A program made the position numbers and the translations under genes. Positions 1-64,000 of a DNA stretch of 64,000 nucleotides are shown in pieces. The stretch is from Andreprevotia chitinilytica DSM 18519 (lineage in GTDB: Bacteria; Pseudomonadota; Gammaproteobacteria; Burkholderiales; Chitinibacteraceae). The notes under the pieces are model-generated. The model was not told the origin of the DNA and made no database searches. It saw nothing but the letters and a program-made list of their open reading frames with translations. The stretch is taken from contig NZ_JONM01000006.1 of assembly GCF_000711875.1 (NCBI RefSeq), positions 186,001-250,000 of the forward strand, given 5' to 3'. Numbering within the stretch: position 1 is the stretch's first letter; every line of letters begins with the position of its first letter.

Positions 1-467
1 ATATCCGCAAGGATGGCTCGCCGGTATTGCTCGATTTCGGTTCGGCCCGCCAGACGCTCACGCAAGAACACAATCGCCTCACCCCGATGTACACGCCGGG
101 CTTTGCCGCGCCGGAGCAATACAACAAGAAAGAAACGCTGGGGCCGTGGACGGATATCTACGGCATTGGCTCATCAATGTTCGCCTGCATTACCGGCACT
201 GCCCCGCAGCCGGCGGATCAGCGGCTGAAAGAAGACAAGCTATTCGATTTGCGCGACCGGTATGGCGATCGTTACTCGCCGGAATTGCTCGACTTGATCT
301 GGCAATGCCTGTTGCTCGATGCGACCGAGCGGCCACAAAGCGTGCCGCAGCTGCAAAAATCCTTGCTGGAACCGGCATCGCCGCCGGCCAGAAAACCAGG
401 CTTGGTGCGAACGCTCAAGCGGACCTGGCAAACGCTGACTGCCCGGCCAGCGCCACCTTCACAATAA
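1..467 (+). CDS. Eukaryotic-like Ser/Thr protein kinase, C-terminal part (5' end outside window)
   Basis: The open frame enters from the left edge (first full codon at base 3) and gives about 154 residues. The visible part begins just before the DFG magnesium-binding motif (VLLDFGSAR), continues with a Thr-rich activation segment, the closing APE-type motif (FAAPEQY) and the subdomain IX signature (WTDIYGIG). These are hallmarks of the C-lobe of Hanks-type kinases that phosphorylate Ser/Thr on target proteins. The last 35 or so residues are basic and proline-rich, with no membrane segment, so this looks like a soluble kinase unless the missing N-terminus says otherwise. A PP2C phosphatase follows after 27 bases, which is the usual kinase/phosphatase pairing. 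The catalytic loop and ATP-binding lobe are not visible. Targets are unknown. Confidence 0.9.
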   Translation, partial: IRKDGSPVLLDFGSARQTLTQEHNRLTPMYTPGFAAPEQYNKKETLGPWTDIYGIGSSMFACITGTAPQPADQRLKEDKLFDLRDRYGDRYSPELLDLIWQCLLLDATERPQSVPQLQKSLLEPASPPARKPGLVRTLKRTWQTLTARPAPPSQ

Positions 468-494
468 GAAGAACACTGACGGAAGACTAAAACC

Positions 495-1403
495 GTGAAA
501 TTCACTGTTTACCAGGACAGCCGCACCGGCGGACGCAAATACAATCAGGATCGTCTCGGCTATTCGTATAGCCGCAATGCGCTGCTTTTGGTGGTCGCCG
601 ATGGCATGGGCGGCCATTTGCACGGTGAAGTGGCCGCGCAGATTGCCGTCGAGCTGATTACCGATCAATTCCAGAAAAAGGCACTGCCGGCACTGGATGA
701 CCCGCAACGCTTCCTGCTGGATGCCTTCCAGCGTTGCCACGAAGCCATTTACAACTACGCCGCCAATAACCAGCTGCTGGAAATCCCGCGTACGACCTGC
801 GTGGCAGCGGTAGTGCAAGATGGCGTGGCGTATTGGGCGCACTGTGGCGATTCACGTCTTTACCTTGTGCGCGGCAACAAGATCGTCAAGCAGACACGCG
901 ACCATTCCAAAGTGCGGAAAATGGTCGAGGAAGGCAAGATCACGGCGCAAGAAGCCCTGAGCCATCCGGAAAAGAACAAGATCTACTCCTGTATCGGCGG
1001 CGCATTCCCGCCGGAAATCGACCTCGGCGGCCGGATTGCGCTGAATGATGGCGATACGCTGCTGCTCTGCTCCGACGGCTTCTGGGGCACGCTGGACGAG
1101 TCGGACATGATCCATTTTCTCGGTGCCTTCCCGGTATTGTTCGCGATTCCGCAACTGATGGATCGGGCTGAGCTCAGTGGTGGCAAGTTCGGCGACAACC
1201 TCTCTGCGCTGGGCATCAACTGGCACGATGATCAGCAAGAGCTGGGCGAAAGCGATAGCCAGATTTCGACGCAACGCCTTGATCAGAACACCATTACCAC
1301 CCACGTCGACCCCATCGATGCCAAGGCGGCCGAGTTCACCGAAGAAGACATCGAGAGCGCCATCGCCGAAATCCAGGCGGCGATTGCCAAGTACTCCAAA
1401 TAG
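495..1403 (+). CDS. PP2C-family Ser/Thr protein phosphatase
   Basis: This 302-residue protein carries PP2C (PPM) metal-binding motifs: NQDR near residue 18, VVADGMGGH near 34-42, GDSRLY near 117 and LLCSDGFWG near 195. It should remove phosphate from Ser/Thr residues using Mn/Mg, reversing the kinase encoded just upstream. The catalytic domain ends near residue 240. The remaining 60 residues form an acidic tail with no recognised domain, which makes the protein somewhat longer than minimal PrpC/Stp phosphatases of about 240-260 residues. The start codon used is ATT-free ATG-type context after AAACC (codon at 495), with GGAAGAC a few bases upstream as a plausible ribosome site. A hairpin with 9-bp arms (1416-1424 and 1446-1454) lies just after the stop but lacks a T-tract. 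Confidence 0.93.
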   Translation: MKFTVYQDSRTGGRKYNQDRLGYSYSRNALLLVVADGMGGHLHGEVAAQIAVELITDQFQKKALPALDDPQRFLLDAFQRCHEAIYNYAANNQLLEIPRTTCVAAVVQDGVAYWAHCGDSRLYLVRGNKIVKQTRDHSKVRKMVEEGKITAQEALSHPEKNKIYSCIGGAFPPEIDLGGRIALNDGDTLLLCSDGFWGTLDESDMIHFLGAFPVLFAIPQLMDRAELSGGKFGDNLSALGINWHDDQQELGESDSQISTQRLDQNTITTHVDPIDAKAAEFTEEDIESAIAEIQAAIAKYSK

Positions 1404-1620
1404 CCCTGCGTGAAGGCCGGCCAGCTACGCACGGATTCTGGTGCTCTGGCCGGCGAACCCCGTATTCCCTTGGCTATGCAGGGCCTTGGTGTTGGCCTAT
1501 CCGGGCGCGCCATCGCTGGATGCGTTGATCCTGAGCTTGGCCGTTGCGTGTGATCCGGCCCGGAGGTTGAGGCGCATGCCGCTATAATCAGCCGATTCGT
1601 CGACACTCAGGATTCACCCT

Positions 1621-2337
1621 ATGCGCCCATCCGGCCGTACCCCCCAGCAGCTGCGCCCCGTCAAACTCACCCGCAACTACACCTGCCACGCCGAAGGCAG
1701 CGTGCTGGTGGAGTTTGGCGATACCAAGGTGATCTGCACCGCCACGGTCGAAGAAAACGTGCCGCCGTTCCTCAAAGGCAAAGGACAGGGCTGGGTAACG
1801 GCCGAGTACGGCATGCTGCCGCGTTCGACTGGTGGACGCATGAAGCGCGAAGCGGCGCAAGGCAAGCAGAGCGGGCGTACACAGGAAATCCAGCGCCTGA
1901 TCGGTCGTTCCTTGCGCGCAGTGGTTGATATGAAGGCGCTTGGCGAGCGGCAGATCGTGCTCGATTGCGACGTGATCCAGGCTGACGGCGGTACGCGTAC
2001 GGCCAGCATTACTGGTGCATTTGTCGCATTGTCCGATGCCATTGCCGGCCTGATCGCTGCCGGCAAGCTCACCGCCAGCCCGATTCGCGAACACGTCGCC
2101 GCTGTATCGGTTGGCGTTTATCGGGGGTCGGCCGTACTTGATCTGGACTACCCGGAAGATTCGGACTGCGAAACCGATATGAATGTGGTGATGACCGGTT
2201 CCGGGCGCTTCATCGAAATCCAGGGTACGGCGGAAGGTGAACCGTTCTCGCGCGATGAGATGAGTGCGCTGCTGGATCTGGCCGATGCCGGTATTCGCGA
2301 ACTGATTGTGTTGCAGAAACAGGCGCTGGCTGGCTGA
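1621..2337 (+). CDS. rph: Ribonuclease PH
   Basis: The 238-residue product matches the usual RNase PH length from end to end. It begins with the conserved [13 protein letters not shown] and contains the arginine-rich GRSLRAVVD segment and the acidic [11 protein letters not shown] segment near the active site. RNase PH is a phosphorolytic 3'-5' exoribonuclease that trims tRNA precursors. The start is the ATG at 1621. A perfect TATAAT lies at 1583-1588, but no good -35 element stands at the right distance, so the promoter assignment is tentative. A terminator hairpin follows at 2440-2475. Upstream rph is often next to rdgB in betaproteobacteria; here rdgB is two genes further on, so the neighbourhood is recognisably conserved. 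Confidence 0.97.
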
Positions 2338-2439
2338 GTTTGTGTCGTCGCAATGACTGCCGGCGCGAAGTGAGTTCCAGCCCGCCGCCGACCGGGCCGA
2401 TTTGACCGCCCTGCCGCCTACAACGGAAAATGCGTTCGC

Positions 2440-2475
2440 GCCCGCCGGTAGTTTCTCGGCGGGCCATTTTATTTT
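2440..2475 (+). terminator. Intrinsic terminator after rph
   Basis: GCCCGCCG (2440-2447) pairs with CGGCGGGC (2457-2464) around a 9-base loop, and a T-rich tail (CATTTTATTTT) follows directly. It lies between rph and dusA. Confidence 0.75.
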
Positions 2476-2495
2476 CTGCTGCCAGGTTTCCTCGC

Positions 2496-3488
2496 GTGAA
2501 TATCCCAAGCCCCTCCCGCCGCTTCTGCATTGCCCCCATGCTGGATTGGACCGACCGCTTCTACCGTCGCTTCGCGCGTGAACTCACACGCGATGCCTGG
2601 CTGTATACCGAGATGGTCAACACCGGGGCGATTATCCACGGCGACCGGATGCGGCAGTTGCGTTTCGACGACATCGAAAACCCGCTGGCGCTGCAGCTGG
2701 GCGGCTCCGAGCTGGCTGATCTGGCCCGCTGCGCCAAGATTGCCGAGGACTGGGGCTACGATGAGGTGAATCTGAATGTCGGCTGCCCGTCCGAGCGCGT
2801 GCAGTCCGGCAGCTTTGGCGCTTGCCTGATGCTGGAGCCAACGCTGGTGTCCGATTGTGTGAAAGCGATGCGCGATGCGTGTTCGATCGACGTAACGGTC
2901 AAGCATCGGATCGGCATCGATGCGGTCGAGGACTATGGCTTCCTGTTGAATTTTGTCGCGGAAGTGCATGAGGCGGGCTGCAACACCTTTATCGTTCACT
3001 CGCGCAATGCCATCCTCAAAGGCCTGAGCCCGAAGGAAAATCGTGAAATTCCGCCGCTCAAATATGATTATGTCTATCGGTTGAAGCGGGATATGCCGCA
3101 GTTGGAAATCATCATCAATGGCGGCATTGATACCCATGAGGCGGCGCTTGGCCATTTACCGTATGTCGATGGCGTAATGATCGGCCGTGAGGCGTACCAT
3201 AATCCATGGATGCTGGCCGAGGTCGATGCGCGTTATTACGGGCGAGATTGGCAGCCGGCAGGTCGGGCCGATGCAATGCGGGCATTACGCGGCTTTGTGG
3301 AAAACGAACTGGCCGATGGTGTGCCGCTTCGCTTGATCGCTCGCCATGTGCTTGGCTTGTTCCAAGGGGTGCGGGGCGCACGCAATTGGCGGCGGACCTT
3401 ATCAGACTCAAAACAACTAAAAGATGCCGGTTGGCCTTTGATTGAGGCCGCCCTGGCTGAAATCGAAACTGTCGAGGATGGAGCATGA
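2496..3488 (+). CDS. dusA: tRNA-dihydrouridine(20/20a) synthase
   Basis: This FMN-dependent enzyme reduces uridine to dihydrouridine in the tRNA D-loop. The 330-residue sequence is of the DusA type: IAPMLDWTDR at the N-terminus, TEMVNTGAIIHG, LALQLGGS, and the catalytic-cysteine segment NLNVGCPSERVQ near residue 100, followed by KHRIGID and the phosphate-binding GGIDTH and DGVMIGREAY. I place the start at the GTG at 2496 because the frame upstream runs back through the rph terminator and the DusA similarity begins about nine residues after this codon; a weak AGG lies 10 bases upstream. The stop overlaps the ATG of the next gene (ATGA), suggesting translational coupling. Confidence 0.95.
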   Translation: MNIPSPSRRFCIAPMLDWTDRFYRRFARELTRDAWLYTEMVNTGAIIHGDRMRQLRFDDIENPLALQLGGSELADLARCAKIAEDWGYDEVNLNVGCPSERVQSGSFGACLMLEPTLVSDCVKAMRDACSIDVTVKHRIGIDAVEDYGFLLNFVAEVHEAGCNTFIVHSRNAILKGLSPKENREIPPLKYDYVYRLKRDMPQLEIIINGGIDTHEAALGHLPYVDGVMIGREAYHNPWMLAEVDARYYGRDWQPAGRADAMRALRGFVENELADGVPLRLIARHVLGLFQGVRGARNWRRTLSDSKQLKDAGWPLIEAALAEIETVEDGA

Positions 3489-4117
3489 AAAAAAATTCGT
3501 TGTTGTGGGGCGTGCTACTGGCCGTGTCGCTATGGACTGGGGTGGCGCTGGCCGACGACGTCACACTGATCGGGCTGCTGGGTGGCAAGGCCATGTTCAA
3601 GATCAACGGCAAGCAGCAGCTGCTTACGGTCGGTCAGCAGGTCGGACAGGTTAAATTGCTGCGGCTGGATTCGGAGAAAGCCGAAATCCAGGTGGGTGAT
3701 GCGACACGAACGCTGCATTTGGGTGAAGGCTATGTATCGAGTGTCAGCGGCGGTAGCCTGACCTTGACGGCGGATGCTGCCGGCCATTACTTCACTGAAA
3801 TTCATATCAACGGGGCTACTTCCAAAGCGATTGTCGATACGGGTGCCACTTATTTATCGATGTCCGAAGCCACGGCCAAAAGTTTGCACATCAGCTATCT
3901 GGATGGCCGCCAGTCGGCGACCAAGACGGCAAATGGCCTGGCGAAAGTTTGGCTGGTGCAGCTGCCGCGCGTCGATGTCGGCACGATTGCACTGTTTGAC
4001 GTCGCGACGGCGGTGATCGAGGGCAATGCACTTGATATCACGCTGGTAGGCACTTCGGTGCTGAGCCGTTTTCAAGTCAAATACGACAGCAACATGATGA
4101 CGCTGACCAAAAAGTAG
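3485..4117 (+). CDS. Periplasmic retropepsin-like aspartic protease (clan AA, TIGR02281-type)
   Basis: The 210-residue protein has a signal peptide (KK, hydrophobic stretch to about residue 22, cleavage after ALA) and so is predicted to be exported. The C-terminal half, from about residue 95, holds one retropepsin-type half-domain with the catalytic triplet in AIVDTGATYLSMS near residue 117-120, followed by the hydrophobic GTSVLSRFQV strand. Single DTG domains of this kind work as dimers. The N-terminal part is a small beta-rich region found in this betaproteobacterial and gammaproteobacterial family. The gene overlaps dusA by four bases. Substrates are unknown; the assignment to the aspartic-protease clan is firm, proteolytic activity is inferred. 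Confidence 0.88.
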   Translation: MKKNSLLWGVLLAVSLWTGVALADDVTLIGLLGGKAMFKINGKQQLLTVGQQVGQVKLLRLDSEKAEIQVGDATRTLHLGEGYVSSVSGGSLTLTADAAGHYFTEIHINGATSKAIVDTGATYLSMSEATAKSLHISYLDGRQSATKTANGLAKVWLVQLPRVDVGTIALFDVATAVIEGNALDITLVGTSVLSRFQVKYDSNMMTLTKK

Positions 4118-4134
4118 CCCGTGAAGAGTAATTG

Positions 4135-4728
4135 ATGAAACGCATTGTTCTCGCCAGCAATAACGCCGGCAAATTGAAGGAATTCAGTCGTCTGTTTGCC
4201 CAGCTTGATATCCAGATCGTGCCGCAGGGCGAGCTTGGCGTGACGGAAGCCGAAGAGCCGTTTGATACCTTTGTCGAAAATGCACTCACCAAAGCAAGGC
4301 ATGCTAGCCGGGCGACGGGTTTGCCGGCATTGGCTGACGATTCCGGTATCTGCGTCCCGGCACTGGGTGGCGCGCCGGGCGTGTATTCCGCCCGCTTCGC
4401 GGGTGAGCCGAAATCGGATGCGCGCAATAACGAGAAGCTCGTTACCGAACTCTCGGGTAAACAAGATCGGCGCGCGTGGTATTACGCTGCACTGGTGCTG
4501 GTGCGCCATGCCGATGACCCGCAACCGCTGATCGCCGATGGCATATTGATTGGCGAGGTGCTTGATGCCCCGCGCGGCGACGGTGGGTTCGGCTACGACC
4601 CTTACTTTCTGGTGCCGCAATTTGGCAAAACCGCGGCCGAACTTGATCCTGACGAAAAAGCCGCCATCTCACACCGAGGCAAGGCGCTGCGTGCGCTCTT
4701 GGAAAAGTTGAAGGAAACCGGCTTGTGA
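4135..4728 (+). CDS. rdgB: RdgB/HAM1 XTP/dITP pyrophosphatase
   Basis: This enzyme hydrolyses non-canonical purine nucleoside triphosphates such as dITP and XTP to the monophosphate, keeping them out of DNA. Motifs of the Ham1 family are in place: the N-terminal ASNNAGKLKEF nucleotide-binding segment, LADDSGICVPAL with the catalytic acidic residues near residue 70, GGFGYDPYF near 150 and SHRGKALRAL near the end. The length of 197 residues is normal. I use the ATG at 4135 rather than the TTG three bases earlier; GAAGAG sits 8 bases upstream. The stop overlaps the GTG start of the next small gene. Confidence 0.96.
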   Translation: MKRIVLASNNAGKLKEFSRLFAQLDIQIVPQGELGVTEAEEPFDTFVENALTKARHASRATGLPALADDSGICVPALGGAPGVYSARFAGEPKSDARNNEKLVTELSGKQDRRAWYYAALVLVRHADDPQPLIADGILIGEVLDAPRGDGGFGYDPYFLVPQFGKTAAELDPDEKAAISHRGKALRALLEKLKETGL

Positions 4729-4961
4729 GCAGTCAGGAAGAAACCCGTTGGGCCAAGTGGTGTCGTGATGACGGATCGGTCGTCTCTTGCACCGAGAAAG
4801 TCAAAGTGATGAACGAGAACCTCGACGAGCTGTTGCAAGTCGCTCAGGACTTGTTCGAGGATGGCCTCCTGATGGAGGTCTCCGAAGACCAGATGAAAAA
4901 CGTGTTGCACGCGCTGGTCGAGAAGTTGCACAACCCCTACGCCAAATCGGCCAAGCAATAA
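4725..4961 (+). CDS. Small conserved protein of unknown function between rdgB and hemW
   Basis: A 78-residue acidic protein with GTG start whose first four bases overlap the rdgB stop (GTGA). It starts with a Trp/Cys-containing segment (RWAKWCRDDGSVVSC) and continues as a predicted helical region (EKVKVMNENLDEL...ALVEKLHNPYAK). There is no signal peptide and no membrane segment. I recognise it as resembling small proteins encoded near rdgB/hemW in other betaproteobacteria, but I know of no assigned function. The tight coupling to rdgB and the five-base gap to hemW support a real gene. The two cysteines could bind metal or form a redox pair, which is speculation. Confidence 0.8.
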   Translation: MSSQEETRWAKWCRDDGSVVSCTEKVKVMNENLDELLQVAQDLFEDGLLMEVSEDQMKNVLHALVEKLHNPYAKSAKQ

Positions 4962-4965
4962 GCCA

Positions 4966-6153
4966 ATGTCTACCATCGCCATGCCGGTCGGCCGCAGCAA
5001 CTGGGGCCTGACCGCGCTTCCGCCGCTCGCGCTGTATATCCATTTCCCTTGGTGCGTGAAGAAGTGCCCCTATTGCGACTTCAATTCGCATGCCCAGAAA
5101 AACGGCTTGCCGGAAGCGGAATACATCGAAGCGTTGCTGCGCGACCTGGAAACCTGTTTGCCGCTCATCTGGGGGCGGCCGGTCACCAGTATCTTCATGG
5201 GCGGTGGCACGCCCAGCCTGTTTTCTGCTGAGGCGATCGATACCTTGCTCGCCGGCATTCGCGCCCGCGTAAAGCTGTTGCCGGATGCGGAAATCACGCT
5301 GGAAGCCAATCCAGGCACGTTTGAATCCGACAAGTTCGCTGGCTATCGGGCTGCAGGCGTCAACCGGCTTTCGATCGGCATCCAGAGTTTCAACCCCCAG
5401 CATCTGCAAGCGCTAGGGCGTATCCATAACGACGACGAAGCGCGCCGCGCCGTCGAGATCGCGCATCAGCATTTCGATAACTTCAACCTCGATATCATGT
5501 ATGCGCTGCCGCAGCAGACGCTTGAGCAGGCGCTCTCCGATATCGACGCTGCCATTGCTTGCCGCCCGACGCACATCAGCGCCTACCACCTGACGCTTGA
5601 ACCCAACACGCTGTTCCATCGCTACCCGCCGCCATTGCCGGATGATGACTTGGCGGCGGATATGCAGGACGCCATCGAGGCTCACTTGGCCGCTGCTGGT
5701 TACGAGCATTACGAAACCAGCGCCTTCGGCCAGTCTGGGCGGCGTGCCCGGCATAACCTCAACTACTGGACGTTCGGTGACTACCTGGGTATCGGCGCCG
5801 GTGCCCACGCCAAGATCAGCTTCCCGGACAAGATCATTCGCCAGATGCGCTACAAGCAGCCCGGCGAATATCTGCAGCAAATGGCCGCTGGTAGCGCGGT
5901 GCAAACCGAAGAAGCCGTGACGCAGGCGCAATTACCGTTCGAGTTCATGCTGAATCTGCTGCGGCTGACCGATGGTTTTGATCTGGCGCTCTTCACTGAG
6001 CGCACTGGCTTGCCGGTCACGCGTGTCGTGCACGAGATCGAACGCGCAGTGGCAGATGGTCTGCTTGAGCGCACGCTGAATCATGTGCGCCCGACCGAAC
6101 GGGGCCGGCGTTTTCTGAATACCTTGCTGGAACGGTTTCTGGCTGAGTCTTGA
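4966..6153 (+). CDS. hemW: Radical SAM heme chaperone HemW
   Basis: The 395-residue protein is of the HemN/HemW radical SAM type. The iron-sulfur cluster motif CxxxCxxC is seen as CVKKCPYC near residue 29-36 after the typical LYIHFPWC strand, followed by FMGGGTPSL and EANPGT for SAM binding and LGIGAGAHA further on. HemW-type proteins, unlike true coproporphyrinogen oxidase HemN, lack the extra N-terminal HemN cysteine region and act in heme delivery to target proteins. The N-terminal 18 residues before the conserved strand may be partly untranslated; the ATG at 4981 is an alternative start. It closes the rdgB cluster, with the hairpin-poor AT-rich region 6154-6281 after it. Confidence 0.93.
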   Translation: MSTIAMPVGRSNWGLTALPPLALYIHFPWCVKKCPYCDFNSHAQKNGLPEAEYIEALLRDLETCLPLIWGRPVTSIFMGGGTPSLFSAEAIDTLLAGIRARVKLLPDAEITLEANPGTFESDKFAGYRAAGVNRLSIGIQSFNPQHLQALGRIHNDDEARRAVEIAHQHFDNFNLDIMYALPQQTLEQALSDIDAAIACRPTHISAYHLTLEPNTLFHRYPPPLPDDDLAADMQDAIEAHLAAAGYEHYETSAFGQSGRRARHNLNYWTFGDYLGIGAGAHAKISFPDKIIRQMRYKQPGEYLQQMAAGSAVQTEEAVTQAQLPFEFMLNLLRLTDGFDLALFTERTGLPVTRVVHEIERAVADGLLERTLNHVRPTERGRRFLNTLLERFLAES

Positions 6154-6223
6154 CGCCAGATTTCTGCCAGCCATTATAAGAAAAGTCTTAAAATTTCACT
6201 TTCTGCAAGATTTACGCTTGGAG

Positions 6224-6245
6224 ATTGTCGAAAATATCCGACAAT
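6224..6245. promoter_or_regulatory. Inverted repeat upstream of the yqjD-yqjE-yqjK operon
   Basis: ATTGTCG (6224-6230) and its exact complement CGACAAT (6239-6245) flank eight AT-rich bases, 37 bases before the yqjD start. It could be a protein-binding site; no regulator is known to me for this sequence. Confidence 0.35.
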
Positions 6246-6281
6246 GGACAGTTCACATCGCTCATTTTCCGGGAGAAAGCC

Positions 6282-6587
6282 ATGACGACTGCCAACACTG
6301 AAACCGAGTTGATCGACGACCTGCGCACCGTGCTCAACGACACGGAAAGCCTGTTGCAATCCGCAACTGGCGAGCAAGGCGACAAAGCGCGTGCCCTGCG
6401 CGAGCGTATTACCGCCAATCTGAAAGACGCAAAGGCCAAGCTGATCGAAACCGAGCGTTTGGTCGCAAATAAGGCCAAGGCAGCGGCCAAGGCGACCGAC
6501 GAATACGTACACGAAAACCCGTGGCAATCCATCGGCATCGCAGCCGGCGTCGGCTTCCTGCTGGGCTTGCTGGTATCCCGCCGCTAA
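6282..6587 (+). CDS. yqjD: YqjD/ElaB-type DUF883 membrane-anchored protein
   Basis: The 101-residue protein is built of a long amphipathic alpha-helical region (about residues 5-70, rich in Lys, Ala and Glu) and a C-terminal membrane anchor (SIGIAAGVGFLLGLLVSRR) preceded by the family signature HENPWQ. Members of the DUF883 family, such as E. coli YqjD and ElaB, are inner-membrane proteins that associate with ribosomes in stationary phase. A strong ribosome site (GGGAGAAA) stands 6 bases before the ATG at 6282, which fixes the start. It is the first gene of a three-gene set matching the E. coli order yqjD-yqjE-yqjK. Confidence 0.92.
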   Translation: MTTANTETELIDDLRTVLNDTESLLQSATGEQGDKARALRERITANLKDAKAKLIETERLVANKAKAAAKATDEYVHENPWQSIGIAAGVGFLLGLLVSRR

Positions 6588-6958
6588 TGAGCGACAACGC
6601 TTCGCACCCCGGGTTGGCGCAGCGCTTGGCCGCCAATCTGGTTGGCTTGGCGCATAACCACCTCTCGCTATTCAGCATCGAACTGGAAGAAGAGCGCGAG
6701 CGTTTGCTTGGCATGCTCTTGCTGGGTTTGATCGGCGTCGTCGTTATCGCGTTGAGCTTGGTGCTGCTGTCGATTGCGCTGGTGTGGTGGGTGGATGTCG
6801 CCCAACGTGGTGTCGCCATTCTGGCACTGGGCGTGTTCTACCTGCTGGCCGGCGCCGCTTGCCTGCTTGTGGTGCGCAATCAAGTGGCGCGCGCCCCCAA
6901 GCCCTTCGCCGCAACGCTGAACGAGCTGCGCAAGGACAAGGAGCAATTCCTGCCATGA
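6587..6958 (+). CDS. yqjE: YqjE-type phage-holin-family inner-membrane protein
   Basis: A 123-residue protein whose ATG overlaps the last base of the yqjD stop (TAATG). An N-terminal cytosolic helix (residues 8-40, with the acidic EEERERLL) is followed by two hydrophobic segments near residues 42-66 and 74-98 with a short turn between them, then a positively charged tail. This is the arrangement of the Phage_holin_3_6/YqjE family. Its function is not known, although the invariant linkage with yqjD suggests a shared membrane role during stress or stationary phase. It is not a lysis gene. Confidence 0.9.
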   Translation: MSDNASHPGLAQRLAANLVGLAHNHLSLFSIELEEERERLLGMLLLGLIGVVVIALSLVLLSIALVWWVDVAQRGVAILALGVFYLLAGAACLLVVRNQVARAPKPFAATLNELRKDKEQFLP

Positions 6959-7260
6959 GTTCCGCCCGCAAGCAGCTCAGAGCATTGAAAAAAGAAGCGC
7001 TCCAGTTGCAAGCCGATAGTTATCGGCTGCAGCTGGCCCAGGATTGGGAAACGCTACGTTCGCCGTTCAAAAAGGGTTTGGCCATGCGTGGCCTGCTTGG
7101 CGCGTTTGGCAGCCCGCACGGCTTTGGTGACTGGGCCGCGAGCCTGTTGTCGCAAGGCCGCTTCAACTGGATTGCCCGCGTTTTGCCGCTGGCCATGACG
7201 GGTTGGCGCATTGCCAAGCTGGCTCGTCGCTGGTTTGCCCGTGCCGATCGCGACCGTTGA
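6955..7260 (+). CDS. YqjK-like protein
   Basis: The 101-residue basic protein begins at the ATG at 6955, overlapping the yqjE stop by four bases. It starts with a Lys/Arg/Gln-rich helix (KQLRALKKEALQLQADSYR), matching the pattern of YqjK, and has a moderately hydrophobic C-terminal part (WIARVLPLAMTGWRIAKLA) that could touch the membrane. Position as third gene after yqjD and yqjE is the main reason for the call. Direct similarity to E. coli YqjK is weak at the level I can judge, so the symbol is withheld. Confidence 0.8.
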   Translation: MSSARKQLRALKKEALQLQADSYRLQLAQDWETLRSPFKKGLAMRGLLGAFGSPHGFGDWAASLLSQGRFNWIARVLPLAMTGWRIAKLARRWFARADRDR

Positions 7261-7327
7261 TTTGGTCGCTCCCCGTACCACCCTTGTTTGACCGCTCGCG
7301 CTTGAATCCCTGAATTGAGGAGTACCT

Positions 7328-7744
7328 GTGATGTCGGCTCTACCGTCGATAACGATTTCCAGCCTGGACTACGACCGGCTGACCAGCCTGATCGAATCGG
7401 TCTCCGCTCGTGATTTTCCGGGGATCACTACGCTGGAAAACGAGCTGGAGCGGGCTGATGTCGTCGAGCCATCTGCCATGCCGGCTGACGTGGTCACCAT
7501 GAACAGCCGGGTACGTGTTGTCGATGCTGCCACGGGCGAAGAACGCGAACTGACCCTCGTCTACCCGCGTGATGCCAATTTTGAACAAGGCCAGATCTCG
7601 ATTCTTGCGCCGGTCGGTTCGGCGCTGCTGGGATTGTCGGTCGGCCAGAGCATTGCCTGGCCGGTGCCGGGTGGCAAGGAAACGCAAGTTACCGTGCTCG
7701 CCATCACTTACCAGCCGGAAGCCGCGGGCGATTTGCATCGTTGA
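7328..7744 (+). CDS. rnk: Rnk, regulator of nucleoside diphosphate kinase (GreA/GreB family)
   Basis: The 138-residue protein has the Rnk layout: a short N-terminal helical region ([13 protein letters not shown], residues 10-45, ELERADVV) and a C-terminal FKBP-like beta domain shared with GreA/GreB ([43 protein letters not shown]). Rnk binds RNA polymerase but its short coiled coil lacks the acidic tip used by GreA/B for transcript cleavage. The start is either the GTG at 7328 or the ATG at 7331; GAGG at 7317-7320 gives a spacing of 7 to the GTG and 10 to the ATG. A strong terminator follows at 7775-7812. Confidence 0.92.
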
Positions 7745-7774
7745 TCCGCATTTCCAATGCATCCCACCCATCAA

Positions 7775-7812
7775 ACGGCCTGCCAGTCACCTGAGCAGGC
7801 CGTCTTGTTTTG
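7775..7812 (+). terminator. Intrinsic terminator after rnk
   Basis: ACGGCCTGC (7775-7783) pairs perfectly with GCAGGCCGT (7795-7803) around an 11-base loop, followed by CTTGTTTTG. Confidence 0.8.
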
Positions 7813-7925
7813 TGCTGCGGTGCGGCACCCTCAAAACCGGCTGGAAGTGTGCCTGCCATACCGCCGTCCGACCGATTACAATCGGCAAGTCCAATTATTT
7901 CGCGCCCTTGCGCCCCGGAGACCTC

Positions 7926-8309
7926 ATGAGCAAATCCATCATCCATAGCGACAGCGCCCCGAAGGCGGTCGGCACTTATTCGCAAGCGGTCAAGGTGGGC
8001 GATACCGTCTACTTGTCTGGCCAGATCGGGCTCGACCCGGTCAGCAACGTGCTGGTCGATGGTTTCGAAGCGCAAACGCACCAGGTATTCAAGAATCTGC
8101 GCGCCGTGGCGCAGGCGGCTGGTGGTGATCTATCGGACGTCGTGAAGCTTGGCGTGTTCGTGGTCGATCTGGCCAACTTTGCCAAACTGAACGAAATCAT
8201 GGGCGAATACTTCAGCGCGCCGTTCCCGGCTCGTGCCGCGATTCAGGCGGCTGCGCTGCCCAAGGGGGCGTTGGTTGAGGCGGACGCGGTGTTGGTGCTG
8301 ACGAAATAA
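7926..8309 (+). CDS. ridA: RidA reactive enamine/imine deaminase
   Basis: The 127-residue protein is a typical YjgF/YER057c/UK114 member. It hydrolyses 2-aminoacrylate and related enamines released by PLP enzymes, protecting metabolism. Seen motifs are [20 protein letters not shown] near the N-terminus and the C-terminal [19 protein letters not shown], which holds the conserved substrate-binding arginine (residue about 104) and the VE motif. I use the ATG at 7926, six bases after GGAG; an in-frame extension upstream would run through the rnk terminator. A 14-base palindrome, CCGATT-AC-AATCGG at 7872-7885, covers a possible -10 (TACAAT). Confidence 0.96.
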
Positions 8310-8347
8310 GCATTCGACTACAGGTATAATCCAGTCCATCGTTCGAA

Positions 8348-8379
8348 CCGAGCGCCGCTTTTTGCGGCGCTCGGCGTTT
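8348..8379 (+). terminator. Intrinsic terminator after ridA, or leader hairpin of trmB
   Basis: CCGAGCGCCGC (8348-8358) pairs perfectly with GCGGCGCTCGG (8364-8374) around a TTTTT loop, then CGTTT. It lies 38 bases after ridA. A perfect TATAAT (8325-8330) stands just upstream, so a transcript starting there would carry this hairpin in its leader. Confidence 0.65.
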
Positions 8380-8407
8380 CAGGATTTGGATTTCGCTGGA
8401 TTTCGTC

Positions 8408-9094
8408 ATGGACAACCCACACTACATGCGCCGTATCCGCAGCTTCGTGCTGCGCCAAGGCCATCTTTCCGCTGGTCAGGAGCGTGCCCTCAACGAGTTT
8501 GGCCCGCGTTTCTGCATTCCCTATGCGAACGCGCCGCTCGATCTCGATGCCGCCTTCGGTCGTCACGCGCCGCGTGTGCTGGAGATCGGCTTTGGTATGG
8601 GGCAGGCCACGGCGGAAATCGCTGCTGGCCGGCCCGATACCGATTTCCTCGGCGTCGAAGTCCACACGCCCGGCGTCGGTAGCCTGTGCAAATTGATCGG
8701 CGAGCAGTCGCTCACCAATATCCGCATCGTGCAGCACGACGCTGTCGAAGTGCTCGAACACATGCTGCTGCCAGCCTCGCTCGATGGTGCGCATATCTAC
8801 TTCCCCGACCCATGGCACAAGAAGCGCCATAACAAGCGGCGGCTGGTCCAGCCGGCTTTCGTGGCGCAACTGGTGTCGCGCATCAAGCCGGGCGGCTACC
8901 TGCATCTGGCGACCGATTGGGAAGACTATGCGATCCAGATGCTGGAGGTGCTGTCTGCCGAGCCGCAGCTGGAAAACACCGCCGATGGCTACGCGCCCCG
9001 CCCCGACTACCGGCCGCTGACCAAGTTCGAGAATCGTGGCATCAAGCTCGGTCATGGAGTTTGGGACTTGGTGTTCAAGCGTCGCGCTGGCTGA
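8408..9094 (+). CDS. trmB: tRNA (guanine-N7-)-methyltransferase TrmB
   Basis: TrmB methylates G46 in the variable loop of tRNAs using S-adenosylmethionine. The 228-residue sequence shows the SAM-binding motif [13 protein letters not shown] near residues 60-70, FLGVEVH after it, and the family signature [16 protein letters not shown] near 135-150, which holds catalytic and tRNA-binding residues. Start at the ATG at 8408 fits the family N-terminus ([11 protein letters not shown]). The gene is monocistronic in appearance: a hairpin precedes it and a 102-base palindromic element follows its stop. Confidence 0.97.
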
Positions 9095-9127
9095 CTGTAT
9101 GACGAGCGACTAGACTCGCACTATTGC

Positions 9128-9229
9128 GAGCGGCCAATAAAAGCTGCCTGGCGTTGTTCCGCAGTCTTGCCGTACTTGAAGTACTGTCTACGACTGCGCG
9201 CCTAGCCAGGCAACTTTTCTTGGCCGCTC
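9128..9229. repeat. 102-base near-perfect inverted repeat
   Basis: Outer arms 9128-9152 and 9205-9229 pair over 25 bases with two mismatches (GAGCGGCCAA, AAAAG, TGCCTGGC on each side). An inner pair GCAGTC (9161-9166) and GACTGC (9192-9197) and a central GTACTT-G-AAGTAC (9172-9184) continue the symmetry. It sits between trmB and flgP, and could act as a terminator, an RNA structure or a dispersed mobile palindrome. Confidence 0.85.
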
Positions 9230-9312
9230 TCAGCCGAGGATGCCTGTTTCCATATGCAAGAGATTTGCGTGGAGATGCGCCGAGGCCACTTCGATTTGCC
9301 GGAGAAAATCCC

Positions 9313-9918
9313 ATGATTCAGCGCGTACTCCTCTTGTCGCTGCTAGCGGCCGCCTTGGCTGGCTGCAGCTGGTTCAAGCCCGGCGGCTCGTCGGCCCAGG
9401 CGGCCGGCGCACAGCAAACACCCGTCATGTTGCCAAGCCGTGTGACGGCGGTCGGTTACGGCGCATTGCCAAACATGGATGGCTACACCATGGCGCAACG
9501 CCGTTTGCTGGCGATGCGCGCCTCCAAGCTTGATGCGCTACGCGCCTTGGCGGAAACCGTGCACGGGGTGCGGATCACCGGCCAGAGCACCGTCGCCGCG
9601 CTGACACTGCAAAATGACAGCTTCCGCTATTACATCGACGCCTACTTGCGCGGCGCACGCGTACTCACGATCAACCCGCTGCCGGACGGGGCCTACGAAA
9701 CCGTGGTCGAGCTGCAATTGAGCCCGGATTTCTATCGCGATGCCGGTATGGCCCAACAAGGACTGCAAATTGAGTCGCCGCGGGTCGATGGCCAGCCCAA
9801 CCCGGATATTCCTTCAACGGCCCCTGCAGCTACCGCGCCAGCGGCACAGGCTGCGCCGGTTGCCCCGCAGCCGGTATCTGTGGCGTTGCCGGCAAACAAC
9901 TTCTACTACGCACGCTGA
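9313..9918 (+). CDS. flgP: LPP20-family lipoprotein, FlgP-like flagellar outer-ring protein
   Basis: The 201-residue product has a lipoprotein signal peptide with lipobox LAGC (Cys18), so it should be anchored in the outer membrane. Residues about 45-145 form an LPP20-type domain (AVGYGALPNMDGYTMAQRRL, MRASKLDALRALAETVHGV, AYLRGARV). In polar-flagellate bacteria such as Vibrio, FlgP is an LPP20 lipoprotein of the outer-membrane ring around the flagellar base, encoded with flgT and flgO. The next gene here is flgT, which makes the FlgP call convincing. The tail from residue 165 is Pro/Ala-rich. GGAGAAAA five bases before the ATG at 9313 fixes the start. Confidence 0.85.
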   Translation: MIQRVLLLSLLAAALAGCSWFKPGGSSAQAAGAQQTPVMLPSRVTAVGYGALPNMDGYTMAQRRLLAMRASKLDALRALAETVHGVRITGQSTVAALTLQNDSFRYYIDAYLRGARVLTINPLPDGAYETVVELQLSPDFYRDAGMAQQGLQIESPRVDGQPNPDIPSTAPAATAPAAQAAPVAPQPVSVALPANNFYYAR

Positions 9919-9937
9919 GGCCGGGGATGCCCCACTC

Positions 9938-11275
9938 ATGGCCGCCACTCTGATGCAATCTGCGCTGCGCCGTCTGTTCATGCTGTTGGCTGGTTTGCAG
10001 CTCAGCGTGGCATTGGCGAGTCCGGTCGAAGGCGTTGCGCCGTTCGACGGCAATATCCCCGCCGCGCGCGACGCTGCCATTGCGGATGCATTGCAAAATG
10101 CCGCGCTGTTCAATGGCAGCTCGGTGCGTGCCATTGCATTGAAAGACGGTGATCAGGTCGCCGAAGCGCAGCAGATCCGCTCTGGCGCGGCACCGGGCTC
10201 CTATACGCTGTTGCGTGAATGGCAGGCTGGCGGCCTGTATTACGTCGAGATCGAGCCGGGCAAGCCCGCTCCGACGGCGTTGGCACAGAAGGACGCACAA
10301 AAGGCTCAGTCCACCAAGACGGCCGCGACGCAACCCGCCACCGAACAGCAAGCGCAAAATACCTGCGCCGCCGCCAGTTACCGACGCCGGGCCCTGATCT
10401 CGCCGTTCTGGTTGAGCCAACCCTCACAAGCCAATGACCTTTCCCAAGCCAACGATGGCCTGAAACAACTGCTGGTCGATCGGCTTGGCAATACCGGCCG
10501 CTTTCTTGCCGTGTCGGCGCCGAATGAGTTGCCGTTCGCGCCGGTGATCGGGATTGCCGACCCGCAATTGCAACCGGATCAAGTCCGCCAGCTGGCCCGC
10601 CGCTATGGCGTGCAGTTCGTGGTGGGCGGCATCGTGCGCGATCTATCAACCGAAGGCGAAACGTATCGCCCGGCCTATGGTCAGGAAGTACGCCCAGGTG
10701 AACGCAAGCTCGGCTTGGGCTTGCCGTTGTGGAACTGGCTCGGTGTTGGCATCAAGGCCATGCCGAGCGCACGCAACGTCGATATCGAGCTTTACCTGTT
10801 CGATGGCGTTTCTGGCGCGTTGGTTACCCGTCATCGCGCCCAGCAAGTGGCCAGTGGCGATGTCTTGGGCCGGCAAGGCCAACCGGTCAACAGTGCCAGC
10901 TTCGTGAATAGCGGTATTGGCCACACCATCACCGCCACGCTCGATCAGCTGGCCGCGCAGTTGGCATCCGATGTGTCCTGCATTCCGTTCTCATCGCGCA
11001 TCACCCGCGTCGAGGGCCGGCGTGTTTATCTCGATGCCGGTGCCTTGGCCGGCCTTGCGCCGGGCGACAAGCTGCAGCTGTACCGGCTACGCAATGGCCA
11101 GAGTGTGGAGAGCGGTAACGGTGACACCGCGCAGCGGCTCGGCATGGTCGAAGACTTGGCCGGCAGCCTGTCGATCTTGCAGGTGCAGCCCTTGTTTGCC
11201 ATCGCCCAACCGGATGGCGGGCAAGCCGAAGTGGGCGATTTCGCACGGTTTGTGAGTACGGGGAAGGCCAAATGA
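9938..11275 (+). CDS. flgT: Flagellar assembly protein FlgT-like
   Basis: A 445-residue exported protein. The N-terminus has a signal peptide (RRLFMLLAGLQLSVALA, cleavage near residue 28). Next comes a FlgT N-domain-like part (ARDAAIADALQNAALFNGSSV), a low-complexity Lys/Ala/Thr/Gln linker near 125-145, a middle domain (YRRRALISPFWLSQPSQ through RYGVQFVVGGIVRDLS) and a C-terminal SH3-like domain (GRRVYLDAGALAGLAPGDKLQLYR). FlgT builds the H-ring around the LP ring in Vibrio and stabilises MotX/Y. It is longer than the Vibrio protein (about 375 residues), mainly through the linker. ATG 9938 is used; ATG 9953 is an alternative that still keeps the signal peptide. The stop overlaps the next start (ATGA). 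Confidence 0.82.
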   Translation: MAATLMQSALRRLFMLLAGLQLSVALASPVEGVAPFDGNIPAARDAAIADALQNAALFNGSSVRAIALKDGDQVAEAQQIRSGAAPGSYTLLREWQAGGLYYVEIEPGKPAPTALAQKDAQKAQSTKTAATQPATEQQAQNTCAAASYRRRALISPFWLSQPSQANDLSQANDGLKQLLVDRLGNTGRFLAVSAPNELPFAPVIGIADPQLQPDQVRQLARRYGVQFVVGGIVRDLSTEGETYRPAYGQEVRPGERKLGLGLPLWNWLGVGIKAMPSARNVDIELYLFDGVSGALVTRHRAQQVASGDVLGRQGQPVNSASFVNSGIGHTITATLDQLAAQLASDVSCIPFSSRITRVEGRRVYLDAGALAGLAPGDKLQLYRLRNGQSVESGNGDTAQRLGMVEDLAGSLSILQVQPLFAIAQPDGGQAEVGDFARFVSTGKAK

Positions 11276-11592
11276 AACCGATGATCCGTCCGATGATTTG
11301 CTTGGCGCTGCTCTTGCTGGCTATTCAGACCGTGGCCGAAGCATCCACCGATGCCGAGCTCAAGTGCCGCTGCCCGCGACGAAGCCCGATTAGGCACATG
11401 ACCGTCAAGCGGCCAATGCAACACAAGCCGGTCTTGGCCGCTCCCGCCAAGCCAGTCCAATCGGTCGCCCGCATCGTGATGGAGTCCTCGCCGGAGCATC
11501 CGGTGCTGCCGGTCGCCAAGACGCGCCGTGACGATCCGCAATGGATGGTGCTGACCAGTGAGCAGCGTTGGCAGCAGTACAGCTATCCCTGA
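11272..11592 (+). CDS. Small exported protein of unknown function in the flgPT operon
   Basis: The 106-residue product begins at an ATG overlapping the flgT stop by four bases. It has a clear signal peptide (hydrophobic residues 9-20, cleavage likely after AEA at 21-23). The mature part is very basic and proline-rich with a CxC pair (KCRCPRR) just after cleavage, and it ends DDPQWMVLTSEQRWQQYSYP. I do not recognise the family. It is not a FlgO lipoprotein, the third gene usually seen in Vibrio, as it lacks a lipobox. Its placement suggests a periplasmic part or helper of the flagellar outer ring, which is inference from operon context alone. Confidence 0.75.
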   Translation: MKPMIRPMICLALLLLAIQTVAEASTDAELKCRCPRRSPIRHMTVKRPMQHKPVLAAPAKPVQSVARIVMESSPEHPVLPVAKTRRDDPQWMVLTSEQRWQQYSYP

Positions 11593-11619
11593 CCTCCCGC
11601 GGCTCTTGATCCAGATGCG

Positions 11620-11645
11620 ACACCGGCCTAATGCCGGTGTTGTTA
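11620..11645 (+). terminator. Possible terminator after the flgPT operon
   Basis: ACACCGGC (11620-11627) pairs with GCCGGTGT (11633-11640) around a 5-base loop; the tail TGTTA is only weakly T-rich. Confidence 0.5.
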
Positions 11646-11791
11646 CGTCCGCTTGACCTTTCCCGGCATCTTTGGCTGCACGTCATGGGTCGGCGTGAGT
11701 TGTGCTGCTGCAGCGGGGCGGGCTATGCAGTGATAACTACGCTGACGCAGCAGTCGGAAAATGAATTGATTTCGTCTCCCAAGGATTGCTC

Positions 11792-13246
11792 ATGTTCCCC
11801 CTGAAAGACCCCGCGCTGTTCCGCCAGCAAGCCTATCTCGACGGCCAATGGCTCGATGCCGATAGCGGTGAAACCTTTGCCGTCCACAATCCCGCGACCG
11901 GCGAAGAAGTTGGCCGCGTGCCGCACATGGGGGCGATCGAGACATATCGCGCTATCGAGGCCGCCAATGTGGCGTGGCACGCATGGCGTCGCAAGACCGC
12001 CAAGGAACGCAGCGTATTGTTGCGGCGCTGGCACGAGCTGATGTTGGCGAACGTCGACGATCTGGCCGCGATCATGACCGCTGAGCAAGGCAAGCCGTTG
12101 GCCGAATCACGTGGCGAAATCGGTTACGCAGCATCGTTCATCGAATGGTTCGCCGAAGAGGGCAAGCGGGTGAGTGGCGATACGCTGGCCACGCCGGCGG
12201 CTGACAAGCGCATCGTTGTGGTCAAGGAACCGATCGGCGTCTGCGCTGCGATCACGCCGTGGAATTTCCCGGCCGCGATGATCACCCGCAAGGTCGGCCC
12301 GGCGCTGGCTGCCGGTTGCCCGATCGTGGTCAAGCCGGCGGAGAGCACGCCGTTTTCCGCGCTGGCCTTGGCGGTGTTGGCCGAGCGGGCCGGCATTCCG
12401 GCCGGTGTCTTCAACGTGATTACAGGTGATCCGCGCACCATTGGCGGTGAGATGACCGCCAACCCGATCGTGCGCAAGTTGTCGTTCACTGGTTCCACTG
12501 CCGTGGGCCGACTGCTGATGGCGCAGAGTGCGCCGACGATCCAGAAGTTGTCGCTGGAACTGGGCGGCAATGCGCCGTTTATCGTGTTCGACGATGCGGA
12601 TCTGGATGCTGCAGTCGTCGGCGCGATGGCGTCGAAGTACCGCAATGCCGGCCAGACCTGCGTCTGCGCCAACCGCATTTATGTGCAAGACGGCGTGTAT
12701 GACGCCTTCGCCGCCAAACTGGTTGACGCAGTGCGTCAGCTTAAGGTGGGTAACGGTTTCGAGGCCGGCGTGGAGCAAGGGCCGCTGATCAATATGGCGG
12801 CGGTTGAAAAGATCGAATCCCACATCGCCGATGCCGAGGCGCAGGGCGGCAAGGTGCTGATCGGTGGCAAGCGGCATGCGCTCGGCCAGACCTTTTTCGA
12901 GCCGACCGTGCTGGTCGGCGCGCATACCGGCATGAAAGTGGCGAAGGAGGAAACGTTCGGCCCGCTCGCGCCGCTATTCCGCTTCAAGACCGACGAAGAA
13001 GTGATCGCGATGGCCAACGACACCGAGTTCGGCCTGGCCAGCTATTTCTACAGCCGCGACATCAGCCGTGTCTGGCGTGTGGCCGAGGCGCTGGAGTACG
13101 GCATGGTGGGGATCAACACCGGGCTGATTTCGAACGAGGTCGCGCCATTTGGCGGAGTGAAGCAATCCGGACTGGGGCGCGAGGGCTCGCACTACGGCAT
13201 CGATGACTATCTGGTGATCAAATACATGTGCCTGGGTGGGATGTAG
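11792..13246 (+). CDS. gabD: NAD(P)-dependent succinate-semialdehyde dehydrogenase
   Basis: The 484-residue protein is a full-length aldehyde dehydrogenase of the GabD type, which oxidises succinate semialdehyde to succinate at the end of GABA and related amine breakdown. The catalytic Glu lies in LELGGNAPFIV (about residue 254), the catalytic Cys in NAGQTCVCANR (about 288), the cofactor-binding Asn in TPWNFP (about 156), and the closing KEETFGPLAP is present. The start is the ATG at 11792, since the codons upstream lack similarity to the family; AAGGA stands 7 bases upstream. No gabT or transporter is adjacent, so substrate preference is inferred from sequence type only. Confidence 0.92.
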   Translation: MFPLKDPALFRQQAYLDGQWLDADSGETFAVHNPATGEEVGRVPHMGAIETYRAIEAANVAWHAWRRKTAKERSVLLRRWHELMLANVDDLAAIMTAEQGKPLAESRGEIGYAASFIEWFAEEGKRVSGDTLATPAADKRIVVVKEPIGVCAAITPWNFPAAMITRKVGPALAAGCPIVVKPAESTPFSALALAVLAERAGIPAGVFNVITGDPRTIGGEMTANPIVRKLSFTGSTAVGRLLMAQSAPTIQKLSLELGGNAPFIVFDDADLDAAVVGAMASKYRNAGQTCVCANRIYVQDGVYDAFAAKLVDAVRQLKVGNGFEAGVEQGPLINMAAVEKIESHIADAEAQGGKVLIGGKRHALGQTFFEPTVLVGAHTGMKVAKEETFGPLAPLFRFKTDEEVIAMANDTEFGLASYFYSRDISRVWRVAEALEYGMVGINTGLISNEVAPFGGVKQSGLGREGSHYGIDDYLVIKYMCLGGM

Positions 13247-13275
13247 GAATCGTCCCGCCTGTGCATGGTTTTTGT

Positions 13276-13380
13276 CCCCTCTCCCACTTGTGGGAGAGGG
13301 CTAGGGAGAGGGTGACGAAAAGAACACGTCATGTGGCACGACCCTCTCCCCCAGCCCCTCTCCCACAAGTGGGAGAGGGG
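13276..13380. repeat. CCCTCTCCC/GGGAGAGGG inverted-repeat element, copy 1
   Basis: Arms 13276-13313 and 13341-13380 are near-perfect complements, and each arm itself folds (CTCCCAC-TT-GTGGGAG). It lies between convergent gabD and the SPOR gene. Related but partial copies are at 23339-23382 and 43600-43630. Confidence 0.85.
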
Positions 13381-13409
13381 AGACCACCCCACCAGCCCCA
13401 ACCCCCACG

Positions 13410-14276
13410 TTACTTGCAATCCACCTTCTCGACATAAGACCCCCGCAACAGCTCGCTGACCTTGGTCAACTTGCTCGTCTGCTCGTCGGTGGCCTTCTTG
13501 ATCAGGAAGCTGGTGTGGCGCACGCCGTCGTCGCGTTCGCGCACGATGGCGGATTTAACGCCTTTTTGCTTCAGCTCTTCCAGTCGGCGGTTGCCGGCTT
13601 CCTGCGTTGAGAAGATGCCGAGCGAGATGGCGTTCTGCCACTTGCTGCCGTTGTTGACGACGAAATAGTCATCCACGCCAAGCTCTGCGAATTGCTGGGC
13701 TTTTTTCTTGGCGGTTTCCAGATCGGCGAGCGGCGGCACGTAGACCCAGTATTTGGCGTTCTGGCTGGCGGGCGTTTCCTGTGCGGTCAGCCCGAGTTGG
13801 CGCAGTTTGTCGCGCGCGATATTGGCCTGGTCGCCGGTAATACCGGTCCAGCGCAGACAGAGGGCGCCTTGCGCCTCGGCGACGGGGGCCGGGGTAGCCG
13901 GGGCTGGCTTGGGGGCTGGCGTGATAGGGGGCGTGGGTTTCGGCGATGGGGTCGGTTTCGGTGCTGGAGTAGGCGCTGGCGTGACGGCCGGTGTCGCAAC
14001 CGGCGTTGCAACCGGTGTCGCCGCTGGTGTCGGAACCGCTGTTGCTGCTGGCGTCGGCGCGGTGGTCGGTGAGGCGGTTGGTGATGCAGCAGTTGCCGAG
14101 GAGGCGGACGACGCGGCGGGCGCACTCGAATCACCCCCATTGAGATGGGCGATGCGAACCTGCGAGGCGTTCACTTCTGGCGGCCGCTCGCCAACGGGCG
14201 CAATTTGCGGCACCCAGCGCGAATAGGCGAAGAACAGCAGGTTGGCGACGAGCAGCAGCGCGAACAGCCATTTCAT
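13410..14276 (-). CDS. SPOR-domain protein, membrane anchored
   Basis: The 288-residue protein starts with one membrane segment (WLFALLLVANLLFFAYS, residues 3-19). A long Pro/Ala/Thr linker follows (about residues 50-135, repeats of the PTPAATP and PKPTP type). A C-terminal SPOR region (about 195-275) then contains KYWVYVPPLADLETAKKKAQ and ISLGIFSTQEAGNRRLEELK. SPOR domains bind denuded peptidoglycan at the division site, so a septal location is likely. The start overlaps the coaX stop by four bases, making it the last gene of birA-coaX-SPOR. The linker's low-complexity DNA looks prone to length change between strains. Confidence 0.88.
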   Translation of the reverse strand: MKWLFALLLVANLLFFAYSRWVPQIAPVGERPPEVNASQVRIAHLNGGDSSAPAASSASSATAASPTASPTTAPTPAATAVPTPAATPVATPVATPAVTPAPTPAPKPTPSPKPTPPITPAPKPAPATPAPVAEAQGALCLRWTGITGDQANIARDKLRQLGLTAQETPASQNAKYWVYVPPLADLETAKKKAQQFAELGVDDYFVVNNGSKWQNAISLGIFSTQEAGNRRLEELKQKGVKSAIVRERDDGVRHTSFLIKKATDEQTSKLTKVSELLRGSYVEKVDCK

Positions 14277-15031
14277 GGCGTGGGCTCCGGGTGGTTCGCC
14301 AACGCGGCGAGGCCGCGCAGCACAAGGTCGGTTTCGAACTGAACCGGTACGGATAACAGCGGCGCGATCCGCTCGGCATCGCCGCCGGACAGCAGTAGGC
14401 GGGGTTCTTCGCCGCGCAGCTCGACACGCTGCAGCATGGTTTCGATGCTGGCTGCCAACGCCGTGAGCACACCGGTTTCGATGGCGTCTTCGGTCGAGGT
14501 CGGAAAGTCGTGCACGCTGCCGACGGCATCCGGTAAGCGGGCCGTGCCAGCCGCGAGCGAACTCTTCATCAGCCGGTAGCCGGGCAGGATCATGCCGCCG
14601 AGGAAGGTGCCATCGGCGGTGACGGCATCGATGGTCAATGCGGTGCCGGCGTTGGCCACGACCAAGGCTTCGCCGGGGTTCAGGCTGCGTGCGCCAAGCA
14701 CCGCCGCCCAGCGATCCGGCCCTTGTTGTTCCAGCCGGCGATAGCGATTGGTGACGCCCAGTGCTGCCCGGCTGACTTTCAGCCACTGGATCGGCTGCTG
14801 CCACAGTTGTGTGCAGGCCACTTCCAGTTGAGTCGTGGCATCCAGCGTTGCGACCGAGCAGCCACGGATAATCGTCGGGGCGGGCAGGGTGGCAAAGCGT
14901 TCGGTCAGCAGGTGAAAATCGGGGTGCGGGGCATCGCCACGAACCGCCCAATGGCCGTCCGGCGTAACCAATGCCCATTTGAGGCGCGTGTTGCCCAGAT
15001 CGAGCAGAAGCTGCGTGACTGGGCCGCTCAT
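14273..15031 (-). CDS. coaX: Type III pantothenate kinase
   Basis: CoaX phosphorylates pantothenate, the first step of coenzyme A synthesis. The 252-residue protein has the N-terminal nucleotide-binding LLLDLGNTRLKWAL (Asp in DLGNT), the GPDRWAAVLGA motif near residue 105 and VVANAGTALTIDAV near 125, followed by GGMILPGYRLM, all typical of the acetate/sugar kinase-like CoaX fold. It overlaps birA upstream and the SPOR gene downstream by four bases each. The birA-coaX pairing is common in betaproteobacteria, where the two are sometimes fused. Confidence 0.95.
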   Translation of the reverse strand: MSGPVTQLLLDLGNTRLKWALVTPDGHWAVRGDAPHPDFHLLTERFATLPAPTIIRGCSVATLDATTQLEVACTQLWQQPIQWLKVSRAALGVTNRYRRLEQQGPDRWAAVLGARSLNPGEALVVANAGTALTIDAVTADGTFLGGMILPGYRLMKSSLAAGTARLPDAVGSVHDFPTSTEDAIETGVLTALAASIETMLQRVELRGEEPRLLLSGGDAERIAPLLSVPVQFETDLVLRGLAALANHPEPTP

Positions 15032-15987
15032 GCGCGCCTCAGGCTGACATCGCCAGCATGAACGATGGTTTCGCCGTCTGAGGTGCCAAGTCGCAGCGCA
15101 CCGTCACTGGTCAGGCCGAGCAGCACGCCGTGCCGGATGCTACCAGCAGGGTCGAGCACGTTCACCGTGGCACCGGTCCAGGCGTGGTGCGCTTCCCAGT
15201 TGGCGCGGAAGGCGGCGAAGCCTTCGGCGGCAAAGCGGGTCAGGCCGGCTTCCAGTGCGGCCAGCAGTTGCGCCAGCAAGGTATTGCGGTCGAGCATCAG
15301 GCCGCCCTCGCGCAGGCCGGTCGCAGGCTGATCCAGCTTCGCGTCTGGCGCGTCCAGATTCAGGCCGATACCGATGACGGTGGAGACCGGCCCCATTGCG
15401 TCGCCGGTGATTTCGATCAGGATGCCGCCGGTTTTCTTCGCGCCGCTGCTGTTTGCATCCAGCAACAGATCGTTCGGCCATTTGAGCTGGATGACACCGA
15501 CGCCGGCGTGGGTGAGGGCATCAGCGAGGATGCTGCCAACCGCCAGCGGCAGGCCGGCCAGGGTGTTTGCGCCACCGGGGAAGGTCCAGCACAGCGAAAA
15601 CAGCAGACTGCCGCCGAGCTTGCCTTGCCAGCTCCGGCCCATGCGACCGCGGCCGGCATCTTGCCATTCTGCCGCCAGTACGCGCCCATGCGCCGGGTCG
15701 GCAGCGAGCCGCTTGTTGGTCGAATCTGTACTGGGGGCGGTGGCAAATTGCAGGATGCTGCGCTTGCCGAGCAGCTGCTGGATGCGCTCGGCATCGAGCC
15801 AGTCGATGTCCTGCGTGAGCCGATAACCCGCGCCGTGGCGGCGCTCCAGCGTCACGCCGAAGTGTTCGGCTTCGGCCAGTGCGGTAGAAACGCTGGCTCG
15901 CGATAGGCCGAGTGCATCGGCAATACCGGAGCCAGAGGTGAAACTGGTGGCGTTCAGAAAACGCAAGCAGGCAAGCGTGTGAGTCAT
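15028..15987 (-). CDS. birA: Biotin-[acetyl-CoA-carboxylase] ligase, bifunctional repressor type
   Basis: BirA activates biotin to biotinyl-AMP and attaches it to acetyl-CoA carboxylase. The 319-residue sequence opens with a winged-helix DNA-binding domain (GSGIADALGLSRASVSTALAEAE, residues 18-45), so it may also repress transcription. The catalytic domain carries STNKRL near 92, the biotin loop GRGRMGRSWQG near 114-124, LKWPNDLLLD near 170 and KTGGILIE near 185. The C-terminal 50 residues form the usual SH3-like domain. It is the first gene of a tightly overlapping birA-coaX-SPOR operon. Confidence 0.95.
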   Translation of the reverse strand: MTHTLACLRFLNATSFTSGSGIADALGLSRASVSTALAEAEHFGVTLERRHGAGYRLTQDIDWLDAERIQQLLGKRSILQFATAPSTDSTNKRLAADPAHGRVLAAEWQDAGRGRMGRSWQGKLGGSLLFSLCWTFPGGANTLAGLPLAVGSILADALTHAGVGVIQLKWPNDLLLDANSSGAKKTGGILIEITGDAMGPVSTVIGIGLNLDAPDAKLDQPATGLREGGLMLDRNTLLAQLLAALEAGLTRFAAEGFAAFRANWEAHHAWTGATVNVLDPAGSIRHGVLLGLTSDGALRLGTSDGETIVHAGDVSLRRA

Positions 15988-16063
15988 GGCCGGGATTGTA
16001 GCCGAGCCGGGAATGGATATGAGGCGATTTCAATCGTCGGTATGCCAACGATTGAAAGCCGAC

Positions 16064-16597
16064 TTACAGACTCTCGAGAACGTGATTCTGGTTGGTGTAG
16101 ATGCAGATATCACCCGCAATCTCGAGCGCCTTCTTGACGACGACTTCCGGCGGCAGGTCGGTGTTGTCGATCAAAGCCTTGGCCGCAGCCTGGGCGAATG
16201 CGCCGCCGGAGCCGATGGCGGCGATGCCTTGTTCCGGTTCAAGCACATCGCCATTGCCGGTGATAACCAGCGTGGCGGTCGGGTCGGCGACGATCAGCAT
16301 CGCTTCCAGCCGGCGCAGCGCCCGGTCGGTACGCCAGTCTTTTGCCAGTTCGACGGCAGCACGGGTCAGCTGGCCCTGATGCTTTTCCAGCTTGGCTTCG
16401 AAGCGTTCGAACAGCGTGAATGCATCGGCCGTACCGCCGGCAAAGCCGACGATGACCTTGTCGTGGTACAGCTTGCGCACTTTGCGCGCCGTGCCCTTGA
16501 TGACGACATTGCCAAGCGTGACCTGGCCGTCGCCGCCAACGCAAACCTTATCGCCACGGCGAACAGAAACAATCGTGGTGCCGTCAAATTGCTGCAT
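16064..16597 (-). CDS. hslV: ATP-dependent protease peptidase subunit HslV
   Basis: HslV forms the proteolytic dodecamer of the HslUV (ClpQY) machine. The 177-residue sequence has a six-residue propeptide (MQQFDG) ahead of [10 protein letters not shown], so Thr7 should become the N-terminal nucleophile after processing. [25 protein letters not shown] and [14 protein letters not shown] complete the family pattern. HslV needs its ATPase partner HslU, but hslU is not next to it: the neighbours on the same strand are a tandem-STAS gene upstream and birA downstream. HslU is probably encoded elsewhere. Confidence 0.95.
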
Positions 16598-16687
16598 GGG
16601 TATTTACCGCTGGAAGACTGAGGGATGCGTGGCAGATGGGGGCCATGCGGGCGGTATCAAGCGGGGAGGCCGTTCAAACGGGTACTT

Positions 16688-17908
16688 CTAGCGTTTGACC
16701 AGCGTCATCAAATCCGCGACACCCATCAGCTTGAACAGGCCCGCCACCGGTTCGTTCGCGCCGAGGATGGTCGGCATCTTGCCGGCCTGCATCAGCTCAA
16801 CGCCGAGATTCAGCATCTGGCCGGCCGTATCGAAATCGACGCGCAGCACGCCGGAGAAATCGAGCACGGGCTTGCTATGCGTGGCGGCAAAAGCGCGAAT
16901 CTTTGCCAGTGCATCGGCCGCGCCGCCAACCAGATCGCCGGCGAGTTCCAGCCGGTCGGTGACGGGTTCGCCTGATTTTTCGGCTGCTTTTTGCGCGGCG
17001 GGTGCTTGCGGCGCTTTGGCTACGAGCTTCGGGTCCCACGACGGCGGCGAGACTTCGAAGGTGACGGCGTAGTCGATGGCGAGGTTTTCAAATGCCTCTT
17101 GCTCGCCGCTGGTCTGGGTGATTTCCATCAGCAGCAACCAATAGGGCGCTTCGGCCGGGTGGCGGCGGCCGGATTCGATCTTGCCGGACAACATCTTGGT
17201 GACGCTGTCGACGCCTAGCCCTTGCAGTTGAGCGCCCAGCTTGCGCGCGCGTGGCCAGAGTGCCAGCAGCTCGGCGGCGGCCATGCCGTCGATGTCAGTT
17301 ACGCGACTGAAATCGAGCCGAACCGGCCCGCCGCGTTCGCAAGCTTTCAGAATTTTCTGGATTTCTGCATTCGCGGCATCACCAACCAGTGACGATGGCA
17401 GGGTCACGAGGCCGGTAGCAGCCTGTGGTTTGGTCGTTGGGGCGGATTTCATATCGCGCCACAGCGGCGGTGATGTTTCGAATTCGACGACGTATTGCAG
17501 CCCCAGCTCGTCGAACGCGGTGTGGTTGCCGGCGATTTGCAGCAAGTCGAACATCAACTGCCACGGGCCGGTCTGGCGGCTGCCCTTGAACGACGGCATG
17601 GCCGCTTTCAGGCTATCGATGGCGGCGGCGAGGCGACCGTTGGCATAGAGCACCACGGCTTCTTCTTCGGCCGGGGTTAGTTGCGAGCTGGATTCCTCGA
17701 CCTCGATGGTCAGCTCGGACAAGTTGTAGCTGGTCGTTTCGCCATGCTGCTCGGCCGGCGTTTGTGCGGCGGGGCGGGGCGCTGGCTGTGCCGGCGTCGC
17801 CGGAAAGTCCGACGGCGTGGCAATGCTTGACGTGCTCGCAGCGGATGAACCCGGAGAAAGCGGTTTTACAGGTTCGGAATCTTTTTTGCGGAAAAGGGAA
17901 AACGCCAC
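16688..17908 (-). CDS. Tandem STAS-domain-like protein
   Basis: A 406-residue soluble protein. After a Lys-rich start (AFSLFRKK) comes a Ser/Pro/Ala linker (about residues 15-65), a helical segment with two repeats of the type WQLMFDLLQIAGNHTAFDELGLQYVVEFE / YWLLLMEITQTSGEQEAFENLAIDYAVTFE, and two STAS-like domains. The first centres on VRLDFSRVTDIDGMAAAELL and the second on PVLDFSGVLRVDFDTAGQMLN. Both lack the phosphorylatable Ser of SpoIIAA-type STAS proteins, so a scaffold or sensing role is likelier than an anti-anti-sigma switch. I prefer the GTG at 17908 over the ATG 69 bases upstream because GGGAC precedes it at a good distance. Function is unknown. Confidence 0.75.
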   Translation of the reverse strand: MAFSLFRKKDSEPVKPLSPGSSAASTSSIATPSDFPATPAQPAPRPAAQTPAEQHGETTSYNLSELTIEVEESSSQLTPAEEEAVVLYANGRLAAAIDSLKAAMPSFKGSRQTGPWQLMFDLLQIAGNHTAFDELGLQYVVEFETSPPLWRDMKSAPTTKPQAATGLVTLPSSLVGDAANAEIQKILKACERGGPVRLDFSRVTDIDGMAAAELLALWPRARKLGAQLQGLGVDSVTKMLSGKIESGRRHPAEAPYWLLLMEITQTSGEQEAFENLAIDYAVTFEVSPPSWDPKLVAKAPQAPAAQKAAEKSGEPVTDRLELAGDLVGGAADALAKIRAFAATHSKPVLDFSGVLRVDFDTAGQMLNLGVELMQAGKMPTILGANEPVAGLFKLMGVADLMTLVKR

Positions 17909-18084
17909 GGTGAAATCGTCCCGGCCGCCAAGCGGCACGTCTGCTAATCGGTTAGTTGGGCCTGATTTTACTGCCAAAATAGCCGCTCAAGCGACTCTTG
18001 CCAGTGTTGAAAGGTGCTTTGTCACTGACAGACGGGCTTGACGAAGTCTAAGACGCTGTCATGCGCTTCCCAGCAAGACAGCCA

Positions 18085-18100
18085 AACCACTATAGTGGTT
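18085..18100. promoter_or_regulatory. Perfect 16-base palindrome in the 17.9/18.1-kb divergent region
   Basis: AACCACTATAGTGGTT is fully self-complementary and contains TATAGT, a possible -10, 32 bases before the DUF748 gene start. It could be an operator for this gene or for the divergent STAS gene. Confidence 0.4.
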
Positions 18101-18131
18101 CCAATTCCACCCTGCTTTGTGATTCATTTTC

Positions 18132-21100
18132 ATGACCGTTCAGCGTTTGCTTACGGCCCTTCGCCGTTGGCGCCGTGCCCTATTTCTTGTTCTTGCCGTT
18201 GCCGTCGCTGTGGGGCTCTTGGGGGGCGTTGCGCTGCCCTGGTGGGCCAAGCCCAAACTTGAAGCAGCGCTGTCGGATGTGCTGCACCGGCAGGTGTCGA
18301 TCGGGCATATCGGCCTGAATCCTTACACGCTGACGGCCACTTTGGACGATCTCAAGGTCGTTGAAGCCGGCCAGGCGGTGTTGGCGGTGGGGCATATCAA
18401 GGCCGATCTCGATATCGCATCGATCTGGCGGCGCGGCCCGGTGATCGACGAACTGCTGATCAATGCACCTTACCTGAAGGCGATCCGCCTTAGCGAGCAC
18501 CAATACAACTGGTCCGACTTGCTGAACCAGCCCGCCAAGCCTGCCAGCGAGCCGTTGCACTTCGCCGTGCACAATATCCGCCTCATCGGCGGCCGGATCG
18601 AATTCGACGACCGTCCGCTCAAGCAGACGCACAAGCTGGAAGCGATCGAGCTTGGCGTGCCGTTCATTTCCAATCTGCCGGTCTTCATCGATACCCATGT
18701 CGATCCCACATTGGCCTTCAAGCTCGATGGCGCGCCGTTCCGGCTCACGGGCGATACCAAGCCGTTCTCACCCAGCCGTGAGAGCACGCTCAAGTTGGCG
18801 CTTACCGATCTGGATATCGCGCGCTATTGGGCCTATCTGCCGACGCCGCCTGCGCTCCAGCTGAATCGCGCCGTTCTGGCGACCGATCTGCGCCTGGTGT
18901 TTCGCCAGCAGCCCGCGATGAGCATCTCGCTGGAAGGAGGCGTGAAGCTGCACGATGTCGCGCTCGATGCCAGCGGCCAATCGCTGTTGCGGCTCAAGTC
19001 CGCCGACATCGGGTTGGCGCGGGTCGAGCCTTTGGCTGGCGTAGTGCAGCTGAATAAGTTGGCGCTGACTGGGCCCGAGGTCACGGTGAGCCGCGATAAG
19101 GCGGGCGAATTGAACTGGCTCGCGGCGCTGAAAACTGCCTATGAGAAAACAGAGGTGAAACCGGAAGCCAAAGCGGCCAGTGCGCCAGCCAAAGCAACGG
19201 CCAAGGAAGCGCGCAAGCCGCATTTCGCCATCACGACGCTAACGATCGACCAAGGCAGCATCGACGTGCGCGACGCCACTGTCGATTTCGTCACACGCAT
19301 CGATGGTATTGCCTTGCATGCCAATGGCCTCGACAGCGCCACCGGCAAGCAAGCCACGGTGAAGCTGGATTTGCACAGCGATGCGTTGGGGCAATGGCAC
19401 CACGACGGCAAGTTGCAGCTCGCGCCCATCAGCGCCGAGGGCGACCTGACGTTGACCGCCATGCCGCTGGCGGGGCTGGCACCGTTTTACCGTTCACAAC
19501 TGGCGATTGACCCCATCGGCGGCACCACCGACATCGCCACGCATTATCGCTTCGCCCAACCGGACAACGCCCCGCTGGAACTCAAGCTGGCACATTTGGG
19601 CGTCACCGTGCGTGATCTGCTGATCAAGCGGGCCAAAGCCAAGCCAGTGCTGGCTGCCGCCAAAGAGATCAAGGTCGAGAACGTTGGGTTGGACTTGGCG
19701 CAGCGGCAGGTCACGCTGGATCGGGTCGCGCTGGCTGCGCCGGTATTGAACGTCACTCGCTTGGCCGATGGTCGTTTTGAATTCGCTACGCTTGCAACAT
19801 CCACCTCACCAGATCGATCTGCCAAGCACGCCGCCAAACAGGAACCCGCCGCGCCGACCGCGCCGTGGAAAGTCACGCTACAGGAACTCGCCGTCAGCGA
19901 TGGCGCGGCACAGTTCGAGGACAAAACGCTAGCCGGCACGGTGCCATTACAGCTCAAGCGGGTGGAGTTGTCCGCCAAGCCCTTGCAGTGGCCGCTTGGT
20001 GGGCAAACGCAATTGAAGCTGGCGGCGCAAGCGGGGCGGAACGGCACGTTGCAAGTGGATGGTGTCGTGTCGCCAGAGCCGCTCGCCGGCAAGCTGGCGA
20101 TTCAGGCACGGCAGCTGGATATGGCCTATGCCCAGCCATATTTCAGCCCTCTGCTGAACATCACCCTCGCCAGCGGCCGGCTCTCCACCAAGGGCAACCT
20201 GAGCTTCAAACCCGGCCACGCGCATGACCCGATGGCGGTCAGTTATAGCGGCAACGCCAACGTCACCGACTTCTATGCGCTGGACAAGCTCAGCGGTGAA
20301 GACTTCCTGAAATGGAAGAGCCTGTATTTCGGCGGCATCGATGTGCAGACCCAGCCGATCAATGTCGGCCTGAAAGAGATCGCGCTGACCGATTTCTACG
20401 CCAAGTTGATGCTCTCGCCGCAAGGACGGCTGAATCTGGCGGACATTGTCGTGCACGACCACGCGCCGACGTCGGTGACGGTAGAGGCCAGCGCACCGGC
20501 TGCCGCATCAGTGCCGAAGGTGGCTGTTGCCTCTGCTCCGGCGAGTGCTGCCAAGGCGGTGGTGCCCGTCCGCATCGGCAAGATCACCTTGTCCGGCGGC
20601 AACATCAATTACACCGATAACTTCGTCAAACCGAACTACACCGCCAACCTGACCGATATGGCTGGCTCGGTCGCCGGTTTGTCGTCGGTGGATGCCACCC
20701 GCGCCACGCTGGATTTGCGCGGCAGTATGGATCGCATCGCGCCGGTTACCATCTCCGGCCAGCTGAATCCGCTCGGCAAGGATCTGTTTCTCGATATCCA
20801 GGGCGCGGTCAAAGGTTACGAGCTGACTGCTGCGTCGACCTATGCGGCCAAGTACGCCGGCTATGGCATCGAGAAGGGCAAGCTATCGATGGACGTCGGC
20901 TACCACATCGAAAACGGCAAGCTGCAAGCGCAGAACCATGTGGTGCTCGATCAGCTCACCTTGGGCGAGACGCCATCCGGCAGCCCGGAAGCGACCAAGC
21001 TGCCGGTGAAATTCGCGTTATCGCTGCTGAAAGACCGGCGCGGCCAGATCAACGTGCAGCTGCCGGTGACTGGTTCGTTGGATGACCCGCAGTTCAGCGT

Positions 21101-21764
21101 CGGCCATATCGTCTGGCAGGCGATTTTCAATGTGCTGACCAAGATCATCACCTCCCCGTTCGATGCGCTGGCCTCGGCTTTCGGCGGCGGGCCGCAGTTC
21201 TCGTATGTGGCGTTCGAGCCGGGTATTGCCAAGCTGGAGCAGAAGCAGTTCGACGGCCTGACCAAGCTTTCCGAAGCACTGGCAGACCGGCCGGCCCTGA
21301 ATCTGGATATCGCCGGCTGGGTCGACCCGGAACTGGATCGTGAAGGGCTCAAGGCGGCGAAACTCGCCAAACTGATGCGGGGCGCCAAGGCCGGCAAGCT
21401 CGCGGATAAGGGCGAAGCAGGCGACGAGGCTGCACTGGAAATCAGTGCCGAGGACTATCCAAAGTTATTGGAGCAGGTCTACAAACAGACCAAATTCCCC
21501 AAGCCCAAGAACGTTCTCGGCCTGTCGAAATCGCTACCGCCAGAGGAAATGCACAAGCTGCTGCTCGCCAACCTGCCAGTCACCGACGACGACCTCAAGG
21601 CGCTCGCCTCGCAACGTGCATTGGCGGTGAAGGACTTCCTGAAAGGTATCGGCGTGCCCGAAGCGCGGTTGTTTCTGGTCAACCCCAAGCTGGATGCGAC
21701 GGCGAAGGATGGTGAGAAGGACAAGGGGCCGAGCACGCGGGCGATGTTTTCGCTGCACGGGTGA
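18132..21764 (+). CDS. Giant DUF748 (AsmA-like) envelope protein
   Basis: The 1210-residue protein has one N-terminal membrane anchor (residues 16-37, ALFLVLAVAVAVGLLGGVAL) followed by a very long periplasmic region of beta-rich repeats. The early part (PKLEAALSDVLHRQVSIGHIGLNPYTLTATLDDLKV) is the AsmA-like start. Around residues 690-1010 lies the DUF748 core (AQPYFSPLLNITLASGRLSTKG, KITLSGGNINYTDNFVKPNY). The last 150 residues resemble an OmpA-like helix-strand layout (FDGLTKLSEALADRPALNLDIAGWVDPELD), without a clear peptidoglycan motif. AsmA-like proteins are thought to bridge the envelope for phospholipid transport. Three Ala/Lys/Pro-rich linkers separate the domains. The bidirectional terminator at 21903-21942 follows. 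Confidence 0.88.
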   Translation: MTVQRLLTALRRWRRALFLVLAVAVAVGLLGGVALPWWAKPKLEAALSDVLHRQVSIGHIGLNPYTLTATLDDLKVVEAGQAVLAVGHIKADLDIASIWRRGPVIDELLINAPYLKAIRLSEHQYNWSDLLNQPAKPASEPLHFAVHNIRLIGGRIEFDDRPLKQTHKLEAIELGVPFISNLPVFIDTHVDPTLAFKLDGAPFRLTGDTKPFSPSRESTLKLALTDLDIARYWAYLPTPPALQLNRAVLATDLRLVFRQQPAMSISLEGGVKLHDVALDASGQSLLRLKSADIGLARVEPLAGVVQLNKLALTGPEVTVSRDKAGELNWLAALKTAYEKTEVKPEAKAASAPAKATAKEARKPHFAITTLTIDQGSIDVRDATVDFVTRIDGIALHANGLDSATGKQATVKLDLHSDALGQWHHDGKLQLAPISAEGDLTLTAMPLAGLAPFYRSQLAIDPIGGTTDIATHYRFAQPDNAPLELKLAHLGVTVRDLLIKRAKAKPVLAAAKEIKVENVGLDLAQRQVTLDRVALAAPVLNVTRLADGRFEFATLATSTSPDRSAKHAAKQEPAAPTAPWKVTLQELAVSDGAAQFEDKTLAGTVPLQLKRVELSAKPLQWPLGGQTQLKLAAQAGRNGTLQVDGVVSPEPLAGKLAIQARQLDMAYAQPYFSPLLNITLASGRLSTKGNLSFKPGHAHDPMAVSYSGNANVTDFYALDKLSGEDFLKWKSLYFGGIDVQTQPINVGLKEIALTDFYAKLMLSPQGRLNLADIVVHDHAPTSVTVEASAPAAASVPKVAVASAPASAAKAVVPVRIGKITLSGGNINYTDNFVKPNYTANLTDMAGSVAGLSSVDATRATLDLRGSMDRIAPVTISGQLNPLGKDLFLDIQGAVKGYELTAASTYAAKYAGYGIEKGKLSMDVGYHIENGKLQAQNHVVLDQLTLGETPSGSPEATKLPVKFALSLLKDRRGQINVQLPVTGSLDDPQFSVGHIVWQAIFNVLTKIITSPFDALASAFGGGPQFSYVAFEPGIAKLEQKQFDGLTKLSEALADRPALNLDIAGWVDPELDREGLKAAKLAKLMRGAKAGKLADKGEAGDEAALEISAEDYPKLLEQVYKQTKFPKPKNVLGLSKSLPPEEMHKLLLANLPVTDDDLKALASQRALAVKDFLKGIGVPEARLFLVNPKLDATAKDGEKDKGPSTRAMFSLHG

Positions 21765-21771
21765 GCTATCA

Positions 21772-21874
21772 CCGTAGCCCGGACGCTTTGCGGCCGGGGG
21801 ACTCCGTGTGAATGGACCCGGCCGGGTGACTTTTCATGCACTGCCACCCCGGCCGCAAAGCGTCCGGGCTACGG
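21772..21874. repeat. Inverted repeat with perfect 28-base arms
   Basis: The 28 bases at 21772-21799 (beginning CCGTAGCCCGGACGC) are the exact reverse complement of 21847-21874, around a 47-base loop. It lies after the DUF748 gene. A fragment sharing CGTAGCCCGGACG is at 34645-34657. Confidence 0.85.
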
Positions 21875-21902
21875 GTTGATCTCCTTCATCCTTGGCGCGA
21901 TG

Positions 21903-21942
21903 GGAATGAAAAAGCCGGCTTATGAGCCGGCTTTTTCATTCC
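21903..21942. terminator. Bidirectional intrinsic terminator
   Basis: An 18-bp perfect stem (21903-21920 with 21925-21942; core AAAAAGCCGGCT) with a TATG loop and A/T tracts on both sides serves the convergent DUF748 and chitinase genes. Confidence 0.9.
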
Positions 21943-21956
21943 GCAAATCGAATGCA

Positions 21957-23216
21957 TCAAAACCCGAGGCTGTTCAAAAACTTGTTGGTAAACCCCAACG
22001 TCCCTGCCTGCCCGTAGGTATTGCACGTCGCCAGCGATGGTCCTGGCGCGCAATCGCTGTCGCGGTCGAACGACCACAGATGCACGCCGGCCAGATTGTT
22101 TTGCTTGGCAAAGTTCGACATGGTAGCGACGTCTGCCAGCGTAAAGGTTTCATCCTGAACGTCGTTGCCACCGATCATTGGTGTCAGTTCGATCTGGCTG
22201 AACGGCACGCCGTAGCCGTTATGCAGGTTGATCGCCGCCTGATTGGCCGATTTGCCCATGTCGCACTTGCCGTTGTTCCCGATCACGCAATTGGCCGGCG
22301 TCGCTGCGCCGTAGTCCATCACCATCAGGTTGATGGTGTAATTGCTTAGCCCGTAGGTCTTGATGGCGTTCAGCACCATCACGCCTGTAGCGCTCAAGCC
22401 GAGTGTCGAGCTGCCGCCCAGCGTTGCCAGCGAGAAGCTGAAGCGCAAACGCGGATAGGTGCGTTGCGCCACGATCACGCGCTGGACCAGATTGTTGATC
22501 ACGTCCTGGCTTTGGCCGGCTTCGAGGTCGAAATCGATGCCCAGCAGATTGCTGGAATAGTAGGTCTTGATAAAGCGCTCAAACCCCTGGTCGCTGCCGC
22601 AGGTAAACGCGCCCGAGGTACTGCCGGTCGAGATGACGTAGGTTTTGCCGTTGCTCAGGAAGCGCTGGATGTTGGCGTTGGCGATGGTATTCGGTAACGG
22701 CCCGCCCCAGCTCTCGAAGCCGCACTCGCCGACGGCGAAGGCCCAGGTCAGGGTCTTGAGCCGGCTTGGCATCACGTTCACGACCGGTTGCCTTGTACCC
22801 GCCACAGTCGTCGAGATCGCCGCCGTGTTCCAGTCCATATTCAGCGCGATGTCTTTGTAGACGCTGAACACGAAGTCGCCGACCGCTGGCGCGCCGCTTG
22901 GCCGGGGGGTGAGCACGGGGGTCAGTGTTGCATCGGGCACAGGCGTGATGACGGGGGCTGGTGTCGGCGTGCTGCTGTGATCCGCGCCAAGGTCAGTCCA
23001 CAAGCTGTTGAGGGTGGGGTTCCAGCCGGCGCTGCTGAAGTCGGTCTGATTGACCAGCGCCTGATAATTGTGACCGTTGTAGAAAACGATCGTACCGGCC
23101 GCGTAATAGGTATCCGGCCCCCAGGCAGGATAGGTGGCAGCGATAGCGCCGGTGGCGGCCAGGACCGGCAAGGCCACCAGTGCAAATTTTGTACATGCGC
23201 GCATCAAGAAAGTCAC
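21957..23216 (-). CDS. Secreted GH18 chitinase with N-terminal CBM5/12
   Basis: The 419-residue protein is exported by a signal peptide (cleavage near residue 26, GAIA). Residues 29-77 form a chitin-binding CBM5/12 module (YPAWGPDTYYAAGTIVFYNG, with the terminal SLWTDLG). A Pro/Thr linker (80-110) leads to a glycoside hydrolase family 18 domain whose active site reads LLGIDFDLE: Asp228, Asp230 and the proton donor Glu232. An upstream STGSTSG (197-202) takes the place of the SxGG strand. The layout resembles ChiD-like or fungal-type GH18 enzymes that cleave chitin from outside the cell. The GTG at 23216 is supported by GGAG nine bases upstream. No chitin-uptake genes are adjacent. Confidence 0.92.
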   Translation of the reverse strand: MTFLMRACTKFALVALPVLAATGAIAATYPAWGPDTYYAAGTIVFYNGHNYQALVNQTDFSSAGWNPTLNSLWTDLGADHSSTPTPAPVITPVPDATLTPVLTPRPSGAPAVGDFVFSVYKDIALNMDWNTAAISTTVAGTRQPVVNVMPSRLKTLTWAFAVGECGFESWGGPLPNTIANANIQRFLSNGKTYVISTGSTSGAFTCGSDQGFERFIKTYYSSNLLGIDFDLEAGQSQDVINNLVQRVIVAQRTYPRLRFSFSLATLGGSSTLGLSATGVMVLNAIKTYGLSNYTINLMVMDYGAATPANCVIGNNGKCDMGKSANQAAINLHNGYGVPFSQIELTPMIGGNDVQDETFTLADVATMSNFAKQNNLAGVHLWSFDRDSDCAPGPSLATCNTYGQAGTLGFTNKFLNSLGF

Positions 23217-23338
23217 AGCGCTTTTCTCCAGATATTGCCCGTTGCGATATGCCGCGACAGGCCAAGAATACGGAGTATGGAGAAAGACGGATTTCAGTCA
23301 ATGACTTTGCTTGTAAGGCGTATACCCTAGGGTGACCT

Positions 23339-23382
23339 TCTCCCCTCGCCCATTCATGGGAGAGGGGCCGGGGGAGAGGGGG
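23339..23382. repeat. CCCTCTCCC/GGGAGAGGG element, copy 2 (partial)
   Basis: TCTCCCCTCGCCCATT and TGGGAGAGGGGCC with GGGGGAGAGGGG form a shorter version of the element seen at 13276-13380, between the chitinase and metR. Confidence 0.7.
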
Positions 23383-23419
23383 GTGCCAAGTGCAAAGTCC
23401 AATTCACGCGCCACTTCCC

Positions 23420-24343
23420 TCACCCAATCAACTGAATCCCAGGCAGTTCCGCCACGCAAACCTCGCGCACGATCGCCACGAAATCTTGCAGATAAGCGGT
23501 ATGGGCGCGGTCGTCCAGCACGGCGGCATTCAGCTCGGCGCGCAGGCCGTTGGCAGTGATGGGGCGGGCTGCGACGTAATCGCGTTCCAGATAATGCTGC
23601 ACGCTCCAACCCGGCAGGGCGGCGATGCCACGCCGGCTGGCAACGAGCTGCAAGATGGCGACGGTTAGCTCGGTGGTGCGGCGCTTCGGGTTCACGCCGG
23701 CCGGTTTGAGCACTTGGCGGATCAGGTCAAGCATCTCGTCCGGCACCGGATAGGTGATCAGCGTTTCGCCCGCAAAATCCTCGGCGGCAAGGAATGGCTT
23801 GGTTGCCAGCGGATGATCGCGCGCCAGCAGACCGACCATGTCATAGGCGAACAGCGGCAGATGGGCGATGCCGCTTTCGGCCTCCGGCACCGACACGATG
23901 GCCAGATCGGCGCGGTCTTCGAACAGTAACTGCACCGGGTCGGCATGAAAGCCGGAGACGATATCCAGCTCCACCTCCGGCCAGCGCTCACGGAAGGTAT
24001 CCATCGCCGGCATCAGCCAATCGAAGCAGGTATGGCATTCCACCGCGATGCGCAGGCTGCCGGCTTCACCCTCGCGCAGCTTGGCGATATCACGCTCGGC
24101 GTTTGCGATCTGCGGCAACACCAGATCGGCCAGCTGCACCAGTTTGTCCCCCGCAGGCGTGAGCTTGAGCGGCGCGGTCTTGCGGGCAAACAGCGGCAAG
24201 CCGTAATGCTCTTCCAGTAGCCGCAACTGATGCGATAGCGCGGACTGGGTCAGGAACAGCCGCTCCGCCGCGCGGGTGAGATTGCCGGCATCGCGAATCG
24301 CCGCGAGCGTTTTCAGGTGGCGCAATTCCAGTAGCGATTGCAT
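23420..24343 (-). CDS. metR: LysR-family regulator of methionine genes, MetR
   Basis: The 307-residue protein has the LysR N-terminal winged helix (ELRHLKTLAAIRDAGNLTRA, AERLFLTQSALSHQLRLLEE, residues 5-50) and a two-lobed effector domain from about residue 90 (LRIAVECHTCFDWLMPAMD, characteristic of MetR). MetR activates metE and other methionine genes with homocysteine as co-activator. It is transcribed divergently from metE, the classical arrangement, with 96 bases between the two starts. A LysR-type palindrome at 24373-24387 in this gap fits shared regulation. Confidence 0.95.
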   Translation of the reverse strand: MQSLLELRHLKTLAAIRDAGNLTRAAERLFLTQSALSHQLRLLEEHYGLPLFARKTAPLKLTPAGDKLVQLADLVLPQIANAERDIAKLREGEAGSLRIAVECHTCFDWLMPAMDTFRERWPEVELDIVSGFHADPVQLLFEDRADLAIVSVPEAESGIAHLPLFAYDMVGLLARDHPLATKPFLAAEDFAGETLITYPVPDEMLDLIRQVLKPAGVNPKRRTTELTVAILQLVASRRGIAALPGWSVQHYLERDYVAARPITANGLRAELNAAVLDDRAHTAYLQDFVAIVREVCVAELPGIQLIG

Positions 24344-24372
24344 GAGTGGCTCTCAGTGAAATCGTGAAAATA

Positions 24373-24387
24373 ATGAGTTTGAATCAT
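24373..24387. promoter_or_regulatory. Candidate MetR binding site in the metR/metE gap
   Basis: ATGAGTTTGAATCAT is an imperfect palindrome with ATGA/TCAT ends and the T-N11-A layout of LysR boxes. It is central in the divergent region and AT-rich. Confidence 0.45.
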
Positions 24388-24439
24388 AAAGACCGGGCGA
24401 GGATCATGCAAACCATATTCATTGATATCGAGGTTTGTC

Positions 24440-26785
24440 ATGACTGCTGCTCATGTTTTGGGTTTTCCCCGCATCGGCGCCCAGCGCGAACTCAAGTTCG
24501 CCGTCGAGTCGTTCTGGCGCGGTGAGATCGCCGAAGCCGAACTTGCCGCGATTGGCAGCACGCTGCGCCGCCGTCACTGGCAATGGCAGAAGGATGCCGG
24601 GCTGGATGTGGTCACGACTGGCGACTTCGCGTGGTACGACCAGATGCTCAATACCGCCGCACTGCTCGGTGCCTTGCCGGCCCGCTTCGGCTTCGATGCC
24701 AAGTCGCTCACACTCAAACAGTATTTCGAACTGGCTCGCGGCAACGTGGATCAGCCGGCGCTGGAAATGACCAAGTGGTTCGATACCAACTACCACTATC
24801 TGGTGCCGGAACTGGATGCCGACACGCGCTTCGACGGCGGTGTGGACTGGTTCTTCTACGAGCTGGAAGAAGCCCGCTCGCAAGGCTATGACGTGAAGCC
24901 GGCGCTGATCGGCCCGCTGACTTTCCTCTATCTCGCCAAGAGCAAGAGCACCGGTTTCGACAAACTCGGCCTCGCCAGTCGCATCGTGCTGGCCTATCGC
25001 CGTATCTTGGAAAAGCTCGCCGCGCAGGGGGTGGAATGGGTGCAGATCGACGAGCCGATCCTGGCGCTGGAACTCGACCTGGCATGGCGCGATGCCTTCG
25101 CCCCGATCTATCGCGAATTCGCCCATGCCGGTGTGAAGCTGCTGCTGACCACTTACTTCGATAGCGTCGCGGCGCATACCGATCTGCTCGCCACCTTGTT
25201 GGTGGCTGGCGTGCACGTCGATCTGGTGCGTGCGCCGCAACAGCTTGATGCGCTGCTGGCGGTCTGGCCGCAAGACAAGGTGCTATCGGCCGGCGTGATC
25301 GATGGCCGCAATATCTGGGCGGCCGATCTTTCCGCCAAGCTCGCGCAACTCGAAACCGCCAAGACCAAACTGGGCGACAAGTTGTGGGTGAGTGCCAGCT
25401 CGTCGCTGCTGCACACGCCGGTCGATCTGGCGCAGGAAGACCAACTGGATGCCGAACTCAAAGGCTGGCTGGCCTTTGCCAAACAGAAGCTGGACGAGAT
25501 CGTCGTCCTCAAACGGGCGTTGAATGAAGGTCGTGCTGCCGTCGCCACACAACTGGCCGCCAGCGACAAGGCCGCTGCCTCGCGCCGTAGCTCCGCCCGC
25601 ATCCACAACCCGGACGTTGGCAACAGGGTGGCGGCGCTGACTGCTGCCGATTCGCAACGGGATAGCATCTACGCCGTGCGTGCCGATGCGCAGCGGGCGT
25701 GGCTCAAGCTGCCGGTGTTGCCGACTACGACCATCGGCTCCTTCCCGCAAACCAGGGAAATCCGCGCCGCTCGTGCCGCCTTCAAGCGTGGGGCGTTGCC
25801 GGAAGAACAATACGTCGCCGCGATGCAGGCCGAGATCAAACGGGTGGTCGACAAGCAGGAAGCGCTGGGGCTGGATGTGCCGGTGCATGGCGAGGCGGAG
25901 CGTAACGACATGGTCGAATACTTCGGCGAGCAGCTGTCCGGCTTCACCTTTACCCGCTTTGGCTGGGTGCAAAGCTACGGTAGTCGCTGCGTGAAACCGC
26001 CAGTGATCTTCGGCGACGTGAGCCGCCCGGCACCGATGACGGTCGAGTGGAGCCGCTACGCCCAATCGCTGACTATCAAGCCAATGAAGGGCATGCTCAC
26101 CGGCCCGGTGACCATCCTGCAGTGGTCGTTTGTGCGCGACGACCAGCCGCGTGAGCAGACTTGCCTGCAAATCGCGCTGGCGATCCGGGATGAAGTGGTC
26201 GATCTGGAGCGCGCCGGTATCAAGGTCATCCAGATCGACGAACCCGCTTTCCGCGAAGGCTTGCCGCTCAAGCGCAGCGATTGGGATACCTATCTGGAAT
26301 GGGCCGGCCGTGCTTTCCGTGTCTCCGCCAGCGGGGTCGAGGATGCCACGCAGATCCACACCCACATGTGCTACTCGGAGTTCAACGACATCCTGCCCGC
26401 CATCGCCGCGATGGATGCCGATGTGATCACCATCGAAACCAGCCGCTCGGATATGAAATTGCTGGAAGCGTTCGGCACCTTCCAATACCCGAACGAAATC
26501 GGCCCCGGCGTCTACGACATCCACAGCCCACGCGTGCCACCCGTGAACGAGATGCTGCGGCTGATCGCCAAGGCATTGGACGTCGTCCCGGCCGAGCGCT
26601 TATGGATCAACCCCGACTGCGGCTTGAAAACCCGTGGTTGGCCGGAGACGGAAGCGGCGCTGGCCAACATGCTGGCCGCAACGCGTGAGGCGCGGGCGGC
26701 GATTGCGGAGGGGCGCAAGTTGGTCGTGCAAGCGGCTGAGCATGGTCACTTGCATGCAGAGCACGCGTGTGGCTGCGGGCATTGA
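24440..26785 (+). CDS. metE: Cobalamin-independent methionine synthase
   Basis: MetE transfers a methyl group from 5-methyltetrahydropteroyl-triglutamate to homocysteine. The 781-residue protein shows both halves of the family: the N-terminal [21 protein letters not shown] and the C-terminal catalytic barrel with [17 protein letters not shown], the zinc ligands in [10 protein letters not shown] (His and Cys near 645) and [13 protein letters not shown] (Cys near 730), and the substrate loop [15 protein letters not shown] use the ATG at 24440 seven bases after GAGG. Length is slightly above the E. coli enzyme (753) because of an insert around residues 380-400 (Arg/Ser-rich). It ends with a His/Cys-rich tail ([14 protein letters not shown]), which may bind metal. 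Confidence 0.97.
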
Positions 26786-26822
26786 ACCGGTTCGTGCAGG
26801 GCGAGTGGAAGTGGCCTTGTCC

Positions 26823-26857
26823 GGCGGGTTACGCCGCAAGCGGCTAACCCGCCCTAC
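26823..26857. repeat. GGCGGGTTA/TAACCCGCC element, short copy
   Basis: GGCGGGTTA (26823-26831) and CTAACCCGCCCTACG flank a small GCCGC/GCGGC stem. It is a shorter relative of the elements at 54297-54423 and 59435-59517. Confidence 0.7.
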
Positions 26858-26865
26858 GATATTGG

Positions 26866-26935
26866 GTAGGAGCGAGCTTGCTCGCGATGGCGGCGGTAAA
26901 TGAACCATCGCCATCGCGAGCAAGCTCGCTCCTAC
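26866..26935. repeat. REPIN-like inverted repeat, copy 1
   Basis: Two 25-base arms in inverted orientation, 26866-26890 and 26911-26935, begin GTAGGAGCGAGCTTGC and are exact complements, with 20 bases between them. The same arm sequence recurs at 33153, 39279 and 54435. Confidence 0.9.
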
Positions 26936-27010
26936 AGGGAACTCCACGCTTGAGAAAGCATTAGAACTGGTGACGAGGGGCTTGGGGTATTTGGAGAGTT
27001 AACGCACTAC

Positions 27011-27751
27011 CTAGGTCGCCGCTGTCGGCTCCGTTAGTGCCCCAAAGTCCAGATTGCTTGGCGCATCCAGCACTTGTTGCGCCAATGCCCCGGTTTCCTC
27101 GGTATCGGTGTCGACAATCTCGAGCTTGAAACCAGCCGCCCCAGCCGTACCGGTTCCAACCACAAAGAAGCCGAAATTGACGGTGTCCGCCTCATCCGGC
27201 ACCTGCAATACGACTTCCGCCAGCGTCCAATCCTGCGTGCCGTGAAGAGGCCGGTTGTCCATGTTATCGAAGCGGATGCCTCGCGTATGGCGGCTATCCA
27301 CGCGCATCCACATTTGTACTTTGAGGGCGTGCGCGCAGCATAAATTGGCGGTCAAGCGTAGGCGCTTGCCGCGATAGCTGCCGGCTTTGACGGCTTGCAT
27401 CAGCGTGCCAAAGCCCGGGTCTTGGTTATAAATCCGGCTTGCTTCCTCGTTGAGGGAGCAACGAATCACGGCCGGGTGTTGCCCGTGATGCATGCGGGAC
27501 GTATCCACGCCCATGAGGTAGATATCGGGCCGCGAACCTGCCTTTGTCCATCCTTCCGGCATCGGCAGGTCTTGGGGCGCGGCGGTTGGCGCATCCACTT
27601 CGATCCTGGCCGCCAGCACATTCCAGTTGTCACATTCAAACAGCCGGGCGATGACGTCGAGGCATTCGCCGTGGCCCAGTTCGATGTCTTTTTGCGCCAA
27701 GGACTGACGCAACGATTTCGCCATCAATTTGGCGTCGCGATAGGTACGCAT
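27011..27751 (-). CDS. Glyoxalase-related (Glyoxalase_8-type N-terminal domain) protein
   Basis: The 246-residue protein opens with a short domain (residues 1-50, RTYRDAKLMAKSLRQSLAQ and SHSECLE-like GHGECLDVIARLFECDNWNVLAARI) known from a family annotated as glyoxalase-related, often found at the N-terminus of otherwise unrelated proteins. Residues 85-230 form a beta-rich domain (YLMGVDTSRMHHGQHPAVIR, RLRLTANLCCAHALKVQMWM, TLAEVVLQVPDEADTVNFGF) that resembles carbohydrate-binding-like jelly-roll folds seen in AraC-type effector regions. No catalytic motif is evident and there is no signal peptide. Function is unknown; it is not safe to call it a glyoxalase. Confidence 0.75.
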   Translation of the reverse strand: MRTYRDAKLMAKSLRQSLAQKDIELGHGECLDVIARLFECDNWNVLAARIEVDAPTAAPQDLPMPEGWTKAGSRPDIYLMGVDTSRMHHGQHPAVIRCSLNEEASRIYNQDPGFGTLMQAVKAGSYRGKRLRLTANLCCAHALKVQMWMRVDSRHTRGIRFDNMDNRPLHGTQDWTLAEVVLQVPDEADTVNFGFFVVGTGTAGAAGFKLEIVDTDTEETGALAQQVLDAPSNLDFGALTEPTAAT

Positions 27752-28226
27752 GAGGAAATCCCTTGCAGTAATGCGAACGTCGTACGGTCGGTGCTTGCGT
27801 TACCGAAACGTTCGCCATGCAACGGATCGGGAGAGTGGGTGTGCATTCACCATCCCGGAGAGGGTGCAAGCGGCAGGCTGCACAAGCCTGTCCGAATTCT
27901 GTGATTCCCGGCGCAGGTAGTCAATTGCGCTGCAAAACATGTTGTGGAGTGGCGTATCCGCTTATCAACTTCGCGTGCCGGCGCGTTTTTGTGCCCACTG
28001 ATCATCGAGCCTGCGTTATGCATACTTACTAATTCTATTTCTTTATCTGTCTTGAAAATGAATATGCATCCCGCATAATCATGCCGAGCTGTATGGATCG
28101 CTGGCGTTTTCAATGTCCCGGACCAATGCGGCTTAGCGTGCATTCGGGGTGGTTCGTCCTGGGCACATCACAACCGTTATCACCCTGTGGGCTGGCAAAT
28201 GCTTGGTCGGCGGGATGGGAATCACG
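27752..28226. other. 475-base intergenic region without a gene
   Basis: No open frame here has codon use or similarity that supports a gene. The stretch 28017-28080 is distinctly AT-rich, with ATGCATA (28018-28024) and TATGCAT (28063-28069) as an inverted pair, and holds the probable promoter of the tyrosinase-like gene. The part 27800-27920 is rich in small GC hairpins but does not show a riboswitch core I recognise. Confidence 0.6.
28052..28079 (+). promoter_or_regulatory. Probable promoter of the tyrosinase-like gene
   Basis: TTGAAA (28052-28057), 16 bases, CATAAT (28074-28079), close to the sigma-70 consensus. It would give a leader of about 140 bases before the start at 28227. Confidence 0.5.
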
Positions 28227-29864
28227 ATGAAAACCGGATCGATTGGAAGGTGGCACATACTCAAGGCGCTCTTGCTGGCTGTCGTCATGGCGATGTTTAT
28301 GCCGACGCTGGCGCAGGCCGATACAGCAACCCGGCTCAGCTGGGAGACGTTCGCCAAAGACCCGCAGCGCGTGGCCAGCCTGCGCAAGGCGGTGGCGGTG
28401 ATGAAATCGCGCAATGGCGCGGACCATACCAGCGCGGAATATCGCACCAGCTGGGAATACTGGGGCTCGATCCACGGTTATTTCGGCGCGCAGTCGCCGG
28501 ATGGCACGGTGGAGGAATACCAGCAGTGGATGAAGGACAACAACCTCTGGAAGCCGGAGTACGAAAAGTACTTTGTCGGCGTGACGGACAGGCTGCCGCC
28601 GGATCAGACGGCGACAGATGTCTGGTCGCAATGCCAGCACGGCACGCCGTGGTTCTTTGCGTGGCATCGCTTCTATCTGTTCCGTTTTGAGCGCGTATTG
28701 CAAGAGGCCGCTGGCGATCCGTCCTTGCGTTTGCCGTACTGGGATTACACCGACCCGGCGCAGGTTGCCATGCCGTCGGCGTTCATTGCGCCGACCTATG
28801 TCGATGAAGCGGGCAAGACCGTGCCGAATCCGCTGTTCGAGGCACGCCGGGCGCCGGATTGGCAGAAGGGCACCGGCACGCTGGACCCGAAGCGCACCAA
28901 CATCAACGCAGCCTTGCTCAATCCCAACTTCCTGAGCACCACGGATCAATCGGGCGCAACCGTGCCGGGCTTCCAAAGCATCATTGAAAGAAGCCCGCAT
29001 GGCAGCGTGCATTGCGCGGTCATGGGTTGTCCGGTGACGGTGATGGGGGCGGTGCCGTATTCGTCCAACGATCCGATCTTCTGGCTGCACCATGCCAATA
29101 TCGATCGCATGTGGGACTGCTGGACCAGCATCGCCGGCCACAAGAACCCCGATAGCCAGGAATTCCTCGAACAGTCGTATACCTTCGTGGATGCCAAGGG
29201 CGTTGCGGTCACCAACAAGGTACGGGACTTGTTCGACGGCAAGCTGATCGATTACGTCTACGAGAAAGCTTCAGATTGCGCCCGGCCTGCAGCCTTGTTT
29301 AAGGCGAATGCGGTGGGGGTATCCCCAGCGCCGGTTGTGCCGCACGGCGCGACCACCAGCATGCTGATCAGTACTGCTGCGCGTGGCATTGCCATCGACA
29401 AACCGGTGACCAAGAAGCATATCGGCCTGGTGGCAGAGAAAACCAATGCGGTGCCGTTGGCGCTGGCGTTGCGTGGGCATGCCTTGGTGCCATCGCGCAC
29501 GGAGCTTGTCCTGCGTGGCGTCAAATACCAGGCCCACCCCGGTACGATGTTCGATGTGTATCTGGAGAACGCGCAGGGCAAACGGGCTTATGTCGGCACT
29601 TTGAGCTTCTTTACCGGTGGCGGTGGTCATGGCCATGCCCATCATGATGCACAGGCCGCAACGGATGAAGTCTTCGATGTGACCGATAGCCTGCGCGAAC
29701 TGGCCGGTGCCAACGCGACCTTGAAAGACGTCAGCGTGGTATTCGAAGCAACGACGGGTCGTCTGGGCCGCGATGAGAAGGCACTGTTCAATGCCAAGTC
29801 GAAACTGACCGTCGACGAGATTGATTTGCAGGTCAAAGTGCCGGCAAGTACGCCAGCGGAGTGA
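28227..29864 (+). CDS. Exported tyrosinase/polyphenol-oxidase-like type 3 copper protein
   Basis: The 545-residue protein has a signal peptide (KTGSIGRWHILKALLLAVVM, cleavage near AQA at 31). CuA ligands are His83 (SIHGYFG), His138 (CQHGTPW) and His147 (FAWHRFYLFRFE). CuB ligands are His258 and His262 (SPHGSVH) and the His pair at 288-289 (DPIFWLHHANIDRMW). Cys136 stands two residues before His138, the C-x-H layout that forms a Cys-His thioether in fungal tyrosinases. Residues 380-545 are a beta-rich C-terminal domain with a His/Gly patch (GGGGHGHAHH), comparable to the shielding domain of PPO zymogens. It should oxidise phenols or catechols. No copper chaperone is encoded beside it. ATG 28227 is chosen with GGGA six bases upstream; ATG 28215 is possible. 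Confidence 0.9.
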   Translation: MKTGSIGRWHILKALLLAVVMAMFMPTLAQADTATRLSWETFAKDPQRVASLRKAVAVMKSRNGADHTSAEYRTSWEYWGSIHGYFGAQSPDGTVEEYQQWMKDNNLWKPEYEKYFVGVTDRLPPDQTATDVWSQCQHGTPWFFAWHRFYLFRFERVLQEAAGDPSLRLPYWDYTDPAQVAMPSAFIAPTYVDEAGKTVPNPLFEARRAPDWQKGTGTLDPKRTNINAALLNPNFLSTTDQSGATVPGFQSIIERSPHGSVHCAVMGCPVTVMGAVPYSSNDPIFWLHHANIDRMWDCWTSIAGHKNPDSQEFLEQSYTFVDAKGVAVTNKVRDLFDGKLIDYVYEKASDCARPAALFKANAVGVSPAPVVPHGATTSMLISTAARGIAIDKPVTKKHIGLVAEKTNAVPLALALRGHALVPSRTELVLRGVKYQAHPGTMFDVYLENAQGKRAYVGTLSFFTGGGGHGHAHHDAQAATDEVFDVTDSLRELAGANATLKDVSVVFEATTGRLGRDEKALFNAKSKLTVDEIDLQVKVPASTPAE

Positions 29865-29922
29865 GGGCTGGATCGTGGGGAGGCTGGTCGAGCGCTAGCC
29901 TTGCCCCGTGATCAATGGCAGT

Positions 29923-29960
29923 AAAACAAATAGCCCGGCAATTGCCGGGCTATTTGTTTT
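29923..29960. terminator. Bidirectional intrinsic terminator
   Basis: A perfect 38-base palindrome (AAAACAAATAGCCCGGCAA and its complement) with A- and T-rich ends serves the convergent tyrosinase-like and response-regulator genes. Confidence 0.9.
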
Positions 29961-29995
29961 GGAGCGGTCTGGGGCGCGAGTCGGCGATCAGCCGA

Positions 29996-30622
29996 TCAGA
30001 CTTCGACGCCGGCATCTCGCAGCAACGCTGCCAATTCCATCGCCGTCTTCACATGCATCTTTTCCAGAATCCGGGCGCGGTGGACTTCGACCGTCTTCAT
30101 CGAGATGGAAAGATCATCGGCGATCTGCTTGTTGAGGCGGCCGGTCAGGATCAGCGCCATTACTTCGCGCTCACGCGGGGTGAGGGATTCGAGGCGGATT
30201 TCGACGGCGTTCTTGGCTTGCCACTGGTTGCGGCGTTCGGCATCGGCGGCGAGGCTCTTTTCCACCAGATCGACGATGTCGTTGTCGTTGAATGGTTTCT
30301 CGACGAAATCAGTGGCGCCATCCTTGAGCGCACCCACGGCCATCGGCACATCGCCGTGGCCGGTGAGGAAGATCACCGGCGGCAGATAGGCGTATTCGCG
30401 CAGTTTCTGGAACAGCTCCAGGCCGCTCATGCCGGGCATGCGCACGTCGAGCAGGATGCAGCCGAAGCGATCCGGGCTGTATTCCTTGATGAAGGATTCG
30501 GCGCTGGAAAAGGCCTGCGCTTCGTGGTCGCGGGTGGAGAACAGCCAGGCGAGCGCGTCGCGCAGTGCGTCGTCATCGTCGACGATGGCAATGCGGTGCG
30601 GCCCTGTTTTCGATTGAGTCAT
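29996..30622 (-). CDS. FixJ/DctR-type response regulator
   Basis: A 208-residue two-domain regulator. The receiver (residues 8-125) has the acidic pocket IVDDDD at 13-18, phospho-acceptor Asp59 (CILLDVRMPGMSG), Thr in FLTGHGD and Lys in DFVEKPF. The LuxR-type helix-turn-helix (145-205) reads LTPREREVMALILTGRLNKQIA and SMKTVEVHRARILEKM. It is the likely partner of the sensor kinase encoded 155 bases upstream on the same strand. FixJ-like regulators usually activate one or a few promoters in response to oxygen or a substrate. The targets here are not evident; no transport or respiratory gene is adjacent. Confidence 0.92.
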   Translation of the reverse strand: MTQSKTGPHRIAIVDDDDALRDALAWLFSTRDHEAQAFSSAESFIKEYSPDRFGCILLDVRMPGMSGLELFQKLREYAYLPPVIFLTGHGDVPMAVGALKDGATDFVEKPFNDNDIVDLVEKSLAADAERRNQWQAKNAVEIRLESLTPREREVMALILTGRLNKQIADDLSISMKTVEVHRARILEKMHVKTAMELAALLRDAGVEV

Positions 30623-30777
30623 GTTCGCGAGGTCCTTGATTTCATCAGCAACGGAGCGCGTCGAAGGTGACGTGCCCGCACATTTCTAAAGCAGCTTCTT
30701 AGGGAATAGCGTGCCCGGCTTACGTTTGCCAGACACATGAATACGGTGTGCCGCTGGGCGAGCATTATCCACTGCTA

Positions 30778-33015
30778 CTAGGGCTCTTGCGCATCGGTAT
30801 CTTCATTGAACGGCACGGTGAAGATAAAGCGGCTGCCGCCACCGGCGTTGGCCTCCACCCACAGGCGGCCCTGATGGTGCTCGATGATCGAGCGGCAGAT
30901 GTTCAGGCCCATGCCCATGCCGGCATCCTTGGTGGTAAAGAACGGCTTGAACAATTGTTCCAGTTGCTCGGGCGCAATACCAGCCCCTCTATCCGCAATG
31001 GTCACCCGCAGCAAATTGCCGTCCCGCGCCAGATCGATGGCGAGCATGCGGCGGGCGGGGGGCGTGTCTTCCATCGCTTCGAGGGCATTCTTGATCAGGT
31101 TGAAGATCACCTGCTCCAGCATGACCGGGTCGGCGTAGAGCGCGGGCAGGTCGTCGTCCTCGCGGAACGAGACTTCCACGCCGCGCCGGGTGACTTCGTG
31201 GCCCAGCAGGTTGAGCACGGTATCGAGCAGCGCGTTGATCTCGCAGCGCTTGCGGTGCGGCGCGCGGCGCTGCACGAACTCGCGGATGCCGCGGATGATC
31301 TGGCCGGCGCGCTTGGCTTGCTCGCCCATTTTTTCGATGGCTTGTGAGAGCTGGCTGGTGTTGGGCGTGGGCGAGGCGAGGATGTTGCGGCAGCCGCTGG
31401 CGTAGCTGGCAATCGCGCCGAGCGGCTGGTTGAGTTCGTGCGCGAGCGAGGAGGCCATCTCCCCCATCGAAATCAGCCGGGCGGTTTGCTGCAGCGCTTC
31501 GTTCTGGCGGCGCTCGCGGGCGGCGGCGGTCTTGAGGGCGGTGATGTCGGTGGCGATTTCCAGCCAGACCGCGCTGCCGTCCACCCAGACGCTTTGCCGG
31601 CTCTTGATCTGATACCAGTGCTCGCGATAGCTGTCGTACCACTCGGCATCGACCGGGGGTTCGGCCCGGCGCGGTACGAAGGGCACGATGCAACAGCGAC
31701 CACGCCAGTCCGGCAGGCCGAAGGCACGGTCGAACTGGTGGTTGGACATCAGCAGCTCGCCGCTGGCGGCGTCGGATACGGCCACGGCGGCATCCAGCCC
31801 GTTCAGCACGGTGACGAAGCGCTCGTGCGAGGCTTGCAACGCCTGCCGTTCGCGGCGGATTTCGGTGATGTCATACAGCGACGCCATCCAGCCAATGTGG
31901 TTGCCTTCGCCATCGATCAGGCGTGAGGCATACAGGCGCACGTCGAAGCGCTCGCCATTGCGCCGCATATAGCGCACCGAGAACCCGTTCGGGTCGAGTC
32001 GGCCGGCGAGAATGGCGTCGGATGCGGCCTGGCAGCGCTCCAGTTCTTCCGGCGGCCAGTAGGGCATCGGCTGAATCTTGTTCAGCAGCTCGTGCTCGTC
32101 GTAACCGACCATGTCGCAAAAGGCGCGGTTCACATAAATGACCTTGCCGTGCAGATCGAGTGCTTCCAGACCGGTGACGAGCGAGTTTTCCATCGCCTCA
32201 CGTAGCGCGGTTTCGCCGCGTAGCTGGACTTCGGCCTCGGCGTGCTGGCGGATGTGCGTCTTGAGGGCGCGGGTGGTCAGCAACATGGCGATCGACAGCA
32301 GGAACAGCATCCACGGCAGCAGATCGAGCAGCGGCCGGCTTGGCAGGCGGTAGACCTCGGCCCGCAGGGTCAGGCCACCAGGCGGGATGTCGAGGCCGAT
32401 TTCCTTGAACACGCCACTCGGGTCGAGCTGGCGCTGCGATTTGGCGGCGATGCTGCGTTTGTTTTTATCCAGCAGGGCAATCTGGTAACGCTGCGCAATC
32501 CACCAGGGCACTTGCTGTTGCAGCATGCGATCCAGCGCCAGCGTCGCGACGATGAAATGGCCGTCCGGTACGGCAACGGCGTACTGCACCAAGGGCTTGT
32601 GGTCATGGGCGACGAGCGGCCCCCAACCGATTTCGCCTTCGAACGGTAGCGATTGCCATTCCTGCGCTGCTCGCCAGGTGACGCGGCCGAGTACGTCTTC
32701 CAATGCGAGGCCGACCAGCTCCGGGCTGCCTTGCGTGAATGACAGGGCGCGGGCCTGGAACTTGGGGCTGGCGTAGTCGTTGCTGGCTTCCAGCGTGGCG
32801 GCCAGACCGTTGATGGCATCGACGTCGGCGCGGATTTGTTGCTCGATGGCCTGCTTTTGCCACAGCAAATCCTGCTCCAGCTGGGTGCTGCGTTGGGTTT
32901 CGACTTCTTCCCGTGTGAGCAGCAGATAGGCGGCGAACGCCAAGGCGAAGAGCGCGGCGATCAGGCTGGGCAACAGGGCGAGCCACGTGGAGCGGCGGGT
33001 AAGGCTTTGTGTCAT
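30778..33015 (-). CDS. Membrane sensor histidine kinase with two PAS domains (FixL/DctB-like)
   Basis: The 745-residue kinase has a first membrane segment at about 12-33, a periplasmic sensor region (34-228), a second membrane segment (229-250), PAS domains near 270-385 and 395-495, then HisKA with phospho-His526 (SSLAHELNQPLGAIASYAS) and a HATPase domain (NLIKNALEAM, DRGAGIAPEQL, GMGMGLNICRSI). The H-box type AHELNQPL is that of FixL, DctB and TodS-like kinases. Heme ligands of FixL cannot be confirmed. I start at the ATG at 33015; the frame continues 65 codons upstream, but through a REPIN-like repeat. Signal and targets are unknown. Confidence 0.9.
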   Translation of the reverse strand: MTQSLTRRSTWLALLPSLIAALFALAFAAYLLLTREEVETQRSTQLEQDLLWQKQAIEQQIRADVDAINGLAATLEASNDYASPKFQARALSFTQGSPELVGLALEDVLGRVTWRAAQEWQSLPFEGEIGWGPLVAHDHKPLVQYAVAVPDGHFIVATLALDRMLQQQVPWWIAQRYQIALLDKNKRSIAAKSQRQLDPSGVFKEIGLDIPPGGLTLRAEVYRLPSRPLLDLLPWMLFLLSIAMLLTTRALKTHIRQHAEAEVQLRGETALREAMENSLVTGLEALDLHGKVIYVNRAFCDMVGYDEHELLNKIQPMPYWPPEELERCQAASDAILAGRLDPNGFSVRYMRRNGERFDVRLYASRLIDGEGNHIGWMASLYDITEIRRERQALQASHERFVTVLNGLDAAVAVSDAASGELLMSNHQFDRAFGLPDWRGRCCIVPFVPRRAEPPVDAEWYDSYREHWYQIKSRQSVWVDGSAVWLEIATDITALKTAAARERRQNEALQQTARLISMGEMASSLAHELNQPLGAIASYASGCRNILASPTPNTSQLSQAIEKMGEQAKRAGQIIRGIREFVQRRAPHRKRCEINALLDTVLNLLGHEVTRRGVEVSFREDDDLPALYADPVMLEQVIFNLIKNALEAMEDTPPARRMLAIDLARDGNLLRVTIADRGAGIAPEQLEQLFKPFFTTKDAGMGMGLNICRSIIEHHQGRLWVEANAGGGSRFIFTVPFNEDTDAQEP

Positions 33016-33152
33016 TCCAGAAGCATAAGGGCGGGCTTGCGCAAGCTTGCCCGTGTTGGGGAATGCAAGCAACAGTGAAAGGCTAAGGCGAAAATCCGTA
33101 GACACGGAGATCGGCGAGTACACAGGGCGCACGGAGAAAAGCATCGCTTTAT

Positions 33153-33222
33153 GTAGGAGCGAGCTTGCTCGCGATGGCACCGTTTGATTCACCGTTGCCA
33201 TCGCGAGCAAGCTCGCTCCTAC
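33153..33222. repeat. REPIN-like inverted repeat, copy 2
   Basis: Arms 33153-33179 and 33196-33222 are exact 27-base complements starting GTAGGAGCGAGCTTGC, between the histidine kinase and the dehydrogenase. Confidence 0.9.
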
Positions 33223-33285
33223 AGAAACCCTCGATTTTCTCCCCGATCCCTATGCGCTCTGCGGTTCAGGAGTTTGGGTTTTGAC

Positions 33286-34281
33286 CTAAGCCGCCACTGC
33301 GTTGAGCAATGCCTCGCCAGCTGCAAACGCACGCACATTCTCGATCACCGTATCGGCGATATTGGTCAGTGCTTCACGCGTGAGATAGCCCTGATGCGAG
33401 GTGATGACCACATTGGGAAAGGTCGTCAGCCGCGCCAGCATGTCGTCCTGCAGCGCCTGGCCGGACAAATCCTCGAAAAACACGCCTTCCTCGTATTCGT
33501 ACACATCCAGCCCCACGCCGCCGAGCTTGCCGTCCTTGAGTGCATCGATCAGCGCGGCGGAGTCGATCAGGCCGCCCCGGCTGGTGTTGATGATGATGGC
33601 GCCGGGCTTCATCGTGGCGAGCGATTCGGCGCTGATCATGTGGCGGGTTTCCGGGAACAGCGGCGCATGCAGGCTGATGACGTCGGCTTGGGCCAACAGC
33701 TCGGCCTGCGTGACGAAGCGGCAGCCCAGTTCGGTTTCAAACGAGCGGTCTGGCGAGCGGTCGTAGGCCAGAACCTGCATGCCGAAGCCACGGGCGATGC
33801 GGATGGCGGCGCGGCCGATCTTGCCGGCCCCGACCACGCCGAAGGTGCGGCCGGAGAGATTGATGCCTTCCAGCCCATCGAGCGAGAAATTGCCGTCGCG
33901 CACGCGGTTGTAGGCGCGGTGGGTCTTGCGGATCAGCGTGAGCAGCAGTGCAAAGACATGCTCGGCAACGGCTTCGGGCGAATAGGCCGGCACGCGGGTG
34001 ACGACGATGCCGTGTTCTTTGGCCGCAGCGAGGTCGACACCGTTGTAGCCGGCGCAGCGCAATGCGATATGACCAACGCCCAGCCGAGCCAATACCGCAA
34101 TGGTGGTGGCGTCCAGGCGATCATTGACGAAGGGGCAGACCACATCGAAACCGGTGGCGAGCGGCACGGTTTGCCGGTTGAGCCGGTCATCGAAGAACAC
34201 CAGCTCGTGGCCATGATCGGCATTGGCGTGGTTGAGCGATTGCTGATCGTAGGGCTTGCTGTCGAATACGGCGATGCGCAC
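33286..34281 (-). CDS. D-2-hydroxyacid dehydrogenase, D-lactate dehydrogenase type
   Basis: The 331-residue protein matches the fermentative D-lactate dehydrogenase (LdhA) type of the D-isomer-specific family: AVFDSKPYDQQSL at the start, the Rossmann glycine motif FGVVGAGKIGRA near residue 150, catalytic Arg in INTSRGGLID (about 234), Glu in DVYEYEEG (about 262) and His in ITSHQGYLT (about 295). It would reduce pyruvate to D-lactate with NADH. The GTG at 34281 is five bases after CGGAGG, a strong ribosome site, and fits the family N-terminus; a longer frame upstream lacks similarity. Confidence 0.92.
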   Translation of the reverse strand: MRIAVFDSKPYDQQSLNHANADHGHELVFFDDRLNRQTVPLATGFDVVCPFVNDRLDATTIAVLARLGVGHIALRCAGYNGVDLAAAKEHGIVVTRVPAYSPEAVAEHVFALLLTLIRKTHRAYNRVRDGNFSLDGLEGINLSGRTFGVVGAGKIGRAAIRIARGFGMQVLAYDRSPDRSFETELGCRFVTQAELLAQADVISLHAPLFPETRHMISAESLATMKPGAIIINTSRGGLIDSAALIDALKDGKLGGVGLDVYEYEEGVFFEDLSGQALQDDMLARLTTFPNVVITSHQGYLTREALTNIADTVIENVRAFAAGEALLNAVAA

Positions 34282-34352
34282 GGCGGCCTCCGGGCTTCGT
34301 GAATGGCTGAGCTGTCTAGAGCGGGTACTTTGAGCGGATGCGACTGGGGGGA

Positions 34353-34601
34353 TTATTTGAACAGCAGCGTCTCGGTGCATGCCAAGGTCTGGCCTTTCCA
34401 GACCCGGCCATTCAACTGGGCGGAGACCGCCGTTGCTGCCGCATTGCTGATATCGAGCTGCACCCATGCCAGCGGCTGGCCCGATGCGGCGTCGATCCTG
34501 ATATTGCCGATGTCCCCGGAGTAGCCCTGCTCGCGCAAGAAGCTGGTGATGTCGTCCGGGGTGACGTCGGCGGGTAGGCGACTAATGACTACAACGGCCA
34601 T
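34353..34601 (-). CDS. Small RRM-like RNA-binding protein
   Basis: An 82-residue protein with the beta-alpha-beta-beta-alpha-beta order of an RNA recognition motif: VVISRLPADVTPDDITSFL as beta1/alpha1, then GNIRIDAASGQPLAWVQLD as beta2/3, then AATAVSAQLNGRVWKGQTL as alpha2/beta4. The aromatic residues of RNP1 are only partly kept (Trp in AWVQL), so RNA affinity is uncertain. AGGAG eight bases before the ATG fixes the start. Bacterial single-RRM proteins are not rare, but their roles are mostly unknown. It lies alone between two oxidoreductase genes. Confidence 0.75.
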   Translation of the reverse strand: MAVVVISRLPADVTPDDITSFLREQGYSGDIGNIRIDAASGQPLAWVQLDISNAAATAVSAQLNGRVWKGQTLACTETLLFK

Positions 34602-34730
34602 GGGATGACTCCTGGACAGTGAAAATAACCGTAATCAGCGCCTACGTAGCCCGGACGACTGGGCCGACCGGGGCGCACGTAGAACTTGCAGATGATCCCG
34701 AAGAAACAGCGGGCCGGCGATATGGCCTGG

Positions 34731-35651
34731 CTACGCTGCGCGCCGCCCATCACCGGCTTTCGCGTTCTTGCCGAGATAAGTCGGTGCGATATCTTCCATC
34801 GCTGCAGGATGCCACCCGAGTATCGAGGGAAATCCCGCCGGGTCGATATTAGGGGTTTTCATCGAATCCAGATTGTCTTGCGTAAGAGGTGGGTCAGGCA
34901 AGAGCATCATCATGGCAGCTTGCGCGCTGGCGGCCCAAGCCGGCAAGGGCAGCACGTGGGTGGTGCGCCCATTGAGCGAGCCGGTGTAGCGCACGATCTC
35001 GGCCAGGGTATACATGCCCGGCCCGACCAGATTCAGCGTCATGCCGGCCAGCTCCGGGCGGTCGATGCCAGCGACGAAGGCCCGTACCACGTCTTCGACC
35101 CATATCGGCTGGAACTGCGCCGCTGCTGCACCCAGAGGAAGAAGCGGCGCAAGCCGGGTGATCCTGGCAAATAGGGTGAGAAAGGAGTCCCCTTGGCCAA
35201 ATACCACCGAGGGACGATAAATCGTTGCCGCCAGCCGGCTGCGACGGACGACGTTTTCGGCGCGGCCCTTGCTGCGCTGGTAGCGGGATGGTCCGTTTAC
35301 ATCGGCGCCGAGTGCGCTCATGTGGAGATAGCGCTTTACGCCGCTGGCTTCGCAAGCGCCGACGATTTTCTCGGTCAGCGTCACGTGGGCATGCTCGAAT
35401 TCCGCTTCGCTGCCATTCAGGATGCCGACGAGGTTGATCACGACATCGTGGCTGGCGACCAGCTCCGCCAATTGGGCCGGGTCGTGCACATCGGCCTCGA
35501 CGACCTGAATCTGCCGCGATGGATTGGATCGGGCCAAACCGGCATCGCGATGCCGGGTAGGAACGGTGACGAGGTCGCCGCGGGCAGCCAGCTGAGTGGC
35601 CAGATGGCTGCCGATGAAACCATTGCCGCCGATCAGGGTGATGCGCTTCAT
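34731..35651 (-). CDS. NDUFA9-like NAD(P)-binding protein (atypical SDR)
   Basis: The 306-residue protein has an extended-SDR-type Rossmann start (ITLIGGNGFIGSHLATQLAARG) and the path DVVINLVGIL, YLHMSALGADVNGPSRYQRSKGRAE, with YxxxK seen as YQRSK (about 128), and IYRPSVVFGQGDSFL. This is the pattern of bacterial proteins related to the complex I accessory subunit NDUFA9, which bind NADPH without a clear reaction; some act on quinones or as assembly factors. The C-terminal tail (LGWHPAAMEDIAPTYL) is typical of the family. It is followed by the transglycosylase gene on the same strand, 44 bases upstream, which may be co-transcribed. Confidence 0.9.
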   Translation of the reverse strand: MKRITLIGGNGFIGSHLATQLAARGDLVTVPTRHRDAGLARSNPSRQIQVVEADVHDPAQLAELVASHDVVINLVGILNGSEAEFEHAHVTLTEKIVGACEASGVKRYLHMSALGADVNGPSRYQRSKGRAENVVRRSRLAATIYRPSVVFGQGDSFLTLFARITRLAPLLPLGAAAAQFQPIWVEDVVRAFVAGIDRPELAGMTLNLVGPGMYTLAEIVRYTGSLNGRTTHVLPLPAWAASAQAAMMMLLPDPPLTQDNLDSMKTPNIDPAGFPSILGWHPAAMEDIAPTYLGKNAKAGDGRRAA

Positions 35652-35695
35652 GCGGGCTCTCTCATCGTGTTCCGCTGTTGTGTTTCCCGCACCGG

Positions 35696-37591
35696 TCAGG
35701 GCGCATCCACCGCGCCGCCCTTGGGGGGAATGGGCGACAAACGCTGACTCATCGTCACTTTTTCGCCCAGCAGGATGCCGTAGTGTTCAGCGTTGGCCAT
35801 GACCTTCTTCACGTAGTCGCGCGTTTCGTCGAACGGAATCGTTTCAATGTAGATCACGGCGTCCAGCGTTTGGTCGGTTTGCCAGGCGCGTGCCCGGCCC
35901 GGCCCGGCGTTGTAACCCGCCGTGGCAAGCACCGGGTGGCCGCTCAGGCTGTCCTGGATGTAGCCGAGGTAGAAGGTGCCGAAGCGGATATTGGTGTTGA
36001 TCTGGTTCAGCTCGTCCGGGCGCACCTTTTTCATGCCGAGCTTGCCGGCGACCCACTTGGCGGTGGGCGGCATCAGCTGCATCAGTCCGCTCGCGCCGAC
36101 GCTGGAGCGTGCCACGGTCATGAAGCGGCTTTCCTGCCGGATCAGACCGTAGACCCACGCGGCATCGATGCCGTTTTCCTGGCTCTCGCGCTCGACGATG
36201 TCGCGATACGGCGTCGGGTAGCGCAGGCGCGGTTCAACCGGGCCGGGTACGCGTTCGGCGGTGTAGATCATCCGGTCGAGAATGCTGTTGCGCTCGGCGA
36301 GCATGGCGGCGGCGACTTGTTCGGTGGGCGACAGGCCGCGAATGCCCCAAGCCCATTCGCGCAATCCCTCGGGCCGCCAGTCTTGTGCATAAAGCGCCAG
36401 CGCGCGTTGCAGGCCGGGCTTTTGCTGCACGTTGCGGATGTCCTGCTCGGTCGCCGTCACCGGGGGCAGCGGGGTTTGCGCGAGTGGGCCTGCGGCATCT
36501 CGCGCCAGCAAACCATAGAAATCATCAGCGCTGGCAAGCTCGGCCAGGATGGGCGTGGCTTCGGCTGGCCGGTTCAGCGCCTTGAGCGCAACTGCGCGCC
36601 AGTAACGCCAGACGGTGAGCTTGAGATCGTCGGCCGGCATGGCGTCGATACGGGCCAAGGTGGTCTTCGGGTCACGCGCAAAGATCGCGGCGCGCACGGC
36701 CCAGAAGCGACCGGACTCATCGAGCCCGGCCATGCCGCCGCGTTCGAACCACTCATTGGCGATCGGGTTGTGCTGCTTGATGGCGATTTCGCCCAGTTCT
36801 TGCCAGCCATAGCGGCGGTCGGCTTCGGGCCAATCCTGTCCGAGCTTTTCCAGCCAGGATGCAGCGCGGTCGGCATCGCTGCGGGCTAGACGCTGGATCG
36901 CATACAAGGCAGCTTCACGCGTGCCGCGGTCGTTACCGGTGAGCTTGGGCAGGACTTTGTCCGGCGTGTTGGCGGCTTGGGTGATCGGGCGATTGGCGAG
37001 CGCAGCCGGGAAGCCGACGCGGGCGGACAGCTGCCGGGCGAAATCGGCCTTGTTGGCGGACAACGCCATGCGAATGCGCGCCCAGACGTCGTCCTTGCTC
37101 AGTTGCTGGGCATCGAACAGGGCATCGAAGACCGGGGCGCAGGATTCCGGCCGTCCCTGCTCGGTAAACCAGAGCGGCCGCAGCCGCACCAGCGCGGTGG
37201 TATCGCTCTTGGCCAGCGCGGATTGGCCGGCCAGACATTGCAATTCAATCGATGGGCTATCGAGTTGGGCGTATTGGATGTCGAATGTCTTCCAGTCCTG
37301 CCGCTTGCCCAATTCCTTGAGCCAATCCTGCCGCAGCTTGTCGGCCAGCGGCGTGCCGTCGAAACGGTCGAAGAAGGCTTTGAGGTCGGAATCATTCAGT
37401 TTGTCGAGCTGGAGCGAATACCAGTAGTACTGCGGGTACATCTCCATCAGATCGCCGCGATTGGCATCGGCCATTTGCGCGATTTTCTGGATGTCGCGGG
37501 CGCGGACTGCCTCGCGGAGCGTGAGTAGGTCGACCTGCGCCAGCGCAGGTAAAGAGGAAACAATAAGGACTAAGGCGAGCAGACGTTTCAT
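35696..37591 (-). CDS. Soluble lytic murein transglycosylase (Slt70 family)
   Basis: The 631-residue protein is exported (signal KRLLALVLIVSSLPALAQ). Residues 20-450 are an alpha-superhelical U/L-domain made of repeated helix pairs, as in Slt70. The C-terminal catalytic domain (470-620) carries the nucleophile-position Glu in LIRQESRFMTVARSSVGASG (about residue 497), then LMQLMPPTAKWVAGKLG and FGTFYLGYI, with AGYNAGPGRARAW. It cleaves the MurNAc-GlcNAc bond in peptidoglycan, producing 1,6-anhydro-muropeptides, which AmpD (encoded at 54.6 kb) later processes. Close to the 645 residues of E. coli Slt70. Confidence 0.93.
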   Translation of the reverse strand: MKRLLALVLIVSSLPALAQVDLLTLREAVRARDIQKIAQMADANRGDLMEMYPQYYWYSLQLDKLNDSDLKAFFDRFDGTPLADKLRQDWLKELGKRQDWKTFDIQYAQLDSPSIELQCLAGQSALAKSDTTALVRLRPLWFTEQGRPESCAPVFDALFDAQQLSKDDVWARIRMALSANKADFARQLSARVGFPAALANRPITQAANTPDKVLPKLTGNDRGTREAALYAIQRLARSDADRAASWLEKLGQDWPEADRRYGWQELGEIAIKQHNPIANEWFERGGMAGLDESGRFWAVRAAIFARDPKTTLARIDAMPADDLKLTVWRYWRAVALKALNRPAEATPILAELASADDFYGLLARDAAGPLAQTPLPPVTATEQDIRNVQQKPGLQRALALYAQDWRPEGLREWAWGIRGLSPTEQVAAAMLAERNSILDRMIYTAERVPGPVEPRLRYPTPYRDIVERESQENGIDAAWVYGLIRQESRFMTVARSSVGASGLMQLMPPTAKWVAGKLGMKKVRPDELNQINTNIRFGTFYLGYIQDSLSGHPVLATAGYNAGPGRARAWQTDQTLDAVIYIETIPFDETRDYVKKVMANAEHYGILLGEKVTMSQRLSPIPPKGGAVDAP

Positions 37592-37852
37592 TGAGGGCTT
37601 GGATTCGTTGGGCGGGGCAGCAGATGGAGAGGACTGCCGAAATCAGGAAATTAATCGTAATTCTAATGCAAGGGCCGTGGCCGATCTGTGAGATTTGGTC
37701 GGCCGGCGCCGGTTCCCCATGGAATTGTTACGATGTTGCCAAGCGGAATCGCGACGGCCGCCGATTAGCCGGCCGAAGGTAAAAGCAAGTAGAATCAAGC
37801 GATTCTGTAACAGCAACGTGCGCCCATGCGGCGCGCATCACAATTTTTAAAT

Positions 37853-38746
37853 ATGCTGACTTTCCAAGAAATTCTGCTCAAGCTGCAAACCTACTGGGCC
37901 CGCCAAGGCTGCGCCCTGCTCCAACCGTACGATATGGAAATGGGCGCGGGCACCAGCCACACCGCGACCTTCCTGCGCGCCATCGGCCCCGAGCCGTGGA
38001 ATGCCGCTTACGTACAACCGTCCCGCCGCCCGAAAGACGGCCGCTACGGCGAAAACCCCAACCGCCTGCAGCACTACTACCAGTTCCAGGTGGTGCTCAA
38101 ACCCAATCCCGACAACATCCTCGATCTCTACCTCGGCTCGCTCAAAGAGCTGGGCATCGATCCGACCGTGCATGACATCCGCTTTGTCGAAGACGACTGG
38201 GAAAACCCGACGCTGGGCGCATGGGGCTTGGGTTGGGAAGTGTGGCTGAACGGCATGGAAGTCACCCAGTTCACCTACTTCCAGCAAGTGGGCGGCCTCG
38301 ATTGCAAGCCGGTGCTGGGCGAGATTACCTACGGCGTCGAGCGTTTTGCGATGTATCTGCAAGGCGTGGATAGCATCTATGACATCGTCTGGACCGAATA
38401 CCCGAACGGTCAGAAAGTCACCTACGGCGACATCTACCACCAGAACGAAGTCGAGCAGTCCAAGTACAACTTCGAGCACTCCAACGTCGAGCTGCTGCTG
38501 AGCCTGTTCAACAGCTTCGAATCCGAAGCCAAGCGCCTGCTGGAAGCCGGTCTGGCGCTGCCGGGCTACGAGATGATCCTCAAGGCCGCGCACACCTTCA
38601 ATCTGCTGGATGCACGCGGCGCGATCTCGGTGACTGAGCGCGCAGCCTACATCGGTCGGATTCGCACACTGGCGCGGCAAGTGGCGCAGGCCTACTACGA
38701 CAGCCGTGAAGCCTTGGGCTTCCCGATGTGCCAACCGGCCGCCTGA
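37853..38746 (+). CDS. glyQ: Glycyl-tRNA synthetase alpha subunit
   Basis: The 297-residue protein is the class II catalytic subunit of the heterotetrameric bacterial GlyRS. It begins [18 protein letters not shown], followed by [32 protein letters not shown] (motif 2 region), [16 protein letters not shown] and [14 protein letters not shown], all conserved. The ATG at 37853 is used because the similarity starts there; the ATG at 37826 would add nine residues and neither has a strong ribosome site. TAGAAT at 37790-37795 is a possible -10. glyS follows after one small lipoprotein gene, an unusual insertion in the pair. Confidence 0.96.
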
Positions 38747-38769
38747 AGCAAGCCGGATCAGGTGCCCCG

Positions 38770-39264
38770 ATGCGGATTCTTGCCAGTCTCGTCCTGACCC
38801 TGCTGCTGGTCGCCTGTGGCGACAAATATGACGCCAACCTGGCTGGCCCCGATCCGGTGCCGGCCAAGCATGCCGACTGGCGCAGCTACGGCGATATGGC
38901 GGATTTCGAAATGCTGGTCGACGTGAATTCGATCACGCATGAAGACGAAGCCGACAAGGGCTCGCCCAAATACACCTATGTGTGGATGTGGCAGAAGTTC
39001 AAGCAAGACGAGATCGACGGCCAATCCAAGGGTAAGTACCGCAACAAGTACACCCGGCAGGCCATTGATTGCCCCAGTGGCCGCATGGCCGGCATCGCGG
39101 TTGAGTTGCGTGATGCCGACGACCTGAAAGTGGCCCGTTACGATGTTCCGGGCTATCAGTGGGAATTTGCTGATCAGGAACCGAATAGCTATGGCGCAGA
39201 TTTCGTGCGCCAAGTGTGCAAGATCATGACTGATAAGGCCGCTAAGCCGGCTGACGCATCGTGA
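38770..39264 (+). CDS. Lipoprotein with surface-adhesin-E-like domain
   Basis: The 164-residue product has a lipoprotein signal (ILASLVLTLLLVAC, lipobox LVAC at Cys17). The mature part contains ADWRSYGDMADFEMLVDVNSI and YTYVWMWQKFKQDEID, with two later Cys residues (AIDCPSGR, RQVCKIM) that may form a disulfide. This pattern resembles the surface-adhesin protein E domain found in many small proteobacterial lipoproteins, which carry Trp-x-Tyr motifs near the start. Adhesion is not established for this branch. It lies between glyQ and glyS on the same strand; AGGTG six bases before the ATG at 38770 supports the start. Confidence 0.82.
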   Translation: MRILASLVLTLLLVACGDKYDANLAGPDPVPAKHADWRSYGDMADFEMLVDVNSITHEDEADKGSPKYTYVWMWQKFKQDEIDGQSKGKYRNKYTRQAIDCPSGRMAGIAVELRDADDLKVARYDVPGYQWEFADQEPNSYGADFVRQVCKIMTDKAAKPADAS

Positions 39265-39278
39265 TTCATAGGACTTAT

Positions 39279-39345
39279 GTAGGAGCGAGCTTGCTTGCGA
39301 TAGCAACGTTTGAAATGTCGCCATCGCGAGCAAGCTCGCTCCTGC
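39279..39345. repeat. REPIN-like inverted repeat, copy 3 (diverged)
   Basis: Arms 39279-39304 and 39321-39345 share the GTAGGAGCGAGCTTGC core, with a few mismatches between them (GCTTGCGATAG in the left arm, CTGCAG at the right end). It separates the lipoprotein gene from glyS. Confidence 0.85.
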
Positions 39346-39394
39346 AGGGCTCCGCTTAAGTGAGCCGAATAGATAAAACTGAAGAGTTAAAACA

Positions 39395-41455
39395 ATGACG
39401 CAAACGCTGTTGATTGAACTGTTTACCGAAGAACTGCCGCCCAAGGCGTTGCCGAAGTTGGGCGCGGCCTTTGCCAAATCGCTGTTCGACGAGCTTGCCA
39501 AGCTGGGTTTCGTCGATGCTGGCGTGGAATACCACGCCTTCGCCAGCCCGCGTCGTCTCGCGATCAGCATTCCTCAGGTGCTGGCGGTGCAGCCGGATCA
39601 ACGCATCGAGCGCAAAGGCCCGGCCGTTGCGGCCGGCTTCAAGGATGGTCAACCCACACCGGCACTGGCTGGTTTTGCCCGTTCGTGTGGTGTGACGGTA
39701 GATGCGCTGGAGCAAGGCTCTGATGGCAAACAAGACGTCTTCATTTTCCGCAGCGTGAAAACCGGCGAGCCGCTCTCCGCTGTGTTGTCTGGCCTGATCG
39801 ATGCCGCACTGAAGAAATTGCCCGCGCCGAAGATGATGCGCTGGGGCGACCGCGACGGTCAGTTCATCCGTCCGGTACACGGCCTGACCGTGTTGCACGG
39901 CGCAGACGTGGTGCCGGCCAAGGTGTTGCATCTCGAATCCGGTCGTACCACGCAAGGTCACCGCTTCCTCTCCAAAGGCCCGGTCGAACTCAAAACCGCC
40001 GAAGGTTACGAGCGCCAGCTGTTCGAGGAAGGCAAAGTGGTGGCGAGCTTCGCTGCCCGCCGCTCGCTCGTCGGCCATCGCCTTGAGACTGCCGCCAAGA
40101 GACTCAATGCCACCATCGCTGCCGATGATGCGTTGTTCGACGAAGTGACGGCGTTGGTCGAATGGCCGGTGGTGCTGGAAGCCGGCTTCGAGGCCGAATT
40201 CCTCAAGGTGCCGCAAGAGTGCCTGATTCTGACCATGCAACAGAACCAGAAGTACTTCCCGCTGCTGGATACGAATGGCAAGTTGATGAATCGCTTCCTG
40301 CTCGTCTCCAACCTGGAAACGGCGGATTCGTCCTTTATCACCGGCGGTAACGAGCGCGTGCTGCGTGCGCGGTTGTCCGATGCCAAGTTCTTCTTCGAGC
40401 AAGACCAGAAACGCCGGCTGGAAAGCCGCGTGCCGGGTCTGGCTACCGTCGTGTATCACAACAAGATTGGCAGCCAGCTGGAGCGCGTGAACCGTCTGGT
40501 GAAGATCGCCGGCGAAATCGGCCCGGCACTGGGTGCGCAAAAAGCCGTTGCCGAACGCGCTGCCTATCTCGCCAAGGCTGATTTGCTCACCGATATGGTC
40601 GGCGAATTCCCGGAACTGCAAGGCATCATGGGCATGTATTACGCCGGTCTGGACGGTGAGGGCGAGACCGTCGCCAATGCCATCGAAGGCCATTACCACC
40701 CGCGTTTTGCCGGCGATACCTTGCCGCAAGGCCCGGTGGCGCAAGCGGTGTCGCTGGCGGACAAGCTCGAATCCATCGTCGGCATCTGGGGCATCGGCCT
40801 GATCCCGACTGGCGATAAAGACCCGTTCGCATTGCGCCGCGCTGCGCTGGGTGTAGTGCGCCAGTTGCTCGATCTACCGCTCGATTTGCGTTCGCTGCTG
40901 GTGGCGACGGACGCTGCTTTCCCGGCCGGTGTCGTGGCCGAAGGCACGGTTGATGGCGTGTATGGCTTCATGCTCGACCGCCTGAAGAATTATCTGGCCG
41001 CCGATTTCCCGGCTGCAGATATCGATGCCGTGTTGGCACTCAACCCGCCGCGTTTCGACGAAGTGCTGGCCCGCCTGAAGGCTGTGGCCGAGTTCAAGGC
41101 GTTGCCGGAATCTGCCGCACTGGCTGCCGCCAACAAGCGCATCCGCAATATCCTCAAGAAAGTCGAGGGTGGCGTGCCAGCGATCAATGCTTCGCTGTTC
41201 AACGAAGCGGCCGAAAAGTCCTTGTTCGATGCGTTGCAAACACTCCAGACCCCGGTTGAAGCCGCCGTGAAGTCTCACGATTTCACCGGTGCGCTCAAGC
41301 AACTGGCCGCGTTCAAAGCCCCGGTCGATGCTTTCTTCGAGGGCGTCATGGTGATGGCAGACGATCTGGCCGTACGTGGCAATCGCCTGGCCTTGTTGTC
41401 GGCCCTGGCCGATTTGATGAACCGTGTGGCGGAATTGTCGCTGCTGGCCGAATAA
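39395..41455 (+). CDS. glyS: Glycyl-tRNA synthetase beta subunit
   Basis: The 686-residue protein is full length for GlyS (about 690). It opens with TLLIELFTEELPPKALPKLG and contains SPRRLAISIPQV, AFKDGQPTPALAGFARSCGV, MRWGDRDGQFIRPVHGLTVLH and FFFEQDQKRRLESRV (HD-like region), then LLTDMVGEFPELQGIMGMYYA and GDKDPFALRRAALGV. A C-terminal tRNA-binding domain (DALRP-like) covers about 560-680. It assembles with GlyQ and supplies tRNA recognition. The ATG at 39395 has AGAGTTAAAA ahead. The glyQ-glyS pair is separated by a lipoprotein gene and a REPIN-like repeat. Confidence 0.96.
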   Translation: MTQTLLIELFTEELPPKALPKLGAAFAKSLFDELAKLGFVDAGVEYHAFASPRRLAISIPQVLAVQPDQRIERKGPAVAAGFKDGQPTPALAGFARSCGVTVDALEQGSDGKQDVFIFRSVKTGEPLSAVLSGLIDAALKKLPAPKMMRWGDRDGQFIRPVHGLTVLHGADVVPAKVLHLESGRTTQGHRFLSKGPVELKTAEGYERQLFEEGKVVASFAARRSLVGHRLETAAKRLNATIAADDALFDEVTALVEWPVVLEAGFEAEFLKVPQECLILTMQQNQKYFPLLDTNGKLMNRFLLVSNLETADSSFITGGNERVLRARLSDAKFFFEQDQKRRLESRVPGLATVVYHNKIGSQLERVNRLVKIAGEIGPALGAQKAVAERAAYLAKADLLTDMVGEFPELQGIMGMYYAGLDGEGETVANAIEGHYHPRFAGDTLPQGPVAQAVSLADKLESIVGIWGIGLIPTGDKDPFALRRAALGVVRQLLDLPLDLRSLLVATDAAFPAGVVAEGTVDGVYGFMLDRLKNYLAADFPAADIDAVLALNPPRFDEVLARLKAVAEFKALPESAALAAANKRIRNILKKVEGGVPAINASLFNEAAEKSLFDALQTLQTPVEAAVKSHDFTGALKQLAAFKAPVDAFFEGVMVMADDLAVRGNRLALLSALADLMNRVAELSLLAE

Positions 41456-41522
41456 ACAGTGAAGTGCGAGGAGTAAGGTAGGAGGTGTGAACCTTTGTGC
41501 CTTATTTCTTCCCCACCCGAAA

Positions 41523-42065
41523 ATGAAACTACTGATTCTTGATCGTGACGGCGTCATCAACGAAGACCGCGATGACTTCGTCAAATCACCGGATGAATGG
41601 TCGCCGATTCCGGGCAGTCTGGAAGCCATCGGCGAGTTGACGCGTGCCGGCTGGATCGTGGTGGTTGCCACCAACCAGAGCGGCGTCGGCCGTGGCTTGT
41701 TCGATGTCGATACGCTCAACCGCATTCACGCCAAGATGCACCGGGCCGCGCAGGAATTTGGCGGTCACATCGACGCGGTATTCTTCTGTCCGCACAAGCC
41801 GGATGCCGGCTGCGATTGCCGCAAGCCGCTGCCGGGCATGATTCACGACATCGCCAAGCGTTTTCACGCTGATCTGCAAGGCACGTGGATGGTGGGCGAT
41901 AGCCTGCGTGATCTGCAAGCCTTTGCCGCAGCGGGTGGCCGGCCGGCGCTGGTGCTCACCGGCAACGGCTCGCAAACGCAAGAGGGCGGTTATCTGCCTG
42001 AAGGCACTGCCGTGTTTGATAATCTGGCGCAATTCACCGCTTTCCTGTTGAAGCGGCACCACTGA
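41523..42065 (+). CDS. gmhB: D-glycero-beta-D-manno-heptose 1,7-bisphosphate 7-phosphatase
   Basis: GmhB removes the 7-phosphate in the pathway to ADP-heptose for lipopolysaccharide core. The 180-residue HAD protein has the nucleophile motif LLILDRDGVINED, the motif II TNQSGVGRG, a zinc-binding loop CPHKPDAGCDCRKPLPGM with a C-x-H...C-x-C layout, and motif III/IV MVGDSLRDLQAF. The family start MKLLILDRDG supports the ATG at 41523. A strong AGGAGG at 41480-41485 sits instead beside an in-frame GTG at 41487 (one base away), so the true start could be further upstream. plsC follows after 37 bases. Confidence 0.93.
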   Translation: MKLLILDRDGVINEDRDDFVKSPDEWSPIPGSLEAIGELTRAGWIVVVATNQSGVGRGLFDVDTLNRIHAKMHRAAQEFGGHIDAVFFCPHKPDAGCDCRKPLPGMIHDIAKRFHADLQGTWMVGDSLRDLQAFAAAGGRPALVLTGNGSQTQEGGYLPEGTAVFDNLAQFTAFLLKRHH

Positions 42066-42102
42066 TCGCTCTAGACCGAGCGCATTTCCATACGGGTTCT
42101 CA

Positions 42103-42861
42103 ATGATCTGGTTTCGTTCTGCTCTCTATTGGCTGGGGATGATCATTCTCACGCCGCCTTACGCCGTCCTCTGCTTCTTGATTCTGCCTTTGCCGCCCAT
42201 CCTGCGTTTCCGCATCGTCACCGGTTGGTGCTGGTGCATGGTGCAGTGGGTGCGCATCACTTGTGGCCTGAAACACCGCGTGATCGGTCGCGAAAACATC
42301 GTGCACGGCCCGTACATGCTGATGAGCAAGCACCAGTCTGCTTGGGAAACCATGGGCTTGACGCAAATCTTTCCGCCGTACGTTTATGTGGTGAAACGCG
42401 AACTGTTGAAGATTCCGTTCTTTGGCTGGGGCTTGCGCACGCTGTCGCCGATCGCCATCGACCGCTCCAACCGCTCCGAAGCGCAAAGAATGTTGATGGA
42501 GCAAGGCCGAGCCCGTCTAACGGAAGGGTTCGGCATCGGCATTTTCCCGGAAGGCACCCGCGTGCCGGCCGGCAAACGCGGTCAGTACAAACAAGGCGGC
42601 GCACGGCTGGCGGCGGATCTGGATATCCCCATCGTGCCGGTAGCGCTCAATGCCGGCGAATTCTGGCCGCGCAATTCCTTCCTGAAATGGCCGGGCACCA
42701 TCACGGTCAAGATCGGCAAGCCAATCCAGGCAGCGGGTCGGCCGGCCAGCGAAGTCATGGCCGAGGTGGAGAACTGGATCGAAACCGAACTGGCCGCTTT
42801 TGAAGAGCGCGGCCCCAAGCTCCCACCCAAACAGCTGGCGGCTGATGCAGCACAGGCTTGA
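42103..42861 (+). CDS. plsC: 1-acyl-sn-glycerol-3-phosphate acyltransferase
   Basis: PlsC transfers the second acyl chain to make phosphatidic acid at the inner membrane. The 252-residue protein has two hydrophobic segments near the start (residues 5-30, 35-50). The acyltransferase motif I is SKHQSAWETM (H-x4-E where the textbook form is H-x4-D, common in this betaproteobacterial branch). Motif II is near AIDRSNRSEAQ, motif III is IFPEGTRVPAG and motif IV is PVALNAGEFW. The gene follows gmhB closely and overlaps the start of the YgjP-like gene by 17 bases, so the three are probably co-transcribed. Confidence 0.93.
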   Translation: MIWFRSALYWLGMIILTPPYAVLCFLILPLPPILRFRIVTGWCWCMVQWVRITCGLKHRVIGRENIVHGPYMLMSKHQSAWETMGLTQIFPPYVYVVKRELLKIPFFGWGLRTLSPIAIDRSNRSEAQRMLMEQGRARLTEGFGIGIFPEGTRVPAGKRGQYKQGGARLAADLDIPIVPVALNAGEFWPRNSFLKWPGTITVKIGKPIQAAGRPASEVMAEVENWIETELAAFEERGPKLPPKQLAADAAQA

Positions 42862-43528
42862 ACTGCTTGGCCGGCGGCTCGACTACACGCTCAAGCGGAG
42901 TGCGCGCCGCCGCTCGATCGGTCTGAAAATCGGCCGTGACGGCCTCACCGTCACGTTGCCCGTCCGGGCACCCGTTGCGGAAGCCGAGCGGGTGATCCGG
43001 CTCAAGCTCGACTGGATTCTGCAACACCTCGATACCCCGCGACCGGAGCTCCCCCAACTACGCTCCGGTGGCCACGTGCTCTGGCTTGGTACACCACGTA
43101 CCCTGATCGCCGACGCAGCCCGCTCCCGGCTCGATGACACGACACTGGCCTTGGCCGCGCCCGACGAACATGATGCGCTGGCTAAAGCCTTCACCCGCTT
43201 CTGCCAGCGCGCTGCCCGCAATTATTTCCAGCAACGCGTACCGTATTGGGCCGAACGCATGGGTCTGCAGCCGCGTCGCGTATTGCTCACCAGCGCGAAA
43301 AGCCGTTGGGGCAGCTGCACCGCCAGTGGCGATGTCCGCCTGAGCTGGCGGCTGATGCAGGCCCCGTTGGCCGTGATCGACTACGTGATCGTCCACGAGC
43401 TGGCTCACTTGGCCGAACTCAACCACTCTCCACGTTTTTGGGCCGTGGTCGAGACTATCTGCCCGGATTGGAAGGCGCGACGGGATTGGTTGAAAGGCGA
43501 GGGTGCAGCACTGTTGGCGTGGCGCTGA
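42845..43528 (+). CDS. YgjP-like metal-dependent hydrolase (DUF45/M48 clan)
   Basis: The 227-residue protein starts inside plsC (17-base overlap, ATG at 42845). Its N-terminal domain (LDYTLKRSARRRSIGLKIGRDGLTVTLPV) is the beta-rich YgjP start. The C-terminal metallopeptidase-like domain has TSAKSRWGSCTASGDVRLSWRL and the zinc motif VHELAHLAELNHSPRFW (HExxH and a later His). Members of this family have been described as UTP pyrophosphatases or as WSS1/SprT-like peptidases, so the reaction is not settled. The genomic position after plsC is conserved in betaproteobacteria. Confidence 0.9.
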   Translation: MQHRLELLGRRLDYTLKRSARRRSIGLKIGRDGLTVTLPVRAPVAEAERVIRLKLDWILQHLDTPRPELPQLRSGGHVLWLGTPRTLIADAARSRLDDTTLALAAPDEHDALAKAFTRFCQRAARNYFQQRVPYWAERMGLQPRRVLLTSAKSRWGSCTASGDVRLSWRLMQAPLAVIDYVIVHELAHLAELNHSPRFWAVVETICPDWKARRDWLKGEGAALLAWR

Positions 43529-43560
43529 GCCGAGTTTTTGACGATCGCCCTGTTAAGCAC

Positions 43561-43630
43561 CCCCCTCGCCCTCGCGTGCAAGGCTTTGCCTTGCTCAGCT
43601 ATTAGTGGGAGAGGGGCCGGGGGAGAGGGA
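43561..43630. repeat. CCCTCTCCC/GGGAGAGGG element, copy 3 (interrupted)
   Basis: CCCCCTCGCCCTCG and GTGGGAGAGGGGCC with GGGGGAGAGGG flank a short inner stem GCAAGGC-TTT-GCCTTGC (43579-43595). It separates the YgjP-like gene from the convergent LysR gene. Confidence 0.7.
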
Positions 43631-43639
43631 TTAACTACC

Positions 43640-44563
43640 TCAACTGAGCGGCATTGTTCCCATCGCGCTCGTCTGCTGCAAAACCTGCTCCACAAACGAA
43701 ATAAACGTACTCACCTTGCCGCCCGCAGCCGGGCGCGACGAGGTCACCGCATGGATGGTGTGCGCTGGCAGTGGGTAATTGCCCAGTAACTGCACCACGC
43801 GGCCATCCAACAATTCGCGGGACCAGAACCACTCCGGCATCACCGCAATGCCCAGATTGGCCAGCACCGCATCATAGAGCGCATCCATCGTGGATAGTGT
43901 CAGCCGTCCGGTCACATGCACGCTAAGGCTGCCTTTGCTTGTATCAGTGAAGCGCCAAATGCCGGGGTGATCGGTGCCGGAGAACAACAGGCATTGATGC
44001 TGTTGCAGGTGCGTGGGTTCTGTCACCGGCCCGTGCCGTTTCAGATAGTCAGGCGAGGCCACCACAATGCGTCGCGATGGGCCGACGGGGCGCGCAATCA
44101 GATTGGATTCACGCAGCGGCGCAATGCGGAACGCCACATCAACGCGTTCCTCGATCAGCTGCGATACCTGATCCGATAGCACGAGTTCAACGTGCACCTC
44201 CGGGTGCAATCGCTGCCATTGGGCCAGGGCCGGGATCAGCAGCCTGCGCCCAAACCCGTTCGAACACGCCACCCGGATACGGCCACGCAACTTGCTGCCG
44301 CCATCCTGCACTGCTGCTTCGGCTTCTTGCGTGAGGGCAAGGATGCGTAGGGCGTGCTCCAGATAGACCTCGCCGCGCTCGGTCAGGCTGATGGCGCGGG
44401 TGGAGCGCCGAAACAGCGGGCAGCCCAGATGTTGTTCCAACGCGGCAAGCTGCCGGCTGATCGTGCCCTGGCCGATGCCCGTCGCGATCGATGCGCCGGT
44501 CAGGCTACCGGCCTGGGCGATGGCAACGAACACTGCCAGATGTTCATGCAGTCCGTTATTCAT
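43640..44563 (-). CDS. LysR-family transcriptional regulator
   Basis: A 307-residue LysR-type protein with winged helix at residues 8-65 (FVAIAQAGSLTGASIATGIGQ, GTISRQLAALEQHLGCPLFRR) and an effector domain from about 90 (GRIRVACSNGFGRRLLIPAL). It belongs to the broad CrgA/DsdC-like branch judged by RRSTRAISLTERG. It is divergent from an AhpD-like/HPP operon, and a palindromic LysR box lies between them, so that operon is the probable target. The effector is unknown; an oxidant or electrophile is plausible given the neighbour. Confidence 0.92.
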   Translation of the reverse strand: MNNGLHEHLAVFVAIAQAGSLTGASIATGIGQGTISRQLAALEQHLGCPLFRRSTRAISLTERGEVYLEHALRILALTQEAEAAVQDGGSKLRGRIRVACSNGFGRRLLIPALAQWQRLHPEVHVELVLSDQVSQLIEERVDVAFRIAPLRESNLIARPVGPSRRIVVASPDYLKRHGPVTEPTHLQQHQCLLFSGTDHPGIWRFTDTSKGSLSVHVTGRLTLSTMDALYDAVLANLGIAVMPEWFWSRELLDGRVVQLLGNYPLPAHTIHAVTSSRPAAGGKVSTFISFVEQVLQQTSAMGTMPLS

Positions 44564-44579
44564 GTGTGCCGCCAGTCAT

Positions 44580-44598
44580 TTATGCGCAACAAGCATAA
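44580..44598. promoter_or_regulatory. LysR-type operator in the 44.6-kb divergent region
   Basis: TTATGC (44580-44585) and GCATAA (44593-44598) are perfect complements separated by 7 bases. This satisfies the T-N11-A rule for LysR boxes. It lies 17 bases from the LysR start. Confidence 0.6.
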
Positions 44599-44680
44599 CT
44601 CTTTCTATTGCGTCGCGTAGTATCCCTGCGCCTGCATCTCTAGACTTTGAACTCCATCCCACACGTATATGGAGTCGAAA

Positions 44681-45217
44681 ATGTTCACCTTGATCGATCC
44701 CGAACTGGCCACCGGCCAAGCCCGCGACCTGCTGCTGGATACGCAAAAGCAACTTGGCCGCACCCCGAATCTATACCGTGCCATGGCTAATAGCCCCAAG
44801 GCTTTGGCGGGCTATCTGGCTTTTCGCGGCGCGCTGCAAGGTGGTGCGCTCGATAGCAAGATGAATGAGCGCATCGCCCTGCTGACCGCGCAACTCAATG
44901 CCTGCGACTACTGCGTGGCAGCGCATAGTTTTCGTGGCCAGAAGATTGGCCTGTCTGCGGATGACCTGAACAACACGCGGCTTGGGATTTCCGAAGACCC
45001 AAAGATTAATGCAGCCTTGGCATTTGTGACTGCCTTGGTCAAAGGGCAGGGCCATGTGGCGGATGAAGTCCGCGATGCCCTGTTTGCGCAAGGCTGGACC
45101 GAGGCGCAAATCGGCGAAATCGTCGCCCATGTCGCCTTGAATGTGTTTTCCAACTACTTCAAGCAAATCGCCGAACCCGCACTGGATTTCCCGGTGCCGG
45201 CCGATCTGGTGGTTTGA
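44681..45217 (+). CDS. Carboxymuconolactone decarboxylase/AhpD-family peroxidase-like protein
   Basis: The 178-residue protein has the AhpD core: FRGALQGGALDSKMNERIAL, then the redox motif NACDYCVAAHSFRGQ with CxxC and the His three residues later. It continues LGISEDPKINAALAFVTALV, with the C-terminal helix AHVALNVFSNYFKQIA. Members reduce alkyl hydroperoxides or act as related alkylhydroperoxidases. The ATG at 44681 is preferred over the ATG at 44669 because GGAG stands six bases upstream of it. It is followed after 13 bases by an HPP protein, forming a two-gene operon under the divergent LysR regulator. Confidence 0.92.
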   Translation: MFTLIDPELATGQARDLLLDTQKQLGRTPNLYRAMANSPKALAGYLAFRGALQGGALDSKMNERIALLTAQLNACDYCVAAHSFRGQKIGLSADDLNNTRLGISEDPKINAALAFVTALVKGQGHVADEVRDALFAQGWTEAQIGEIVAHVALNVFSNYFKQIAEPALDFPVPADLVV

Positions 45218-45230
45218 ACGGGAGCGAGCC

Positions 45231-45698
45231 ATGACCCGCCTGACCCTGGAGGGCGCGCAACGCGTCTTCGTCTTTGCCCTTTCAGCCACCGCCGCCGCGA
45301 TCGCCTGCCGCTTCGGTGGTGGCTCGGCCTACCTTGCCCCCTTCCTCGCCACCGCGGCTGTGCTCGCGGGGGCGGGCAAGGAGATCCAGCAGGCGGTGGT
45401 TTCGACATTGGTCGTGTATGCGATCAGCATCGTGATTGGCACGCTGGGCCACGTTCTGCTGCCTGCGTCGCCGTCGGCCGTCGTTTTAGCTTGCGCGGCT
45501 GGATTCCTGCTGTGTGTATTGTCGAAACGGCAACATCCACCAGCATTGGCATTGCTGGCTTTGGTGTTCACGCGCCAGCCGGATGTGCTGGCATCGATTG
45601 GCTTGCTGGGTACGGCGTTGGCGGCGGCTTTGGCCGCTGTAGCCGGGCATCGAATCAATATGGGGGTGCTGCTGAAGCGGTGGGCTGTGACGCAATGA
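45231..45698 (+). CDS. HPP-family integral membrane protein
   Basis: The 155-residue protein consists of four to five predicted membrane helices (VFVFALSATAAAIACRF, YLAPFLATAAVLAG, AVVSTLVVYAISIVIGTLGHVLL, AVVLACAAGFLLCVLS, GLLGTALAAALAAVAG) with the segment SKRQHPPALALLAL. That His-Pro-Pro motif names the HPP family. Some plant and cyanobacterial relatives transport nitrite, but most bacterial members have no established role. GGAG (45221-45224) supports the start at 45231. It is probably co-transcribed with the AhpD-like gene. Confidence 0.85.
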   Translation: MTRLTLEGAQRVFVFALSATAAAIACRFGGGSAYLAPFLATAAVLAGAGKEIQQAVVSTLVVYAISIVIGTLGHVLLPASPSAVVLACAAGFLLCVLSKRQHPPALALLALVFTRQPDVLASIGLLGTALAAALAAVAGHRINMGVLLKRWAVTQ

Positions 45699-45850
45699 GC
45701 AATTAAATCCAGCATGATTTCAGCAAAAACTTACATGCTGCGATGCGATAAACCGAGTGCATTATTTTATTTGTCTTGCTATACCGGTAAAAATTTCCTG
45801 TGTTGGTGCTAGCTAGTACAGGCCGGTTTTCCCGTTGGAAGGAAAGACAA

Positions 45851-47485
45851 ATGAACGCCTTATCCATGGTGCAGAAGCTCTATATCGGCTTCGGTCTGAT
45901 CGTTACCGTGATGTTGATTCTGACGTTGATGACCGCCTTCAATCTCAACCGGCTGGATCAATCCAGCGAAGCGCGCCTGCACAGCTTGCGATTGATCGCC
46001 AATGGCAATGACGTTTACGGCGATGTGGCCCGCGCGGCCGGTGCGGTGCGTCAGTACGGCTACACGGGTCAGGCCAACGTGATGAAAAACTACAAGGACG
46101 CCATTAGCAGCCTGCAAGAAACAACGGTGCCAAGACTCCGTAAGGAAATGGAGGGCGAACCGGAGCAACTGGCCCGCATGGACAAGATACAGGCGCTGGC
46201 CAATGCCTGGGTGCGGGATTACGCCGAGCCGTTCTTGAAAAAGCGCGCCGAGATCGATGCCAAGCAGGCGACGATGGATGATCTGGCGACGCTTTCCGTC
46301 TCGCTGGGCGCCAAGGCCAAGATCGCGCCGATTTCCGATCTGGTGGATGAAATCACCAAGCAAGCCACCGCGGAACACGAAGTGCGTAAGGTGGAAAATG
46401 AATCGATTCATCGCGTCACGGTGATGGCGCTCTGGATCGGCACCGCCATTGCGCTGCTGATCTCCATTTCTTCCTCGGTCATCATCGGCAGGGGCATCGT
46501 CGGCCGGCTGCATCACGCGGTCAGCAGCGCCAACGCGGTGGCCGGCGGCGATTTGAAGCAGCACATCGAAGTCTCCGGCGGCGACGAGATCACGGCCTTG
46601 ATGCGTGCGCTGTCCGGCATGCAGGCAAAACTGGTCGAGATCATCTCTTGTATTCAGAGCAACTCGCATGATGTGGCGGCCTCTGCCGAGCAGATTGCAG
46701 CCAGCTCCAGCAACCTGGCGCAGGCATCTGGCGAGCAAAGCAACGCGGCCTCGGCCATGGCTGCCATCGTCGAAGAGCTGACGGTGAGTATCAATCATGT
46801 GTCCAACAACGCCCGCGATGCCCACACCCTGTCGCGTGAATCCGGCGAGCATGCCGATCACGGCAGCGGGGTGATCCGCATGACGGTGGACGATATTCGC
46901 GAAATCGCCGAAACGGTCAAACTGGCTGCCGTGCGCATGAATGAATTGGGCGGCCATGCCGATCAGATTTCGTCGATTGTCGGGGTGATCAAGGAGATCG
47001 CGGATCAGACCAATCTGCTGGCGCTCAACGCCGCCATTGAGGCTGCCCGCGCCGGCGAGCAAGGGCGTGGCTTCGCCGTGGTGGCGGATGAGGTGCGCAA
47101 GCTGGCGGAACGCACCAGCCAGTCCACGCAGGAAATCGCCGGAATGATCAGCCGCATCCAGTCCGGCAGCCAGGAAACACTCGGCACCATGCAGGACAGC
47201 GTGAGCAAGGTGGAGAACGGCGTAAACATGGCGAGCCAGGCTGGCGAAGCCATCGTGCAAATCCGCGATTCATCCATGCGGGTGGTGGAAATGGTGACGG
47301 ATATTTCCACCTCGCTGCAGGAGCAGTCATCGGCCAGTAACCACGTGGCAATCAATGTGGAAAAGATTGCGCAGATGTCGGAAGAGAACAATCGCGCCGT
47401 CGAGGAAACGTCGCAGGCTGCCCAGCAATTGCGCGGGTTGGCGGATTCGCTGCAGCGGTCGGTGTCGTATTTCCGGTTTGCTTAA
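45851..47485 (+). CDS. Methyl-accepting chemotaxis protein
   Basis: A 544-residue chemoreceptor. Membrane segments lie at about 10-30 and 190-215. The periplasmic sensor between them is a single four-helix bundle ([20 protein letters not shown]). A HAMP domain follows ([20 protein letters not shown], about 215-265). The cytoplasmic signalling domain carries the signature hairpin [21 protein letters not shown] and [16 protein letters not shown] near 380-425. No CheR-binding pentapeptide ends the protein. GGAAGGAAAG ahead of the ATG at 45851 is a strong ribosome site. The ligand is unknown. Chemotaxis suits the flagellar genes at 9.3-11.6 kb. Confidence 0.95.
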
Positions 47486-48717
47486 GGCACCAATACGATC
47501 CGATCCGGCAACGCAGTCAGCCTGACCGCCGGCGAGCGCAAGATCAGCAACGCCTGAACCATGAACGCGATCACCGCCACGATCAGACTCGCGCCCATGC
47601 CGAATTGCATGCTCACCGAAGCGCCCAGCAGCGCCCCAAGCGGGCGGGCACCATAGGTGGTGGTGCTGTTGATTGCCGATAGCCGGCCCAGCATGCCTTG
47701 GGGTGTGATGGCTTGGCGTAGCGTGGTCGAGCTGATTGTCCATAGGATCGGCCCGGCGCCAAACAGAAAATAGCTGATGCACGCCAGCCAGAACGACGGC
47801 ACGACGAGGGTGGCGGCCATCGTCATCGCCGCCAGTAATCCGCATAGCGGGCCAATCGCGAATGCCTGCCCAAAGACCAACTTGCGCATGATCCTCGGCG
47901 TAGCCAGCGCGCCACACACCATACCGACCCCGTTGCAGGCCAAGGTTAGCCCCACTGTCGATGCGCTCAATCGCAAATGCTGCACTGCATAGGGCACATA
48001 GACCGCTTGCAAGGTGAAGAACCCGATATTGAAAAAGGCTGCCGTCGCAATGATCGGACGAAGCAGCGGGTCATTGATGGCGAAGTGCGCGCCTTCCTTC
48101 AATTCAGTAAAAAAATGGCGAGCGGGCTTTGCGTCGCGTGGTGGCTCATCGACGCCGATCAGCAGGGCAACCGCGAATGCAGACAAGCCGGTCGCCACGC
48201 CATAGGCCCAGCCCGCGCCAACCCAACCGACCATCAAGCCACCTGCCGCCGGACCAGCGGAATAGGCGATGCTGCGGACGAGCTCGATCCGGCCATTCGC
48301 CGCCGTGAGTAGGGGGCGTGGAACCAGTGCCGGGATGAGGGACGGGGCAGCCACGCTGTAGGCCAGCGTGCCGGTGGCCCCGATAAAGCCAAGCAGCGCC
48401 AGGAGCGGGAGCGACAACAGCTGTGTCGCTGCCAGACATAAAACGCTGAGCATGGCGATCACGCGGCAGATTTCTCCGCCGACCATTAGGCGGCGACGTG
48501 AGTGCCTATCCGCCCAAACCCCGAGCGGGATCGCCAGCAGTAGAAATGGTAATGTTTGCGCCGCCTGCAGCAAGCCCGTCTGGCTGGCATTCGCGCCGAG
48601 CACGAAGACCGCGACGATGGGGGCGGCGGCGAGACTGATTTGCTCTGCGGACTGCGCAACGAGGTTCGACCAAGCCAGTCGTTGAAATGACGCCGGCAGG
48701 TGAGTGCGTGAAAACAT
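47482..48717 (-). CDS. MFS exporter, EntS/multidrug type
   Basis: The 411-residue protein has 12 predicted membrane helices in two six-helix halves. The MFS loop signature is seen as [16 protein letters not shown] after helix 2 (about residues 62-77), and the second half begins near [20 protein letters not shown]. The branch with [19 protein letters not shown] is that of enterobactin-exporter-like and macrolide efflux transporters. Substrate cannot be told. It converges with the chemoreceptor gene: the two stop codons share the same TTAA (47482-47485), and no terminator hairpin separates them. Confidence 0.9.
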
Positions 48718-48857
48718 GGTGCAATCCCGAGTGATGTTTATCGGGATGATTGCAGCCGGGAAAGTGCCGCGCGTTCCGCTTCTTGCTTTGGAATCCGCCG
48801 AAATAGCTGCCAGTACTGCATTTGCTGTAAAATCCCAGCCAATTCAACACTCTAGAT

Positions 48858-48876
48858 CGGGGCGCTTTGCGCCCCG
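48858..48876. other. GC-rich leader hairpin before ttcA
   Basis: CGGGGCGC (48858-48865) pairs with GCGCCCCG (48869-48876) over a TTT loop, 25 bases after a possible -10 (TAAAAT, 48828-48833) and 30 before the ttcA start. The trailing GTTTC matches the one before trmB. Confidence 0.5.
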
Positions 48877-48906
48877 TCGCCGTTTCACGGAACGAATCGC
48901 CCAGCC

Positions 48907-49845
48907 ATGAATGCCAATACCGATGTCGCGGCAATGACCGAAGCCGACAAGAAAGCCCAGTACAACCTGAACAAGCTGACCAAGTGGCTGCGCCACGGCG
49001 TGGGCGATGCGATCAACGATTTCAACATGATCGAAGAGGGCGACCGCGTGATGGTGTGCCTGTCCGGTGGCAAGGACAGCTACACCATGCTCGATATCCT
49101 GCTGAGCCTGCAGAAATCCGCGCCGATCGATTTTTCCATCATCGCCGTCAATCTCGATCAAAAGCAGCCGGGCTTTCCGGAGCATGTGCTGCCGGAATAT
49201 CTCGCCGCGCTGGGCGTGGAATACAAGATCATCGAGGAAGACACCTACAGCATCGTCAAACGCGTGGTGCCGGACGGCAAGACCACCTGTGGGCTGTGCT
49301 CGCGCTTGCGGCGCGGCATTCTGTACCGGGTGGCGGATGAGCTGGGCGCGACCAAGATCGCGCTGGGCCATCACCGCGAAGACATCCTCTCCACGCTGTT
49401 CCTCAACATGTTCTACGGCGGCAAGCTCAAGAGCATGCCGCCCAAGCTGGTGTCGGACGATGGTAAACATATCGTCATCCGCCCGTTGGCCTATTGCCGC
49501 GAAAAGGACATCATCCGCTACGCCGAGGCGAAGCAATTCCCGATCATTCCGTGCAATCTGTGCGGCAGCCAGCCCAACCTGCAGCGTCAGGTGATTGGCG
49601 ACATGCTGGCCGATTGGGACAAGCGTTTCCCCGGTCGTATCGAATCCATGTTCCGCAGCCTGCGGAACGTGGTGCCGTCTCATCTGGCTGATCCAAAAAT
49701 CTATGACTTTGTGGGCATCCAGGCCGACGGCACGCCGCGTGATGACGGCGACAAGGCGTTTGACCGCGAGTCGTTCAGTGATCCGGGCCGCATCTCCATC
49801 CTGGCGTCCAAACCTGCTGACGCGCACGACTGCGGAGAGGCTTGA
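48907..49845 (+). CDS. ttcA: tRNA 2-thiocytidine(32) synthetase
   Basis: TtcA thiolates cytidine 32 in tRNA anticodon loops using an iron-sulfur cluster and ATP. The 312-residue protein has the PP-loop [15 protein letters not shown] near residue 48-62 and the two CxxC motifs CGLCSRLR (about 121) and [12 protein letters not shown] (about 212) that bind the cluster, with [15 protein letters not shown] between. The ATG at 48907 fits; the first 10 residues are not conserved. It runs into the spermidine-synthase-like gene (1-base overlap), so the two are coupled. Confidence 0.96.
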
Positions 49846-50633
49846 TGTTGTTCCGTTCCAAGCGATTCTCCCGTGGTGCCGAGGATGAGGTCGTCATCGA
49901 TATCTCCGAAGAGTTCGGGGTACGCAAGCTGCACTTCGGCAACGACGACACGCAAAGCGCGATGCGGATCAACAATCCGACCGAGCTGGTGCTGGCCTAC
50001 TCGCGTTGTGTATTTGGCTTTTTGCTGTTCGTCGAGCCGCCACGTGATGCGTTGTTGATCGGTCTGGGAGGGGGCTCGATTGCCAAGTGGGTGAACGACA
50101 AGCTGCCGCAGGCGCGGCTGACTTGTGTCGAACTGCACCAGCAAGTCGTCAATGTGGCGCGCAGCATGTTTGCATTGCCGGGCGATAGCGACCGGTTGGA
50201 AGTGATCGTCGGCGACGGTGCGGCGCACGTGTATGCCATGCCGGATGCATGCACCGACCTGATCGTGATGGATGCCTACAGCGCGACGGGCATCGCCTCG
50301 CCGCTTGCGACCCCGGAATTCTTCATGGCGTGCCGCGACAAGCTGGCTGACAACGGCGTGCTTGCGATCAACCTGTGGGGCTCGGACAAGAAATTCAGCG
50401 AGTACTGCAACCGGCTTTCCGACGTGTTCGACGGCAAGTTGCTCTGCCTGCCGGCCCGGCAGAAGGGCAATGTGATCGCGTTCGGTTTCAAGCGTGCGCA
50501 GGGCGAGCCGCGCTGGGATCAACTGACCGACCGCGCCCGCGATCTCGAAGTCGCTTACGGTCTGGAATTTCCCGAGTTCGTCGCCGATCTGGCACGAATG
50601 AATCCGCATAACGATCGGAAGTTGTTTATCTAA
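49845..50633 (+). CDS. Spermidine-synthase-like SAM-binding protein
   Basis: The 262-residue protein has the Rossmann-type SAM/decarboxy-SAM fold of polyamine aminopropyltransferases: [17 protein letters not shown] near residue 75, [17 protein letters not shown] near 96, [14 protein letters not shown] near 120 and [21 protein letters not shown] near 135-155. The N-terminal beta domain ([36 protein letters not shown]) also fits the family. Some residues for putrescine binding cannot be confirmed, so spermidine synthase activity is a guess. The ATG at 49845 is four bases after GGAGAGG and shares its first base with the ttcA stop. Confidence 0.85.
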
Positions 50634-50727
50634 GCGGGCAAGCTGGCCGGCGATCGTCGCCCGCCTCTTCCTAAGCTTGGGGCAAGATGAGAGAATTGTC
50701 TCAACCCAAGATTTACAAGGTATTACC

Positions 50728-51225
50728 ATGCTCGACCGTGACGGCTATCGCCCGAACGTCGGCATCATCATCATCAACCGTCAGAATCAGGTGTTCTGGG
50801 GCAAGCGTGTGCGTGAGCATTCCTGGCAGTTTCCGCAGGGCGGCATCAAGCAAGGCGAATCCCCGGAACAGGCCATGTTTCGTGAGCTGATGGAAGAAGT
50901 GGGGCTCGAACCCCAACAGGTGCAGATCATTGGCCGCACCCGCGATTGGTTGAAGTACGATGTGCCGACCCACTGGGTCCGCCGCGAATGGCGCGGCACT
51001 TACAAGGGCCAGAAGCAAATCTGGTTCCTGCTCAGGTTGACTGGCCACGATTCGGACGTCTGTCTGCGTCGCACCAGCCACCCGGAGTTCGACGCCTGGC
51101 GCTGGAACGAATACTGGGCGCCGCTTGAGGCGGTGATCGAGTTCAAGCGTGGGGTCTACGAGTCGGCGTTGACCGAATTGTCTCGCTTCCTCGAAGGCTC
51201 GCCACGCCGTCTGGCCGGGGGCTGA
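50728..51225 (+). CDS. rppH: RNA pyrophosphohydrolase
   Basis: RppH removes pyrophosphate from the 5' end of mRNAs, starting RNase E-dependent decay. The 165-residue Nudix protein has the full Nudix box [20 protein letters not shown] plus VGL (about residues 38-60) and the family start [16 protein letters not shown]. It also has [44 protein letters not shown] and [10 protein letters not shown], all RppH-specific. AAGG seven bases before the ATG at 50728 supports the start over an earlier in-frame codon. A strong terminator follows. Confidence 0.97.
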
Positions 51226-51250
51226 ACGCCCTGTTGTCAACATGAACCCG

Positions 51251-51283
51251 CCCGGTGCATTGTCCTGATGCACCGGGTTTTTT
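51251..51283 (+). terminator. Intrinsic terminator after rppH
   Basis: CCCGGTGCAT (51251-51260) pairs with ATGCACCGGG (51268-51277) over a 7-base loop, followed by six T residues. Confidence 0.93.
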
Positions 51284-51368
51284 CTGCCCATCCGCAATGC
51301 AGGCCGCTGATGCCGCATGGCGATCCAACCCATAGAACACAGCTTCCAAGCTTGCACTGGAGTGGCGC

Positions 51369-52955
51369 TTGAACCCGACGCAACGCCTGTCTTTCCCGAC
51401 CGAACTCCACTGGCGCTCGCTGGCGCTGTTCAACGTCTTTCGCTTGCTGGTACTGATCGCATTGCTGGTGAGCTTCAACTGGCTGTCGCGCCGTACCGCT
51501 TTCGAGCCGCAAGACTGGCCGATCTTCATCCAGCTCACCACGGCCTATATCCTGCTGTCGCTGCTGTTCGCCGTCGGCATTGCCCGGCGCTCGCCAGCCT
51601 TCCATCTCCAACTGGGTGCGCAGGTGCTGGTCGACGTGTTGTTCATCGTCGGCATGATGCACTTGCTGGGGGGCATCAAGAGCGGGCTCGGCATCCTGCT
51701 GTTGCCTTACCTTGCTGCAGCCGGTTTGATCTCGCGCGGGCGGATGTCGCTATTCCACGCTGCGCTGGCGAGTCTGGCCCTGCTCGGGCAGCAGATGTGG
51801 CAGTTCTGGCGCGGCGTGGCGAATTCCGAAGAGTTTCTGGTCCCGGCGCTGCTGTGTCTGGCCTGCTTTGCCGTCGCATGGCTGGCGCATCGTCTGGCGC
51901 GGCATGCCCAGGCCAGCGAGCGCTTGGCCGAACAGCGTGGTATCGATCTTGCCAACCTGGGCCAGCTGAACGCGCGCATCTTGCAGGATGTGTCGGACGG
52001 CGTGCTGGTGGTCGACCACATTGGCCGCATCCGCCAATGCAACGATCAGGCGGTACGCCTGATCGGCCTGCGGCCCGAGCCGGATGCCATGCTGGCGCAG
52101 TCCTTGCCCAACGTGGGCGAGGCGCTGGCGGTGTGGCGGAGCGATCCGCAACATGTGCCGCAATTGCTGCAGGTGGCATCGCGCAAGACGCTGCGGCCGC
52201 GGTTTGTGGCGTTGTCCGAGTCATCCGACGACGAAGTGCTGATTTATCTGGAAGACATGGATCGCTTGCGGCGCGAGGCGCAGCAATTGAAGCTCGCTGC
52301 GCTGGGGCGGCTGACCGCCAATCTGGCCCACGAGATTCGCAACCCGCTCGGGGCGATCTCGCATGCGGCGCAGTTGCTGCGCGAAGAAAACGACGACGAC
52401 CCACTCGCGGCCCGGCTCACTCAGATCATCAATGAAAATGCCGGCCGGCTGGAGCGGATGGTGCGCGACGTGCTGGAGCTGAACCGGCGCGACCGTGTGC
52501 AGATGTCCGCGATCAATCTGGCCGACTGGTTGCCGACCTTTCTGGATGAAGTGCGGCAAGTCGAGTGGATCGATGCGCCGATCATGTTTGCCTGCCCGCA
52601 TGATGCCGTGATCCGGTTTGATCCGGCCCATTTGCATCAGGTGCTATGGAACCTGCTGCGCAATGGTTGGCGTTATTGCACCAAGCGGCCCGGCAGCCTC
52701 GCACTCCGGGTGACCGAGCGCGATGGTCGCTGGCGGCTCGACGTGGTGAACGATGGTCCGCCCGTGCCGGCTGACGCACAGTCGCAACTGTTCGAGCCCT
52801 TCTTTACCACCGAGTCGAAAGGCACCGGGCTCGGGCTCTATATTGCGAGAGAAATTTGCGCCGCCAACGCGGCCTTGCTGGAATACCTGCCGCCGCCAGA
52901 GGGCGGCGCATGTTTCCGTATCGTGTTCGGGAGACAAGATGGCCAGAAAGTCTAA
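51369..52955 (+). CDS. pilS: Type IV pilus sensor histidine kinase PilS
   Basis: The 528-residue kinase has six predicted membrane helices in residues 18-180, with LGGIKSGLGILLLPYLAAAG in the conserved polytopic region, then a PAS-like linker (LQDVSDGVLVVDHIGRIRQCN, about 205-230). HisKA has its His in TANLAHEIRNPLGAISHA (about 322) and the HATPase domain ends with GLGLYIAREICAANAALLEY. PilS senses pilin in the membrane and controls PilR. The TTG at 51369 is preferred because GGAG stands six bases upstream and the product starts NPTQRLSFPTELHWRSL like the family. pilR overlaps its end by 17 bases. Confidence 0.93.
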   Translation: MNPTQRLSFPTELHWRSLALFNVFRLLVLIALLVSFNWLSRRTAFEPQDWPIFIQLTTAYILLSLLFAVGIARRSPAFHLQLGAQVLVDVLFIVGMMHLLGGIKSGLGILLLPYLAAAGLISRGRMSLFHAALASLALLGQQMWQFWRGVANSEEFLVPALLCLACFAVAWLAHRLARHAQASERLAEQRGIDLANLGQLNARILQDVSDGVLVVDHIGRIRQCNDQAVRLIGLRPEPDAMLAQSLPNVGEALAVWRSDPQHVPQLLQVASRKTLRPRFVALSESSDDEVLIYLEDMDRLRREAQQLKLAALGRLTANLAHEIRNPLGAISHAAQLLREENDDDPLAARLTQIINENAGRLERMVRDVLELNRRDRVQMSAINLADWLPTFLDEVRQVEWIDAPIMFACPHDAVIRFDPAHLHQVLWNLLRNGWRYCTKRPGSLALRVTERDGRWRLDVVNDGPPVPADAQSQLFEPFFTTESKGTGLGLYIAREICAANAALLEYLPPPEGGACFRIVFGRQDGQKV

Positions 52956-54294
52956 GGGGACCAAGCGCGTACTCGTGGTGGACGACGAGCGCGATTTGGC
53001 TGAGCTGCTGGAATTGACCCTGCTGAAGATGGGGCTGGAGGTCGACAAGGCACACGGCGTGGCCGAGGGGCGCGCGTTGCTGGATGAGAGCCGCTATGAC
53101 CTCTGTCTGACCGATATGCGCATGCAGGATGGCGAGGGGCTCGATCTGATTCGCCATATCCAGGCGCGCCGGCTGGATGTGCCGGTCGCGGTCATCACCG
53201 CCTATGGCAGCACCGAAAATGCCGTGGCCGCACTCAAGTTCGGCGCATTCGACTATCTGGCCAAGCCCGTTTCGCTGGAGCAGCTGCGCACGCTGGTCAA
53301 ATCCGCCTTGCACACCGAGGAGCCCGCGCCGTCTGGCGAGCAGGAAAGCGGCCCCCGAATGCTGCTGGGCGAGTCTCCCCCCATCAAGCAGGCGCTGGAG
53401 CTGATCGACAAACTCGCCCGCAGTCAGGCTCCCGTCTATGTGACTGGTGAATCGGGCTCGGGCAAGGAGCGGGCGGCGCGATTGATCCATGCCAAATCCA
53501 ACCGCTGCGAGCAGCCCTTCGTAGCCGTCAACTGCGGTGCGATTCCTGAAAACCTGATGGAAAGCGAATTCTTCGGCTACAAGAAAGGCGCATTCACCGG
53601 CGCCAACGAAGATCGCGACGGATTTTTTCAGGCGGCGAGCGGTGGCACCTTGTTCCTGGATGAAGTCGCCGATCTGCCGTTGGCGATGCAGGTCAAGCTG
53701 TTGCGGGCGATTCAGGAGCGCAAGGTGCGCAAGGTCGGCAGCACGGTTGAAGAAGCCGTGGATGTGCGGCTGATCTCGGCCACGCATCAGAACCTCGGCA
53801 AGTGCGTCGAGGCCGGCCGGTTCCGCCAGGATTTGTATTACCGCATCAACGTGATCGAGCTGAAAATGCCGCCGCTGCGTGAGCTGGGCGGCGATATCGA
53901 GCTGATTGCCCGTAGCGTGCTGGCCAAACTGGCACGCCAGAACGGCATGACGGAGCCGGTGTTCGATCCGGTCGCGCTGCAGGCGTTATTGCGTTACGAA
54001 TTTCCCGGCAACGTGCGCGAGCTGGAAAACATGCTCGAACGCGCGCTGGCGTTGTCCGATGGTGAAACCATCCGCCAGGACGATCTGCAGCTCAATCCGT
54101 CTGGCAGCGAACCGCTCGGCAGCGCTGACGATGGCGTGGGCACGCTACAGGATTACCTCGACCGGGTGGAAAAACAGGCCATCCTCGAAGCGCTGGAAAA
54201 GACTGGCGGCAATCGTACGCAGGCGGCCAAGTTGCTGGGGGTGACGTTCCGCTCGATGCGTTACCGGATGGAGCGGTTGGGGATGAAGGAGTGA
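52939..54294 (+). CDS. pilR: Sigma-54-dependent response regulator PilR
   Basis: The 451-residue activator has a receiver (residues 10-120; VLVVDDERDLAELL, phospho-Asp in LCLTDMRMQDG near 59). A AAA+ sigma-54 activation domain (136-370) follows with Walker A GESGSGKERAARL, the sigma-contact loop KGAFTGANEDRDGFF and Walker B GGTLFLDEVADLP. It ends with a Fis-type helix-turn-helix (NRTQAAKLLGVTFRSMRYRMERL). PilR drives pilA transcription from a -24/-12 promoter in response to PilS. No pilus structural gene is in the window. The start at 52939 overlaps pilS, with GGGAGAC upstream. Confidence 0.95.
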   Translation: MARKSKGTKRVLVVDDERDLAELLELTLLKMGLEVDKAHGVAEGRALLDESRYDLCLTDMRMQDGEGLDLIRHIQARRLDVPVAVITAYGSTENAVAALKFGAFDYLAKPVSLEQLRTLVKSALHTEEPAPSGEQESGPRMLLGESPPIKQALELIDKLARSQAPVYVTGESGSGKERAARLIHAKSNRCEQPFVAVNCGAIPENLMESEFFGYKKGAFTGANEDRDGFFQAASGGTLFLDEVADLPLAMQVKLLRAIQERKVRKVGSTVEEAVDVRLISATHQNLGKCVEAGRFRQDLYYRINVIELKMPPLRELGGDIELIARSVLAKLARQNGMTEPVFDPVALQALLRYEFPGNVRELENMLERALALSDGETIRQDDLQLNPSGSEPLGSADDGVGTLQDYLDRVEKQAILEALEKTGGNRTQAAKLLGVTFRSMRYRMERLGMKE

Positions 54295-54296
54295 GC

Positions 54297-54423
54297 CGTA
54301 GGGCGGGTTGGCAGCTTGCTGCGTAACCCGCCGCATGGCCCTCCGCAACGGCATTGTCCGGCGGGTTACGCACGCTCGCTGAGCGACGTAAACGTCGCAC
54401 GCCGACTGCTAACCCGCCCTACG
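54297..54423. repeat. GTAGGGCGGGTT/AACCCGCCCTAC inverted element
   Basis: CGTAGGGCGGGTT (54297-54309) and AACCCGCCCTACG (54411-54423) are exact complements at the ends. Inside, a second AACCCGCCGCA / CGGCGGGTTACG pair and GCGACGT-AA-ACGTCGC (54382-54398) give a nested structure. It lies after pilR. Confidence 0.85.
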
Positions 54424-54434
54424 AAGCATCCTTT

Positions 54435-54503
54435 GTAGGAGCGAGCTTGCTCGCGATGGCGACGGTGAAGATACGATGCAATCGCGAGCAAGCTCGCTCC
54501 TAC
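54435..54503. repeat. REPIN-like inverted repeat, copy 4
   Basis: Arms 54435-54457 and 54481-54503 are exact 23-base complements starting GTAGGAGCGAGCTTGC. Together with the preceding element it fills the space between pilR and ampD. Confidence 0.9.
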
Positions 54504-54575
54504 ATTTAGTTTTGGGGTTGATCCAAAGGCGTGTTCGGCGTGTGTGATTTGGAATCCATTGAAAGAGACGATGCA

Positions 54576-55205
54576 ATGACAAGCACAGCTAGTCCCAACT
54601 CCTCACCCCTAACCCCTCACGCCTCGCTGGCACTAGCCAACGGCTGGTGCCAAGGCGCACGCCAAGTCATCAGCCCGAATTTCAGCCCCCGGCCAGCCGG
54701 CGTTGCCATCGATCTGGTCGTCATCCACAACATCAGCCTGCCGCCGGGCGAGTTCGGCTCCGATCACGTCGAGCGCTTGTTCACCAACACCATCGACCCC
54801 CATGCCGCGCCGGGCTACGCGGATTTGGCGACGTTGCGCGTGTCGGCGCATTTCTTCATCCGCCGCGATGGCGAATTGGTACAGTTTGTTTCCACGCACG
54901 AGTCCGCTGCGCACGCGGGCCGATCGCGCTGGGCTGGCCGCGAGCGTTGCAATGATTTCTCTATCGGCATCGAACTCGAAGGCACCGATCACATGCCGTT
55001 CGAGGCGGCGCAGTACGAAACGCTGCTGAACCTGTTGCAAGCATTGGCCGTGGCGCATCCACTGCGCGCCATCGTCGGCCACAACGACATTGCTCCCGAA
55101 CGCAAGACTGATCCGGGCCCCTTTTTTGATTGGTCGCAGGTTTATGCGGCATTGCCGCAACTTAAACCGGAAATATCGCTGTGGGATAAACCGGCAGCGC
55201 TATAA
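54576..55205 (+). CDS. ampD: 1,6-anhydro-N-acetylmuramyl-L-alanine amidase AmpD
   Basis: AmpD is a cytosolic zinc amidase that splits the stem peptide from 1,6-anhydro-MurNAc during cell-wall recycling and so controls beta-lactamase induction where ampC exists. The 209-residue sequence has its zinc ligands in DLVVIHNISLPPGEF (His), SAAHAGRSRWAG (His) and APERKTDPGPFFDW (Asp), and the active-site Glu in SIGIELEG. I use the ATG at 54576, after AAAGAGACG; the ATG at 54571 is out of frame. The first 30 residues (Ser/Pro-rich) are unusual and may hide a later start. It links to the lytic transglycosylase at 35.7 kb in function. Confidence 0.93.
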   Translation: MTSTASPNSSPLTPHASLALANGWCQGARQVISPNFSPRPAGVAIDLVVIHNISLPPGEFGSDHVERLFTNTIDPHAAPGYADLATLRVSAHFFIRRDGELVQFVSTHESAAHAGRSRWAGRERCNDFSIGIELEGTDHMPFEAAQYETLLNLLQALAVAHPLRAIVGHNDIAPERKTDPGPFFDWSQVYAALPQLKPEISLWDKPAAL

Positions 55206-55240
55206 TCGGCCGACTTTTTAACAGGTTTTTTATCCTCACG

Positions 55241-57139
55241 ATGAGTCATACCCGCCCGCAAGGCCAGGAGTCGAGTCTGGCCGCCTTGTCGCTCGCGGCG
55301 CTCGGTGTCGTTTACGGCGACATTGGCACCAGCCCCCTATACACCTTGCAGACCTGCCTGACTGCCAGCAGCACACCGCTGCCGATCATTGCGCAAAATG
55401 TCATGGGCATCCTGTCGCTGATCTTCTGGGGCCTGGTGCTGGTGGTCTCGCTCAAGTACGTCATCATCATCTTGCGCGCGGACAATCGGGGCGAGGGCGG
55501 CATCCTGTCGCTGATGGCGCTGGCATTGCAAAAGACTGCGGCCGGCTCGCGCAAGGCGGCCATCGTCGCCGCGCTGGGGATTTTCGGTGCCGCGCTGTTC
55601 TATGGCGACAGTGTCATCACCCCGGCGATCTCGGTGCTGTCGGCTCTGGAAGGGGTCGGCGTCGTTTCGCATAAGCTGGACCCCTATATCGTGCCGCTGA
55701 CCATTGCGGTGCTGGTTGGCCTGTTCATCATTCAGGCCAAGGGCACGGCCAGCGTGGGCAAGTTGTTCGGGCCGGTGATGGTGGTGTGGTTCATCATTCT
55801 TGGCCTGTTGGGCATTGCGCAGATCATCAAGAACCCCGGCATTCTGGCCGCGATGAGCCCGATGTATGCGTTCCGCTTTGCCGAATTCCATGCCGAGCAG
55901 GCATTCGTGCTGCTGGGCGCGGTGGTACTGGCGTTCACCGGTGCCGAAGCGCTGTATGCCGATATGGGCCACTTCGGCCGCCCGGCCATCCGCCGTGCCT
56001 GGTTCGGCTTGGTGCTGCCGTCGCTGGTGCTCAATTACTTCGGCCAGGGGGCGTTGCTGCTGTCTGATCCGGCCACGATCAAGAACCCGTTCTTCCTGAT
56101 GGCGCCGACCTGGGCCTTGGTGCCGATGGTGGTGCTGGCGACGATCGCCACGGTGATTGCCTCGCAAGCCGTGATTTCCGGTGCGTATTCGATGACCAAC
56201 TCGGCCATCCAGCTTGGCTTCAGCCCGCGCCTCAATCTGCAGCACACCTCTGAGACCGAGATCGGCCAGATCTACATGCCACAGGTGAACTGGCTGCTGC
56301 TGATCGCGGTGGTGCTGCTGGTGCTGGCGTTCAAGTCGTCCGCCAACCTCGCTGCGGCTTATGGTCTGGCTGTGACTTGCACGATGGTGATCACGACGCT
56401 GCTGGCCTTTATCGTACTGGGTCGCTCGCTGACTGGTGGCAGGCTGCTTGCGTTCCGTATCGTGTTGACCGTGCTGTTCCTGAGTGACGTGCTGCTGTTT
56501 GCCTCCAACTTGCTGAAAGTGCCAGAAGGCGGTTGGCTGCCGCTGGTCATCGGCCTAGTGGCATTCACCATCATGATGACCTGGAAGCGCGGCCGCGGCC
56601 TCTTGGGCGACAAGCTGCATGAAGGCGAATTGCCGCTGCCGGGCTTTGTCGAAAGCCTGGAAAGCTCGCCGCCGCAACGGGTCGAAGGCGTGGCGATCTT
56701 CATGACGGGCAGCAGCGATTCCGTGCCACATGCGCTGTTGCATAACCTCAAGCACAACAAGGTGCTGCACGAGACGATTGTGTTCCTGACGGTACAAACA
56801 GCCGACGTACCGTTTGTGCCCAAGCGCGAGCGCATCGTTATCCGCCGGCTGGGTCGTACCTTCTTCCAGGTGATCGCCACCTATGGCTTCAAGGAAGAAC
56901 CGAACGTGCCGGATATTCTGAGCCAGACCGAAGAGCTGCAGCCCGAGTTGCGTTTCGAACCGATGGAAACCTCGTACTTCCTGTCGCGTGAGACCATCGT
57001 GCAGGGCAAGCATCCAGCGATCAGTCGCTGGCGTGCGTGGCTGTTCACGCTCATGGCGCGTAATTCGGTGCGTGCAACCCAGTTCTTCAAGATTCCGCCG
57101 AACCGGGTGGTGGAGATGGGGACGCAGGTCGAAATCTAG
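55241..57139 (+). CDS. kup: Low-affinity potassium uptake protein Kup
   Basis: Kup imports potassium with protons. The 632-residue protein fits the KUP/HAK/KT family: an N-terminal LAALSLAALGVVYGDIGTSPLY signature, then 12 hydrophobic helices to about residue 455, with FYGDSVITPAISVLSALEG and GAEALYADMGHFGRPAIRRAW in the conserved loops and QVNWLLLIAVVLLVLAFKSS. A cytoplasmic C-terminal domain follows (MTGSSDSVPHALLHNLKHNK). A perfect TATAAT at 55201-55206, 35 bases before the start, is a possible -10. The terminator at 57161-57199 ends the unit. Confidence 0.96.
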   Translation: MSHTRPQGQESSLAALSLAALGVVYGDIGTSPLYTLQTCLTASSTPLPIIAQNVMGILSLIFWGLVLVVSLKYVIIILRADNRGEGGILSLMALALQKTAAGSRKAAIVAALGIFGAALFYGDSVITPAISVLSALEGVGVVSHKLDPYIVPLTIAVLVGLFIIQAKGTASVGKLFGPVMVVWFIILGLLGIAQIIKNPGILAAMSPMYAFRFAEFHAEQAFVLLGAVVLAFTGAEALYADMGHFGRPAIRRAWFGLVLPSLVLNYFGQGALLLSDPATIKNPFFLMAPTWALVPMVVLATIATVIASQAVISGAYSMTNSAIQLGFSPRLNLQHTSETEIGQIYMPQVNWLLLIAVVLLVLAFKSSANLAAAYGLAVTCTMVITTLLAFIVLGRSLTGGRLLAFRIVLTVLFLSDVLLFASNLLKVPEGGWLPLVIGLVAFTIMMTWKRGRGLLGDKLHEGELPLPGFVESLESSPPQRVEGVAIFMTGSSDSVPHALLHNLKHNKVLHETIVFLTVQTADVPFVPKRERIVIRRLGRTFFQVIATYGFKEEPNVPDILSQTEELQPELRFEPMETSYFLSRETIVQGKHPAISRWRAWLFTLMARNSVRATQFFKIPPNRVVEMGTQVEI

Positions 57140-57160
57140 ATCTGACCTACGGAATGAAAT

Positions 57161-57199
57161 CGGCGGCCAATTGATCGATCAATGGCCGCCGTTTTTTTT
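57161..57199 (+). terminator. Intrinsic terminator after kup
   Basis: CGGCGGCCA (57161-57169) pairs with TGGCCGCCG (57183-57191); the loop itself is the palindrome TTGATCGATCAA. Eight T residues follow. Confidence 0.93.
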
Positions 57200-57208
57200 C
57201 GAGGCACG

Positions 57209-57877
57209 TTAAGCGCGAATCCGTCGCCGCGCCAACTCTTCCAGCCTGATCAACGTGGCGTCCGCCCACGCACTGCCCCGCACTCCGGGTTTGATCCACA
57301 CCGTCCGCATGCCGAGCCGCTTGGCCGGCTTCAGGTTGTCCCGACTGTCTTCCACCAAAATGCAGCGCCGGGCCTGCAGGCGGAAATACCGTAGCAGCTG
57401 TCGGTAGGTACGCATCTGCGGCTTGGGCGCGTAGCCGTCAACGCGATCGACCGAAAATACCCCATCGAAACAATCCGCCACGTCCAGCGCATCCAGCATC
57501 GCCTGTGCATAAGCCTGTGGGCCATTTGTGAATACGATCTTGCGCCCGGGTAGCTGTCTCAAGGTGCGCTTCAATCCCGGCATCGGGTGCACCTCCCGCA
57601 GCAGCTCGGCCAGCGGGTGGCTTTGCGCCAGGAAGCGTTGCGGGTCGATGTGCGGGTGATGGCGGATCAGCCCAAGGATGGTCGCGCCGTAGCGTTGCCA
57701 GTAGTGCACGCGTAGGTGAGACGCGGCGCTGCGTTCGATCTGCAGCGCGTTGGCGATGAAGTCGGTCATGGCCGCATCGATGGTTGGGAAGGCGTGTCGG
57801 CTGGCGTCGTGCAGGGTGTTGTCGAGGTCGAACAGCCAGACGGATTGGGATGGGCGGGATTTGAGCGATGGGGGCAT
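57209..57877 (-). CDS. HAD-family pyrimidine 5'-nucleotidase-like phosphatase
   Basis: The 222-residue protein has all four HAD motifs: WLFDLDNTLHDA (I), KIVFTNGPQ (II), KPQMRTY with Lys near 155 (III) and ILVEDSRDNL (IV). The start FDLDNTLHDASRHAF and the cap segment MTDFIANALQIERSAASHLRVHYW match the Sdt1/PpnN-type pyrimidine 5'-nucleotidase branch, which dephosphorylates UMP/CMP or related substrates. It converges with kup. A weak hairpin (57882-57889 with 57895-57902) precedes its start and could terminate the CBS gene upstream. It is often linked with argB in betaproteobacteria; argB lies 1.7 kb away on the same strand. Confidence 0.9.
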   Translation of the reverse strand: MPPSLKSRPSQSVWLFDLDNTLHDASRHAFPTIDAAMTDFIANALQIERSAASHLRVHYWQRYGATILGLIRHHPHIDPQRFLAQSHPLAELLREVHPMPGLKRTLRQLPGRKIVFTNGPQAYAQAMLDALDVADCFDGVFSVDRVDGYAPKPQMRTYRQLLRYFRLQARRCILVEDSRDNLKPAKRLGMRTVWIKPGVRGSAWADATLIRLEELARRRIRA

Positions 57878-57924
57878 AGGAAAGCCGGCATGAAGCCGGC
57901 TTGATCAGGATAGAGGACTTGTTC

Positions 57925-58380
57925 TTAGTGGGGATTCATCGCGGCCGGAATCTGGTGAATATAATGCTCCAGCTGGTCGATGGTGAATTGCTGGTCGGCA
58001 ATTTTCTCATGCACCAGATCGCCGATCGACAGGATGCCCAGCACCTTTTCGCCATCCAGCACCGGTAAGTGGCGGATGCGCTTTTCGGTCATCAGGCCCA
58101 GGCATTCGTCGACGGTGACAGTCGGCGGCACGCAGATCAGCTTGCGCGTCATGATTTCAGAGACCGGCGTGCCAGCGGAGGTCTTGCCCATCAGGATCAC
58201 TTTGCGGGCGTAATCGCGCTCGGAAAAGATGCCGACGAGCTGAACGCCTTCCATGACCAACAGGGCTCCGACATTCTTTTCAGCCAGGATTTGCAGCGCT
58301 TGGTAAACGGTCGCTTGGGGCGGCACGGACAAGATGCCGTGGATGTCCTTGCCGGCAAGCATTTGACGAACGTTCTTCAT
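57925..58380 (-). CDS. CBS-pair domain protein
   Basis: A 151-residue protein made of two CBS motifs (residues 10-65, VPPQATVYQALQILAEKNVGALLVMEG...VGIFSERDYARKVI in shortened form; and 75-130, with LICVPPTVTVDECLGLMTEKR and GILSIGDLVHEKIAD). Tandem CBS pairs bind adenosine nucleotides or SAM and sense energy status. No other domain is attached. The ATG at 58380 (KNVRQMLAGK) is used; the upstream in-frame part lacks similarity. The partner protein is not evident. Confidence 0.9.
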   Translation of the reverse strand: MKNVRQMLAGKDIHGILSVPPQATVYQALQILAEKNVGALLVMEGVQLVGIFSERDYARKVILMGKTSAGTPVSEIMTRKLICVPPTVTVDECLGLMTEKRIRHLPVLDGEKVLGILSIGDLVHEKIADQQFTIDQLEHYIHQIPAAMNPH

Positions 58381-58510
58381 TGATCGACTCCATGTAACGG
58401 CTTGAGCGAGGGGTATTACCACTGTAGTCGTGGCGACCCGACAATCAAGTGAGGAGAACTCACAACCAGGGCGTTGGTGAGATCAGTCGCGACTTGCAAA
58501 ACCGATGTCA

Positions 58511-59311
58511 TCAGTGCCCGAGCATTTGCGCCAGCAGGCTCCGCACGTGTTCGGTGTCGAACGGCTTGTCGCAAATGGCCGAAACGCCGGCTTCGTGCAC
58601 GGCGGCGAGCCGTTCCTCATTGCTCTCGCTGGAGACCATCAGCACGGGAATGGTGCTCTGGTGGCTGTGCTTGCGGATGTAGTCGGTCAGCTCCCGGCCA
58701 TCCATTTCCGGCATGTTGTAATCGGTGACGACCAGATCGAAGCGGTTCTGCTGCAATTCGAAGATGGCGTCCGCGCCGTTTTCCGCCTCCACGAAATGCT
58801 CGAAGCCCATTTTCTCCAGCAGCTTGCGCACATGACGGCGCGCGGTGCCGCTGTCGTCCACCAGCAAAACCTTCAAGTCTTCCAGGTGCAGATCCCCGAG
58901 CGCTTCCTGTTCCAGATCGGCATTCAGAAAGCTCAAGGTGCTGTTGAAGGCAATCTGCAGCTGCTGCTGGTTGAACGGCTTGGGCAGGATGGCGATGGTG
59001 CCGGCCTGGCGGATCGGGTCGAGATAGTGCGGCTTGGTTTCGGACGACACCAGAATGAATGGCGTATCGCTGTTCTCTGCTTCCTTGCGCAACGCGTAGA
59101 TCAGCTCGGTGCCGGTCATGTCCGGCAGGTACAGCGCGGACAGCAGGACGTCGACCGGCGGGACGGTGCGGATACGGGCAAGCGCCTCCGCGCCGCTGGC
59201 GGCGACGTCGATGCGGGTGATGCCCAGTTTGCTCAATTCGTTGCGGATGATCTGCGCCTGAACGGCAGAAGGTTCGACAAGGCAGAGCTGAAGATAGCGA
59301 AGCTCGATCAT
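58511..59311 (-). CDS. Double-receiver response-regulator-like protein with a pseudo-receiver
   Basis: The 266-residue protein contains only two CheY-like domains. The second (residues 146-264) is complete: acidic pair in LLVDDSG, phospho-Asp197 in VVTDYNMPEMDG, Ser in MVSSES and Lys in CDKPF. The first (8-125) is degenerate: the acidic pair reads LVEPS, and the residue at the phospho-Asp position is Ala59 (LLSALYLPDM), although SSET and LPKPF are kept. The first domain should not be phosphorylated in the normal way and may act as a dimerisation or signal-binding unit. No output domain is present, so it probably works by protein contact. The ATG at 59311 is taken as start. Confidence 0.88.
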   Translation of the reverse strand: MIELRYLQLCLVEPSAVQAQIIRNELSKLGITRIDVAASGAEALARIRTVPPVDVLLSALYLPDMTGTELIYALRKEAENSDTPFILVSSETKPHYLDPIRQAGTIAILPKPFNQQQLQIAFNSTLSFLNADLEQEALGDLHLEDLKVLLVDDSGTARRHVRKLLEKMGFEHFVEAENGADAIFELQQNRFDLVVTDYNMPEMDGRELTDYIRKHSHQSTIPVLMVSSESNEERLAAVHEAGVSAICDKPFDTEHVRSLLAQMLGH

Positions 59312-59434
59312 GAAGCGCTCGTAGGCGTTGTATCTACTTATGATCGTGGCATTACCGGGGGGCTTGTCAAGAAAACTTACGGGGTTGGGGTGGACGAAGC
59401 AGACGTCTAGAACTGCCGGGGTGCTGAAAGTTAC

Positions 59435-59517
59435 GTAGGGCGGGTTCGTAACCCGCCGCACTTACGGTCGCGCAACGCATGCGGCGGGTTATGCAGCAGG
59501 CTGCTAACCCGCCCTAC
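59435..59517. repeat. GTAGGGCGGGTT/AACCCGCCCTAC inverted element
   Basis: GTAGGGCGGGTT (59435-59446) and AACCCGCCCTAC (59506-59517) are exact end complements; an inner AACCCGCCGCA / GCGGCGGGTT pair repeats the motif. It lies between argB and the receiver gene. Confidence 0.85.
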
Positions 59518-59597
59518 CATGCTGCAAATGACAAGGCTGCTTCGATCAATCCGGTGAGCTGGATTGGCGAAGCGGCCTCGTCGTGTGTCGGGCAGGC

Positions 59598-60746
<1,149 letters not shown>

Positions 60747-60765
60747 ATTGATGGGGACGCATCCC

Positions 60766-61470
60766 ATGCAATGCCCAATCTCCAAACGCTGGTCCCGTCG
60801 CAAAGAGGCGCGGCCACAGGAAATTCTTGAAGCCGCGCTCACCTTGTTTGTCGATAAGGGCTTCACTGCCACACGGATCGAAGACATCGCCCGCGAAGCC
60901 GGCGTGACCCGCGGTACGCCCTATCTCTATTTCGCCAACAAGGAAGAGATTTTCAAAGCCGTGATCCGCGATCTGCTGCTGCCACAGATCACGGAAGCGG
61001 CTGTCCTGTTCGAGGGCTACACCGGCAGCGCGGCGGATCTGCTGCGTGAACTGGTGCGCATCTGGTGGCAGAACATGGGCGAAACGCAGCTCTCGGCGCT
61101 GCCCAAGCTGATGATTGCCGAGGGCGGGCAATTCCCTGATGTGATCGAGGTTTACCAGCGCGAATTCATCGAACCCGGTCTGGGGCTCTTCAAGCACGCG
61201 CTTGAATACGGCATCGCCCGCGGTGAGTTCCGGCCGGTGGATGTCGCGGTCGCCGCCGAGGTGATGGCCGCGCCAGTGGTGATGGCGATGCTCAATCAAT
61301 GCGCCAACACACCGTGCAACGGCATCACCGTCGACCCGCAAACCTATCTCGCCACGTTCCTTGATCTCACGCTCGGCGGACTGATGATGCCGCCCCGCGC
61401 CGATGGGCCAGTGAGTGCCGAATCCGTTTCTTCATCCTCTTCACCTTCCCGGGAGACTCCCCATGTCTGA
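60766..61470 (+). CDS. TetR-family repressor of an RND efflux operon
   Basis: The 234-residue protein has the TetR N-terminal helix-turn-helix (EILEAALTLFVDKGFTATRI, IAREAGVTRGTPYLYFANKEE, residues 22-65) and a ligand-binding C-terminal part with TetR_C_33-like content. It should repress itself and the downstream adaptor and pump genes through the palindrome at 60723-60746, released by a drug-like ligand. The ATG at 60766 has GGGGA eight bases upstream; earlier in-frame codons lie closer to the operator. The last eight bases overlap the adaptor start, with translational coupling likely. Confidence 0.93.
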   Translation: MQCPISKRWSRRKEARPQEILEAALTLFVDKGFTATRIEDIAREAGVTRGTPYLYFANKEEIFKAVIRDLLLPQITEAAVLFEGYTGSAADLLRELVRIWWQNMGETQLSALPKLMIAEGGQFPDVIEVYQREFIEPGLGLFKHALEYGIARGEFRPVDVAVAAEVMAAPVVMAMLNQCANTPCNGITVDPQTYLATFLDLTLGGLMMPPRADGPVSAESVSSSSSPSRETPHV

Positions 61471-62623
61471 TCGCTCCGTTTTGCGCCGTACCGTTCTGGT
61501 ATTGGCCAGTGCCGGCTTGTTGGCCGGTTTGCTCACTGCCTGCAAGGAAGAAGCCAAGGCCGTCGATGAAGTCCGCCCGGTGCGCACCGTGGTGGTGGGG
61601 GCGGGTTCGGCCAATGCCGAATCGCAGCTCACGGGTGTGATTCATGCGCGGGTGGAATCGCCGCTGTCGTTCCGCATTGGCGGCAAATTGCTGGAACGCA
61701 AAGTGGATGTCGGCGCTCGCGTTGCTGCCGGCCAGGCGCTCGCCCGGCTTGATCCGGCCGATGCCGCCTTGCAGGCCAACGCCGCTTCGGCTCAGTTGTC
61801 TGCCGCGAAAACCCAGCTGGCGCAGGCCGAGCTGGACTACAAACGCGCCACTGAACTGCTGGCCAAACATTTCGTCAGCCAAGCCGAGGTGGATCGCAAC
61901 CAGACCACGCTGAACGCTGCCCGCGATTCGCTGCGGCAGGCCGAAGCGCAAGCGAAGCTGGCCGGCAATCAGGCCGCCTATGCCACGCTGCAGGCCGACG
62001 CGCCGGGTGTGATCACGGCGACCAACGCCGAGCCAGGTCAGGTGCTGTCGTCGGGCCAATCGGTGCTCACGCTGGCGCGGGATGGTGCGCGGGAAGTGTT
62101 GGTGTCAGTGCCGGAAGGTCAACGCGCCGCGCTCGCCATCGGCAAGTCGGTGAAGGTGAAATTGTGGGCGCAAGACAGCAAAACGTATTCCGGCACGGTG
62201 CGTGAGTTATCGCCGGCAGCCGATGCGATGAGCCGCACCTTCGATGCCCGCATCACCCTGGCCGATGCGGATGCCGCCGTACAGCTGGGCATGTCCGCCA
62301 GTGTGCTGGTCGATACGCCGCGCAGTGACAAAACCGGCACCGCGCTGTTGCCGCTGACGGCGCTGTTCGACGTGAACGGCCAGAAGAAATTGTGGAAGGT
62401 CGATACCAAAACCGCGCAGGTGAGCAGCACCCCGATCAAGGTCGATGCGATTCTGGAAAACGGCGTGATGGTCGAAGGCGTTGCGCCCGGCACCGTGATC
62501 GTGACGGCTGGCGTGCATCTGCTGCGTGAGGGGCAAGCCGTGAAAGTGATCGATACCCCGGCCGCAAGCCCGGCCGTCACCGATGTGGCGAAGACGACGA
62601 CACCGGCCAAGGCAGGGGCGTGA
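61463..62623 (+). CDS. RND efflux periplasmic adaptor, lipoprotein
   Basis: The 386-residue membrane fusion protein has a lipoprotein signal with lipobox LTAC (Cys27), so it is anchored to the inner membrane from the periplasmic side. It shows the MFP order: lipoyl half-domains (SPLSFRIGGKLLERKVDVGARVAAGQ and DAPGVITATNAEPGQVL), an alpha-hairpin (about 95-165), a beta-barrel (REVLVSVPEGQRAALAIG) and a membrane-proximal domain (TALLPLTALFDVNGQK). It links the RND pump to an outer-membrane channel, which is not encoded within the window. GGGAG at 61451-61455 and the family start support the ATG at 61463. Confidence 0.93.
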   Translation: MSDRSVLRRTVLVLASAGLLAGLLTACKEEAKAVDEVRPVRTVVVGAGSANAESQLTGVIHARVESPLSFRIGGKLLERKVDVGARVAAGQALARLDPADAALQANAASAQLSAAKTQLAQAELDYKRATELLAKHFVSQAEVDRNQTTLNAARDSLRQAEAQAKLAGNQAAYATLQADAPGVITATNAEPGQVLSSGQSVLTLARDGAREVLVSVPEGQRAALAIGKSVKVKLWAQDSKTYSGTVRELSPAADAMSRTFDARITLADADAAVQLGMSASVLVDTPRSDKTGTALLPLTALFDVNGQKKLWKVDTKTAQVSSTPIKVDAILENGVMVEGVAPGTVIVTAGVHLLREGQAVKVIDTPAASPAVTDVAKTTTPAKAGA

Positions 62624-62624
62624 C

Positions 62625-64000
62625 ATGCATCCGGAAAATCAAGACACGCACGTCGAGGCACACGTCAGTCGCTTCAACCTCTCCGCCTGGGCACTCACGC
62701 ACCGCTCGCTGGTGCTCTATCTGATCGTCATCCTGTCGCTGGCCGGCGTGCTGGCGTACACCAAGCTCGGCCAGAAGGAAGACCCGGAATTCACCTTCAA
62801 GACCATGGTGGTGCAGGCCTTCTGGCCGGGCGCATCAGCCGGCGAGGTCGAAAAGCAACTGACCGATCCGCTGGAAAAAGCGCTGCAAGGGATGTCCGAC
62901 GTCGATTACACCAAGAGCTATTCGCGCGCCGGCCAGACCCTGATCATGGTGACCCTGCGCGAAGACATGCCCAGCAAGCGCGTGCCGGAAAACTGGTATC
63001 TGGTGCGCAAACGCATCGGCGATATCGCCGGCACCTTGCCGACCGGCACGGTCGGGCCATTCTTCAACGATGAATTCGGCGATACCTACGGCAGCCTGTA
63101 CGCGTTCACCACCGATGGCTTCAGCTATCCGGAGCTGAAAAAGTATGTCGATGCCGCCCGCACCGAGCTGTTGCGCATTCCCGAGGTCGACAAGGTGGCA
63201 CTGTTTGGCGAGCAGGATCAGAAGATCTACGTCGAATACGCTGCTGCGAAGCTCGCCAGCCTTGCGATCAGCCCGTTCCAGATCAACCAGATTCTGGCGG
63301 CCACCAACACCATCACCCCGGCTGGCACCATCGACGGCCGCGACGAGCGCGTGTTCCTGCGCGTGACTGGCGGTTACGACGCGGTGGAGGTACTCAAGGC
63401 CACGCCGATCACCGTCAACGGCAAGACCTTCAAGCTCGGCGATGTCGCACACGTATTCCGCGGCACCATCGATCCGCCGGAATCCAAGGTGCGTTATCAG
63501 GGGCACGAGTCGATTGCGCTCGGTATTTCGATGCGCAAGGGCGGCAACGTGTTGAAGATGGGCGAGCAGATCGACGCCACGCTCAAACGCGTCAAGGCCA
63601 ACTTGCCGGTCGGTATCGAGCTGCATGCCGTTTCGGATCAGCCGGCAGTGGTGCACGACGCAGTCAATATCTTCATGGAATCGCTGCTGGAGGCCGTGGC
63701 CATTGTGCTGGCGGTGAGCTTCCTCAGTCTGGGCTGGCGCACTGGTATCGTGGTGGCGCTGTCGATCCCGCTGGTATTGGCGCTGACTTTCCTCGCCATG
63801 TGGTACTTCGGCATCGAGCTGCAGCGCATCTCGTTCGGGGCGCTGGTGATTGCGCTGGGCTTGTTGGTCGATGACGCGATCATCGCGGTCGAAATGATGG
63901 CGCTGAAGCTGGAAGAAGGCTGGGATCGCTTCCGCGCCGCCACCTTCGCTTATTCATCCACTGCGTTTCCGATGCTGACCGGCACGCTGATCACTGTTGC
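62625..64000 (+). CDS. RND efflux permease, N-terminal part (3' end outside window)
   Basis: About 458 residues of a pump that normally has around 1030. It begins one base after the adaptor stop. Visible are the first membrane helix (LVLYLIVILSLAGVLAYT, near residue 28), the porter-domain start KEDPEFTFKTMVVQAFWPGA, FNDEFGDTYGSLYAF and, after the docking region, helices from about 340. The proton-relay pair is seen in LGLLVDDAIIAVEMM (two Asp, TM4, near 425). It fits the HAE1-like/MexK-TriC-like group of proton-driven exporters. The substrate cannot be predicted. The continuation past the right edge is expected. Confidence 0.94.
   Translation, partial: MHPENQDTHVEAHVSRFNLSAWALTHRSLVLYLIVILSLAGVLAYTKLGQKEDPEFTFKTMVVQAFWPGASAGEVEKQLTDPLEKALQGMSDVDYTKSYSRAGQTLIMVTLREDMPSKRVPENWYLVRKRIGDIAGTLPTGTVGPFFNDEFGDTYGSLYAFTTDGFSYPELKKYVDAARTELLRIPEVDKVALFGEQDQKIYVEYAAAKLASLAISPFQINQILAATNTITPAGTIDGRDERVFLRVTGGYDAVEVLKATPITVNGKTFKLGDVAHVFRGTIDPPESKVRYQGHESIALGISMRKGGNVLKMGEQIDATLKRVKANLPVGIELHAVSDQPAVVHDAVNIFMESLLEAVAIVLAVSFLSLGWRTGIVVALSIPLVLALTFLAMWYFGIELQRISFGALVIALGLLVDDAIIAVEMMALKLEEGWDRFRAATFAYSSTAFPMLTGTLITV

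Follow-up and report, generated by a model that had tools for sequence, protein, structure and literature searches.

A small exported protein with a near-invariant C-terminal end, encoded beside flgP and flgT, is a candidate accessory of the outer-membrane flagellar ring

Results and Discussion

The flgP-flgT locus and its third gene

The window, which is the whole stretch of 64,000 nucleotides that was analysed, comes from a 5.1 Mb draft genome of the genus Andreprevotia. In it flgP, flgT and a third gene follow one another on the same strand, which is the order given in the initial annotation, and the features of the locus are listed below.

9313-9918, + strand: flgP, LPP20-family outer-membrane lipoprotein with lipobox LAGC (PF02169, E 1.9e-8)
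9938-11275, + strand: flgT, periplasmic ring protein with FlgT N, M and C domains (PF16539, FlgT_M, 4.2e-17)
11272-11592, + strand: third gene, 106 aa, product predicted to be exported, basic and mostly disordered (open reading frame, 29 orthologues aligned, purifying selection)
11272-11343, + strand: predicted type I signal peptide, residues 1-24 (read from the sequence; AlphaFold helix 6-24)
11344-11514, + strand: variable Pro/basic-rich middle, including a non-conserved KCRCPRR (alignment A1)
11515-11589, + strand: conserved C-terminal 25 residues (dN/dS)
11566-11589, + strand: C-terminal motif RWQQYSYP-COOH (alignment A1; synonymous codon variation; AlphaFold helix 96-102)
11614-11649, + strand: strong hairpin just 3' of the third gene (-19.8 kcal/mol, z -4.5 versus shuffles)

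A profile made from nine FlgP orthologues matched the solved FlgP chains 8z5n (1.2e-15) and 9yec, although Foldseek with the model of the window's FlgP returned nothing below E 0.001. In the window's FlgT the FlgT_M domain scored above the cut-off and FlgT_N and FlgT_C just below it, and phmmer matched this protein to Vibrio FlgT 3w1e (4e-8) and to 8z5n (1.9e-8); a related-locus search with the FlgT query returned no match. No FlgO above the curated cut-off was found in the window's genome. For Vibrio the initial annotation had given the order flgO-flgT-flgP, but the locus tags imply flgT-flgO-flgP (VF_1885, VF_1884, VF_1883) (PMC6375700). The window's FlgP ends in the aromatic tail NFYYAR (9898-9915), and in most loci compared FlgP commonly ends in such a tail, of the approximate form N-[FY]-[YLFV]-x-x, after a low-complexity linker; the tail is altered in the g9 group of Chitinibacteraceae.

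The open reading frame of the third gene, encoding 106 residues, proved to be a real gene, and its coupling to flgT was confirmed, as its ATG overlaps the TGA of flgT as ATGA at 11272-11275. When the N-terminus of its product, hereafter the third protein, was read by eye, it showed a hydrophobic stretch, A-E-A before S25 and no Cys at a lipobox position, which together with the predicted helix at 6-24 agrees with the signal peptide without a lipobox that had been noted earlier. The third protein is thus probably exported by Sec via a type I signal peptide. The hairpin that follows the gene has a weak T tail and a simple terminator scan made no call there; it is probably the end of the operon.

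The third protein defines a family in Chitinibacteraceae

FlgT was found in all 43 Chitinibacteraceae genomes (GTDB family), and a homologue of the third gene lies immediately after flgT in 30 of them. The expectation that orthologues always follow flgT therefore holds for these 30 genomes but not for the other 13, which all have flgT and lack the third gene. The 30 members make up seven genus-level groups, namely Andreprevotia, Amantichitinum, Chitinibacter, Chitinilyticum, Deefgea, Formivibrio together with a MAG, and one further group. When the search was made with the single window protein, strong matches were obtained only within the genus and those in Chitinibacteraceae were mostly sub-threshold; the family was revealed only through inspection of the DNA after flgT. 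In a search with alignment A1 all 30 members were at flgT and no confident second copy was detected elsewhere. The four-base overlap of the start with the flgT stop is present in 23 of the 30.

The members range from 95 to 247 residues and have a variable, basic, Ala/Pro-rich middle, with K+R exceeding D+E in every one of the 30. Their near-invariant end in alignment A1 is R-W-[QR]-x-Y-[ST]-[YF]-P-COOH, in which only R99, W100, Y103 and P106 are invariant in 30 of 30, and a stretch VRVLPxxxLPxxAxxP is partly conserved in the family and degenerate in the window's copy. The initial annotation had drawn attention to the KCRCPRR pair, but in alignment A1 this is present only in the window's copy, and as it is not conserved it was rejected as a metal or disulfide site of the family. 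Judging from the alignment, the actual hallmark of the family is the C-terminal RW[QR]xY[ST][YF]P.

The dN/dS of the last 25 codons was 0.03-0.13 in groups g9, g7 and g1 and that of the middle was 0.20-0.67, ratios that are rough because several groups are close to saturation at synonymous sites; in g3 the ratio of the last 25 codons was not computable and pN was 0.05. Purifying selection on the third protein is strongest at the C-terminus, and this end is kept while the total length varies. The codons of the motif vary synonymously across the members, and from this variation together with the low dN/dS a frameshift or annotation artefact was rejected. The family is real and is under purifying selection.

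None of the 30 members matched Pfam or NCBIfam, and the PDB gave no convincing match for the family, the best being a centromeric histone at E 0.04, so the description of the protein as unrecognised stands. PF17680 (FlgO) was matched neither by the window protein nor by any of the 30 members. No SHS2 fold, LPP20 domain or FlgT domain was found in the third protein by Pfam or in its low-confidence AlphaFold model, which has only coil between two helices, and Foldseek with this model gave no match.

Related proteins in other families and chance controls

A further 55 FlgT-bearing genomes from the order and the class were examined, and six of them encode a small exported protein beside flgT that ends in W-[QAG]-P-Y-[STA]-[YF]-P. 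Three of these loci are from family f32, two from f14 and one from f166, which belongs to another order; the earlier restriction to Chitinibacteraceae is thus too narrow. In one of the f14 pair the gene comes after flgT and in the other, genome G249, it lies between flgP and flgT. The kinship of these six proteins rests on their ending, size, signal peptide and place because their middles do not align with the window protein, and on these features common descent with the window's family is likely.

Matches to such a short ending can arise by chance, and this was assessed with pattern scans of whole genomes. The DNA pattern for W[x]PY[STA][YF]P followed by a stop matched seven times in 768 genomes, six times beside flgT and once in a 12-codon frame. 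The reversed control pattern matched six times in the same 768 genomes; some matches can therefore be expected by chance, and what counts is their coincidence with flgT. With the pattern RWQxYSYP followed by a stop, 24 matches were obtained in 84,980 species, of which 13 are true members, all of them linked to flgT. The other 11 are outside the family, in no usable frame or in short frames of 2-42 codons, and none is beside flgT. Since the true members in these scans are placed beside flgT, a chance motif was rejected. Orthologues without linkage to flgT had been named beforehand as the finding that would speak against a flagellar partner, and none was seen in the search with alignment A1 or in the scans of the 768 genomes and the 84,980 species.

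Several other features were seen at these loci. In f32 (L206, L191) FlgT is extended at its C-terminus, and the extension contains CDCP or CECP, which recalls the KCRCP of the window's third protein and may be a coincidence. In G249 (L199, 4111-4450) there is a second small lipoprotein ending in GSQFYYQQ, followed by a FlgP without the aromatic tail that is usual elsewhere, and it looks as if the tail of FlgP had been split off into a gene of its own. In G363 (L215, 7146-7623) the WQPYSYP protein is followed by a protein of 158 aa with an N-terminal hydrophobic segment and the ending RGYVFP. A match of the related protein of G363 to polyubiquitin (PDB, 5.5e-4) was discarded because it lies in a low-complexity part and no stretch passes alone.

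The third protein occurs with FlgP

With the FlgP profile, flgP was found to adjoin flgT in all 36 loci that have the third protein. The 59 loci without the third protein comprise 31 with flgP beside flgT and 28 without flgP next to flgT, and thus the third protein occurs in none of the 28 flgT loci that lack flgP. Fisher tests of flgP against the third protein gave 7e-8 for all loci and 9e-6 for Chitinibacteraceae alone (30/0 versus 5/8), values that treat genomes as independent. Because genomes are not independent, pairs were also compared on the FlgT tree, on which the presence of the third protein switches 8 times or more. Of 8 independent pairs, 5.3 on average showed flgP agreeing with the third protein and 0 showed it disagreeing, with a median p of 0.06. 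The association with flgP on the phylogeny is marginal. This co-occurrence points, though not decisively, to a partnership of the third protein with FlgP or the FlgP-FlgT complex. The 31 loci that have flgP and flgT and lack the third protein indicate that in many species the ring does not need it.

Predicted structure and proposed role

AlphaFold was run on 14 orthologues and gave a mean pLDDT of 63. Helices were predicted only at 6-24, the signal peptide, and at 96-102, the motif, and the rest was coil; in the middle of the protein the mean pLDDT was 52-59 per ten-residue block and no secondary structure was predicted. A predicted disordered, basic arm of variable length with a near-invariant eight-residue end is built like a tether that ends in a tail for docking.

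As this unnamed family is found only beside ring genes, the third protein probably belongs to the flagellar motor as a part not described before. The reading that we prefer, and consider reasonably probable, is that it is a disordered protein of the periplasm that acts as an accessory of the outer-membrane ring of FlgP and FlgT and docks there through its C-terminal peptide, the flagellar function being deduced from the genomic context. The third protein would be made together with FlgP and FlgT by way of the start codon that overlaps the stop of flgT, an overlap that is seen directly, and after Sec export it would be soluble and largely unfolded in the periplasm, as its AlphaFold model and composition suggest. 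The C-terminal peptide R/T/S-W-x-x-Y-S-Y-P with its free carboxylate would then dock into a pocket on a ring subunit that is already assembled, and from the co-occurrence the site is more likely to be on FlgP or at the FlgP-FlgT interface than on FlgT alone. That the tail binds the FlgP/FlgT ring is moderately supported. What the arm might contact is speculation; it may reach a negatively charged partner, perhaps the peptidoglycan or the outer membrane on its inner side, and such a contact might brace or space the ring.

The main rival to this reading is a transient role in assembly and not a structural one, which we consider unlikely, though the best placed of the alternatives. The third protein would be a periplasmic escort that prevents premature oligomerisation of FlgP or FlgT or aids their targeting, perhaps by mimicking the C-tail of FlgP (N-F-Y-Y/L-x-x). 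It shares an operon with these would-be clients, it is small, basic and predicted to be disordered, FlgP itself has a conserved aromatic C-tail, and the patchy presence seen on the FlgT tree suits an auxiliary role. However, the two C-tails are only loosely alike, and the third protein is missing from the genera g5 and g6, whose FlgP has retained the same tail. It is improbable that the third protein is a passenger, exported for some unrelated task in the envelope and sharing the operon by chance; its lack of flagellar homology and its absence from 13 of the 43 FlgT-bearing Chitinibacteraceae genomes would suit such a protein, but the linkage is kept across four families and in two gene orders and the protein was never seen unlinked. 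Least probable of all is that WxxYSYP is not a ring-docking peptide but a localisation or retention tag that delivers a flagellum-associated protein to the outer membrane or the surface, as its extreme C-terminal position, its free terminus and a mature body without a predicted fold would allow, because in the 768 genomes the motif is found only beside flgT and a sorting tag of general use would be expected on other cargo too.

Relation to known flagellar rings

Additional rings that surround the flagellar bushing are important for torque and for passage through the outer membrane, and their parts differ between lineages. In the H-ring of Vibrio the third component encoded with FlgP and FlgT is FlgO, an outer-membrane lipoprotein with PF17680. 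The third protein of the window is likewise a third, candidate component encoded with FlgP and FlgT, but unlike FlgO it has neither a Pfam match nor a lipobox. FlgQ of Campylobacter jejuni is predicted to be like a FlgP repeat of two protomers that has a double hairpin (PMC11482838); it too is an outer-ring accessory encoded with FlgP, whereas no such fold is predicted for the third protein. FapH of Helicobacter pylori (HP0838) is a lipoprotein that is encoded beside flgP and forms an extra, 18-fold motor ring, and all FapH homologues examined by the authors have a lipoprotein signal (PMC11756786). Both FapH and the third protein are small exported proteins encoded next to flgP and found by flgP synteny, the one an outer-membrane motor accessory and the other a candidate for such a role. 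By its description FapH is set apart as a lipoprotein ring of Campylobacterota, whereas the third protein has no lipobox and is predicted to be mostly disordered. By analogy FapH appears to be functionally the nearest precedent, and FlgQ and FlgO are looser ones.

We propose a WxxYSYP family of proteins with a signal peptide, small size, a gene that adjoins flgT in a flgP locus, and W-x-x-Y-[STA]-[YF]-P at the stop codon; the window's protein has all of these, its end being RWQQYSYP. What makes the family worth attention is that it occurs only with flgP-flgT and that its near-invariant eight-residue end offers a part that can be tested directly and a defined candidate site for an interaction. 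Betaproteobacteria are hardly covered by the papers that we found on such rings; our literature search found no paper on flgP-flgT in betaproteobacteria, and those found deal with Campylobacterota, Vibrio and other gammaproteobacteria. In 1977, however, microscopy showed a large concentric disk in the betaproteobacterium Aquaspirillum serpens; the composition of this disk is not given in the review (PMC7990780). Aquaspirillum serpens belongs to the order Neisseriales, as does the window's genus, and its disk provides a precedent in betaproteobacteria for a structure of this kind. We tentatively suggest, as something that may well turn out otherwise, that the third protein is a new structural component of an outer-membrane ring or disk of Neisseriales-type betaproteobacteria, in which it would act as a disordered basic periplasmic tether plugging into each FlgP/FlgT repeat via WxxYSYP, and that this ring is possibly part of a concentric disk like that of Aquaspirillum serpens.

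Repeats near the locus

Two repeats were also seen in the window. An imperfect inverted repeat of 28 nt with a gap of 52 nt lies at 9125-9232, after the gene that ends at 9094 and before flgP; it is 89% complementary and occurs as a single copy in the window. After an aldehyde dehydrogenase-like gene there is a facing pair of CTCTCCCACTTGTGGGAGAGG palindromes at 13275-13381, which are REP-like.
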